Source: a virus. From it: DNA of 35,337 nucleotides. The position numbers were made by a program, and so were the translations under genes. Location: IMG/VR virus record IMGVR_UViG_3300037502_000212, positions 1 through 35,337 of that record; one strand, written 5' to 3'. Below are positions 1 through 35,337 of this stretch, piece by piece. The first letter of the stretch is position 1. Every line of letters begins with the position of its first letter. The notes under the pieces were generated by a model. The model did not search any database, was not told the DNA's origin, and worked only from the letters and a program-made list of their open reading frames with translations.

Positions 1-131
1 ACACCAAAAAACCTGCTGTACCACCTGTACTACCGACAGTAACAGCATTAAGACTAGAATTACTAATTACTGCACCATCAAGTGCGGGGTCGCTAAAAGC
101 AACACCAACTGCTTTAGTATTAGGCATGATT
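1..131. repeat. Left copy of terminal direct repeat
   Basis: These bases recur at 35206-35337. Positions 6-131 match 35212-35337 exactly (126 bases), and the outer five bases also match if one base is added to an A-run (six A here, seven on the right). The copy carries the first part of the 97-residue minus-strand gene that is complete at 35040-35333, starting here at 127. The one-base loss in the run of T codons would shift its frame. The join falls inside a structural gene, so an assembly overlap of a circular or circularly permuted genome is more likely than true physical ends. Confidence 0.95.
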
Positions 132-143
132 TAATCCTTTTAA

Positions 144-165
144 AATGGGAACCGAAGTTCCCATT
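144..165 (-). terminator. Stem-loop with UUCG tetraloop between two capsid genes
   Basis: On the minus strand this is a perfect 9-bp stem (AATGGGAAC / GTTCCCATT) closed by a C(UUCG)G tetraloop. It is followed by four T and then AAAAGG, which is the ribosome binding site of the next gene (start at 127). It follows the stop of the 136-residue gene directly. The short T-run suggests a partial terminator or an mRNA-stabilising hairpin rather than a full stop. Confidence 0.6.
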
Positions 166-169
166 AAGT

Positions 170-580
170 TTAGCTAAGACGATACACGGTATATGTACCA
201 TCACCAGTCTTACGAGCGCGGAAATGCGCACCAAAACCAGAAGCGGTAGTTAAACCGGAACCGACTAAAGTCCAACCAGTGTTGACAGTCAATGTAGCTA
301 CACCAGTGCTGGTGGACATAACAAAGAAGTCAAAAGTGCTACCAATTTTAGCACTGCTGATTTCTTCGTCTACACCACCTACACCAGTTACTGCGGGAAG
401 TTGAAGATTGTTAGCATTGGTCTGTGTGTACAGAATGATGCCGCCTTCAAGGTCAGCAACAGTCAAAGATGCAGTTGCGTTAGCTGTGTAAACTGCGGGA
501 GCCGGAGCGTAGCCCAAAGTAACTTCATTCAGGTTGCCGTCACCAACTTGATAACCACCACCACCATTAGGTAAAGCCAT
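170..580 (-). CDS. Putative capsid decoration / head-fibre-type structural protein
   Basis: 136 residues, encoded directly after the coat gene with a good ribosome binding site (AAAGGAA) before ATG 580. The sequence is rich in Thr, Gly, Ala and Val with no Cys. The N-terminus (MALPNGGGGYQVGDGNLNEV) is Gly-rich and flexible, followed by an apparent all-beta domain of about residues 35-136 that ends in GDGTYTVYR. Small beta-rich proteins at this position in P22-like and other podophages are often decoration or head-fibre proteins. The role here is inferred from position and composition. A similar pattern (LPxxxxxxG, then a terminal Gly-Asp/Thr-rich strand) appears at the C-terminus of the 459-residue protein at 31251-32630. 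Confidence 0.6.
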   Translation of the reverse strand: MALPNGGGGYQVGDGNLNEVTLGYAPAPAVYTANATASLTVADLEGGIILYTQTNANNLQLPAVTGVGGVDEEISSAKIGSTFDFFVMSTSTGVATLTVNTGWTLVGSGLTTASGFGAHFRARKTGDGTYTVYRLS

Positions 581-609
581 GATAAATTCCTTTCAATTTA
601 ATACAAGAA

Positions 610-636
610 AAGGATCGGAATTTAATTCCGATCCTT
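610..636 (-). terminator. Intrinsic terminator-like hairpin after the coat gene
   Basis: A perfect 12-bp inverted repeat (AAGGATCGGAAT / ATTCCGATCCTT) with a three-base loop lies nine bases beyond the coat stop codon. On the minus strand it is followed by TTTTCTT. This has the form of a Rho-independent terminator. Genes continue on the same strand, so partial read-through that sets the coat to decoration ratio is the likely role. Confidence 0.75.
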
Positions 637-644
637 GATTTAGA

Positions 645-1856
645 TTAGCCCCAAATACGGCAAGCCATCTGTGGACGAATCGTGCTGTAACCATACAGCA
701 CGTCGATACGGCAAGGCATACGGTCATTGTTGATGTCATATTGACGAACAACACGCAAGCTAATACCGTTATGGACAGCGCGGGAAGCCATATCAACACC
801 TTGTGGCAACAACAAGTCAGCAGTTGCAAAAGTGATAGCGTCTTTGTGGTAAACCAAGTTCTGTGCGTACTGGCTAGAAGCAGCACCCACGAAGGTTACA
901 GCCTTACCGGTAACAGGCAAAGCAGTCATGGTAGCCAGTGCGTGACCAGCAGAGTACATAGGTGCAACAGTTACAGTCCAAGTACCGGCAACAGCAGTAG
1001 CGTCAGCCAAAGCAACAAACTGGAACAATGAACCAGTAGACTCACGGGTCTGTGGGTTAACAGCAAACGAATCAGCAATGGTAAACACGTCACCAGCTTT
1101 GATTGTAGTTGTTACAGAACCTTGTTCTAACAGGATTGTTGCAGAACCTTCGGTAGTTACACCAGGGGTTTTAACCAAAGTGGAAGCAGAAGCGTCACGT
1201 GAACCAGTGGTGTGTTGTTTGATTGACTGAGACATATTAATCTCGTCAAAACCCAATACGCCAGTACCCATCATGCCGTTCTTGAACTGCTTGCTGATAG
1301 TGTCAGTAGGATTAAACAAACCTTTCATGCCTTCAACCAAGCCAGCGTTAGCAGCGGGGTTTACGGTAGCGTAACGTGGCGACATTACAGCAGCGTTTTC
1401 ATTTAGCTTTTGTTGAGCTTGCAACAACACCAAAGAAGTAGAAGGAGTAGTACCAGGTGTACCAACAGTGTTACCGATGGTTTTGTAAGCGTTAGCAACG
1501 TCAGCATCAATGCTGGAAGCCAACTGAGAGATACGTGGCTTCAACACGCGGTCTGCAAAGTCATCTAACTGCATGGTCAATTCAGCAGAGGTGAAGTTAA
1601 CACCGATGTGTTTTTGCGAAGCAACGGACAAAGTGGTGAACTGTTCGTTGTCATCTTGCACTTGCAGAGCAGCACCATCAGTTACCAGAGCGCGATCGGG
1701 TAAACGGATACGCAGAGTAGAACCGATTTTTGCGCCTTCTACGGCGAACGAATCATCATATTGACGATTTACGTTACGGGTTAGTACAAGGTTGTTCTCC
1801 AGAATTTCCAGAGCCTTGCGGGTGATCATGTCGATCGTTAAAATACTATTAGCCAT
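645..1856 (-). CDS. Major capsid (coat) protein, P22 gp5-like
   Basis: 403 residues, close to the P22 coat protein (430). It lies directly downstream of the scaffold gene, as in P22-like phages. The N-terminus (MANSILTIDMITRKALEILE) has the usual start of P22-type coat proteins. Next comes a KIGSTLRIRLPDR segment near residues 43-55, then a middle part with a Thr/Val-rich insertion around 230-330. The C-terminus describes a trimmed, globular end (GYSTIRPQMACRIWG). Known family role: HK97-fold shell assembled on a scaffold. A ribosome binding site (AAAGG) precedes ATG 1856. The assignment rests on gene order, size and N- and C-terminal resemblance. Confidence 0.88.
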   Translation of the reverse strand: MANSILTIDMITRKALEILENNLVLTRNVNRQYDDSFAVEGAKIGSTLRIRLPDRALVTDGAALQVQDDNEQFTTLSVASQKHIGVNFTSAELTMQLDDFADRVLKPRISQLASSIDADVANAYKTIGNTVGTPGTTPSTSLVLLQAQQKLNENAAVMSPRYATVNPAANAGLVEGMKGLFNPTDTISKQFKNGMMGTGVLGFDEINMSQSIKQHTTGSRDASASTLVKTPGVTTEGSATILLEQGSVTTTIKAGDVFTIADSFAVNPQTRESTGSLFQFVALADATAVAGTWTVTVAPMYSAGHALATMTALPVTGKAVTFVGAASSQYAQNLVYHKDAITFATADLLLPQGVDMASRAVHNGISLRVVRQYDINNDRMPCRIDVLYGYSTIRPQMACRIWG

Positions 1857-1875
1857 TTGTAAAACCTTTCGTTAG

Positions 1876-2670
1876 TTAGCGGTTACGCTGTGCTTCCCAC
1901 TTTTTCATTTGCCTTGCACGTTCTGCTTCAATCCACTCTGATGCACTCATAGTCTTTACAGACCGTGGATCAGTCGTATCATACGACGGATTTGTACTAG
2001 AACGCGCAGCAATTGGTGAAATAGGCGCTGGCGCAGACGTTGTACGTTTTTGAACTGGCGCACTTGATAGTTTAACTTCAATTTTGCCAATTTCTCTAGC
2101 CTGCAATAAAGGCGATAAACGAGAAATGCGGTCTGCTTCTTTTGGATTACTACCTAACCAATAGGCTAAGTCCGGTCCAAGGTCAGACGCTTTAATTGTT
2201 TCAGCCATTGCATCAGTGACCCGAAGTTTGGGGTTATATGCGACTTGTTCAAAGTCATCATACTTACTCCTTGCTTCTTCTTCACGTTCAGCATAAGCAT
2301 CTTCAACCTGAGCACGTTGCTTTTGAAGTTCCCGCTGTGCAATCAATTCTTCTGCCTTTTTAACAGCTAATGCTTCCGCATAGGCTTCGGGGCTTTCAAA
2401 TTGGTCTACAGGTGGTAACTCCGCAGGCGCATACTTAACTTGCGTTTCCGCTTGTTTAGCTTGTTGCTCACGTTCCCATTTACGTTGCTCTCTTGCAAGC
2501 CTTTTGCCAATCATCGCATCAAGTTCAGCTTGAGAAAATTTCTTTTCTTCTTGCTGTTCTGTCTGCTGATTATCAGCGACTTCCGGCGCATTTATCGCAT
2601 TATCCGTTGTAGCCGTTACATCGGGTGCTGGCGCGGAGTCAACTTCCGCTAGGTTTACTTCATCTGTCAT
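1876..2670 (-). CDS. Scaffolding protein
   Basis: 264 residues, charged and strongly helical, with no Cys. Residues 1-40 are acidic and low in complexity. Residues 40-150 are rich in Glu, Lys, Gln and Arg with heptad-like spacing and should form coiled coils. A more conserved-looking block (ASDLGPDLAYWLGSNPKEAD) lies near 163-182. The tail is basic (ending EAQRNR), as expected for the segment of a scaffold that touches coat subunits. It sits immediately before the coat gene. The start at 2670 follows a leader carrying a strong promoter and hairpins (2675-2746), but only a weak ribosome binding site is visible. Confidence 0.85.
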   Translation of the reverse strand: MTDEVNLAEVDSAPAPDVTATTDNAINAPEVADNQQTEQQEEKKFSQAELDAMIGKRLAREQRKWEREQQAKQAETQVKYAPAELPPVDQFESPEAYAEALAVKKAEELIAQRELQKQRAQVEDAYAEREEEARSKYDDFEQVAYNPKLRVTDAMAETIKASDLGPDLAYWLGSNPKEADRISRLSPLLQAREIGKIEVKLSSAPVQKRTTSAPAPISPIAARSSTNPSYDTTDPRSVKTMSASEWIEAERARQMKKWEAQRNR

Positions 2671-2674
2671 TTTT

Positions 2675-2714
2675 GATTCTTTAGAATCCCTGGTTTACCG
2701 AACCAGTACGGTTC
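2675..2714 (-). promoter_or_regulatory. Scaffold leader with competing hairpins
   Basis: Three small inverted repeats lie between the promoter and the scaffold start: GAACC/GGTTC (2700-2704 with 2710-2714), CTGGTT/AACCAG (2690-2695 with 2701-2706), and GATTC/GAATC (2675-2679 with 2684-2688). The first two share bases 2701-2704, so they cannot form together. The third would tie up the only purine-rich stretch before the start codon. This layout suits translational control or processing of the scaffold-coat mRNA; that function is inferred. Confidence 0.45.
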
Positions 2715-2718
2715 TTAG

Positions 2719-2746
2719 ATTATGCGCTAAGAAGGCGCTGTGTCAA
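2719..2746 (-). promoter_or_regulatory. Sigma70-type promoter for scaffold-coat
   Basis: Read on the minus strand, a perfect TTGACA (2746-2741) is followed after 16 bases by CATAAT (2724-2719), five of six consensus bases. It lies in the 79-base gap between the tailspike and scaffold genes and points at scaffold and coat. It is the closest match to consensus that I noticed. It would let the abundant capsid proteins be made independently of the long late transcript. Confidence 0.75.
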
Positions 2747-2749
2747 CAA

Positions 2750-4414
2750 TTACAAATTACCCTCGGACACCCAAGTGCCAGGCGCTCCTGCAACAGTGCA
2801 AGTCCACGCCTTTGGTTGTCCGACAGTCGGAACGCTATTAACAAGACGATCCCCCGGAATCCAATTTAGCGTTATGCCAGTTGGTGCTGCGCTTCCCTGC
2901 ATCGAATGATCTCTTGACGAATACTGCCCCTTAAAAATTTTCATGCGCGAGACAGTAAGACGCGCAGACTCAGGGCCATTGAAATACAAGCCAACCGTTC
3001 TAGTAGTGGTCGCAAGAAACGTCACAGGCAAACAAACCCGATGGGTTCCTGTTCCAAGCCTAAACGTTTTTAAACTGTTGCCAAACACTAGTGTTAAAGA
3101 GCAAGACCCCGATGATACAGTTGCCAACGCTTCAAATGTGTGTTCACCATCGGCCAGGGTAGATATGCCAGGGCCATTGCTCACATCCCTAAACCCTGAA
3201 CCGCCCGCTGCTGTAGTGAACAGAAAACTGTAAGAGTTGGGGTCAGTTCCAAAAATATCCGCAACCCCAGTCGTTTCGGTTACGTTTGTTGATGACCCAG
3301 AAACTTGATAGGCCGCGCTGGTCATTGCTACCATGTCTGCCGACGCAACATAAGAAGCATGATTATCAACAGCGGTTGGAGAGCCAGCAATTCTGCTGTT
3401 AACTAACGAGCCGCCACCACGGGCCAAATTTTCCGCAAATTGCAACGTACAATTTTGCGTGTAAATAGGACAGGCGCTAAATTTCACCGTTTGAGCCGCC
3501 GACATTGTGGCGTCAACGTGCAAAATATTTGTTGGATTGGTTGATGCATCACACGCATCAAAAACAACAAAATCAGGCGACGAAATAAACCGAATGCCTA
3601 TCGCACCAGCAATGCCGTACAAACTTGTGTTTCGGAATGTTAAATTTCCACCGTTTGATCGCCATTGAACAATTTCCCGACCAGACTCCGATCCAAAAAT
3701 ACAGCCATCAAATAAAACGTAGGAAACACTTCCTGCAAAATCGTAGAAATAAAACCATGTAGACCCAGGGCTTCCATATGGAATAAATCGCGTGTCTCTT
3801 ACTGTCGTTTTGCCACCAAAAACTTCAAAGCCAACTGCTGACGCGGTTTCAATCCAACCGCCAGTTATGCACAAATTGTCGAAATCCGTACCCGTAGTAA
3901 AAACTTGAGAAGTTGTGTGGCTAGATACTAATTGCGGTCTGTCCCACAAAATCCACGAACCGTTGCCAGCGGAAAAGCCTGTCCAAAACTTTCCAGAAAA
4001 TTCAGTTGCAAAACAATCAATTAATTTAACAACGTTACCGTCTGAGCCATTAGAAGTGTGCCTAAAAATGTCTTTACCATTTTTAAAAGCAATATGGCGG
4101 CAGAGAAAATTGTAGCCAAACGACCCAAAATGCTGGGTATTATTGGTCAAGTCAATAACGGCTCTCGCCGCAGAAAAACTGGTGTGTGATTCAGTTTCAC
4201 CAACCAAAGTCGCTGAATTCAAAACGGCAAGGTCTGTTGAAATAGGATTGTCAACGCGATAAGTGCCTACCGGCAAATACACGGCCTTTCCCGTTGCAAA
4301 CGCGGCTTGAAAAGCAGCAGTACAGTCGTTTGTTCCTGTAGGGTCTGCACCAAAGTCAATGACATTTGCCATTGCTCCCGTGATCATTGAATAAGAAACT
4401 TTAGTCAGCGACAT
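2750..4414 (-). CDS. Tailspike, pectate-lyase-type beta-helix
   Basis: 554 residues. The N-terminus carries the typical entry to a right-handed beta-helix of the Pectate_lyase_3 type (VIDFGADPTGTND at 18-30, then AVYLPVGTYRV around 44-54). A long run of short, Asn-, Gly- and Ser-rich strands follows to about residue 350, and then a separate beta-rich C-terminal part. Proteins of this form are tailspikes that bind and often cut host surface polysaccharide. I cannot point to catalytic residues. The 17 residues before the helix start (MSLTKVSYSMITGAMAN) are a common short lead-in for spikes that attach through another protein, perhaps the 241- or 177-residue product encoded just upstream. Confidence 0.8.
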   Translation of the reverse strand: MSLTKVSYSMITGAMANVIDFGADPTGTNDCTAAFQAAFATGKAVYLPVGTYRVDNPISTDLAVLNSATLVGETESHTSFSAARAVIDLTNNTQHFGSFGYNFLCRHIAFKNGKDIFRHTSNGSDGNVVKLIDCFATEFSGKFWTGFSAGNGSWILWDRPQLVSSHTTSQVFTTGTDFDNLCITGGWIETASAVGFEVFGGKTTVRDTRFIPYGSPGSTWFYFYDFAGSVSYVLFDGCIFGSESGREIVQWRSNGGNLTFRNTSLYGIAGAIGIRFISSPDFVVFDACDASTNPTNILHVDATMSAAQTVKFSACPIYTQNCTLQFAENLARGGGSLVNSRIAGSPTAVDNHASYVASADMVAMTSAAYQVSGSSTNVTETTGVADIFGTDPNSYSFLFTTAAGGSGFRDVSNGPGISTLADGEHTFEALATVSSGSCSLTLVFGNSLKTFRLGTGTHRVCLPVTFLATTTRTVGLYFNGPESARLTVSRMKIFKGQYSSRDHSMQGSAAPTGITLNWIPGDRLVNSVPTVGQPKAWTCTVAGAPGTWVSEGNL

Positions 4415-4423
4415 TGTTTTTCC

Positions 4424-5149
4424 TTAGACAATGTAGGAAATCGATGCAATTACACGAGTTCCGTTACCAAAAATATTCCAAGTACTACTTGCTGCACCGG
4501 AAGCTGTATTGCCTGTGAAATATAAACTGGCATCACTTCCAACAACATAAGTTCCGCCCCAAACAACATTGTTTGCAGCGTTAGTGAAAAAACCAACACT
4601 TCCGCTGGTGTTACATCCTGGCGTAAATGGCAAGTTTGTAATTCGGCTAGTCGCGCCTGTTCCTATCGTATTTACGTCAATGTCTAGAGTTATAAATATG
4701 GTTCTGCCAATTCTTGTGTAAAACCCTTGCCTGCCGTTATAGGTGGCGGTTCCGCCTAAGCTGGGAGTCCAAGTCCCCTCCTCATACCAGTTCAGCAACT
4801 GGCTCGTCATGCCCGCTGCGGGGGTGTTGGCGGTGAAGTTGACGCCTTTGGCTGCGGTGCCTTGGATTAGGTTGCCAGTAGAAAGTGTTTGGTCAGCGGT
4901 AAAACTGTTTGCCGCGTCTGTTCTTGCTGCGGTAAAGTTAGCATCAGGTACGGTCATTGTACGAGTAGCAGCAGCCGCAGGGCCTGCAATTTGCAAAATA
5001 CCTGTAGTGGCATTTGACCGCACGTTTTTAACCGTCAAATCATTGCTTGAAACTTTAACTGTTGCACTTGACTGAACAATAGGTAAAACTTCTGTACCCG
5101 CAAGTGGCAACGATGCAGCGGTAAGTTGAGATATTTTTTTGTCAGCCAT
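4424..5149 (-). CDS. Tail fibre / collar-like structural protein
   Basis: 241 residues. The N-terminus (MADKKISQLTAASLPLAGTE) is the frequent ISQLxxA head of phage fibre proteins. The middle has a short repeat-rich shaft (about 40-115). The C-terminal domain begins with YEEGTWTPSLGG near 122-133 and contains QGFYTRIGRTIFI, a block common at the distal end of fibres. It precedes the tailspike in transcription order with a nine-base gap, so the two are probably made together. A role in host attachment is inferred from these features. No enzyme motif is seen. Confidence 0.7.
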   Translation of the reverse strand: MADKKISQLTAASLPLAGTEVLPIVQSSATVKVSSNDLTVKNVRSNATTGILQIAGPAAAATRTMTVPDANFTAARTDAANSFTADQTLSTGNLIQGTAAKGVNFTANTPAAGMTSQLLNWYEEGTWTPSLGGTATYNGRQGFYTRIGRTIFITLDIDVNTIGTGATSRITNLPFTPGCNTSGSVGFFTNAANNVVWGGTYVVGSDASLYFTGNTASGAASSTWNIFGNGTRVIASISYIV

Positions 5150-5160
5150 AATAAATCCTA

Positions 5161-5694
5161 TCAGTTGTACATTACTTCAATAGATGCACCAACAACTACA
5201 GGCGGTGGTCCGGGTAATGTTGTGCCGGGCGGGGCTTCAGAAAATGTAAGCGTTGTGCCAGATATGGTGTATGTGTTTTTTTGTTGGTACACACCGTTAA
5301 TATATACACTGGTAAAATTTTCACCCAATGATGCAGTAGCTAATGTAAATGCTACGGTAACACCATCACCTGTAAAATTTTGTATTTGATATGATGCAGC
5401 ACCAACGCCAATAATGTTGTCATAAGTGGCAATTAAAACATCTGCGGAAGTTTTAAGTACAAATTTATATGGAACACTGGTTAACCATATTTCACCAGTT
5501 GGTACACGACCAGCGGAATTAAGAACAATTGGATTAGTATGTGCTACGTTACCCGCAGATGTGGTGTATGTAACTTGTGGTGTAGTTGTACCAGCAGTAT
5601 AGGTTTCTATTTTTCCACCCGATAACGGATTACCACTATTGTCAAAAAACTGCCAACCAGCACCACCTATAGGAGAGAGAAACACAGCAGGCAT
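5161..5694 (-). CDS. Tail fibre or spike adaptor protein
   Basis: 177 residues. The N-terminal 80 residues (GWQFFDNSGNPLSGGKI at 13-29, then TYTAGTTTPQVTYT and NPIVLNSAGRVPTGEIW) match a motif set often found at the head-proximal end of podophage fibres. The second half (about 105-177) is a small beta domain with QNFTGDGVTVAFTLA and VYINGVYQQKNTYTI, resembling short sandwich domains in fibre proteins. It is the first gene of the fibre cassette and may anchor the later proteins. Start 5694 has a GGAG site eight bases upstream, inside the end of the preceding gene. Confidence 0.65.
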   Translation of the reverse strand: MPAVFLSPIGGAGWQFFDNSGNPLSGGKIETYTAGTTTPQVTYTTSAGNVAHTNPIVLNSAGRVPTGEIWLTSVPYKFVLKTSADVLIATYDNIIGVGAASYQIQNFTGDGVTVAFTLATASLGENFTSVYINGVYQQKNTYTISGTTLTFSEAPPGTTLPGPPPVVVGASIEVMYN

Positions 5695-5697
5695 TTA

Positions 5698-5862
5698 TTA
5701 CTCCAATAAAATTAACCCACCGTCCTCTTGGACTAGGTTATCATTACCTTCGGTTAGCAAATCGCCTTGTGCTTGGTCATGTGCTCGACCGGAAAACAAG
5801 CATACGATTCCACCTAACCCAATGGCTAGTGAATTGCGAATTGCGACGCCAAAGAAACTCAT
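5698..5862 (-). CDS. Small membrane-type protein of the tail cassette
   Basis: 54 residues, translated from ATG 5862. The N-terminus has a hydrophobic stretch (NSLAIGLGGIVCLF, about 10-23) that could cross a membrane once. The second half is acidic and ends LVQEDGGLILLE, a type of ending I recognise in other short phage proteins near tail genes. Its start overlaps the end of the 100-residue gene (shared bases 5859-5862), and the 177-residue gene follows three bases after its stop, so it lies within a tight translational run. Function unknown. Confidence 0.6.
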   Translation of the reverse strand: MSFFGVAIRNSLAIGLGGIVCLFSGRAHDQAQGDLLTEGNDNLVQEDGGLILLE

Positions 5863-6161
5863 TCTTTGTTAATCGGTTTGCAGTAAATCACACCATCGTT
5901 TGACACACGAATGGCACTAACACGCCATACGCCCGATGTTGTAATAGGTACAGCAAACGGAATAGGTGTAAATGGGGGAATCGGAGTACTAGCAGTAGTT
6001 GCTACAGCACCCTCACCTACTTCAACGTAACAGGCTTGGTCAGACCACACAACAACACCTTGTGGGCCAGCGTTCCAGCCGGTGGTATTAGCAACGGTGC
6101 CAGTGTAAGACGCTGTTTGTGCGGGAAAATCCGCTTTGGTCATTGGTTTGAGCAATTCCAT
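5859..6161 (-). CDS. Small structural protein, unknown role
   Basis: 100 residues, mostly beta by composition (many Thr, Val, Pro and Gly). Visible pieces are NTTGWNAGPQGVVVWSDQAC near 26-45, the run PIPPFTPIPFAVPI, and a terminal SAIRVSNDGVIYCKPINKE. This looks like a compact beta-sandwich that might sit on the virion surface. It lies between the DUF5856-like gene and the fibre cassette. I do not assign a function. Confidence 0.6.
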   Translation of the reverse strand: MELLKPMTKADFPAQTASYTGTVANTTGWNAGPQGVVVWSDQACYVEVGEGAVATTASTPIPPFTPIPFAVPITTSGVWRVSAIRVSNDGVIYCKPINKE

Positions 6162-6170
6162 TGCTAATCC

Positions 6171-6533
6171 TTAAGCTAAAAATTTTAACTTGTACAGTGT
6201 AGTCAAGTATAACCCAATTATTTCATCAATGATATTCTGCAACGGTGTATCTGTTTTGTCTACTACCGTATAACGCATTTCTTCAATTTGTTCCATTGAG
6301 TCTTGCAAGAACTCAATGATGTTACCGTTTTTACGTGCAGACTGCAAGGATATGGGGCCTATCAATCCTTTACGCCCTTGGTATGCTTCAGCAAACTTAT
6401 CCACAAGTTCAATTACATCTTCGTAAAAATGACCAAGGGCTTTGTGTTTAGCATAACTACGGGTGTTTAAATGCACTGAATGCGCAACATCTCGTGCTAA
6501 AAATAACTGACCTAAGAAGTTTTCGCAACTCAT
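6171..6533 (-). CDS. Helical DUF5856-like protein
   Basis: 120 residues, mainly alpha-helical. The first helix (FLGQLFLARDVAHSVHLNT) is followed by SYAKHKALGHFYEDVIELVD and later helices ending in YKLKFLA. The spacing of His, Glu and Asp in the first two helices resembles small four-helix phage proteins annotated DUF5856, which often lie next to portal genes. This is from memory of the family pattern. Whether it binds metal is unknown. Its start shares base 6533 with the end of the portal gene, so the two are probably translationally coupled. Confidence 0.55.
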   Translation of the reverse strand: MSCENFLGQLFLARDVAHSVHLNTRSYAKHKALGHFYEDVIELVDKFAEAYQGRKGLIGPISLQSARKNGNIIEFLQDSMEQIEEMRYTVVDKTDTPLQNIIDEIIGLYLTTLYKLKFLA

Positions 6534-8671
6534 TACATCATTCCTTCAGGTGGTATTTGTTCAGCGGGTACGGGCATTTGTGGTGCGTTTTGTTGCGCAA
6601 TTACCATATCACCAGTGTTCATTACATCACGCAATGTTTGCATTACAACATCTTGAACTTGGTCAGGTGTCATACCTGCTGATACAGCGGATATGCGTTT
6701 AGTTTCTGCGTCGTATTCTTTAATCCGCAGTTCTTGTGCTTCCATTGATTGATTGACGTTTTGCAACATAGATGCCATTTGCTGCATTTCTTGCTGCATA
6801 GCTTGCATCTGCATTTGTGCAGCTTGTAACGCAGGATTATCTTCAGCATCATCCATAAGTTTAGGGTCAATGGTTCGAGCAAATCGTTTCGCCATTTGCT
6901 GCGCTCCAGGCCAATCCATGTTCTTAACGAACAAATCGCCAGCAACAGCCCAGAGTTGAGGATTACCCTGCAACAACTGCGCCATCGCTTCAAGAGCTTC
7001 TTGACGTTTAGTGGCGTAACCTGGACCTGTGGTAACAACAACATCGTACTTACCGACGGATGGGTTGTAAACCTTATCAATAACAATACCTTGCTCATTG
7101 ACAATCTTTCGTACAGCTTCGGGCTGGTCAGGATTAAATTTCACCATGTCCGGTGTACCATCCTCACCAATAATCCGCGCAATACGTTCAGTATCGTAAA
7201 TCTTAGGAATAAGGTCTACCAACTGACGGGTAACGTGACGCACTGCCCTAGCTAAATTGTCTACGTAGTGATATGTACCAGTGTCGCTTTCACGTTGACG
7301 TGCCAGAATAGCTTTACCGGAACGCTCATTGCTACCCATACCCAACGATGCGTTATATTGACCAGTAGCCGATTTAATATCTTCCGATGCACCTGCTTTA
7401 GCTTGCAATAGCCCACTAGAAGCCATTGGTGGCTGCGCACGTTGCGGTAACGGCAACATACTACCTTGACCATCGGTAACATCAGGATTGACTTCTAGGT
7501 ACGGCCAGTTCTGAGTGTTAGCAGTTTTCCACTGTTGCTCATAACCTTCAAATTGTCCACCGTAACCAATAAACGGTGCTTTGGGTGCCAATGCTAACAT
7601 TTCAGCTTCTTGCGAAGCCCAATAGTTATACATACGTTGCGCATCTTTGGCATTACGCACTATGCCGCTGACGTACAAACGCCCGTCAACTTCAAATTCA
7701 TTACCAACTACACGCACGACTGGGATGTATTTACCAGCCCAATCAGTTTCTTCAAGAATCTCGTAGCCGTTAATCTTGCACCATTTGACCTTTTTACGTT
7801 CAGACTCGCGTGAACGTAATGGTTTACCAAACTGTGCTTTCATCATCTTATCTTCTGGTGTACCTTCAAACGCTGTTTGATTACCAGAATAAAGATTCAA
7901 CTTAACACGGTCGTAATCGATGTAGTAATACTCAGCAATTCGTACTGTGTTTTCATTAATCCAGTTACTGATAGACTGGTCGCCTACACCAAGCGTTTGC
8001 AAGGTGTTAGCTGGCGATGCTTTGGGATATTTACGATGGTATTCTTCTTTGGTGATGTCTTCAGTGATAAAACACCACTGCGCATCAGACCCACAAGGGT
8101 CTTGAATAAGCGGGTCCATGTATACGCTAAAACTGTTGCGTACACGCCCAATCTTTAAGTCTTGGTTGAAAGTGTTTTCGTCGCAGTATTCAGTCAGAAT
8201 ACGAATGTAACCTTCACCATAAGATACTTGATTTTCACACGCTGTATCGTATGCCACGTCAGCGTCGCTAATGTATTCAATGTGTCGCACAACACCATTA
8301 AATATTTCAGCCACTTCAACATCAGCGCCATCATCAGCAGGAATAACTTTACCTGATGGGCGATTTTGCCGTTGGTCGTTAGTGACTTGACGAACGTGCT
8401 GCGGTAACTTGTTAATGGTCAAGCAAGGACGTGCATTAATAGTTTGTCCTTGTACTGCACCGCGCGTTGCCAACACATCAGCAGGCCATTGCCAATGATT
8501 ATCTGGAGAGCCAGCATAAAATCGTAAATCATCTATCTCATCCTCGCGTGATTCAGACAATGCCGAAATAGCCATGTCTAAACGTGCGCGTGCAGTGGAT
8601 AACAAATCAGATTTATCAGTTCCACCGTTTGCTACTTTTTCAACAGCAGCCATTCCAGAATAATCAGCCAT
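6533..8671 (-). CDS. Portal protein, P22 gp1-like
   Basis: 712 residues from ATG 8671, near the P22 portal (725). I prefer this start to 8683 because a clear TTGGAGTG site lies just upstream of it. Early blocks are DDLRFYAGSPDNHWQWPADV and RPCLTINKLPQHVRQVTNDQ, which is the usual P22-type portal opening (residues mapped to PF16510). The middle carries the wing and stem region. The C-terminal 100 residues are helical and Gln/Met-rich (MQMQAMQQEMQQMASMLQ), consistent with the barrel that projects into the capsid in P22. Family role: dodecameric ring for DNA entry and exit. The gene overlaps the GroES-like gene by eight bases. Confidence 0.92.
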   Translation of the reverse strand: MADYSGMAAVEKVANGGTDKSDLLSTARARLDMAISALSESREDEIDDLRFYAGSPDNHWQWPADVLATRGAVQGQTINARPCLTINKLPQHVRQVTNDQRQNRPSGKVIPADDGADVEVAEIFNGVVRHIEYISDADVAYDTACENQVSYGEGYIRILTEYCDENTFNQDLKIGRVRNSFSVYMDPLIQDPCGSDAQWCFITEDITKEEYHRKYPKASPANTLQTLGVGDQSISNWINENTVRIAEYYYIDYDRVKLNLYSGNQTAFEGTPEDKMMKAQFGKPLRSRESERKKVKWCKINGYEILEETDWAGKYIPVVRVVGNEFEVDGRLYVSGIVRNAKDAQRMYNYWASQEAEMLALAPKAPFIGYGGQFEGYEQQWKTANTQNWPYLEVNPDVTDGQGSMLPLPQRAQPPMASSGLLQAKAGASEDIKSATGQYNASLGMGSNERSGKAILARQRESDTGTYHYVDNLARAVRHVTRQLVDLIPKIYDTERIARIIGEDGTPDMVKFNPDQPEAVRKIVNEQGIVIDKVYNPSVGKYDVVVTTGPGYATKRQEALEAMAQLLQGNPQLWAVAGDLFVKNMDWPGAQQMAKRFARTIDPKLMDDAEDNPALQAAQMQMQAMQQEMQQMASMLQNVNQSMEAQELRIKEYDAETKRISAVSAGMTPDQVQDVVMQTLRDVMNTGDMVIAQQNAPQMPVPAEQIPPEGMM

Positions 8672-8912
8672 GTAACACTCCAATTACATCAGACTCATTC
8701 ATCATAAGGTATTCTTTACCATCATGCTTAACGGGTTGACCACTGTATTCACCAAAAAGAATGTGATCATCGACCATCAATTCTTCGACTTTAGGACCAA
8801 TAGCTTTTACTACACCACTGAACAGTTTTTCTTTAGGTAGAACAATTAGACCTTCTTGCTTTTGAATGTCACGCTCGACTAAAACGCACTGTTTTAACGG
8901 TTTCAAATTCAT
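8664..8912 (-). CDS. Phage-encoded GroES-like co-chaperonin
   Basis: 82 residues against about 97 for bacterial GroES. The fold markers are in order: LKPLKQCVLVERD at the N-terminus, a mobile-loop equivalent (QEGLIVLPKEKLF near 19-31), SGVVKAIGP, a DDHILFGEYSG strand, and the conserved end (YLMMNESDVIGVLHG, matching the MSESDILAIV end of GroES). The roof-hairpin part is shortened. Known relatives are T4 gp31 and other viral Cpn10 proteins, which cap host GroEL so that it can fold the coat protein. The gene sits between packaging and portal genes, so capsid protein folding is the likely job. No GroEL gene is present here. Confidence 0.85.
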   Translation of the reverse strand: MNLKPLKQCVLVERDIQKQEGLIVLPKEKLFSGVVKAIGPKVEELMVDDHILFGEYSGQPVKHDGKEYLMMNESDVIGVLHG

Positions 8913-9058
8913 TTTTTACCCTTGGGTGCCGATTTAGCAGCTTCACGTTTAACAGAATACGCAATAGCCACGGCTTGCTTAACAGGTTTACCCGCAGCAA
9001 CTTCGGCTTTAACGTTTTTACGAAATGCTTCTGGGCTTTTAGACTTTACGAGTGGCAT
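8909..9058 (-). CDS. Small basic protein, unknown role
   Basis: 49 residues from ATG 9058 (MPLVKSKSPEAFRKNVKAEV at the start). About one third of the residues are Lys or Arg, with a helical centre (PVKQAVAIAYSVKREA). I recognise this as a very common phage family near terminase and portal genes, in which the AxAIAYS block is conserved; its function is not known to me. A longer frame extends upstream, but the ATG at 9058 fits the family and the one-base gap after the preceding stop. Its stop overlaps the GroES start (ATGA). Confidence 0.7.
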   Translation of the reverse strand: MPLVKSKSPEAFRKNVKAEVAAGKPVKQAVAIAYSVKREAAKSAPKGKK

Positions 9059-9059
9059 A

Positions 9060-9227
9060 TTATTTGCCTTTTTTGGCAGGTTTAGCAGTCTTAGCAGATT
9101 CTTTAAATGCTTTAGCCGTTGGCGCACCAGCGGCACCAGGCTTACGCATTTTCTCACCGCTACCTTCGGCAATTCGTTCACGTTTAGCGTGAATATTGGC
9201 GTAAAGACCAGGTTTTGACGATTTCAT
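9060..9227 (-). CDS. Small basic protein (55 residues)
   Basis: Translated from ATG 9227 to TAA 9062-9060. It begins MKSSKPGLYANIHAKRERIA and ends in Lys-rich AKPAKKGK. The YANIHAKRxRIxxGSGExMRxPG pattern is a frequent short phage protein next to terminase genes. Residue content (Lys, Arg, Ala, Gly) suggests nucleic-acid contact or a disordered virion component. It is separated by one base from the 49-residue gene and from the 87-residue gene. Function unknown. Confidence 0.7.
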   Translation of the reverse strand: MKSSKPGLYANIHAKRERIAEGSGEKMRKPGAAGAPTAKAFKESAKTAKPAKKGK

Positions 9228-9228
9228 A

Positions 9229-9492
9229 TTAGCACTTCCATCTTTTTAATGACGCCTTAGCGCGTTCTGCTGGACCTTTGGCGTTTTTTACAACACCCTC
9301 CATACGGGCACAAAAACTTGCCTTGCGTCCTTTGTCAGCATCGGTCTTAGGACTAGGTGCTGGCGCTTTTAAATTGCTACCCGTTGCAGCATTGTACTTT
9401 TCCCGACCTTTAGCGGTCAGTCCAGCACCTTTAGACACTGGCAACTTCTCACCACGTCCAACACTTAGCGAAACACCTTTTTTAGTAGCCAT
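9229..9492 (-). CDS. Small basic protein, DUF6321-like
   Basis: 87 residues from ATG 9492, which forms a TAATG overlap with the terminase stop. The sequence begins MATKKGVSLSVGRGEKLPVS and contains GLTAKGREKYNAATGSNLKA, PSPKTDADKGRKASFCARM and the closing AERAKASLKRWKC. The order KGxGLTAKGRxKYNxxTGSNL / FCAR / RWKC is a family pattern I recall from many tailed phages. Two Cys and many Arg/Lys fit a nucleic-acid-associated protein, but no function is established to my knowledge. It belongs to a three-gene set of basic proteins. Confidence 0.75.
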   Translation of the reverse strand: MATKKGVSLSVGRGEKLPVSKGAGLTAKGREKYNAATGSNLKAPAPSPKTDADKGRKASFCARMEGVVKNAKGPAERAKASLKRWKC

Positions 9493-11033
9493 TATGCGCC
9501 CATCCATCCGGTAGAAACAGCACCGTTTTGTGCATTGTAACGTGAAGTTGTACGATTGGTAAACTCTCGATGTGCAACAGGATAGGCAAAAGTTACAGCA
9601 ATGGCATCAGCAGCATCGGGTGAAGCCAATCCACGAGCCTTCATTTCCTTTTTACCCTCTAAAAATATAGTACCTGCCGAGTTAGGCTTCTTCATCGGTC
9701 CGGTCAGGTCTGCTTTGAGTATTCTATCCTGCGGCAAACTGGCAGTCTTAAGCCAATCACGCATCGCACCCCATATCTCAGCACGCTTGTTACCCCACAT
9801 TACAGGGTTCTTCGCTTTCCAACCGAAGTTAACACCACGCACTTTATACTTCTGCTCCGTCAATCGGTCAAGTATCCCATAACCCAGACCGCCTTCATCA
9901 ATTACAGTCAGTGTAGGGCGGTATTCTTCTATCGCATCAATAACGTGCCCGACTGTGGTCATGGTGTCGTCACCCCTAAACCGTTTTATTGCCACAATGT
10001 CACGACCTTGGCGCACTGCAATTACTGTACTGTCCATACCACCGCGTGCAGGGTCAACACCAATCACAATCGGTGCAGTCATGTCTTTATACTTCGGGCG
10101 CTTCATCGCATCATCTACGATGTGTGGTGAAATAAACTGGTCTTGTCCCGATTTAGGAAAGTCCCCATACACCTCTACCCGCGCTTCATCTGAATCTTCA
10201 CCGTATTCTTCAATAATCTGCTGATAAATCGACTTGTCTGTACCTTCTACAGTACGCGCGTCAATCTTTTCACTTTCCCAAAAGTCCCGTTTGCTACCAT
10301 CCACCGCTTCGTAAAAATAGCCTGTATTCCTACGACCGTTACTAAACGCAAACCAATACCGGTCCAAAATGTTCTCAGTAAAAAACCCCGCAGCCACTGA
10401 CCATATACTGTCCGGTATACCTGATGCTTCATCAAATATGACCATCATCCCGTCCATATTGTGCACACCCGCATACGCATCGGGGTTTTCTTCACTCCAT
10501 AACTTACCCTCAGCACCCCAATAACGTGTGCCTTTCTTAAGGTCACGCTCGACAAGTTCAGTCAACCATCGTGCAGGATTTAAACTTGTAGCCGTTGGCT
10601 CCCACCAGTGCGCATTTAACGACATTGTGACCCACTTAGTTAACTCACCCCACGTAACCTTACGCAACTGGTTCTCACTGTTGGCGCTTACAATCACGCT
10701 AGACCCTATGCGGGTGGACAGCATCCACAAGATTAACCAACTGACAAGTGCCGACTTCCCCACACCACGACCAGACGACACGGCTCTACGCATCGCATCA
10801 ATCAACTCACCGTTAGTCATCCTGCCACGGTTCTCTTTAATAAAGTCCCGTATGCGCCGCAGCGTTCTACGCTGCCATGCGCGAGGTGATTTAAAGTGTT
10901 CAAGTGGAGTGTTCTTCTGCCCCCAGGGAAACGCATACAGTACAAACGTTTCAGGGTCATCCTTTATTGAAGGTGACCACAGTTGACTCATCAGTAACTG
11001 CTCCTCCTCCGGTGAATAGCGCATCTGTTGCAT
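9492..11033 (-). CDS. terL: Terminase large subunit
   Basis: 513 residues. The ATPase domain shows a Walker A type site (SSGRGVGKSALVSW, 86-99) and Walker B (MMVIFDEA, 196-203). The nuclease domain begins with IGVDPARGG (324-332, Asp327), followed by VIDEGGLG (Asp379) and a late Asp in ASPDAADAIAV. This is the motor that cuts and packages DNA through the portal. It starts at 11033 with a TAATG overlap to the 45-residue zinc-finger-like gene. The nuclease motif spacing and P22-like neighbours fit a headful or related packaging mode; the mode itself cannot be read from sequence. Confidence 0.95.
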   Translation of the reverse strand: MQQMRYSPEEEQLLMSQLWSPSIKDDPETFVLYAFPWGQKNTPLEHFKSPRAWQRRTLRRIRDFIKENRGRMTNGELIDAMRRAVSSGRGVGKSALVSWLILWMLSTRIGSSVIVSANSENQLRKVTWGELTKWVTMSLNAHWWEPTATSLNPARWLTELVERDLKKGTRYWGAEGKLWSEENPDAYAGVHNMDGMMVIFDEASGIPDSIWSVAAGFFTENILDRYWFAFSNGRRNTGYFYEAVDGSKRDFWESEKIDARTVEGTDKSIYQQIIEEYGEDSDEARVEVYGDFPKSGQDQFISPHIVDDAMKRPKYKDMTAPIVIGVDPARGGMDSTVIAVRQGRDIVAIKRFRGDDTMTTVGHVIDAIEEYRPTLTVIDEGGLGYGILDRLTEQKYKVRGVNFGWKAKNPVMWGNKRAEIWGAMRDWLKTASLPQDRILKADLTGPMKKPNSAGTIFLEGKKEMKARGLASPDAADAIAVTFAYPVAHREFTNRTTSRYNAQNGAVSTGWMGA

Positions 11034-11170
11034 TATTGTGGGTTCTCCTCATCTGCAAAGTTCATGTCTGGTGGATGAGGTACGTCATCGTGAACAATTA
11101 CTCCGTATTCATCAGCTTCAATAAACCTACCGCAAACAACGCAGTTGTAACCCTCTGGTGCATCACTCAT
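11033..11170 (-). CDS. Small CxxC (zinc-finger-like) protein between terminase genes
   Basis: 45 residues from ATG 11170, overlapping the end of terS by eight bases and the start of terL by one. It reads MSDAPEGYNCVVCGRFIEAD at the start and contains HDDVPHPPDMNF. One CxxC pair plus two His could bind a metal. The tight overlaps on both sides and the placement between terminase subunits argue that it is a real gene. I recall similar short proteins in related podophages, but know no function for them. Confidence 0.7.
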   Translation of the reverse strand: MSDAPEGYNCVVCGRFIEADEYGVIVHDDVPHPPDMNFADEENPQ

Positions 11171-11741
11171 AATCATTCTCCAATCGAGGTGTTACGTCCG
11201 ACACATCAACTACTTCCGATTCAATAATCCTAGCTTGTGCCTGTGCGAGTGCTTCGGTAATAGATATAGTTCCACCAAATTCAATCTGCTTAGTCTCACC
11301 GTAGCGTTTTTTATGGTGAAAACCTGCCCGTTTCATTCGAATGTCAATGCGCAACTTGTCCCGATTAACTGTATCGTTGGAATTTGAATCAATTGAATTT
11401 ATACCATCGGCAATTTTGAGTGCGTCATCAACCTCAAATATGGCCGACATTTCTTGCGATTCCAAAAACCGTTCGTAGCGCTGGGGATCACGCTTAACCC
11501 AACGCATAAAATCTTCATAGCTGATAACTCGATGGTCGGCTTCAATGAGGTTTCTTAGAAAGTTACCTCGGTATATGCCTTCGATTACACGTTCAAATAT
11601 TTGCTCATATTCAAGGTGCAATAGGGCACGAGCCTCCGGTGTGGGTTTTGGAGGTTTAGGGTCAGGGCACGAAAGCCAAGATGGTAGTGGAGTCTCACCG
11701 GTGACAACCGCGCCTATAGTTCGAGTGTTTGCTTGTTCCAT
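11163..11741 (-). CDS. terS: Terminase small subunit
   Basis: 192 residues, placed directly before terL. After a Pro-rich lead-in (residues 20-35) come helices with a probable DNA-binding part (FLRNLIEADHRVISYEDFMR, about 60-79) and FLESQEMSAIFEVDDAL. Later there is a segment common to many small subunits (DTVNRDKLRIDIRMKRAGFH) and a C-terminal beta/helix part. Family role: recognises the packaging site and forms a ring. No ribosome binding site precedes ATG 11741, and the best promoter lies only about ten bases upstream, so the message may be nearly leaderless. Confidence 0.85.
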   Translation of the reverse strand: MEQANTRTIGAVVTGETPLPSWLSCPDPKPPKPTPEARALLHLEYEQIFERVIEGIYRGNFLRNLIEADHRVISYEDFMRWVKRDPQRYERFLESQEMSAIFEVDDALKIADGINSIDSNSNDTVNRDKLRIDIRMKRAGFHHKKRYGETKQIEFGGTISITEALAQAQARIIESEVVDVSDVTPRLENDYE

Positions 11742-11751
11742 AGTGGTTCAG

Positions 11752-11780
11752 ATGATAGCACGACTTTGTATTTGTGTGTA
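11752..11780 (-). promoter_or_regulatory. Candidate late promoter
   Basis: On the minus strand, TACACA (11780-11775, four of six) is followed after 17 bases by TATCAT (11757-11752, five of six) with an upstream TGC that makes an extended -10. A-tracts and two copies of the 9-bp repeat lie just upstream. Transcription would begin about 11745, leaving only about four bases before the terS start. Confidence 0.5.
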
Positions 11781-11785
11781 TCACT

Positions 11786-11893
11786 GTTTTACGGTGTAAC
11801 GTTTTCCATTGGGTTTTCAATTTGCAAAAATTTTTTACAGTTTTACGGTGTAACGCACCCATTGGGTTTTTGATTATGAAAAAATTTTTAAAG
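11786..11893. repeat. Two-unit 54-bp tandem repeat with A-tracts
   Basis: GTTTTACGGTGTAACG occurs at 11786-11801 and again at 11840-11855. Each copy is followed by CCATTGGGTTTT (from 11806 and 11859) and then by an A-run/T-run block (AAAAATTTTTT, AAAAAATTTTT). Each unit therefore joins a 16-base box, one 9-bp repeat variant and a potentially bent A-tract. It lies just upstream of the candidate late promoter. Confidence 0.85.
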
Positions 11894-12058
11894 TTTTTGT
11901 GATGCCTACGTAGCCGTGACCGGTATGGCGCCGGTCCCCCCTCCCCCCTCCTCGCCAGAATCCACACTAGGGTGGCAATCAAGCAGCAGGAATCGAGCAG
12001 CTAGGCACCAGAATCACGGCACCAAGTAGCTGGTGCAGCGCATCATATAGCACACAAA

Positions 12059-12197
12059 ACCCAGTGGAAACACTGTGCCACTGGGTTACATTGCACACAA
12101 AACCCAGTGGGAACATGACAAACCCAGTGGAAATACGTGACCCAGTGGGAATAGTTGTAAGTGATACACTGGGTACAAAATTAGCGTGCCATTGGGT
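12059..12197. repeat. Cluster of 9-bp iteron-like repeats (ACCCAGTGG)
   Basis: Exact ACCCAGTGG copies start at 12059, 12102, 12122 and 12140, with an exact inverted copy at 12078-12086. One-mismatch inverted copies lie at 12166-12174 and 12189-12197. Outside the cluster, an exact copy lies at 12372-12380 and variants at 11806-11814 and 11859-11867, giving ten in all. Spacings are uneven (about 18-24 bases), with both orientations used. Confidence 0.85.
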
Positions 12198-12371
12198 TAT
12201 TTTGTACGTCGATGACAAACACGCCTTTCGCGCAGGCAAGGCGAAAATAAACACATTTCCTATTTGCACAGATTTTAAGCAAATCCAAAAACCTTACCCC
12301 AAAGTTAAAAGGGCACTTTGTCACCGGCTAGCAGGACAAACAAAAAAGATGCAATTATTTTGTTAAACTTC

Positions 12372-12399
12372 ACCCAGTGGGGCAAAACGGTGATATAAT
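12372..12399 (+). promoter_or_regulatory. Candidate early promoter with overlapping operator repeat
   Basis: TGATATAAT at 12391-12399 is a perfect -10 hexamer (TATAAT at 12394-12399) with an extended TGn element. No good -35 is present at the normal distance. Instead an exact ACCCAGTGG copy (12372-12380) occupies that place, so the protein that binds the repeats could repress or activate transcription of the plus-strand genes. Confidence 0.65.
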
Positions 12400-12460
12400 T
12401 CACTCATGCGCTAGTCTAGGTGCATAACGTAACTGTAACAATGTAATGGAGTAATTTATC

Positions 12461-12754
12461 ATGCACATATCAATCAACCACGTTAACCAATTTCGCGATG
12501 CATTTTTCTATGCTGGCCGCAAAGACCAGTTTAGTTACGGAGGTTTAAGCGTTTTGTTTGACTTCTTGGAAGAACTTGAACCAAGTTACGAACTCGATGT
12601 AGTCGAGTTGTGCTGCACTTATGCTGAAGCAACACCTGAGCAGATAGCAAACGATTGCAGCATAGAACTTGACGATGTGATGCAGTTCTTAGAACATCAC
12701 AGCACAATCGTCGGCACTACCGATGCTGGCACTATCGTATATGCACAATTCTAA
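12461..12754 (+). CDS. Small acidic early protein, unknown role
   Basis: 97 residues, the first gene of the early run, preceded by GGAG. It contains FRDAFFYAGRKDQFSYGGLS (11-30), then VLFDFLEELEPSYELDVVEL and ends VGTTDAGTIVYAQF. The blocks FRDAF..aGR.dQFSY..L.vLFDyLEE and ELDVvaLCCxY belong to a widespread family of small phage and plasmid proteins that I recognise but for which I know no function. The high Asp/Glu content would allow it to act as a protein- or DNA-mimic type modulator, but that is speculation. Confidence 0.7.
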   Translation: MHISINHVNQFRDAFFYAGRKDQFSYGGLSVLFDFLEELEPSYELDVVELCCTYAEATPEQIANDCSIELDDVMQFLEHHSTIVGTTDAGTIVYAQF

Positions 12755-12764
12755 GGAGTTGACC

Positions 12765-12857
12765 ATGAGCACAATTGAACAATTTGCAGACTACGCACTT
12801 GCCGTAGCTATTGGCCTAGGTCTGGCTTGTATGCTGTTTTATGGGTTAAGTGCTTGA
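12765..12857 (+). CDS. 30-residue single-span membrane peptide
   Basis: ATG 12765 follows AAGGAG at proper spacing just after the stop of the preceding gene. The product begins MSTIEQFADYALAVAIG and continues as an uninterrupted hydrophobic helix to LFYGLSA. This is one transmembrane segment with a short acidic N-terminal part. The strong ribosome binding site makes it a credible gene despite its size. It could be an early inner-membrane modulator; nothing in the sequence says which. Confidence 0.5.
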   Translation: MSTIEQFADYALAVAIGLGLACMLFYGLSA

Positions 12858-12944
12858 GTCAGTTTATGCGCCTACATTGTGGGCGTATAGGCGGGTTCAA
12901 TCCTGGCCCGGTTTCGTAACTGTAATTTTTGTAAAGGTAACATC

Positions 12945-13505
12945 ATGATTAACACTTCAATTGAAATCAGCACAATCAAGGCTCTAATGCTATTCGCAGG
13001 TAAAAAAGACATTAGGTCTTATCTTAATAGCCTGCACATTGAACAATCAGTTAATGGCACGTTCGCGGTGGCTAGTAACGGTCACGCCATCGCTATTGCT
13101 CGCATTGATAGCGAAGTACATGAGCCGGCCAGCATCACAATCGACCGGCAATACATTGATGGAATTAAAAGTAAGTACGCGGTAATGTTTAACCAAGTTG
13201 ATGGCGCTACAGTTAGCATCAGAACGGAAAACGGTACATTGACTGTGCCAGTTATAGATGCAAAGTATCCAGATTGGCGTCGCGTTATAACCAGTAAACA
13301 GACCGGAGAAAAAGCATATTTTGACCCTGAGTATGCAGCAATGGTTAACAAAGCTGGCCAGACAATCCACAAATCCAGATTACCTTACATCATTCAGCAA
13401 AACGGTGACAAACCTGGCTATTGCAATCTATACGATGTTGTCCATGCCTACGTCATGCCCATGCGCGCATATTATGAGGAAGTAGTGTCTAGCCCTACTT
13501 TCTAA
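12945..13505 (+). CDS. Shortened DnaN-like sliding-clamp protein
   Basis: 186 residues, half the length of a bacterial beta clamp (366). The clamp signatures are nevertheless in order: KKDIRSYLN (20-28) with ASNGHAIAIA (43-52), matching the RYYLNG...ATDGHRLAV block; YPDWRRVI (108-115), matching the FPDYRRV block; and VMPMRA (170-175), matching the MPMRL tail of DnaN. The match starts in clamp domain 2 and ends with domain 3, so domain 1 is missing and the rest is compressed. It may form a small clamp, or occupy the host clamp-binding site on polymerases. The fold assignment is fairly secure; the function is inferred. Confidence 0.65.
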   Translation: MINTSIEISTIKALMLFAGKKDIRSYLNSLHIEQSVNGTFAVASNGHAIAIARIDSEVHEPASITIDRQYIDGIKSKYAVMFNQVDGATVSIRTENGTLTVPVIDAKYPDWRRVITSKQTGEKAYFDPEYAAMVNKAGQTIHKSRLPYIIQQNGDKPGYCNLYDVVHAYVMPMRAYYEEVVSSPTF

Positions 13506-13507
13506 TT

Positions 13508-13567
13508 ATGCTAATCGCAGCACTTGCGGCCGGTGTGGCCGCACTCATCATTTATCTAATTGACTAA
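13508..13567 (+). CDS. Possible 19-residue membrane peptide
   Basis: ATG 13508 starts two bases after the clamp gene stop and gives MLIAALAAGVAALIIYLID. Nearly every residue is hydrophobic, as in a minimal transmembrane helix. There is no separate ribosome binding site, so it would depend on ribosomes that finish the clamp gene. It is short enough to arise by chance. Confidence 0.3.
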   Translation: MLIAALAAGVAALIIYLID

Positions 13568-13616
13568 CCCTATACTCGCCATTGTAGGCGCGTTAACCTA
13601 TCGGAGTACCGAGACT

Positions 13617-13874
13617 ATGACTAATGTTAAAAAATCGCTTGTAGCGCGTTCTAATGGCTTTGCTGAGCGCATTAAAGCCACAATTGAAAGACTAGGGCTA
13701 AATGAAAAACAAGCTAGTAATTATTTCGGCGTACCAGTGCCTACACTTCGTAAGTGGTGTAACGCAGAACGCGAACCTGGTGCTGCCACTCATCGACTGA
13801 TTGAGATATTAGGTATGATTGAAGCACTCGCACCGGCTATACATCAATCACTATTGCCTAGGGGTAAAAAATGA
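13617..13874 (+). CDS. Helix-turn-helix DNA-binding protein
   Basis: 85 residues from ATG 13617, with GGAG about ten bases upstream; a longer reading from a TTG at 13560 lacks such a site. Residues 27-50 (GLNEKQASNYFGVPVPTLRK and the following W) form a clear XRE/MerR-like helix-turn-helix in which VPTLRKW would be the recognition helix. A helical tail follows (HRLIEILGMIEALAPAI). It is a plausible regulator of this phage, perhaps acting at the 9-bp repeats at 11806-12380 or the palindrome at 24147. Its end overlaps the next gene by four bases. Confidence 0.65.
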   Translation: MTNVKKSLVARSNGFAERIKATIERLGLNEKQASNYFGVPVPTLRKWCNAEREPGAATHRLIEILGMIEALAPAIHQSLLPRGKK

Positions 13875-14086
13875 AAACAGCACTAGAACACTTTGAGCAT
13901 TTATACGGCACGCTATTACTGGACAATCAGGACGCGGCCAAGTGGATTTTCTTGTCGGGATGGAATAGCGCATTAGAGGAGATGATAGATAGAATCCGTA
14001 AAATGCCGCTGGAGACTGATACTAAGGCATCATTTCAGGTTTACTTGCAGGGAATGATGCACGTTAACCCTGATTTAAAGAACTAA
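13871..14086 (+). CDS. Small helical protein, unknown role
   Basis: 71 residues, translated through an ATGA overlap with the HTH gene, so the two are probably coupled. It starts MKTALEHFEHLYGTLLLDNQ and contains WIFLSGWNSALEEMIDRIRK, a helical region like those of small phage proteins that carry FxxGW(N/R)xAL motifs. It is the last gene before the shared terminator. I do not recognise a function. Confidence 0.6.
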   Translation: MKTALEHFEHLYGTLLLDNQDAAKWIFLSGWNSALEEMIDRIRKMPLETDTKASFQVYLQGMMHVNPDLKN

Positions 14087-14089
14087 AAT

Positions 14090-14113
14090 AAAACCGGCTC
14101 ACGCCGGTTTTTT
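14090..14113. terminator. Bidirectional intrinsic terminator
   Basis: The inverted repeat AAAACCGGC / GCCGGTTTT (14090-14098 with 14103-14111), loop TCAC, is followed by a six-T run on the plus strand. On the minus strand it is followed by TTATTTTAG. It lies between converging genes (the 71-residue gene and the primase), so it can end both transcripts. Confidence 0.9.
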
Positions 14114-16650
14114 CATTCATCCTCATCGTCGTATTTGTACTTGTTCTTTTTATCGTCCATCGTATCGGGGTCATAACCCTTGATTATTTTTCGTTCATAA
14201 CCCTTGGCCGTAGCATACCGGTAGATGTAATCCGCATGTCGCTGCCTGGCCTTTAATACTTCTTTTCTGTAGTCCTTGAATGCTTCGGAGATGCTTGGAT
14301 TTATGGCCCATGTAACGCGCTTCTTGTTAAGTTCGTTTTCCACTTGAATAACCCATCCGGCATTTTCTAAAGTCAACATGGCATCCATTACGGCCTGCTC
14401 TTTTTGCCAGTCTGTCCTACCCTCTAACGGTCTACGTGCTGATTTTTTCAGGTCACGCAGCGTAATCGTCTGGACGTCGCTGCTAATCTGCACAATGTAG
14501 TCAATAACCCACTGGTCAAAATCGTGCTCTATTGCGCCGCCTACTTCGCCAAACGCATAGCGATATGCTGGAATAATGTAACCACGTACAAGCGACACAA
14601 CCCTATGCACAATGTCTGCCTGCACCTGGGGCATAAATGGCGATTCAATGATGTGAAATAACAAGATAAGCCTACCGGCTAAACCTTCCAGCTTACCAAA
14701 CGCAGTCATGTATACGTCACCGCTGTTAATCACTCGCTCATCGCGCTTTGCATCCTCATACCATGCTTGGAACTCACGATACGCCATGTATGCTTCGAAT
14801 GACAATTGATAGGTCTGAGGTGGTAAAGAATAAGTCAAACGCAGGGTGTTTTCCCATGCTGCTGCACTAGTCATACACTCTGGTACTGGCTGGCCTAGTT
14901 TAGTCTTACCTGCACGCAATATGCCTGGTATGAAGCGTTGCAGTAGTCCATCTGCTGCTAATGATGCTACATTTTGTTTAAACACTGTCGGCTGGATATT
15001 GCCGTAAATTGATACTGCCAGATTCTCACAATGAATAGAACCAGCACCGACACGATCCATCTCGTAGTGCTCTGACTCATACGACACAACCCATGCTGAC
15101 CTATCTTCTCCGCTGCTCTTGTCGGTCAATTTGCGAATCCAGCTATTCATTTCGTCAAGGTGGCACAGTAAGCCACGTGGACGGTCGGCGGCAGAACGTA
15201 CTAGTTTCTGGCTGGTAATGTCGGACACTGTGATTTTTAATGGCACTGGTTGTGGTGGCATTTCTGTAACTGTTGGTGCTTGGTCTGACCCCAACATGGC
15301 TTCGGGACTGGCTGACCATTCAAGGAATGCTTTTTTAGAACTGGCGTATGCTGCTTCTTTACCTTCCCAATCGAGTAGTTCTTTGGCGTATCGTGGTCTA
15401 TCTTCTGCTTCAATGTTGCGCAAAGGCGATAACATCGGACGACTACCTGGAGACTTTTTATCTGCCGGGTCGCCTAGTGTCATAAGCCACAACACTGGCG
15501 GCACTTTAAAGCCTGGCATTAATTCAAGTCTGATACGTGCATCAACAACACCGCAGATGGCAGCTAGACCTGCGAACAATGGTACCAAAGGGTCACAACC
15601 TACACTCTCTGATATTTCAGATGAACGCTGACGCAGGATTTCAGGCCATAAATCAATGTTCATCTCTGGGGGCTTTGGGCGCAGATTGTCCAGCAAACTA
15701 AGCGGCTCCATAGCTGGCGTGTCAACTTTAGCGAACAATGCCGACGCATCGGGCATGGGTCGAACCCATCCATGCTGACGGGCGATGTGGAACAGTGTTC
15801 CAAGTTTTACTGCCGTTGACTTGTCGGATTTAAAGCTATGCCACTGGATGAGTATTTCTCGCTCGCCTGGGTATTTGTTCTGTCCGGTCTGGCTCCAGTC
15901 GTGCCATAGTTGCAACGCTTGGTCTATCTGCTCTGTCTGCGTACCAGCCCAATGTAACGCCATGCCGATGTTTATCCACTCGTCACGCGAACAATCGGCT
16001 GATATGTATTCAAGTGCTTGTCTAATCTCTGTCCAGTTGGTAGCAATACCGGCGTTGTGGTCAATGGTGCACTCGTTATCCTGCTCTAGTAACGATTGCC
16101 ACAAGTCGAACAATGCTTGGGGTATCATGGGAAGGTTTGTCCACTGCCCACGTCCTGACCACTGGTAAGGTCTGAGTGTTTCAGGATGGATGCTTGGTGG
16201 TAACACGTCCTGCACCGTTAGACCATTCGATGTGGCACAGCGTAACTCATACACAGTCACGCCATTATGCACAATCTTTTTCGATGGTAGCGTTAGACCA
16301 AACGGCATACCATAAAGCAGTTTACCGTGTCCAGCCTTACCGCTATTAATAATTACGGCATCTATTGCATCGTATAATTCTTGCAGGTTTATGTTGTTTT
16401 TACGCAACAATTCAACGGCTCTGTCCCAATTATCAATATCAAGTGCCATCGTACCGCTGTACGCATGGGCAAGACCAATACCAAAGCCTGATGGTAAATC
16501 GGTATGACTTCGCAGGGCATTTTCTTTACGGTTCCATCCTGGTGTGCGTGGACCCTTGGTGCCAAAGGGAATAGGAACAAGGCTCCAGCCGTGTCGGATG
16601 TAGAGGTCTACTGATGCTGGATGCTGTTGTATGGTTTGAACGGCTGTCAT
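14113..16650 (-). CDS. Prim-Pol / DUF3987 primase-helicase
   Basis: 845 residues. Residues 10-185 form a bifunctional primase-polymerase domain of the AEP type: LDIDNW (70-75, Asp71 and Asp73), SGKAGHGKLLY (103-113) and YELRCATSN with PPSIHP. Residues about 205-295 are a PriCT-2 domain (EIRQALEYISADCSRDEW). From about 330 a DUF3987 domain follows, with a degenerate Walker A (GDPADKKS, 393-400), Walker B LCHLDE (495-500) and SIYGNIQP. The C-terminus is strongly charged and acidic. The enzyme would prime and probably unwind phage DNA. It is the only early-type gene on the minus strand. Its start at 16650 faces the ribbon-helix-helix gene. Confidence 0.88.
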   Translation of the reverse strand: MTAVQTIQQHPASVDLYIRHGWSLVPIPFGTKGPRTPGWNRKENALRSHTDLPSGFGIGLAHAYSGTMALDIDNWDRAVELLRKNNINLQELYDAIDAVIINSGKAGHGKLLYGMPFGLTLPSKKIVHNGVTVYELRCATSNGLTVQDVLPPSIHPETLRPYQWSGRGQWTNLPMIPQALFDLWQSLLEQDNECTIDHNAGIATNWTEIRQALEYISADCSRDEWINIGMALHWAGTQTEQIDQALQLWHDWSQTGQNKYPGEREILIQWHSFKSDKSTAVKLGTLFHIARQHGWVRPMPDASALFAKVDTPAMEPLSLLDNLRPKPPEMNIDLWPEILRQRSSEISESVGCDPLVPLFAGLAAICGVVDARIRLELMPGFKVPPVLWLMTLGDPADKKSPGSRPMLSPLRNIEAEDRPRYAKELLDWEGKEAAYASSKKAFLEWSASPEAMLGSDQAPTVTEMPPQPVPLKITVSDITSQKLVRSAADRPRGLLCHLDEMNSWIRKLTDKSSGEDRSAWVVSYESEHYEMDRVGAGSIHCENLAVSIYGNIQPTVFKQNVASLAADGLLQRFIPGILRAGKTKLGQPVPECMTSAAAWENTLRLTYSLPPQTYQLSFEAYMAYREFQAWYEDAKRDERVINSGDVYMTAFGKLEGLAGRLILLFHIIESPFMPQVQADIVHRVVSLVRGYIIPAYRYAFGEVGGAIEHDFDQWVIDYIVQISSDVQTITLRDLKKSARRPLEGRTDWQKEQAVMDAMLTLENAGWVIQVENELNKKRVTWAINPSISEAFKDYRKEVLKARQRHADYIYRYATAKGYERKIIKGYDPDTMDDKKNKYKYDDEDE

Positions 16651-16691
16651 AAATATTTTTAAAAAACTTTGTCTAGGTATTGCATTGTTAC

Positions 16692-16711
16692 ACAGTTGTG
16701 GTACAGTTGTG
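16692..16711. promoter_or_regulatory. Direct-repeat operator candidate between divergent genes
   Basis: ACAGTTGTG occurs at 16692-16700 and 16703-16711, eleven bases apart, which is one helical turn. The repeats lie in the 87-base gap between the primase (minus) and the ribbon-helix-helix gene (plus). Ribbon-helix-helix proteins such as Arc and CopG bind short repeats of this spacing, so self-regulation by the adjacent gene product is plausible. Confidence 0.5.
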
Positions 16712-16737
16712 CAACATTTTAGAAATTTTAATTAATC

Positions 16738-16923
16738 ATGCAAGCAACCAAATCCTCGTTCTTGACTGTACGTATACCGTCTAAGACCAGAACCATGTTC
16801 GTGCGTAAGGCTACACCGTTTGGGAAACCTAGCGAAGTCTTACGTGAACTCGTAGAGGCGTTCATTGATGGACGACTCACAATCCAAAAACCCGTAACTG
16901 TAAAGGATAAGTTATATGAATGA
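16738..16923 (+). CDS. Ribbon-helix-helix regulator
   Basis: 61 residues. FLTVRIPSKTRTMFVRKATP gives the beta-strand, with alternating residues that would face DNA, followed by the first helix. GKPSEVLRELVEAFIDGRL is the second helix with the usual SEVLRELV pattern. This is the MetJ/Arc type of small dimeric DNA-binding protein. It starts a plus-strand run right next to the repeats at 16692-16711 and opposite the primase gene. The likely role is to control both transcripts. It overlaps the following gene by eight bases. Confidence 0.75.
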   Translation: MQATKSSFLTVRIPSKTRTMFVRKATPFGKPSEVLRELVEAFIDGRLTIQKPVTVKDKLYE

Positions 16924-17401
16924 TTCCACAATCCAGATGATTGCACAAGCCATTATCGCCAACACAAAAGTAATTCAGTCATTGATTGATGCGTTACCCC
17001 ATGAAACTAAACAAGCTGTTGCAGAAGTAGTTGCACCTGCTCCAGTTGTTAAAGCACCCGAACCTGTAGCTGCTCCAGTAGTTGCGCCTGTTGTGGCTCC
17101 TTTACCTACACCTGCTCCAGTGGTTGCGCCTACACCCGCACCTGCACCCGCTATGCCAGCACCGCCTACATTCGCACCTGCTGCACCTGCACCCGTAGCT
17201 GCTCCTAGTGCTGCTGCACCGTTTACCGATGGTAAAGGTCTGATTGATTATGTAATGGCTGCATATCGCACGATGGGACCGCAGAAGGGTGCACAGATTC
17301 AGAATGTGCTCACTGGTCTGGGTTATCAGAACATCAATGATATTAAACAGTCCGACTATGCTGCACTGTTTGCAGGTATTGAAGCCCTGAAAGTATCGTA
17401 A
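16916..17401 (+). CDS. Protein with long Ala/Pro/Val linker and small C-terminal domain
   Basis: 161 residues. A short helical N-terminus (1-45) is followed by about 65 residues made almost only of Ala, Pro and Val in repeats such as APVVAP and PAPAPA. A compact C-terminal domain (105-161) contains KGLIDYVMAAYRTMGPQKGA, then VLTGLGYQNINDIK and AALFAGIEAL. I recall similar proteins beside DUF2800/DUF2815 genes. The C-domain resembles those found in phage SSB-adjacent proteins but has no assigned function. The linker suggests a tether between two binding partners, perhaps DNA or polymerase and a partner. It joins the nuclease gene through TAATG. Confidence 0.6.
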   Translation: MNDSTIQMIAQAIIANTKVIQSLIDALPHETKQAVAEVVAPAPVVKAPEPVAAPVVAPVVAPLPTPAPVVAPTPAPAPAMPAPPTFAPAAPAPVAAPSAAAPFTDGKGLIDYVMAAYRTMGPQKGAQIQNVLTGLGYQNINDIKQSDYAALFAGIEALKVS

Positions 17402-18708
17402 TGACTACACACGCTCAACTATCACCATCCAAGCGGCACCGTTGGGCGTTATGTCCTGGCAGTGTACGCGAGGAAGCTAAATACCCTGATGAGCGTAGTG
17501 GTGCCGCTGCTATTGATGGCACCCATTCGCACACGTTGCTAGAGCACTGCATCAAGGCTGGTCTGGCAAACCCTTTGAACATGGTCGGTGTAAAGTTAAA
17601 AGACGATGATGGAGAGTTTGTTGTTGACCAGTCACGCGCTGAACGTGTCAAGGTTGCGATTGACTACATTGCCGGACACATTGCAGCGTTCTACGAAAAC
17701 GCCGAAGTCATATCTGAGAAGCGTGTCAATCCTTCATGGTTTACAGGTCGTGATGACTTGTCGGGCACAGTGGATTGTCAGATTGTTGCTAATGATACGC
17801 TAGAAATAATCGACTACAAAGATGGTATGGCACCGGTTGAAGCTGAAAACAATATGCAACTTGAACAGTATGCGATTGGTAAGTTAGCGGAATATCGGTT
17901 ACCAATCAATATGCCGCAGATGTATCCATTCAAACGAGTTCGAATGACCATTATTCAACCCAAACTTGCTTTAAAAGGTATGAATCCAGTGGTATCATGG
18001 GATGTACCAGTGTCGTATCTATTACAACGTGTTGATGTGTTAACTCGTGAAGCATTAGCTACAGATGCGCTAAATGCGCCGCTGGTATCAGGTGAAAGTC
18101 AATGTAAATATTGTCGTGCAAAGGGTTCATGCTCTGCGCTGGCAAGTAATGTAATGAAAGAGATTGGTGTTATGTTTCAACCTGTAAAAACTGACGTGTT
18201 AGACGTCGCGCAACAAAGCGCAAACAAAGACCCTGCTGTTATGTCTGATGACCAAATCAGGCAAATCATGGAAGCAGCACCCTTAATGCGACAACTCATT
18301 GAGGGTGTAGAGAAGGAAGCGCAACGCCGCCTTGAAGCTGGTCAATCAATACCTGGTCTTAAACTGGTTAATGGTCGTGGTTCACGTGCTTGGGTGTTAC
18401 CTGAACATGAAATGGCTGAAAAGCTAATCAAGATGGGTATTCCTAAGACTGCTATCTATGAAACCAAACTTGTGTCACCAGCTAAGGCTGAGAAACTATC
18501 GTGGGAAAAACGTGATGGTACTAAGGTATCACTCACTGACCGACAATTGAAGTTAATGAATCAGGAGTATGTTTCTAAACTCGCTGGTAAGTTAACTGTA
18601 GTTCCCGAATCTGACGCGCGTCCTGCCGTCACAACGAATGCAGCACCTATGTTTGCTGCTGTAGAAGTAGCACCCGCTACTGAATCCTTGCCATCTTGGC
18701 TCATGTAA
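17401..18708 (+). CDS. Cas4/RecB-like nuclease (DUF2800)
   Basis: 435 residues. It has the PD-(D/E)xK order of the RecB/Cas4 type: GTHSHTLLEH (40-49), GTVD (Asp125), EIIDYKDG (135-142, Asp138 and Lys140) and QLEQYA (153-158). Four Cys could hold an iron-sulfur cluster as in Cas4 and AddB: Cys18 (LCPGS) and Cys235, Cys238 and Cys244 (CKYCRAKGSC). The N-terminal SPSKRHRWALCPGS is typical of DUF2800. The predicted role is an exonuclease in phage recombination or DNA end processing, acting with the ssDNA-binding-type protein encoded next. It is sixteen bases upstream of that gene. Confidence 0.85.
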   Translation: MTTHAQLSPSKRHRWALCPGSVREEAKYPDERSGAAAIDGTHSHTLLEHCIKAGLANPLNMVGVKLKDDDGEFVVDQSRAERVKVAIDYIAGHIAAFYENAEVISEKRVNPSWFTGRDDLSGTVDCQIVANDTLEIIDYKDGMAPVEAENNMQLEQYAIGKLAEYRLPINMPQMYPFKRVRMTIIQPKLALKGMNPVVSWDVPVSYLLQRVDVLTREALATDALNAPLVSGESQCKYCRAKGSCSALASNVMKEIGVMFQPVKTDVLDVAQQSANKDPAVMSDDQIRQIMEAAPLMRQLIEGVEKEAQRRLEAGQSIPGLKLVNGRGSRAWVLPEHEMAEKLIKMGIPKTAIYETKLVSPAKAEKLSWEKRDGTKVSLTDRQLKLMNQEYVSKLAGKLTVVPESDARPAVTTNAAPMFAAVEVAPATESLPSWLM

Positions 18709-18725
18709 CTTTAGGAGTAATTGTA

Positions 18726-19391
18726 ATGTCTGATATTGTATTTTTATCCAACGTCCGTTTGTGTTTTCCACACCTCGCAGACCCGCAGAAGCAGGTTAAC
18801 GAAGTCACTGGTGCAACTCGAATTAGCTATAACTGCGAGTTCTTGATGCCACAAGACCATCCTGGCTTTCAACAATTCATGGCACGTTATGGTGCCTTGG
18901 CATTGGAGAAGTGGAAAGAACACGCTCAAGCCGTGATGGGAATGATTCAGCAAGATCGTAAGACCCGCTGCTTTGGTCAAGGTAACGAGAAGGTTAACAA
19001 GAAAACTTTTCAACCTTACGATGGGTATGCTGGTAACGTTTACATTACTGCTGGTCGTGACTCTGCGCCACAGATGATTCAGGCAGATGGTACTGCTATT
19101 GACCCGAATAATACTATGGCGTATCAAACACTGGCACGTAAGATGTATGGTGGTTGCCGTGTCAACGCTGCTGTAAAGCCTTGGACACAAGACAACAAGC
19201 ATGGTCGCGGTATTCGTTGCGATTTAATTGCCATACAGTTTGCCGCCGATGATAAACCGTTTGGTGAAGGAGTTGCTGATGCGTCTAACTTGTTTGGCGC
19301 GGTACAACAAGCCGCTGTTTCTGGATTTGCCGCCAGTGCACAACCTGCTATGCCTGCTGCACCGTTTGGTATGCCGTCGTTCTTAGGCTAA
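18726..19391 (+). CDS. DUF2815 protein, ssDNA-binding type
   Basis: 221 residues from ATG 18726, chosen because AGGAG (18713-18717) is well placed. Longer forms upstream have no such site. It begins MSDIVFLSNVRLCFPHLADP, contains KTFQPYDGYAGNVYITAGRD and NNTMAYQTLARKMYGGCRV, then GIRCDLIAIQFAADDKPFGE, and ends in a low-complexity tail rich in Ala, Pro and Met. DUF2815 proteins are regarded as single-strand DNA-binding proteins comparable to T7 gp2.5. Typical members have an acidic tail, which this one lacks. The pairing with DUF2800 is common in phages. Confidence 0.8.
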   Translation: MSDIVFLSNVRLCFPHLADPQKQVNEVTGATRISYNCEFLMPQDHPGFQQFMARYGALALEKWKEHAQAVMGMIQQDRKTRCFGQGNEKVNKKTFQPYDGYAGNVYITAGRDSAPQMIQADGTAIDPNNTMAYQTLARKMYGGCRVNAAVKPWTQDNKHGRGIRCDLIAIQFAADDKPFGEGVADASNLFGAVQQAAVSGFAASAQPAMPAAPFGMPSFLG

Positions 19392-19398
19392 TTATTAG

Positions 19399-19487
19399 GG
19401 GGCTGTTAAGCAGACATTCGAGGATGTTGATGTGTGCGGTTTTTCTGCTTTCACGCGCACCATGTCAAAGACCAAATCGAAGCCCCG
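19399..19487 (+). ncRNA. Structured leader with predicted pseudoknot before DNA polymerase
   Basis: An outer helix P1 (GGGGCT 19400-19405 with AGCCCC 19481-19486) encloses P2 (AAGCAGA 19409-19415 with TCTGCTT 19444-19450). Inside the P2 loop there is a small hairpin (19416-19427). A further strand, GTGTGCG (19433-19439), pairs with CGCGCAC (19454-19460) beyond P2, which makes an H-type pseudoknot (one G-U). The element fills the gap between the DUF2815 and polymerase genes and ends about 23 bases before the polymerase start. A closed, knotted fold of this size suggests a cis-regulator, but it is predicted by eye only. Confidence 0.5.
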
Positions 19488-19509
19488 CCTACTGTAAAGA
19501 GTAAATGTA

Positions 19510-21345
19510 ATGCGTGACTACATCTATGATATTGAAACATACCCTAATGTGTTTACGTTAGCGGTTGAGCACGCTGAACTGCCTATGCAGTGGTATTTTG
19601 AGATTAGCGATTGGCGCAATGATTCGCGTGAAATAGTAGAGTTCTTGCGTTACCTTAAAGAATCCAACGCCCGCATGGTTGGTTTTAATAACCTTGGCTT
19701 TGACTATCCTGTACTACACCAACTTATCCGCATGGGTGTGAGTTCAGCACACACCCTTTATGAAAAGGCGCAAGCGATTATCAACGCGCAAGATGACGAT
19801 AACAAGTGGATACATCAAGTTAATCCGTCTGACCGGTTCGTGGAGCAGATTGATTTATTCAAGATACATCATTTTGACAACAAGTCGCGTACTACTAGCT
19901 TGAAGTCTTTGCAATTCAATATGCGCTCCGACACTATTCAGGACTTACCTTTTCCCGTAGGTACTGTATTGACCCGTGAGCAAGTCGAAGTGTTGAAGGT
20001 TTACAACAAGCATGATGTACAGAAAACCAAGGTTTTTTATGCACATACTCAGGATATGTTAAGTTTTCGCGAAAATCTTAACACGTTGTATTCTGGCAAA
20101 GACTGGCTCAATTACAACGACACTAAGATTGGTAAAGACTTCTTTGTAATGAAGCTGGAAGAAGCTGGTGTACCTTGTTACGACTACAGTCAAAAGGGAC
20201 GAACACCACGGCAAACAAGACGACCTGTAATCAATTTGCGTGATGCTATCTTGCCATGGATAGAGTTTAAACATCCTGAATTTAATCGAGTGTTGCACTG
20301 GCTTAAGTCACAGTCAATTACTGAAACCAAAGGCGTATTTAATGACCTGACTGCCACAGTGAATGGGTTCACTTTTGTATTCGGATTAGGGGGTATTCAT
20401 GGCTCAGTGGAATCAACAGTGGTGCAATCCGATGACGAGAATATCATCATTGATTTGGACGTTACCAGTTACTACCCCAACCTCGCTATCGTCAACGGTT
20501 TTTACCCTGCCCATCTTGGCAAGGAGTTCGTCAGTATATACAAGCACTTGTTCGAACAGCGCAAGCAGTACCCTAAGAAGTCAGCAGAAAGCGCAATGTT
20601 GAAGTTGGCATTGAATGGTGTGTATGGTGACAGCAACAACCAGTACAGCGTGTTTTACGACCCGTTGTATACCATGACTATTACCCTGAATGGTCAACTA
20701 CTGCTATGTCTGTTAGCGGAGCAGCTAATGACCATATCAGGCTTACGACTGGTGCAGGTCAATACTGATGGTGTAACGGTCACAGTACCACGTAACAAGA
20801 CAAGCGATGTGCAGGGTGCACGTTTGTGGTGGGAGCAGTTAACCGGATTGACGCTTGAAGATGCCACGTACAAACGTATGTCAATTCGTGACGTGAACAA
20901 CTACCTAGCAGAGTACGAAGATGGCAGCGTTAAGCGCAAGGGTGCATACGAGTACAAGGTAGGTTGGCATCAGAACGCAGGTGGTTTAGTGATACCTAAA
21001 GTTGCTGAAAAGGTACTGACTCAAGGCGCACCTATACGACAAACGATTGAGCAATGGTCTGATGTGATGGACTTCATGTTGCGCACCAAGGTACCACGCT
21101 CTAGCTATCTCACATGGGGTGATGAGCGCATACAAAACACTTCGCGCTACTACATTGCCAAAGGTGGTAAGCCGTTGTTCAAGTGGATGCCACCACTAAA
21201 GGGTAAGACCGATTGGCGCAAGATTGGTGTGGAGAGTGGATGGGGTGTGCAAGTCTGCAACGACATAAAAGATGCAGGCAAGCTACCGATTGATTTTGAT
21301 TATTACATTCAAGAAGTGGAGAAATTATGTCTGGGTCTAGCTTAA
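19510..21345 (+). CDS. Family B DNA polymerase with 3'-5' exonuclease
   Basis: 611 residues. The exonuclease motifs are YDIET (6-10), NNLGFDYP (60-67) and YNKHD (165-169). The polymerase motifs are A, DVTSYYPNL (317-325); B, KLALNGVYG (365-373); and C, NTDGV (418-422). In motif C the usual DTDS is NTDG, so the first Asp is Asn while the second, metal-binding Asp420 is kept. The length is short for family B, and I see no terminal-protein insertion that would point to protein priming. It should replicate the genome from primers made by the Prim-Pol enzyme. It shares a GAGTAAATGTAATG start cassette with the gene at 24192. Confidence 0.88.
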   Translation: MRDYIYDIETYPNVFTLAVEHAELPMQWYFEISDWRNDSREIVEFLRYLKESNARMVGFNNLGFDYPVLHQLIRMGVSSAHTLYEKAQAIINAQDDDNKWIHQVNPSDRFVEQIDLFKIHHFDNKSRTTSLKSLQFNMRSDTIQDLPFPVGTVLTREQVEVLKVYNKHDVQKTKVFYAHTQDMLSFRENLNTLYSGKDWLNYNDTKIGKDFFVMKLEEAGVPCYDYSQKGRTPRQTRRPVINLRDAILPWIEFKHPEFNRVLHWLKSQSITETKGVFNDLTATVNGFTFVFGLGGIHGSVESTVVQSDDENIIIDLDVTSYYPNLAIVNGFYPAHLGKEFVSIYKHLFEQRKQYPKKSAESAMLKLALNGVYGDSNNQYSVFYDPLYTMTITLNGQLLLCLLAEQLMTISGLRLVQVNTDGVTVTVPRNKTSDVQGARLWWEQLTGLTLEDATYKRMSIRDVNNYLAEYEDGSVKRKGAYEYKVGWHQNAGGLVIPKVAEKVLTQGAPIRQTIEQWSDVMDFMLRTKVPRSSYLTWGDERIQNTSRYYIAKGGKPLFKWMPPLKGKTDWRKIGVESGWGVQVCNDIKDAGKLPIDFDYYIQEVEKLCLGLA

Positions 21346-21563
21346 GTAAACAAGAATGCGGCAATCATTACAAAGATTTGCCAATTCAACCCGTAGAGTA
21401 CATCTATGCAAACGGAATAGGTTACATGGAAGGTAATGTAATCAAGTACGTTAGTCGCTGGCGCAAGAAAAACGGTATTGATGACCTACGCAAAGCTAGG
21501 CACTACATCGACATGCTGATTGAATTAGAAATGCGCAAAGACAAAGCAGACGATTGGAAATAA
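21327..21563 (+). CDS. DUF3310 protein (T7 gp1.7-type domain)
   Basis: 78 residues, overlapping the polymerase end by 19 bases. The core is HYKDLPIQPVEYIYANG (14-30) followed by EGNVIKYVSRWRKKNGIDDL and RKARHYIDMLIELE, the full DUF3310 pattern. In phage T7 this domain occurs in gp1.7, a nucleotide kinase. A small stand-alone copy may bind nucleotides or act with the kinase of the host. It belongs to a nucleotide-metabolism group with the MazG-like and ThyX proteins. Confidence 0.8.
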   Translation: MSGSSLSKQECGNHYKDLPIQPVEYIYANGIGYMEGNVIKYVSRWRKKNGIDDLRKARHYIDMLIELEMRKDKADDWK

Positions 21564-21565
21564 CC

Positions 21566-21850
21566 ATGTTAGAAAAACAAATTGAAGCCAAGGTTTGCGA
21601 ATACGCTAAGACCAAAAACGTACTGGTTTACAAGTTCACCAGTCCTGCTCGAATGGCTGTACCTGACAGATTGTTTATTCGACCTGATGGTAAGGTGTGG
21701 TTTTGCGAATTTAAACGTGAAGGACAAAAGCCTACACCTGCACAAGAACGTGAGCACATTCGACTACAGCAACACAAGGTATCCGTGTTTGTGATTGACA
21801 ACGTAGAAGAAGGCAAGATGATGGTAGACATGATGGTGATGGGATTATGA
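21566..21850 (+). CDS. VRR-NUC nuclease
   Basis: 94 residues from ATG 21566; an upstream TTG would extend it by four residues but is less likely. VRR-NUC features are PDRLF (33-37, Asp34), FCEFK (46-50, Glu48 and Lys50) and QKPTPAQ with Gln60, followed by hydrophobic strand VSVFVID. This is a single-domain PD-(D/E)xK nuclease such as occurs next to phage helicases, where it may cut branched or flapped DNA. The SNF2-type helicase gene lies one gene downstream. It overlaps the next gene by four bases (ATGA). Confidence 0.85.
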   Translation: MLEKQIEAKVCEYAKTKNVLVYKFTSPARMAVPDRLFIRPDGKVWFCEFKREGQKPTPAQEREHIRLQQHKVSVFVIDNVEEGKMMVDMMVMGL

Positions 21851-22443
21851 GCAGTGAAACTACTCTCGCAATTGGAGAATTAGTTGGTGTTATTACTGAT
21901 TGTGTGGACGATGTAGAAGTGAAGTCAATAAGTATTCACGAATGCGGCGCACAGTTTGCTTGTTTATTGAATGGTGTTTGGCATAGCAGATTACCAAAAA
22001 TACATTGGTCTAACGTAGTACGAAATACTCATTACGTATGTTTTGTATTTATGTACAAACAATCAATTATTGGTTGCGCTATCTGGTCAAGTCCCGTTGC
22101 ACAAAACAGAATGAAAAATGGAAAGACTACGTTAGAACTGCGTAGATTAGCCTTGTCTGACGTTTGCCCAAAAAATACAGCAACTAGAGTGATTTCATTG
22201 ATGATTAAACAAATTGTAAAAAAATTCGCAGATATTGAAAAGTTAATTTCTTACCAGGATAAGGAAGTTCATTTAGGAACCATATACAAAGCTGCTAATT
22301 GGTACATCGGTGCGGAAACAGAATTAATAGATTGGAATACATCGTCCAGAAAAAGAAATGTATTGCAGAGCGATTCTGCAAAAATCAGATGGGAATTTGA
22401 TTTACCAAAAACCAATTTACCTTCTTGGTTGCGGAGTAAATAA
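21847..22443 (+). CDS. Mom-like GNAT protein, candidate DNA modification enzyme
   Basis: 198 residues. Two blocks fit Mom-type GNAT proteins: ELRRLALSDVCPKNTATRVI (97-116), the cofactor-binding strand and helix, and LISYQDKEVHLGTIYKAANW (133-152), with the GTIYxAxxW ending of this group. In phage Mu, Mom modifies adenines in DNA and protects it from host restriction. A similar job is inferred here from sequence pattern and from the position in the replication genes. A plain acetyltransferase of another target cannot be excluded. It overlaps the VRR-NUC gene (ATGA) and the helicase gene (TAATG). Confidence 0.6.
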   Translation: MSSETTLAIGELVGVITDCVDDVEVKSISIHECGAQFACLLNGVWHSRLPKIHWSNVVRNTHYVCFVFMYKQSIIGCAIWSSPVAQNRMKNGKTTLELRRLALSDVCPKNTATRVISLMIKQIVKKFADIEKLISYQDKEVHLGTIYKAANWYIGAETELIDWNTSSRKRNVLQSDSAKIRWEFDLPKTNLPSWLRSK

Positions 22444-23849
22444 TGCTAACTCTTGACCTACTTCACGACTACCAAAAGAAAGCAGTCAATTTCCAATGTA
22501 CCCATCCACACTCTATGTTGTGGCTCGATATGGGATTAGGAAAGACTGTTATCACACTGACCAGTCTAGCGCATTTATTGAATACTGGTTTTCTGCGTGG
22601 CGTGATTATTGTTGCACCTATTCGTGTTATCCGTTTGGTATGGCGACAAGAAGCCGACAAGTGGCAGCACACTAAGCATCTAAAGTTTAGCATTGTTGCA
22701 GGTACTAAAGACCAACGTACACGTGCTTTACTTCGCCCGTCTGATGTGTACCTTATCAACTATGAAAACCTTGGCTGGCTTGCTGAAACACTGCAAACGT
22801 ATTTTGTGAAGAAGAACCGCCCGATGCCATTCAACGGCATCGTGTGGGACGAAATAAGCAAGATGAAAAACAGTGCAACGCAACGGGTAAAGTCATTCAA
22901 GAAGATAGCTGACCAGTTCGAGTGGACTACTGGACTGACTGGTACACCCGCATCTAATGGTTACAAAGACCTACATGGACAGTATTTAGTAGTGGACAAG
23001 GGTGAACGTCTAGGTACAAGTAAGACAGCGTTCCGTACTAGGTTCTACCGCAAAGTGGGACCGTACAAGGAAGTACCTTATGAGGATACAGAGGACACCA
23101 TTAAGAAGCTGATTGGTGACATAACGCTGGAAATGAGCGCAGAGGACTACAACCCGTTACCTGACTTAATTGTGAACAACATCGAGATTGAAATGCCCGA
23201 TGATTTACGCGCTAAGTATGACAAGCTGGAAAAGGAGTTTTTCCTAGTCTTAGACAGCGGCAAAGAAGTTGAAGCGTTTAACCAAGCAGCGTTGACCAAC
23301 AAGTGTTTACAGTTTAGCAATGGTGCAATGTATCCAATAGCGGGTATACCGCTATGGGAACCAGTGCACGACATGAAGCTGGAAGCGTTAGAGGAAATCA
23401 TAGATGAAGCTAACGGTTCACCAGTGTTGTGTTCGTATGCCTATCGAAGTGATGCTGCACGAATCATGGAGCGATTCAAGCACCTAGACCCTGTTAATCT
23501 AACCGACTGTAAAACAGAAACATCATTAACCAATGCCATGCACCGTTGGAAAACTGGCGATTGTCAATTGATGATTGGTCATCCGGCAAGCATGGGGCAT
23601 GGTATTGATGGACTACAGAAGAATGGGCACATCCTTGTCTGGTACGGTCTTAACTGGAGTCTTGACCTGTACGAACAGTTCAATGCCCGTGTAAGACGAC
23701 AAGGGCAAGGAGCACCGGTAATGTGCCACCGGATACTGATGCAGGACACGCTTGACCAAGCGCAAGCGTTAGCATTAGATGAAAAGGCTACAACCCAAGC
23801 AGGACTGCGTAATGCGGTCAAACAATATCGTCAATCTAAAGGAGTATGA
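22443..23849 (+). CDS. SNF2-family DNA helicase/translocase
   Basis: 468 residues. Motifs are a Q-like start (LLHDYQKKAV), Walker A DMGLGKT (29-35), IVAPIRV (56-62), DEIS in place of DEAH (136-139), and TGTPAS (166-171). In the second RecA domain PVLCSYAYRSDAARIM is followed by a HGIDGLQ segment and the arginine finger region QFNARVRRQGQ. This is the compact phage type of SNF2 enzyme. It may act as replicative or recombination helicase, with the VRR-NUC nuclease encoded just upstream. It starts at a TAATG overlap. Confidence 0.88.
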   Translation: MLTLDLLHDYQKKAVNFQCTHPHSMLWLDMGLGKTVITLTSLAHLLNTGFLRGVIIVAPIRVIRLVWRQEADKWQHTKHLKFSIVAGTKDQRTRALLRPSDVYLINYENLGWLAETLQTYFVKKNRPMPFNGIVWDEISKMKNSATQRVKSFKKIADQFEWTTGLTGTPASNGYKDLHGQYLVVDKGERLGTSKTAFRTRFYRKVGPYKEVPYEDTEDTIKKLIGDITLEMSAEDYNPLPDLIVNNIEIEMPDDLRAKYDKLEKEFFLVLDSGKEVEAFNQAALTNKCLQFSNGAMYPIAGIPLWEPVHDMKLEALEEIIDEANGSPVLCSYAYRSDAARIMERFKHLDPVNLTDCKTETSLTNAMHRWKTGDCQLMIGHPASMGHGIDGLQKNGHILVWYGLNWSLDLYEQFNARVRRQGQGAPVMCHRILMQDTLDQAQALALDEKATTQAGLRNAVKQYRQSKGV

Positions 23850-23850
23850 A

Positions 23851-24156
23851 ATGAGTTTCGCAGACGTTGAGATGAAAGTTATTCAGTGGGGTGAAGCACG
23901 CGGTATTGTGCAGAACGCCACAGCACAGTCCCAAGCAATCAAGACACTAGAGGAAGTGACAGAGTTGTTTGATGCACTGAATAAGAACGACATAGATGCA
24001 GCCAAGGATGCTATAGGTGACATCGTGGTAACGCTGATTATGGTGTGTGCCGTGATGAACATTGACCTGACACAGTGTTTATGGGGTGCGTATGATGAAA
24101 TTAAAAATCGTAAAGGTTATTTGACAAAAGAAGGAATTTTTGTAAAACAAGTGTGA
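23851..24156 (+). CDS. MazG-like nucleotide pyrophosphohydrolase
   Basis: 101 residues from ATG 23851, after GGAG at 23841. The metal-binding helix has KTLEEVTELFDAL (31-43, Glu34, Glu35 and Glu38), and the second site is DAIGDIVVTLI (53-63, Asp57). In classic MazG the residue three before Asp57 is Glu; here it is Ala, as in many phage members. The enzyme would hydrolyse (d)NTPs or an alarmone-like nucleotide. Its stop codon lies in the palindrome at 24147-24165. Confidence 0.75.
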   Translation: MSFADVEMKVIQWGEARGIVQNATAQSQAIKTLEEVTELFDALNKNDIDAAKDAIGDIVVTLIMVCAVMNIDLTQCLWGAYDEIKNRKGYLTKEGIFVKQV

Positions 24157-24165
24157 TACACTTGT
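24147..24165. promoter_or_regulatory. Perfect palindrome, operator candidate
   Basis: ACAAGTGT-GAT-ACACTTGT is an exact 8-bp inverted repeat with a three-base spacer. It covers the stop of the MazG-like gene and precedes the coiled-coil gene. TTGACA at 24121-24126 with TAAAAC 16 bases on (24143-24148) is a possible weak promoter whose start site would fall in the palindrome. A related AGTG-ATA-CACT is present at about 12160-12170. Confidence 0.45.
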
Positions 24166-24191
24166 GACACATTATTTAAGGAGTAAATGTA

Positions 24192-24404
24192 ATGTTAAAA
24201 GATTTAATTGATTTTATGAGTGCACCTTTTCGTAAACCGAGTGCTGAAATGCTGGCGTTGCAAGAACTAGAGGATGCCAAACGAATGCTGCTGGAAGCCC
24301 ATTCAGCGCAGGAATACGCATTGTCTATGTGTGAGTATCACCAGGCTCGTGTCGAGCGTTTAACTGCTTACTTGAACCGCGCAACGGAGAGTAATCATGG
24401 GTAA
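24192..24404 (+). CDS. Small coiled-coil protein, unknown role
   Basis: 70 residues with a strong TAAGGAG site. After MLKDLIDFMSAPFRKPSAEM there is a long helix (AEMLALQELEDAKRMLLEAH and onward to LTAYLNRAT) with heptad-like hydrophobic spacing. The KPSAxMLAxxELExAKRxLLEAxSxQEYA pattern is common in many phages and prophages, where it is usually annotated hypothetical. The helix would support dimerisation. No function is known to me. Confidence 0.7.
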   Translation: MLKDLIDFMSAPFRKPSAEMLALQELEDAKRMLLEAHSAQEYALSMCEYHQARVERLTAYLNRATESNHG

Positions 24405-24636
24405 AGTTAAAGACGCATTATTTGATTCTGACTACAGGATTGACGGTAGCGGTGCAGCAGTAGTTGACGCATCATATTACTGGCAACCTTTAGAAACTTG
24501 TCCATGTGGTGTCAAAGTGCAGTTGCTTGGTAAAAGCGGTGTAGCTATGTACGGGCAACTGACACCCAAAACTAAAGCAGAAGCATTCTTTAGCCATTGG
24601 GCACCATTACCAAAAATACCAAAGGAATCAAAATGA
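24397..24636 (+). CDS. DUF551-like small protein
   Basis: 79 residues, overlapping the preceding gene by eight bases and ThyX by four. The core is YYWQPLETCPCGVKVQLLGK followed by GVAMYGQLTP, and it ends SHWAPLPKIPKESK. The W-PLE-CP...V...L......HWxPLPxxP arrangement resembles DUF551 domains of lambdoid and other phages, which lack a known function. Two Cys (CPC) are present. The tight packing with neighbours supports a real gene. Confidence 0.65.
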   Translation: MGKVKDALFDSDYRIDGSGAAVVDASYYWQPLETCPCGVKVQLLGKSGVAMYGQLTPKTKAEAFFSHWAPLPKIPKESK

Positions 24637-25274
24637 CTGTTAAACTAATCTGGGCTACGCCTGACGCAGATTTTATGATTGCTGCGATTGCTAGGGTATC
24701 AAATCCTTCAAACCAAGCTAACACCAATATAGAGGGGTTATTAAATTACATGATGCGTGAGGGTCACGTATCACCGTTTGAGATGGTTAATGTGTGTGTA
24801 GAAATAAACACAACCCGCGATATAGCACGACAAGTATTGCGTCACCGATCATTCAGTTTTCAGGAGTTTAGCCAACGCTATGCCGACATTGAAACACTCG
24901 GAGAACCAATATTGCGTGAGTGTCGTTTGCAAGATACAAAAAACCGTCAAAACAGTTTACCGTGTGATGATAAATCTTTACAAAAAGATTGGAGAGATTA
25001 TCAATATATAGTCTGGGGTGAGGCTTATTTTAGATACAGAGAAGCAATTAGAAATGGTGTAGCCAAGGAACAAGCCAGAGCGTTATTACCAGAAGGTCTT
25101 ACACCGAGTCGTTTATACATGAACGGAACAATGCGTAGTTGGATACATTACTTGCAAAGTCGTTTACATCCGTCTACGCAAAAAGAGCATAGAGAAATTG
25201 CAGAGAAAATATTAGACATTTGCAGAGAGATTGCGCCAATAACCATAAAAGCATTTTTTAATGAGAAAGCGTAG
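24633..25274 (+). CDS. thyX: FAD-dependent thymidylate synthase
   Basis: 213 residues from ATG 24633, close to the usual ThyX length. The signature RHRSFSFQEFSQRY (70-83) fits RHRx7S exactly, followed by further helices and the C-terminal RSWIHYLQSRLHPSTQKEHR. The enzyme makes dTMP from dUMP with methylene-tetrahydrofolate and FAD. With the MazG-like and DUF3310 proteins it suggests that the phage supports its own DNA precursor supply. The start overlaps the DUF551-like gene (ATGA). Confidence 0.93.
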   Translation: MTVKLIWATPDADFMIAAIARVSNPSNQANTNIEGLLNYMMREGHVSPFEMVNVCVEINTTRDIARQVLRHRSFSFQEFSQRYADIETLGEPILRECRLQDTKNRQNSLPCDDKSLQKDWRDYQYIVWGEAYFRYREAIRNGVAKEQARALLPEGLTPSRLYMNGTMRSWIHYLQSRLHPSTQKEHREIAEKILDICREIAPITIKAFFNEKA

Positions 25275-25764
25275 TAAATACAAACCAAAGCACGTGTTAA
25301 CGAATCCTGTTGCTTACGTGATGGAGTCGTTAACACCAATTAGTAAACATAACGATGTGTTACTTACATTAAAAATCAAGAATAGCGAATCTATGTTTTC
25401 ATTACTTCATGGGTCTGCTACTGCCACAGATATGCAAATACTTCGTGATATGTCAAACATGACGGAAGCATTGTGCTTGATGGGGTTTGGTGAAGATTAT
25501 CAGAATGTGATGATAAAAGGTAGGCAAGCTATCTTTGACATTATTGAACGTGGTAAACGAATAAAAAAGTTTGGACCTACTGGTTTACAGATTGGTGCGC
25601 TTAATGATTTACTTGAATTACACGATGCGCAGATGGAGATTATTACTGTACGTGATATGGAAAAAGCAATAGCATTGGTCAAACATAAAATAATGTACGC
25701 CAAGGATACCATTCAACTTGATATACCGGAGATAAAAAATGGAGTGTTGCAACAACAAGTGTAA
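25261..25764 (+). CDS. Conserved phage protein of unknown role
   Basis: 167 residues, overlapping thyX by 14 bases. It starts MRKRSKYKPKHVLTNPVAYV and then is mainly helical (GSATATDMQILRDMSNMTEA, YQNVMIKGRQAIFDIIERGK and LNDLLELHDAQMEIITVRD). The R.RSKY.Pk.v..(N/D)Pv.yV start and the LHDAQ..........DME(K/R)A block are features of a protein family that is frequent in Proteobacterial phages and prophages. I know no function for it. Near its end, a second short frame begins at 25739. Confidence 0.7.
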   Translation: MRKRSKYKPKHVLTNPVAYVMESLTPISKHNDVLLTLKIKNSESMFSLLHGSATATDMQILRDMSNMTEALCLMGFGEDYQNVMIKGRQAIFDIIERGKRIKKFGPTGLQIGALNDLLELHDAQMEIITVRDMEKAIALVKHKIMYAKDTIQLDIPEIKNGVLQQQV

Positions 25765-25912
25765 TCAAGGGCGTGATTGCCCTGCTAAAGTAACGAAGGT
25801 AAAAAAAAGTTACCCCCGTTACAATTCATCAGAATCTAATCGTTCTGGATTTGTGGAGCGTTTGCTTGCTGACGTTTGTCGTAAACTGACCAAGCTACAC
25901 CCGCTAAAGTAG
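25739..25912 (+). CDS. Cys-rich small protein (CNQGRDCPA motif) antisense to holin
   Basis: 57 residues from ATG 25739 within the end of the preceding gene, to TAG at 25910-25912. The N-terminus MECCNNKCNQGRDCPAKVTK carries a CxxC...C pattern that I recognise in short proteins of many tailed phages, often as CNQGRDCPAR. The rest is basic (SGFVERLLADVCRKLTKLHP). The second part runs antisense over the last 77 bases of the holin gene, which is unusual. The motif is strong evidence for the N-terminal part; the length beyond about residue 30 is less certain. Confidence 0.55.
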   Translation: MECCNNKCNQGRDCPAKVTKVKKSYPRYNSSESNRSGFVERLLADVCRKLTKLHPLK

Positions 25913-26030
25913 CTACAGCACCCGCGATAGCTTCAACTGCTGAACCGTCAATGCCCCAGGATGCTAGTAAACCGCCGCCTGTTACAGTTAATAGGTGGCG
26001 TATTATTGCTGATACGATTGCTGGATTCAT
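25836..26030 (-). CDS. Putative holin (Pam3 gp28-like)
   Basis: 64 residues. Hydrophobic stretches IIRHLLTVTGGGLLASWGI (9-27) and AVEAIAGAVATLAGVAWSVY (31-50) are separated by a short polar turn, and a charged, disordered tail follows (DKRQQANAPQIQND). Two short spans with a charged C-terminus fit small holins. The gene overlaps the endopeptidase gene (ATGA), forming a lysis cassette at the end of the late run. The family name is from memory of the AxxxxRHxLtxxGGxLxxxG pattern. Confidence 0.7.
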   Translation of the reverse strand: MNPAIVSAIIRHLLTVTGGGLLASWGIDGSAVEAIAGAVATLAGVAWSVYDKRQQANAPQIQND

Positions 26031-26407
26031 GGATATGCCTTTCTGTTTAATTCATAGTGTGGACCATCTTTGAACATTGTCCAATCGCCGCCCCAAGTTA
26101 TAGAAACCTTTAAGTCCCTTGCTGCATCCTTCATGGCTTCCGCTATCTTGTAATACAGCGGCCAGTCCCATCTTATCTTACCGTCAACTATAGCGCCAAG
26201 GTCTACAGCGTGACCAGTAATATGGCGACTTTTTAACGTAAGACTGGCACCTGCTTTAACAAGCTGCTGTTGTCGTTCAGGTGTACGTAAACCTTCTAGT
26301 ACAGCGAAGTCTACAGTGCTGTTTTGAATGGCACGATGCACAACTTTAACCAAGTCGGGATGCACACCTTCAAGACGTGACAATGACCTAGCGCTAAGTT
26401 TAAACAT
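26027..26407 (-). CDS. Endolysin, M15-family L-Ala-D-Glu peptidase
   Basis: 126 residues. The zinc-binding order of VanY/M15-type enzymes is complete: SRHITGHAVD (60-69, His62 and Asp69) and WGGDWTMFKDGPHYEL (105-120, His117 with preceding Asp114 and Glu119). The EGLRTPERQQQLV segment (38-50) is also typical of phage endopeptidases such as that of T5. It cuts the peptide part of peptidoglycan. No signal peptide is present, so export depends on the holin gene that follows. Confidence 0.9.
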   Translation of the reverse strand: MFKLSARSLSRLEGVHPDLVKVVHRAIQNSTVDFAVLEGLRTPERQQQLVKAGASLTLKSRHITGHAVDLGAIVDGKIRWDWPLYYKIAEAMKDAARDLKVSITWGGDWTMFKDGPHYELNRKAYP

Positions 26408-26409
26408 GG

Positions 26410-26619
26410 TTAGCTTTTAATGTGACTAACAATGAAGCCAACGAATGCTGAAAGTGCAGACACTATAGACATACCAATCCACAATCCACCCTTGGACTTG
26501 TTAGCAAGTGCAAGAAGCTGGTCAATCTGGTTTTCCATCTTGTCCATCTTCTTGTCCATTTCTTGTACGCGCTGCCAAAGTACGCCATACTTTACAGGGT
26601 CTATTTCAGGTGTGTTCAT
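26410..26619 (-). CDS. Single-span membrane protein of the lysis cassette
   Basis: 69 residues. A charged coiled-coil-like helix (WQRVQEMDKKMDKMENQIDQ, 15-34) is followed by one hydrophobic span (LWIGMSIVSALSAFVGFIVS, 46-65) and a short basic end. The layout matches XhlA-like and other accessory lysis proteins that sit in the inner membrane. A second holin or an anti-holin is possible, and a partial spanin cannot be excluded. It overlaps the ejection protein stop (ATGA) and lies two bases before the endolysin gene. Confidence 0.55.
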   Translation of the reverse strand: MNTPEIDPVKYGVLWQRVQEMDKKMDKMENQIDQLLALANKSKGGLWIGMSIVSALSAFVGFIVSHIKS

Positions 26620-28835
26620 GGTGCTAAGGCGTTTTCAGATTCAGGTTGTGGAGCCATTGCGTTACTAATTGGATAAACACGTGCGGTCTGAGCAACAACG
26701 GGTTTTACACGGGTTGAATTTTTAATAGCGTTAAGTACACGCGAGCGTTCACTTGCAGGTAATGATTCTAACAAGTCAGCAGCAGCTTGTGGGTTTTGTG
26801 CAGCTTTTGACAAAATGTTAGTTGTCTTAATACCTATTTTTTCTTGCAGTTCTGCCAATGCTTTGTTACTGGTAGTAGCCCAAAAATTTAAAAAAGACGG
26901 TATCCTAAAACGTGACGTGTTTTGTTCAATTACTGTAGCAAGTGCTTTTTGTCCTTCGGTTGCCTGCTTGTTAGCTGCCATACGTGTTAGATGACCTTTG
27001 GCTTCTTTTTCTAACACATTGAGTGTGTCAGTGGCTAATTCCATTGCAATGTTGTACTTGTTCGGACCAAGTATTTTCTCTACAGTTTCTGGTGACTCAT
27101 TTTGTACAAGACGAACAAATGCATCTTTATTTGTTTTGTACAGATTTAATGCCTCTCCTGCTAATTGCTTTTCTGCAATCTTCTGTGACAGCTTTGCGTG
27201 TTCTTTCAAATATTCACGATAACCTGTACCACCCGCATTTTCAATAGCATCGTCGATTACAGGCTTAATCTGACCCAATACACCAGCAGCAGCATTTCGT
27301 TGGCTAGCTGCGTCCATGCCTGGGCGCATCTGTGCTATCGTAGCATTAACGGAATTTTTACGAATGGCGTCAAGAGCACGCGCGTCGATAATGCCGCCGC
27401 TGTCTGTCCATTTTGCAATATCTTCACTTACGTTACGCAAAGAACCAAGTAACAAATCGTTACCGGCAAACTCTGGATTGTTAGCGGTAGACCTAAGACT
27501 GCGCACTAACGATTGACTTTCTAATGGTTTGATGCCCGATGAACGTAATGTATCGGCGGCTTCTTGAGCAAATCGAGCACCTTGTCCTAAGTCTAATGAC
27601 GCAGACGCTGCCTTGTTAGACCAATCATTAAAAGCACGTTCAGCTAATTCACCACTATATGTGTACTTAGTTAAACCGACTGGTAAGTTGCGTTTGATTA
27701 AACCCAATCGAGCGTTAGCGTTTGCTAAATCTCCTAATTCCATCAAACGACGGACTTCTTGCACTTTAGTTGCAGCTTGTTCTCCTAACTCGGCAGATAA
27801 ACCTTCCAATCGAGCAACTTCCTTGCCCAGATTAGCACGATCTAATGCAGCTTCACGCATAGGTGTTGTAACACCTCGGGCTGCTTCTTTTGCTGCTTCA
27901 GTAGTTGCACGCGCTTGTGCGGCAGTAGCACCACCGGCTAATTTAGCCAATTCATTTACTGCTTGCTTATCCGTCATTGTGCCTAACTTGTTAAGGTATT
28001 GCGCACCTTCTGGTGTAGTTTCAAGTGAATCTTTTAACAACGCTTGCCATGCCGGATTTTGAACAAACGCTGTAGCTTCACCAACACCTGTACCAGCAGG
28101 TACGCTTCTTAATGCATTGACTACTTGTGGTAAATCTGCACCAAGTGTTTGACGTGCGATTTGGGCAGCTTTGTTTTTAGCGGTTCCGCGAAGATTGACA
28201 GTCCCTTCAACAAGTTTTCCACCAACAGCGCCAGCTATTGGTAATACGGCACCGATTGCAGCACCAGTACTTGCTTCTTTTGGATTGATAAGTGCAGCAC
28301 TGGTACCACCAACAGTCGCACCGGCAGCGGCACGAGTAGCAACATCACGCAACGCAGTACTAGCACCAGTAGCACCCATACCGCCAGTTCGGAGTGCAGT
28401 AGCAAACGGTGCCAGCTTAGGTACTACCGCACTAGCTGCTTTAACTGGTGCAGCAAGAACACCACCAACAGGTAAGGTACTTACTACTTCACCAGCAATT
28501 TGACCGCCCTTAAATGCTGTAGATTCTGGTTCTGCACCAAGTGCTGTAAGTTTCTCGGTTGCTCTTTGACCAAGCGACTTGTCACCTTCTCCTTGAAACA
28601 TCCCATAAACTGTAGACGGTATAGATACAAGACCACGGGCAAGACCCGCACCGATATTTCCAACGGTCTGCATTGACGGAAACAATGAACCGGTCGCTTC
28701 TGCTGTATTGCGACGTGGTGCAGGTATTTCACTTACCTGTGGTGCAGGTTGTTGTGCGGGTATTGATTGACCGGCAGCTTTTGCTTCTAGTTCAGCTAAA
28801 CGGCGTAAAGCCATTAGTTCTTCACGAGGTGTCAT
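26616..28835 (-). CDS. Large DNA ejection protein (P22 gp16 position)
   Basis: 739 residues. The N-terminus is MTPREELMALRRLAELEAKA, followed by a Pro-rich stretch. An Ala/Gly-rich region about 80-215 contains several weakly hydrophobic segments (IAGEVVSTLPVGGVLAAPVK, AAIGAVLPIAGAVGGKLV), as expected of a protein that enters the membrane or periplasm. Long charged helices follow to the C-terminus. I see no transglycosylase motif. Position, size and composition correspond to the third ejection protein of P22-like phages, which is packaged in the head and goes into the host with the DNA. Confidence 0.7.
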   Translation of the reverse strand: MTPREELMALRRLAELEAKAAGQSIPAQQPAPQVSEIPAPRRNTAEATGSLFPSMQTVGNIGAGLARGLVSIPSTVYGMFQGEGDKSLGQRATEKLTALGAEPESTAFKGGQIAGEVVSTLPVGGVLAAPVKAASAVVPKLAPFATALRTGGMGATGASTALRDVATRAAAGATVGGTSAALINPKEASTGAAIGAVLPIAGAVGGKLVEGTVNLRGTAKNKAAQIARQTLGADLPQVVNALRSVPAGTGVGEATAFVQNPAWQALLKDSLETTPEGAQYLNKLGTMTDKQAVNELAKLAGGATAAQARATTEAAKEAARGVTTPMREAALDRANLGKEVARLEGLSAELGEQAATKVQEVRRLMELGDLANANARLGLIKRNLPVGLTKYTYSGELAERAFNDWSNKAASASLDLGQGARFAQEAADTLRSSGIKPLESQSLVRSLRSTANNPEFAGNDLLLGSLRNVSEDIAKWTDSGGIIDARALDAIRKNSVNATIAQMRPGMDAASQRNAAAGVLGQIKPVIDDAIENAGGTGYREYLKEHAKLSQKIAEKQLAGEALNLYKTNKDAFVRLVQNESPETVEKILGPNKYNIAMELATDTLNVLEKEAKGHLTRMAANKQATEGQKALATVIEQNTSRFRIPSFLNFWATTSNKALAELQEKIGIKTTNILSKAAQNPQAAADLLESLPASERSRVLNAIKNSTRVKPVVAQTARVYPISNAMAPQPESENALAP

Positions 28836-28838
28836 GGT

Positions 28839-30095
28839 TTACTTTCCAAAACGTTTACGAAGTTGGTCTAACTCAGCTTGTTCGGCTGGAGTAAGATTAC
28901 CAGTCGCAGCAGGTTTTGCCGGTGCACTTGGTGCAGCAGAAGGTTGTCTATACTCATAAGTCATGTCGTAAGCATCACGTACACGCTCTTTAGACCCTTC
29001 CAATTCAACAATTAAATTATCAATTACGTTTTTTACACTTTTGGCGTCTTGTCTACGGTCTAATGCGGCAAACGCTGCTCTTAATTTTTCACCTTCTGTG
29101 TTTGATACGTTACCCAATGCTCCACCAGTAGGAGAAGCGTTACGCATATCTTGTAACTCTTGAAACTGACCACGTGCGGTAATTTTGTCATACTGTGCTT
29201 GTGCTTCTCTACCTGCTGAGGTAATAGCATCAATTCGCCCTGCTATTAATCCAGTAATGTCATTAAGACCTTCATGGTTTCTAAGTGCCTTCAAATCTTT
29301 TATCAATGTATTAGTTTTTGATTCAAAACCTTTAATTGCTAATGTGGCTTGGGGAAATTTAGCTTCCCGTTTTTCACGTTCTTTAGGTGTTAAAAATTCA
29401 GTTGGTGCAGCAACACCGACCGATTCTCTAGTTGGAGCAGCAGCACGACTAGGTGCACCAATACCTGCCATTCTGGCTGTAGCAGCAGTCAACGGAGTCA
29501 TACCTACGGCTTGGTCGGCAGGAACCATTATGGGTTGACCTTGTGGACCAATAACTGAAACAAGACGTTGTTGTGGTGCACTAACAAAACGTCTTTCTGA
29601 TGGTATATAAACAGCATTGCCTACAACTTTGGGTACATTTGCTTGTGCTTGTGACTTAAGCCACTCGTCTATACCCATTGCTTCTTTTTGAAGATACTCT
29701 TGAAACTGTGTAGGCTCATCAGGTACTTCGGCAAGCGATTGTTCTAAAGTTGCATATTGCGATACAACGGGTGAAATATCAGCGTCACTGTATTGCATTT
29801 GCACAATCTTACGTGCATCGTCCGGTGTACGAGCACGCAAGATTCTTTCTCGAAATCCCGAAATCTTTTGATTCAATCTTGCGTTTTTTTGGGCTTCTTC
29901 CTCTTGCTGCATTAATCCACGGGTGCGTTGCAAACCTAATTCGGCTTCTTGACGACGAAGTGCATTTGTTTCTTGCTCTTGCGCCATTTTTTGCCGCGCT
30001 AATTGGTTTTGTTGAGCACCTTCGTAGCCACGCGAAAAGCTAGTTGCAATTTGTTCTGGTAATTGGGTGTTTAAAAGACCAAAATCTACAGCCAT
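28839..30095 (-). CDS. DNA ejection protein (P22 gp20 position)
   Basis: 418 residues, almost all helical. Residues 25-110 are rich in Gln, Glu and Arg (QNQLARQKMAQEQETNALRR). There is a short middle part with strands (YIPSERRFVSAPQQRLVSVI) and an Ala/Pro-rich stretch. The C-terminal helical part ends LTPAEQAELDQLRKRFGK, a common end of such proteins. It sits between the other two ejection genes with gaps of 3 and 15 bases. Ejection function is inferred from composition and order. No catalytic motif is visible. Confidence 0.7.
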   Translation of the reverse strand: MAVDFGLLNTQLPEQIATSFSRGYEGAQQNQLARQKMAQEQETNALRRQEAELGLQRTRGLMQQEEEAQKNARLNQKISGFRERILRARTPDDARKIVQMQYSDADISPVVSQYATLEQSLAEVPDEPTQFQEYLQKEAMGIDEWLKSQAQANVPKVVGNAVYIPSERRFVSAPQQRLVSVIGPQGQPIMVPADQAVGMTPLTAATARMAGIGAPSRAAAPTRESVGVAAPTEFLTPKEREKREAKFPQATLAIKGFESKTNTLIKDLKALRNHEGLNDITGLIAGRIDAITSAGREAQAQYDKITARGQFQELQDMRNASPTGGALGNVSNTEGEKLRAAFAALDRRQDAKSVKNVIDNLIVELEGSKERVRDAYDMTYEYRQPSAAPSAPAKPAATGNLTPAEQAELDQLRKRFGK

Positions 30096-30110
30096 GATAA
30101 ATCCTTTGTG

Positions 30111-30899
30111 TTACTGACCACTGTATCCGTAGTATCCAGACGATGGTGTAAGATAACTTGCTAATTCTTTTGCTTCGTTGGAACCTAAGAAACTACCAAA
30201 ACTTTCACCTATTCCTTTGTATGCGCTACTTCTAGCTTGCGCACCAGCCAGTAATGCATTAGCTTGTGTTGAGGCACTACCTAAACCTAAATTACCAACA
30301 TTAGTACCGTATGTTTGCGCAGCTTCACCCAATCGTGCAGTACCTGTCTGCCCTACATTAGCTAAAGACTGCAATGGGTTTAATTGTGCTTCACGTTCCA
30401 TTTGATAACGTTTAAATGCGTTCATGTATTCTTGCGAACCCATTTCTTGACCATACTGTTGCGCTGCTCTAAGTGCATTACCTGATATGAGTCCGCCACG
30501 AGCAGCAGCGGAACGTTCTAAAGCCTTTTGTCCTTCCGACAAACGAAATGCGTAACCTGGGTCAACTTGAAATTGTTGCATACCGAATGGTGTATATTCA
30601 GTAGCCAACGGAACAAGTCTGTTTAGTGCCTGTTCACCCGCTTTACGCCACGGTTCTTGCAATGCGACTTGTCGTTCAAATATTTGCCTTTGTATGTCGG
30701 CAGCGCGGTCCGATGCTGATGCTTGAATTCCCGCAGCTTCTTTTGCAGCTTGTGCTTGACCACTGGCTGCTTGAGAAGCATCCAGTGCACCACCCACTTT
30801 TGCACCTAAACCAGCAGCAGCTAATGCAAGACTAGCACCACCAGTAGCGGGGGCTAAAAGATAACCAGCAGCAGCGCCTAAGATTGAACCTAAACTCAT
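30111..30899 (-). CDS. DNA ejection / transfer protein (P22 gp7 position)
   Basis: 262 residues. It opens with a Gly/Ala-rich hydrophobic segment (SILGAAAGYLLAPATGGASL, 4-23), then helices with DIQRQIFERQVALQEPWRKA. The block typical of this group is VDPGYAFRLSEGQKALERSA followed by ARGGLISGNALRAAQQYGQE. The tail is Gly-, Ser- and Tyr-rich. Similar phage proteins are annotated as DNA transfer proteins and are packaged in the head, then injected. It comes first in the three-gene ejection set, as P22 gene 7 does. Confidence 0.78.
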   Translation of the reverse strand: MSLGSILGAAAGYLLAPATGGASLALAAAGLGAKVGGALDASQAASGQAQAAKEAAGIQASASDRAADIQRQIFERQVALQEPWRKAGEQALNRLVPLATEYTPFGMQQFQVDPGYAFRLSEGQKALERSAAARGGLISGNALRAAQQYGQEMGSQEYMNAFKRYQMEREAQLNPLQSLANVGQTGTARLGEAAQTYGTNVGNLGLGSASTQANALLAGAQARSSAYKGIGESFGSFLGSNEAKELASYLTPSSGYYGYSGQ

Positions 30900-30911
30900 A
30901 ATCTATTCTCC

Positions 30912-31247
30912 TTACGTCACTTCACGACCAGATACGCGCATATTGATAGCACTAGCAGTACCAGCAATCGTGCTAATAAAATCACCAGGATTTAACACTT
31001 GACCAACCAGTTCAGGAAATGTATAAACTTCGGATGCTTGCAGTGTTTTGGTCTTTGTGATGATGTTAGTGTTACCCGCAGAACCAGCAGCAGTAACCAA
31101 GTTAACAGAAATTGTTGCAGCCGTTGCACTGTAGTTTGTTGCTGTAAACTTATCAATAATGGTAGTCACACCTGTAGCGGTGTACTGTGTGGTTTGCGTT
31201 GCTTCTACTGTTTTGGGAGCAACTATATTCTTAACTGTGACTGTCAT
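30912..31247 (-). CDS. Small beta-rich virion-type protein
   Basis: 111 residues with an Ig-like strand pattern: YTATGVTTIIDKFTATNYSA, TISVNLVTAAGSAGNTNIIT, KTLQASEVYTFPELVGQVLN, then a final strand. Thr and Ala are abundant and there is no Cys. Proteins of this kind are frequent between tail hub and ejection genes of podophages and are probably on the virion surface. Spacing is 3 bases from the 459-residue gene and 12 from the ejection gene. No specific role can be assigned. Confidence 0.6.
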   Translation of the reverse strand: MTVTVKNIVAPKTVEATQTTQYTATGVTTIIDKFTATNYSATAATISVNLVTAAGSAGNTNIITKTKTLQASEVYTFPELVGQVLNPGDFISTIAGTASAINMRVSGREVT

Positions 31248-31250
31248 CTT

Positions 31251-32630
31251 TTACTCCAAAAGTAAAACGTTGTTAGGTACATACTGCGTCATCAACCAGT
31301 TTGTACCATCTGAAACTAAAGTACAAGTATCACCAGCCACAGCTTCTAGTATAGCGGTACCAGCAGAACCGCCTACTAATGGTACAACATTACTTGATGC
31401 TGATACAAGCGTTTGCGCTTGGTAATTTTGAAAATGTAACTCGCGTCCTGTGTTACTACTAGCTGTCGGTAATGTTACTGTGCAAGACGAACCAGACTTG
31501 TTGTTGATTAACCATTTTTCACCAGCAGCAACCGTAAAGTTTGCAGTTTTCGTAGCTGGCGCTGTAGATGTTCCCGCTACTACAGACGACGCTGGTACGT
31601 TTTCCCAACGGGCTTGTGCACTGTCGTACTGTAACAAATCTCCACCAGCTAATCCACTTATTTCTACATTTGAATCCGTTGCACCTAATGCAGAACCAAA
31701 AGTAGGACGAACAAACAAAATGCCGTTAGACGCAGCATGAACTACCGATGCTACGATAACTTTAGGGTTAGGTGCTGTTGGTACATTTTTAGTTAGACCA
31801 CCTGCTACAGCAGGGTTGTAGTACAAAATCTGTCCATCAACCCATGCTTCTGCACCACCTGTGGTATTGACCTTTTCAACCTCACCAAACCATGTAACGT
31901 AACCCCAACCATTTAACGCAATATCTTGAGTAGCAACACCCATGATGTATTCATTTTGGGTTGCTGTTAACCCTGTTGCTGGTGCACCTAAGAGTCCACC
32001 CGATGCACCGACTGTACCGGTGAACATAACGACTTGACCCTTGGTGATGGTACTGGTAGCTTTGACTCGATAGTACGTTTCTTCACCAATATCTTGAATA
32101 ACGTTACCAGTGTCCTCCATGACTAATGCTAACGTTTTAGACCTGTCAGCATCATCCCAATACACTGTACCAGCAGCGGCAGCACCTGTTGGAAAACCAG
32201 CAGGTGTAGTATCAAATCGTAACCAGGGCACGTTATCTTGCTGTAACGCTGCAAGTGTTCCTAGTTCTTGCCTAGGTAGTGTCTGTAACTCTTGGCGCAG
32301 TGTGTTTAACTGTTCGACCAACTCACAGCAGTTATTAGGCAACGTTTCTACAAACTGACGCAGTGTGTTAAGTGCGGCAGTTATTTCAGAAGTATTGTCG
32401 CTAGGTGTTAAGTTGTCCGATACCTTGTTGATAAGGTTTGTAATCTCATCGACTTGGAACTGTGGTGGACCAACTTGCAGGTCTGTTAAAGATGTGGTGT
32501 TCTGTCCACCACCTGTCAATTCGAATAAGTTTAAAAAGAACCGATACCACTCACGCGCAATTAGACCTGTACGTTGGTCTGTTAACGGTACACGAGGTGG
32601 AGTAATGTTGGTAAGGGTAACATTAGCCAT
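31251..32630 (-). CDS. Fibre- or needle-like structural protein
   Basis: 459 residues. The N-terminus has RVPLTDQRTGLIAREWYRFF (14-33), a block shared by many podophage proteins next to the gp10-like gene. A helical part (about 65-135) includes LNTLRQFVETLPNNCCELVE and could form a trimeric coil. A beta domain with YYRVKATSTITKGQVVMFTG follows, and a C-terminal domain (about 355-459) with WLINNKSGSSCTVTLPTASS resembles the decoration-type protein at 170-580. In P22 the tail needle gene follows gene 10, so a needle or fibre is plausible; composition alone cannot decide. Confidence 0.6.
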   Translation of the reverse strand: MANVTLTNITPPRVPLTDQRTGLIAREWYRFFLNLFELTGGGQNTTSLTDLQVGPPQFQVDEITNLINKVSDNLTPSDNTSEITAALNTLRQFVETLPNNCCELVEQLNTLRQELQTLPRQELGTLAALQQDNVPWLRFDTTPAGFPTGAAAAGTVYWDDADRSKTLALVMEDTGNVIQDIGEETYYRVKATSTITKGQVVMFTGTVGASGGLLGAPATGLTATQNEYIMGVATQDIALNGWGYVTWFGEVEKVNTTGGAEAWVDGQILYYNPAVAGGLTKNVPTAPNPKVIVASVVHAASNGILFVRPTFGSALGATDSNVEISGLAGGDLLQYDSAQARWENVPASSVVAGTSTAPATKTANFTVAAGEKWLINNKSGSSCTVTLPTASSNTGRELHFQNYQAQTLVSASSNVVPLVGGSAGTAILEAVAGDTCTLVSDGTNWLMTQYVPNNVLLLE

Positions 32631-34063
32631 TACGCATTAGTTCCGCTTAACAACAGTTCTGCGCCCATGATGGCAATTTTTACGGGGTCAGTGCCGCTTA
32701 ACTCATACACACGGTCACGCAGTTTAACGGTCATACCGAGTCTGCGCCAAAACACACGCCTACCGTATTCACCAATTCTACCCATACCTGACCAATGTTC
32801 ATTAGACCATGTATGTCCCGCATCGTCACTCCAACGAAGCATAACCTGCGGGTCATCACCTTGTCCAAGATTTAAACCTACACCTGTCTCACAATCGAGT
32901 TGTAAGGTGTGTTGTGCGGTACGTTTTAAGTTGTTTTGTCCTGTGGGTAATGCACGCCATGTGCGATACCACCGTTGTATCTGACCATCGTCTGCATACA
33001 CATCAGAATCAAATGCATACACTTTGCCGTTGGCGTAGTCACCTACAATGATTTCATTGTTGAAGGCAACTTGGCAGTTACTACGATGGCGGGTAAAGTC
33101 ACCATTGGTAAATCCTGCCCGTTCATGCCATGCTTGGGTAGCAGCATCATATACCCAAGTAGTGTCAGCACTTGGAAAAATTAAAACGTAAAACGTGTGT
33201 CCATCTTGCTGATAGGTGTATGCAATAGCATCCGACAAATTGCCGTATTGCTGGATGTGCCACTCTACAGCATGAGTGCTGATACGTGCGCCTGTATAAC
33301 CGTTAGCGCGATACACCATACCTCGACCACGAGCATCTTGACCTAACCAAAATATACCATTATCGGCTTTGGCTATGGAATACGGAGCAACACATCCAAT
33401 TTCATTAAACGCACCTTGTATGCGTTCTAATGGAAAACCTTGTGTTGCAGCGTTATACCAAACTTCAACGGAGTTAGTACCAAGCACCCACAATTCTCTA
33501 TGGTCTACAATAATACCAACAACACCATCGGGCGCACCCTCAGCACTAGCAAAGTCTAACGGGTCAACACTCAATCCATCAAGTAAACTTGTAATCCAGA
33601 TTCTTTGACTGTTGGGTTCATTAAACACAAAGTATCCATCAAGATACCCAACAGTCACAGCACCTGGAAAATCAGGGTCTGTGATTTGCGCAAACACATT
33701 AGTTGTAGCGTTGTAGATGTACGATGGTCCATTGCAAGCTACAAATAATTGTGTACCGTTGTCTACCATGCTGACCGGACCAGTACCCGATACAGTACCT
33801 ATAAGCGTTGCAGAATAGCTAGAGTTGACCTTGTATAGCTGATTACCACTGACGACGTACATAAAGTTACCATACGACCATAATCCACGTATAGGACCAA
33901 GACCAATATTGGCAAGTAAACGTAAGCCTGGCGCACGTTGCAGAAACGCAGGTTCTTTACCACCTTCCGGCACAATCTCTGGAAATAGATTTACCATACG
34001 CGCATCGGCAGCGTTCATGCTGCGAGCCACATAGGTTGAGCCAAGGATAGGTGTTTTCATCAA
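32630..34063 (-). CDS. Tail hub / DNA stabilisation protein, P22 gp10-like
   Basis: 477 residues, similar in length to P22 gp10 (472). It begins with PILGSTYVARSMNAADARMV and NLFPEIVPEGGKEPAFLQRA, the N-terminal pattern of the Phage_stabilise family. WSYGNFMYVVSGNQLYKV and FFPL-type repeats of beta-strands follow, giving a propeller-like core. Later parts contain IFWLGQDARGRGMVYR and end with a beta domain. In P22 this protein closes the portal channel below gp4 and carries the tailspikes. Its start overlaps the gp4-like gene (ATGA), and its stop meets the next gene (TAATG). Confidence 0.85.
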   Translation of the reverse strand: MMKTPILGSTYVARSMNAADARMVNLFPEIVPEGGKEPAFLQRAPGLRLLANIGLGPIRGLWSYGNFMYVVSGNQLYKVNSSYSATLIGTVSGTGPVSMVDNGTQLFVACNGPSYIYNATTNVFAQITDPDFPGAVTVGYLDGYFVFNEPNSQRIWITSLLDGLSVDPLDFASAEGAPDGVVGIIVDHRELWVLGTNSVEVWYNAATQGFPLERIQGAFNEIGCVAPYSIAKADNGIFWLGQDARGRGMVYRANGYTGARISTHAVEWHIQQYGNLSDAIAYTYQQDGHTFYVLIFPSADTTWVYDAATQAWHERAGFTNGDFTRHRSNCQVAFNNEIIVGDYANGKVYAFDSDVYADDGQIQRWYRTWRALPTGQNNLKRTAQHTLQLDCETGVGLNLGQGDDPQVMLRWSDDAGHTWSNEHWSGMGRIGEYGRRVFWRRLGMTVKLRDRVYELSGTDPVKIAIMGAELLLSGTNA

Positions 34064-34776
34064 TAGTTACCAGCGTAAATATTGAAACGTTGACGATTAG
34101 CAACAATCGCATATGGTAACGACATAATGTCATCTGGATTGTTGATGCGTTTGAGATTGCGCTTACTGGTCATAGCAATACGCTGCACTTGCGGTGATGG
34201 TTCTACACCAAACTCAGGCGCAAACTCCATAGCCAAGTTATATGTAAACGCACGAAGATAGCCCGGTGGAAACGCTAACACTGTCGCTAAATTAGCAGGT
34301 TCAGTTAACGGGTCTACCGATATGATGTGCCATTCCAAGTCACGAGTAGGCTTTGGATAAATGGTCATTGTCACATCGGGATATGTCATGTTGACAAATA
34401 TCACCTGTGGATAGGTAGATGTGACTGTTTTAACAGCAATGCCATTGTATTGCTGTTGATTGATAAACTTGATACCGAAACTAACATTTGTACCTGGGTC
34501 ACGGTAATAAGTAGCATCGTCTACTAATACTGGACGTTCACCTACAAAGTTACCACTTGGTCCTAGTGTGCGAGTAATTTCACCAGCAGGCCATGTAAAT
34601 ACTTGGTCTTGTGTGCTAAATACGGAAAGGCGCTCTGTGTTCCACGAATCAATCATTTGATTCATTGCCATTAGCGCATCTTGCGATGTAGCAGCAGACG
34701 GTGTTTCACCTTCGGCAAGCACACCTAGCAATCGCAACGCTCGATTTATCTGGTCGCCAGCGGTGTACGTTGCCAT
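34060..34776 (-). CDS. Head-to-tail adaptor, P22 gp4-like
   Basis: 238 residues. The N-terminal helices (GDQINRALRLLGVLAEGETP and DALMAMNQMIDSWNTERLSV) are the standard opening of gp4-type tail accessory factors. Strands around EITRTLGPSG and TYYRDPGTNVSFGIKFINQQ come next, with a C-terminal helical part (FPPGYLRAFTYNLAMEFAPE). In P22, gp4 binds the portal and recruits gp10; the P22 protein also has peptidoglycan hydrolase activity, for which I see no clear motif here. It precedes the gp10-like gene as in P22. Confidence 0.85.
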   Translation of the reverse strand: MATYTAGDQINRALRLLGVLAEGETPSAATSQDALMAMNQMIDSWNTERLSVFSTQDQVFTWPAGEITRTLGPSGNFVGERPVLVDDATYYRDPGTNVSFGIKFINQQQYNGIAVKTVTSTYPQVIFVNMTYPDVTMTIYPKPTRDLEWHIISVDPLTEPANLATVLAFPPGYLRAFTYNLAMEFAPEFGVEPSPQVQRIAMTSKRNLKRINNPDDIMSLPYAIVANRQRFNIYAGNY

Positions 34777-34788
34777 GTTAACTCCTGA

Positions 34789-35004
34789 TTAATTTGCTGC
34801 TTTTCGGGGTCTGCCCCGTTTAAGTTGATTGACAGGTTCTAAAAACGACGGAACAGGTAATTCCTCGGTTTCTGCCGCTATCTCCACCGATGGCGTTTCT
34901 GGATTGTAACGCATCCACCCATTACATTCATCGTATTCTACTTCCATGTCCGAAATAGCAACTTTAGTACCGTGGATGGGATGTTTAAGATAAATGTTTG
35001 GCAT
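34789..35004 (-). CDS. Small head-tail region protein, unknown role
   Basis: 71 residues. The first half (IHGTKVAISDMEVEYDECNG) is a short beta-type motif, and then WMRYNP. The second half is acidic and ends with a basic, AT-hook-like stretch (KRGRPRKAAN). The GRPRK end and the N-terminal block are common to small proteins in this position in podophages. No ribosome binding site is seen before ATG 35004; instead a UUCG hairpin (35011-35030) ends six bases upstream. Function unknown. Confidence 0.6.
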   Translation of the reverse strand: MPNIYLKHPIHGTKVAISDMEVEYDECNGWMRYNPETPSVEIAAETEELPVPSFLEPVNQLKRGRPRKAAN

Positions 35005-35010
35005 ATTTAG

Positions 35011-35030
35011 AACGGAGCCGAAGCCCCGTT
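35011..35030 (-). terminator. UUCG stem-loop between small capsid-region genes
   Basis: On the minus-strand RNA, AACGGGGC and GCUCCGUU pair around a C(UUCG)G loop (8 bp, one G-U). The G-U would be an A-C mismatch in the opposite strand, so the structure belongs to the minus transcript. No T-run follows, so it is more likely to stabilise or process the mRNA than to end it. Confidence 0.5.
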
Positions 35031-35039
35031 TTGGTTAAA

Positions 35040-35333
35040 TTAACCAATTAGACCTAGAGTTTTTAAGTCTGTAATCATTGAATTAACATTGGTCAATGTA
35101 CTGTTTAATGCAGAAACTTGTGCTGTCGATAAACCACTGAAGTTAGCAGTAGTTAAAGTAGGTAATGCATTTGTAGATAGTGCCGCAGGTTGAGTAGTTG
35201 GTGTTACACCAAAAAAACCTGCTGTACCACCTGTACTACCGACAGTAACAGCATTAAGACTAGAATTACTAATTACTGCACCATCAAGTGCGGGGTCGCT
35301 AAAAGCAACACCAACTGCTTTAGTATTAGGCAT
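35040..35333 (-). CDS. Small virion-type protein with GFFGVTP motif
   Basis: 97 residues, complete here; its 5' part is repeated at 1-127. It begins MPNTKAVGVAFSDPALDGAV, followed by a GGTAGFFGVTPTTQPAA block (about 34-50), then a helical tail (STAQVSALNSTLTNVNSMIT). The GxAGFFGxxPxxQP motif is frequent in phage structural proteins, where it may act as a trimerising or capsid-binding element, and the C-terminal helix fits a coil. It lies among capsid genes (after the 136-residue gene on the circle). The Phe-Phe codons are a seven-T run that is one base shorter in the left copy. Confidence 0.65.
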   Translation of the reverse strand: MPNTKAVGVAFSDPALDGAVISNSSLNAVTVGSTGGTAGFFGVTPTTQPAALSTNALPTLTTANFSGLSTAQVSALNSTLTNVNSMITDLKTLGLIG

Positions 35334-35337
35334 GATT
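35206..35337. repeat. Right copy of terminal direct repeat
   Basis: Matches 1-131 with one extra A in the run at 35211-35217. With seven A the gene at 35040-35333 reads through in frame, so this copy is the better version. If the two copies are merged the circle is about 35,206 bases. The late run then continues from base 1 to 35337 with no break. Confidence 0.95.

Follow-up and report, generated by a model that had tools for sequence, protein, structure and literature searches.

The question raised by this locus is what a structured RNA does in the gap between two replication genes of a phage. The stretch of DNA that was analysed, here called the window, comprises all 35,337 bases of one IMG/VR virus record and comes from a freshwater phage, in which the gene of a single-stranded DNA-binding protein (SSB; Pfam E 1.6e-16, PHROG E 6.7e-29) precedes that of a DNA polymerase. 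An initial annotation had placed a pseudoknotted functional RNA ahead of the polymerase gene and suggested that it could set polymerase levels by sensing a replication protein or a metabolite. The RNA is borne out by the analysis given below and the sensing is not; we think that the element is best read as a 3'-boundary element of the SSB message, a reading to which we give a probability of about 0.45. The genes around it are the following:

17401-18708, DUF2800 nuclease-like gene, upstream of the SSB gene
18726-19391, + strand, Enc34/gp2.5-like ssDNA-binding protein (SSB) gene (PF10991, phrog_112), stop codon at 19389-19391
19392-19509, SSB-polymerase gap, with the element inside
19510-21345, + strand, family-B-like DNA polymerase gene (phrog_1252, E 5.4e-189), downstream of the element

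The window also encodes a prim-pol/DUF3987 gene (14113-16650), a Mom-like DNA modification gene (21847-22443) and a ThyX gene (24597-25274).

Structure and covariation

The element, for which we use the family name R1, is 88 bases long and is built on a closing stem of 6 bp, a pseudoknot of 7 bp and an apical stem of 7 bp. Its parts in the window are:

19392-19398, + strand, spacer of 7 nt from the SSB stop to the first stem base
19399-19486, + strand, RNA element of family R1 (covariance model from 92 loci)
19399-19404 / 19481-19486, + strand, 5' and 3' strands of the closing stem P1 (compensatory changes at 9 of 9 P1 pairs in the family alignment)
19405-19415, + strand, closing pair G19405-C19415, bounding the loop that bears a pseudoknot strand
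19408-19414, + strand, pseudoknot 5' strand AAGCAGA (99.5% paired, 5 of 7 pairs compensatory)
19418-19421 / 19477-19480, + strand, P2, UCGA / UCGA (3 of 4 pairs invariant)
19422-19425 / 19473-19476, + strand, internal loop GGAU / CAAA (GGAU invariant in 92 sequences)
19426-19428 / 19470-19472, + strand, P3 (99.6% paired, 2 of 3 pairs compensatory)
19432-19438 / 19454-19460, + strand, apical stem P4 (99.3% paired, 6 of 6 family pairs compensatory)
19444-19450, + strand, pseudoknot 3' strand TCTGCTT, within the apical loop, with T-runs on either side

Nested folding of the window element gives -29 kcal/mol (z -2.1), and 7 of 200 shuffles fold equally well. Because this energy alone is only modest, relatives were gathered from IMG/VR both via the SSB protein and by scanning viral contigs for DNA patterns, and the family has at least 105 distinct members among the matches listed. 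Members with long insertions were left out of the alignment, which comprises 92 sequences. The covariance model matches the window at 19393-19491 with 87.4 bits and an E-value of 8e-24, the window copy being part of the training set.

The structure that was scored consists of P1, P2, P3, P4, the pair of columns 13 and 23 and the pseudoknot, 30 pairs altogether, and two-sided compensatory changes are present in 23 of them. Paired cells make up 95.2% of the alignment, versus 80.2% after shuffling and 34.7-50.1% when the structure is slid along it, and two-sided compensatory cells number 425 versus 105 ± 18 in shuffles. The covariation score is 0.481, versus 0.179 ± 0.007 for shuffled alignments, with 0 of 500 shuffles as high, a test that overstates significance because the R1 sequences are related. 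The slid control preserves this relatedness, yet its scores (≤0.107) fall far below that of the true structure. The smaller parts of the fold are likewise backed by the alignment: columns 13/23 (G19405-C19415 in the window) hold G-C in 89 sequences and A-U in 2, and P3 (columns 34-36/83-85) was proposed by RNAalifold and supported by the pair count. The pseudoknot pairs change together, the window having AAGCAGA/UCUGCUU and most members AAGCCAG/CUGGCUU, while the variants AAGCCGC/GCGGCUU (L191) and AAGUCAG/CUGACUU (L087) are still complementary. R1 is a genuine, strongly conserved pseudoknotted RNA, and the earlier view that its stems are unlikely to arise by chance holds because of the covariation, not because of the folding energy.

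The helices first drawn for the window need some redrawing. The closing stem is real, with its 5' arm displaced by one base (19399-19404, not 19400-19405); the helix then called P2 is also real and is the pseudoknot helix, again off by one in the 5' arm; and the former crossing helix is the apical stem P4, at the coordinates given above. A small inner hairpin at 19416-19427 has to be abandoned, since it clashes with both P2 and P3, two stems that the initial annotation did not have, and since its base in column 24 varies between A, G and T opposite an invariant U. The same annotation had named a lack of compensatory changes in homologues, or a conserved short coding frame, as what would speak against such an RNA. 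The former are abundant in the 92 sequences. As for the latter, an ATG at 19424 begins a frame of 26 codons in the window copy, and among the 105 members listed no frame is conserved: 25 stop after 3 codons, the median is 14 with lengths scattered, and the aligned stretch varies between 97 and 102 nt. The short ORF was therefore rejected as a coding sequence.

Paired positions of the alignment contain G-U 133 times and A-C 5 times, and R1 therefore acts as RNA of the gene strand. This asymmetry also bears on the idea of a single-stranded DNA structure, such as a replication start or a packaging or integration hairpin, which the location in a replication module would suit; given the G-U excess such a function is disfavoured, and we hold it to be extremely improbable.

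Comparison with known RNAs

The initial annotation had asked whether the element could be one of the RNA motifs named after DUF2800 and DUF2815, a membership on which a search of Rfam bears insofar as those motifs are among its models. When the window element was searched against Rfam 15 (4227 models), no family of any name passed its cut-off and only three weak matches appeared at E ≤ 1, so R1 is a pseudoknotted family absent from Rfam. The only notable one among these is RF02496, Atu_At1, with 27.3 bits and E 0.022 against a gathering cut-off of 60 bits. Atu_At1 is a small RNA of Rhizobiales, classed in Rfam as an sRNA gene. Its model gives 20.7 bits on one R1 relative (L191) and no match on another (L202); in the reciprocal search, run with filters off on 23 At1 loci, the R1 model gave no match at the At1 sites beyond a 29-nt partial one (E 4.3). 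Membership was rejected on these grounds. Both RNAs appear to have an outer stem, a long arm with internal loops and a GUYAA strand whose pairing partner would be the apical loop, itself of the form UUUU-knot-UUUC. By eye, this arm order and the pairing of UUUU-X-UUUC with GUYAA-X' can be followed in most At1 copies, and on inspection the two sides of the loop pairing have changed together in several of them. Unlike R1, Atu_At1 stands alone in bacterial genomes between unrelated genes. The resemblance is taken here as a lead, not as membership. At1 copies occur in 22 of 199 Rhizobiales genomes; those collected (L412-L434) are sporadic, lie for the most part singly in intergenic DNA and probably form a loop pseudoknot.

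Other searches were empty: blastn of the element against phage and plasmid records found nothing, a pattern scan of bacterial genomes gave only chance matches on inspection among the matches listed, the R1 model found no match on 12 bacterial genomes in a search run without a positive control, and literature searches found no published description of R1. A pseudoknotted RNA family with more than 100 members and clear covariation is missing from Rfam.

Among the closest known systems is the autoregulatory pseudoknot of T4 gene 32, an SSB gene (PMC3014915). In T4, gp32 regulates translation through this mRNA pseudoknot and gp43 through a leader hairpin (PMC3014915). R1 shares with it the combination of a pseudoknot and a phage SSB message; the T4 knot lies 5' of its gene, in the leader, whereas R1 begins 7 nt past the SSB stop, 3' of ssb, and is not linked to a single protein. 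GOLLD and ROOL are also elaborate structured phage RNAs, of unexplained function, with kissing loops and often near tRNA islands (PMC12286853). They measure from ~660 to >800 nt (PMC12286853), in contrast to R1 with its ~90 nt and mostly intercistronic position, and their Rfam models had no match in any scanned locus.

The slot behind the SSB gene

The place of R1 was surveyed in 80 loci (79 relatives and the window), which comprise 62 distinct sequences, many loci being near-identical. In 78 of the 80, a structured stem starts 5-10 nt (mode 7) past the SSB stop, whatever the fold. Many relatives have ORFs of several hundred bases between the element and the polymerase gene, and where genes are inserted there (300-1081 nt) the element stays with SSB. 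Such ORFs are found in L003, L006, L016, L018, L043 and others, and some resemble homing-endonuclease or methyltransferase genes by inspection. Polymerase relatives that have no upstream SSB gene have a small gap or none.

The content of the slot is diverse. Types were assigned by pattern, so that the following counts are approximate: a double hairpin beginning GGGGCCACUGCC in 22 loci, an arm containing GAA/AGUA in about 23, a plain hairpin of the GGGGGC-UUCG-GCCCCC type in 10, R1 in 8, and several rarer folds, some with tRNA-like parts. Two elements stand in tandem behind the SSB gene of L005 (3672-3899), one fold is nested inside another in L056, and L069 has a tRNA-like sequence inside a module (31.4 bits with the Rfam tRNA model; ARAGORN makes no call). 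Phage DSL-LC05 carries one of the slot folds, with a closing stem that has changed and is still complementary. Sashaviruses have a plain hairpin in the orthologous gap, annotated as a terminator in Salmonella phage Sasha, and coliphage Bas82 carries the same hairpin. Judging by these sequences, phages have several RNA structures that can stand in for one another in the SSB slot, and R1 is one of them. Because of this interchangeability, the slot amounts to a natural experiment, with many RNA structures for apparently one task in one place, through which the way that phages adjust SSB relative to polymerase becomes open to test.

These observations weigh against the sensing role first proposed. 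The distance of 5-10 nt from the SSB stop is kept despite ORFs before the polymerase gene, and unrelated folds substitute in the same slot. A metabolite- or protein-sensing riboswitch or attenuator of the polymerase gene would explain the conserved internal loop and pseudoknot, which are aptamer-like; we consider it very unlikely, as the element tracks the SSB gene and not the polymerase, plain hairpins can take its place, and in the window sequence an alternative expression platform is not seen ahead of the polymerase ribosome-binding site.

R1 in other gene contexts

R1 is not confined to this pair of genes. By tblastn, 32 of the 105 members listed precede a 5'-3' exonuclease gene, 15 a PolB gene, 12 a PolA gene and 11 a terminase small-subunit gene. 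The same core before such different genes is a further argument against polymerase-level sensing, and R1 is probably not a polymerase sensor. As to the upstream genes in other R1 lineages, they are probably nucleic-acid-binding, and the evidence that they are SSB genes is weak. In the exonuclease lineage the upstream protein has a predicted N-terminal barrel that is weakly OB-fold-like (Foldseek E 0.02, probability 0.98, mean model confidence 64.6); the structure predicted for the phrog_27714 protein was of too poor quality for use.

An operator, to which SSB or the polymerase would bind so as to adjust translation in the manner of T4 gp32 and gp43, is suggested by analogy: the order SSB-pseudoknot-polymerase has precedents in T4 (PMC3014915). 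We regard it as unlikely, because R1 is 3' of ssb and the T4 gene 32 operator 5' of its gene, because the core of R1 recurs next to genes for unrelated proteins on either side, while this SSB and polymerase can be accompanied by other, unrelated folds in its place, and because the likely polymerase ribosome-binding site, as read from the window sequence, is outside the structure.

The sequence following P1 differs among lineages. A U-run within 10 nt of P1 is present in 28 of 34 copies of the exonuclease lineage, which are terminator-like, versus 3 of 33 in the remaining replication lineages. RNase P processing, suggested by an RCC after P1, was set aside: RCC follows P1 in 25 of 33 copies of three lineages and in only 5 of 34 of the exonuclease lineage. 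In the window, P1 is followed by GCCUACUG and there is no U-tract, so the copy lacks the combination of a GC-rich stem and an immediate U-tract that marks an intrinsic terminator.

About half of the R1 copies are tightly placed between a stop codon and the next gene; others belong to 5' leaders or tandem arrays and have no stop codon immediately before them. A sigma70-like promoter in L267, recognised by consensus match only, ends ~10 nt before the R1 stem, and R1 can therefore be the 5' end of a transcript. Occurrence inside long operons and in the leaders of others would suit a cis-acting processive antiterminator that modifies RNA polymerase, like put or EAR RNAs. We find this quite unlikely: the many unrelated slot folds would all need to bind RNA polymerase, and one lineage has a U-tract at the end of R1 itself.

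A proposed boundary element of the SSB message

Four observations are best fitted by a 3'-boundary element of the SSB message: the element keeps its distance from the SSB stop, it is indifferent to which gene lies downstream, plain hairpins take its place in some loci, and some of its copies look like terminators. The probable nucleic-acid-binding genes upstream of R1 in other lineages, the hairpin annotated as a terminator in phage Sasha and the small or absent gap in polymerase relatives that have no SSB gene upstream point the same way. In the window, the pseudoknotted RNA, on the transcribed strand, closes 7 nt past the SSB stop, where the compact structure would sit just ahead of the terminating ribosome and little naked RNA would be left for exonucleases or Rho. 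The knot might thereby preserve or create a stable 3' end for an abundant SSB message and partly uncouple this message from the downstream replication enzyme, be it polymerase or exonuclease. With a U-tract its action would be terminator-like; without one, it would block decay. We propose that unrelated folds are interchangeable in the slot because any structure would do there that is hard to unfold. Intrinsic terminators and REP-type 3' stabilising hairpins share the position behind a stop codon, and the former share with one R1 lineage the stem plus U-tract; R1 differs in its elaborate conserved pseudoknot instead of a simple loop, and in the window copy without a U-tract. The exonuclease-resistant viral RNAs known as xrRNAs stop 5'-3' enzymes in eukaryotic hosts. 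By analogy, the slot might resemble them in having compact knots of unrelated folds, possibly with one purpose.

Several points stand against the boundary element. Stability alone would not need the invariant GGAU/CAAA and UUUU-knot-UUUC, R1 occurs in 5' leaders and arrays away from stop codons, a U-tract is missing from the window copy, and the case for an SSB upstream of R1 in other lineages is weak. Its invariant GGAU/CAAA loop and its presence in arrays suggest that the R1 module may also do something specific.

Tandem arrays and other modules

Many of the remaining R1 copies are members of noncoding tandem arrays in which they and other modules follow one another in many different orders (L093, L129, L203, L263, L283, L473, L496, L532 and ~50 other loci), and some arrays adjoin tRNA genes. 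The modules are R1, M2 (ACGCATGRGGATTG..CAGTCCYCAGYCGTG), M3, M5, M7 and T2, names coined here, and all except R1 were defined by patterns and inspection, not by covariation tests. The order is, for instance, M7-M2-M3-M2-R1 in L532 and T2-M5-T2-M2-R1 in L496.

These arrays support the principal rival to the boundary element, namely a stable processed noncoding RNA that would be cut from the transcript and work in trans. Phage tRNA clusters contain unexplained stable RNAs, such as T4 RNA C and D, and the company of R1 in arrays of many orders, some beside tRNA genes, could be understood in this way. The nearest Rfam resemblance is, moreover, an sRNA gene standing alone between genes, and the invariant loop motifs suggest a specific partner. 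Against it stands the intercistronic position of about half of the copies, which fit tightly between one gene's stop codon and the following gene, and we see this explanation as possible, though doubtful. R1 may also be relevant to those stable RNAs of phage tRNA clusters that are still unexplained (T4 RNA C/D, GOLLD, ROOL). The R1 motif was not seen on reading the sequences of T4 RNA C and D. T4 rnaC/rnaD (NC_000866, 70908-71171) lie beside tRNA genes, as some arrays do, with no shared motif seen.

We tentatively propose, at somewhat less than even odds, that phages share a stock of small knotted RNA modules, comprising at least six in addition to R1, which would be swapped as cassettes. In the fixed SSB slot a module would stand alone; in tandem noncoding arrays, some of them beside tRNA genes, modules would be shuffled, repeated or nested. 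If true, phages would possess an RNA system that is both combinatorial and exchangeable and that, as far as we know, has not previously been described.

Module M3 (GTGAATGCGCAGGCTGATGCGC..variable..GGAGATCAGCRCCGGCCAC) is widespread in enterobacterial phages, with occurrences in L550-L661, NC_019423 (IME11), OL362274 (HC6) and PQ850597 (Bas80). Its loops GCUGAU and AUCAGC could kiss around a highly variable insert; co-varying versions of these loops were not found among the collected loci, mainly as a consequence of the search pattern, which fixed those bases. In IME11, M3 lies in a noncoding region of ~2 kb, and at L609 (264-330) an int-alpA RNA (RF02996) adjoins the M3 module.
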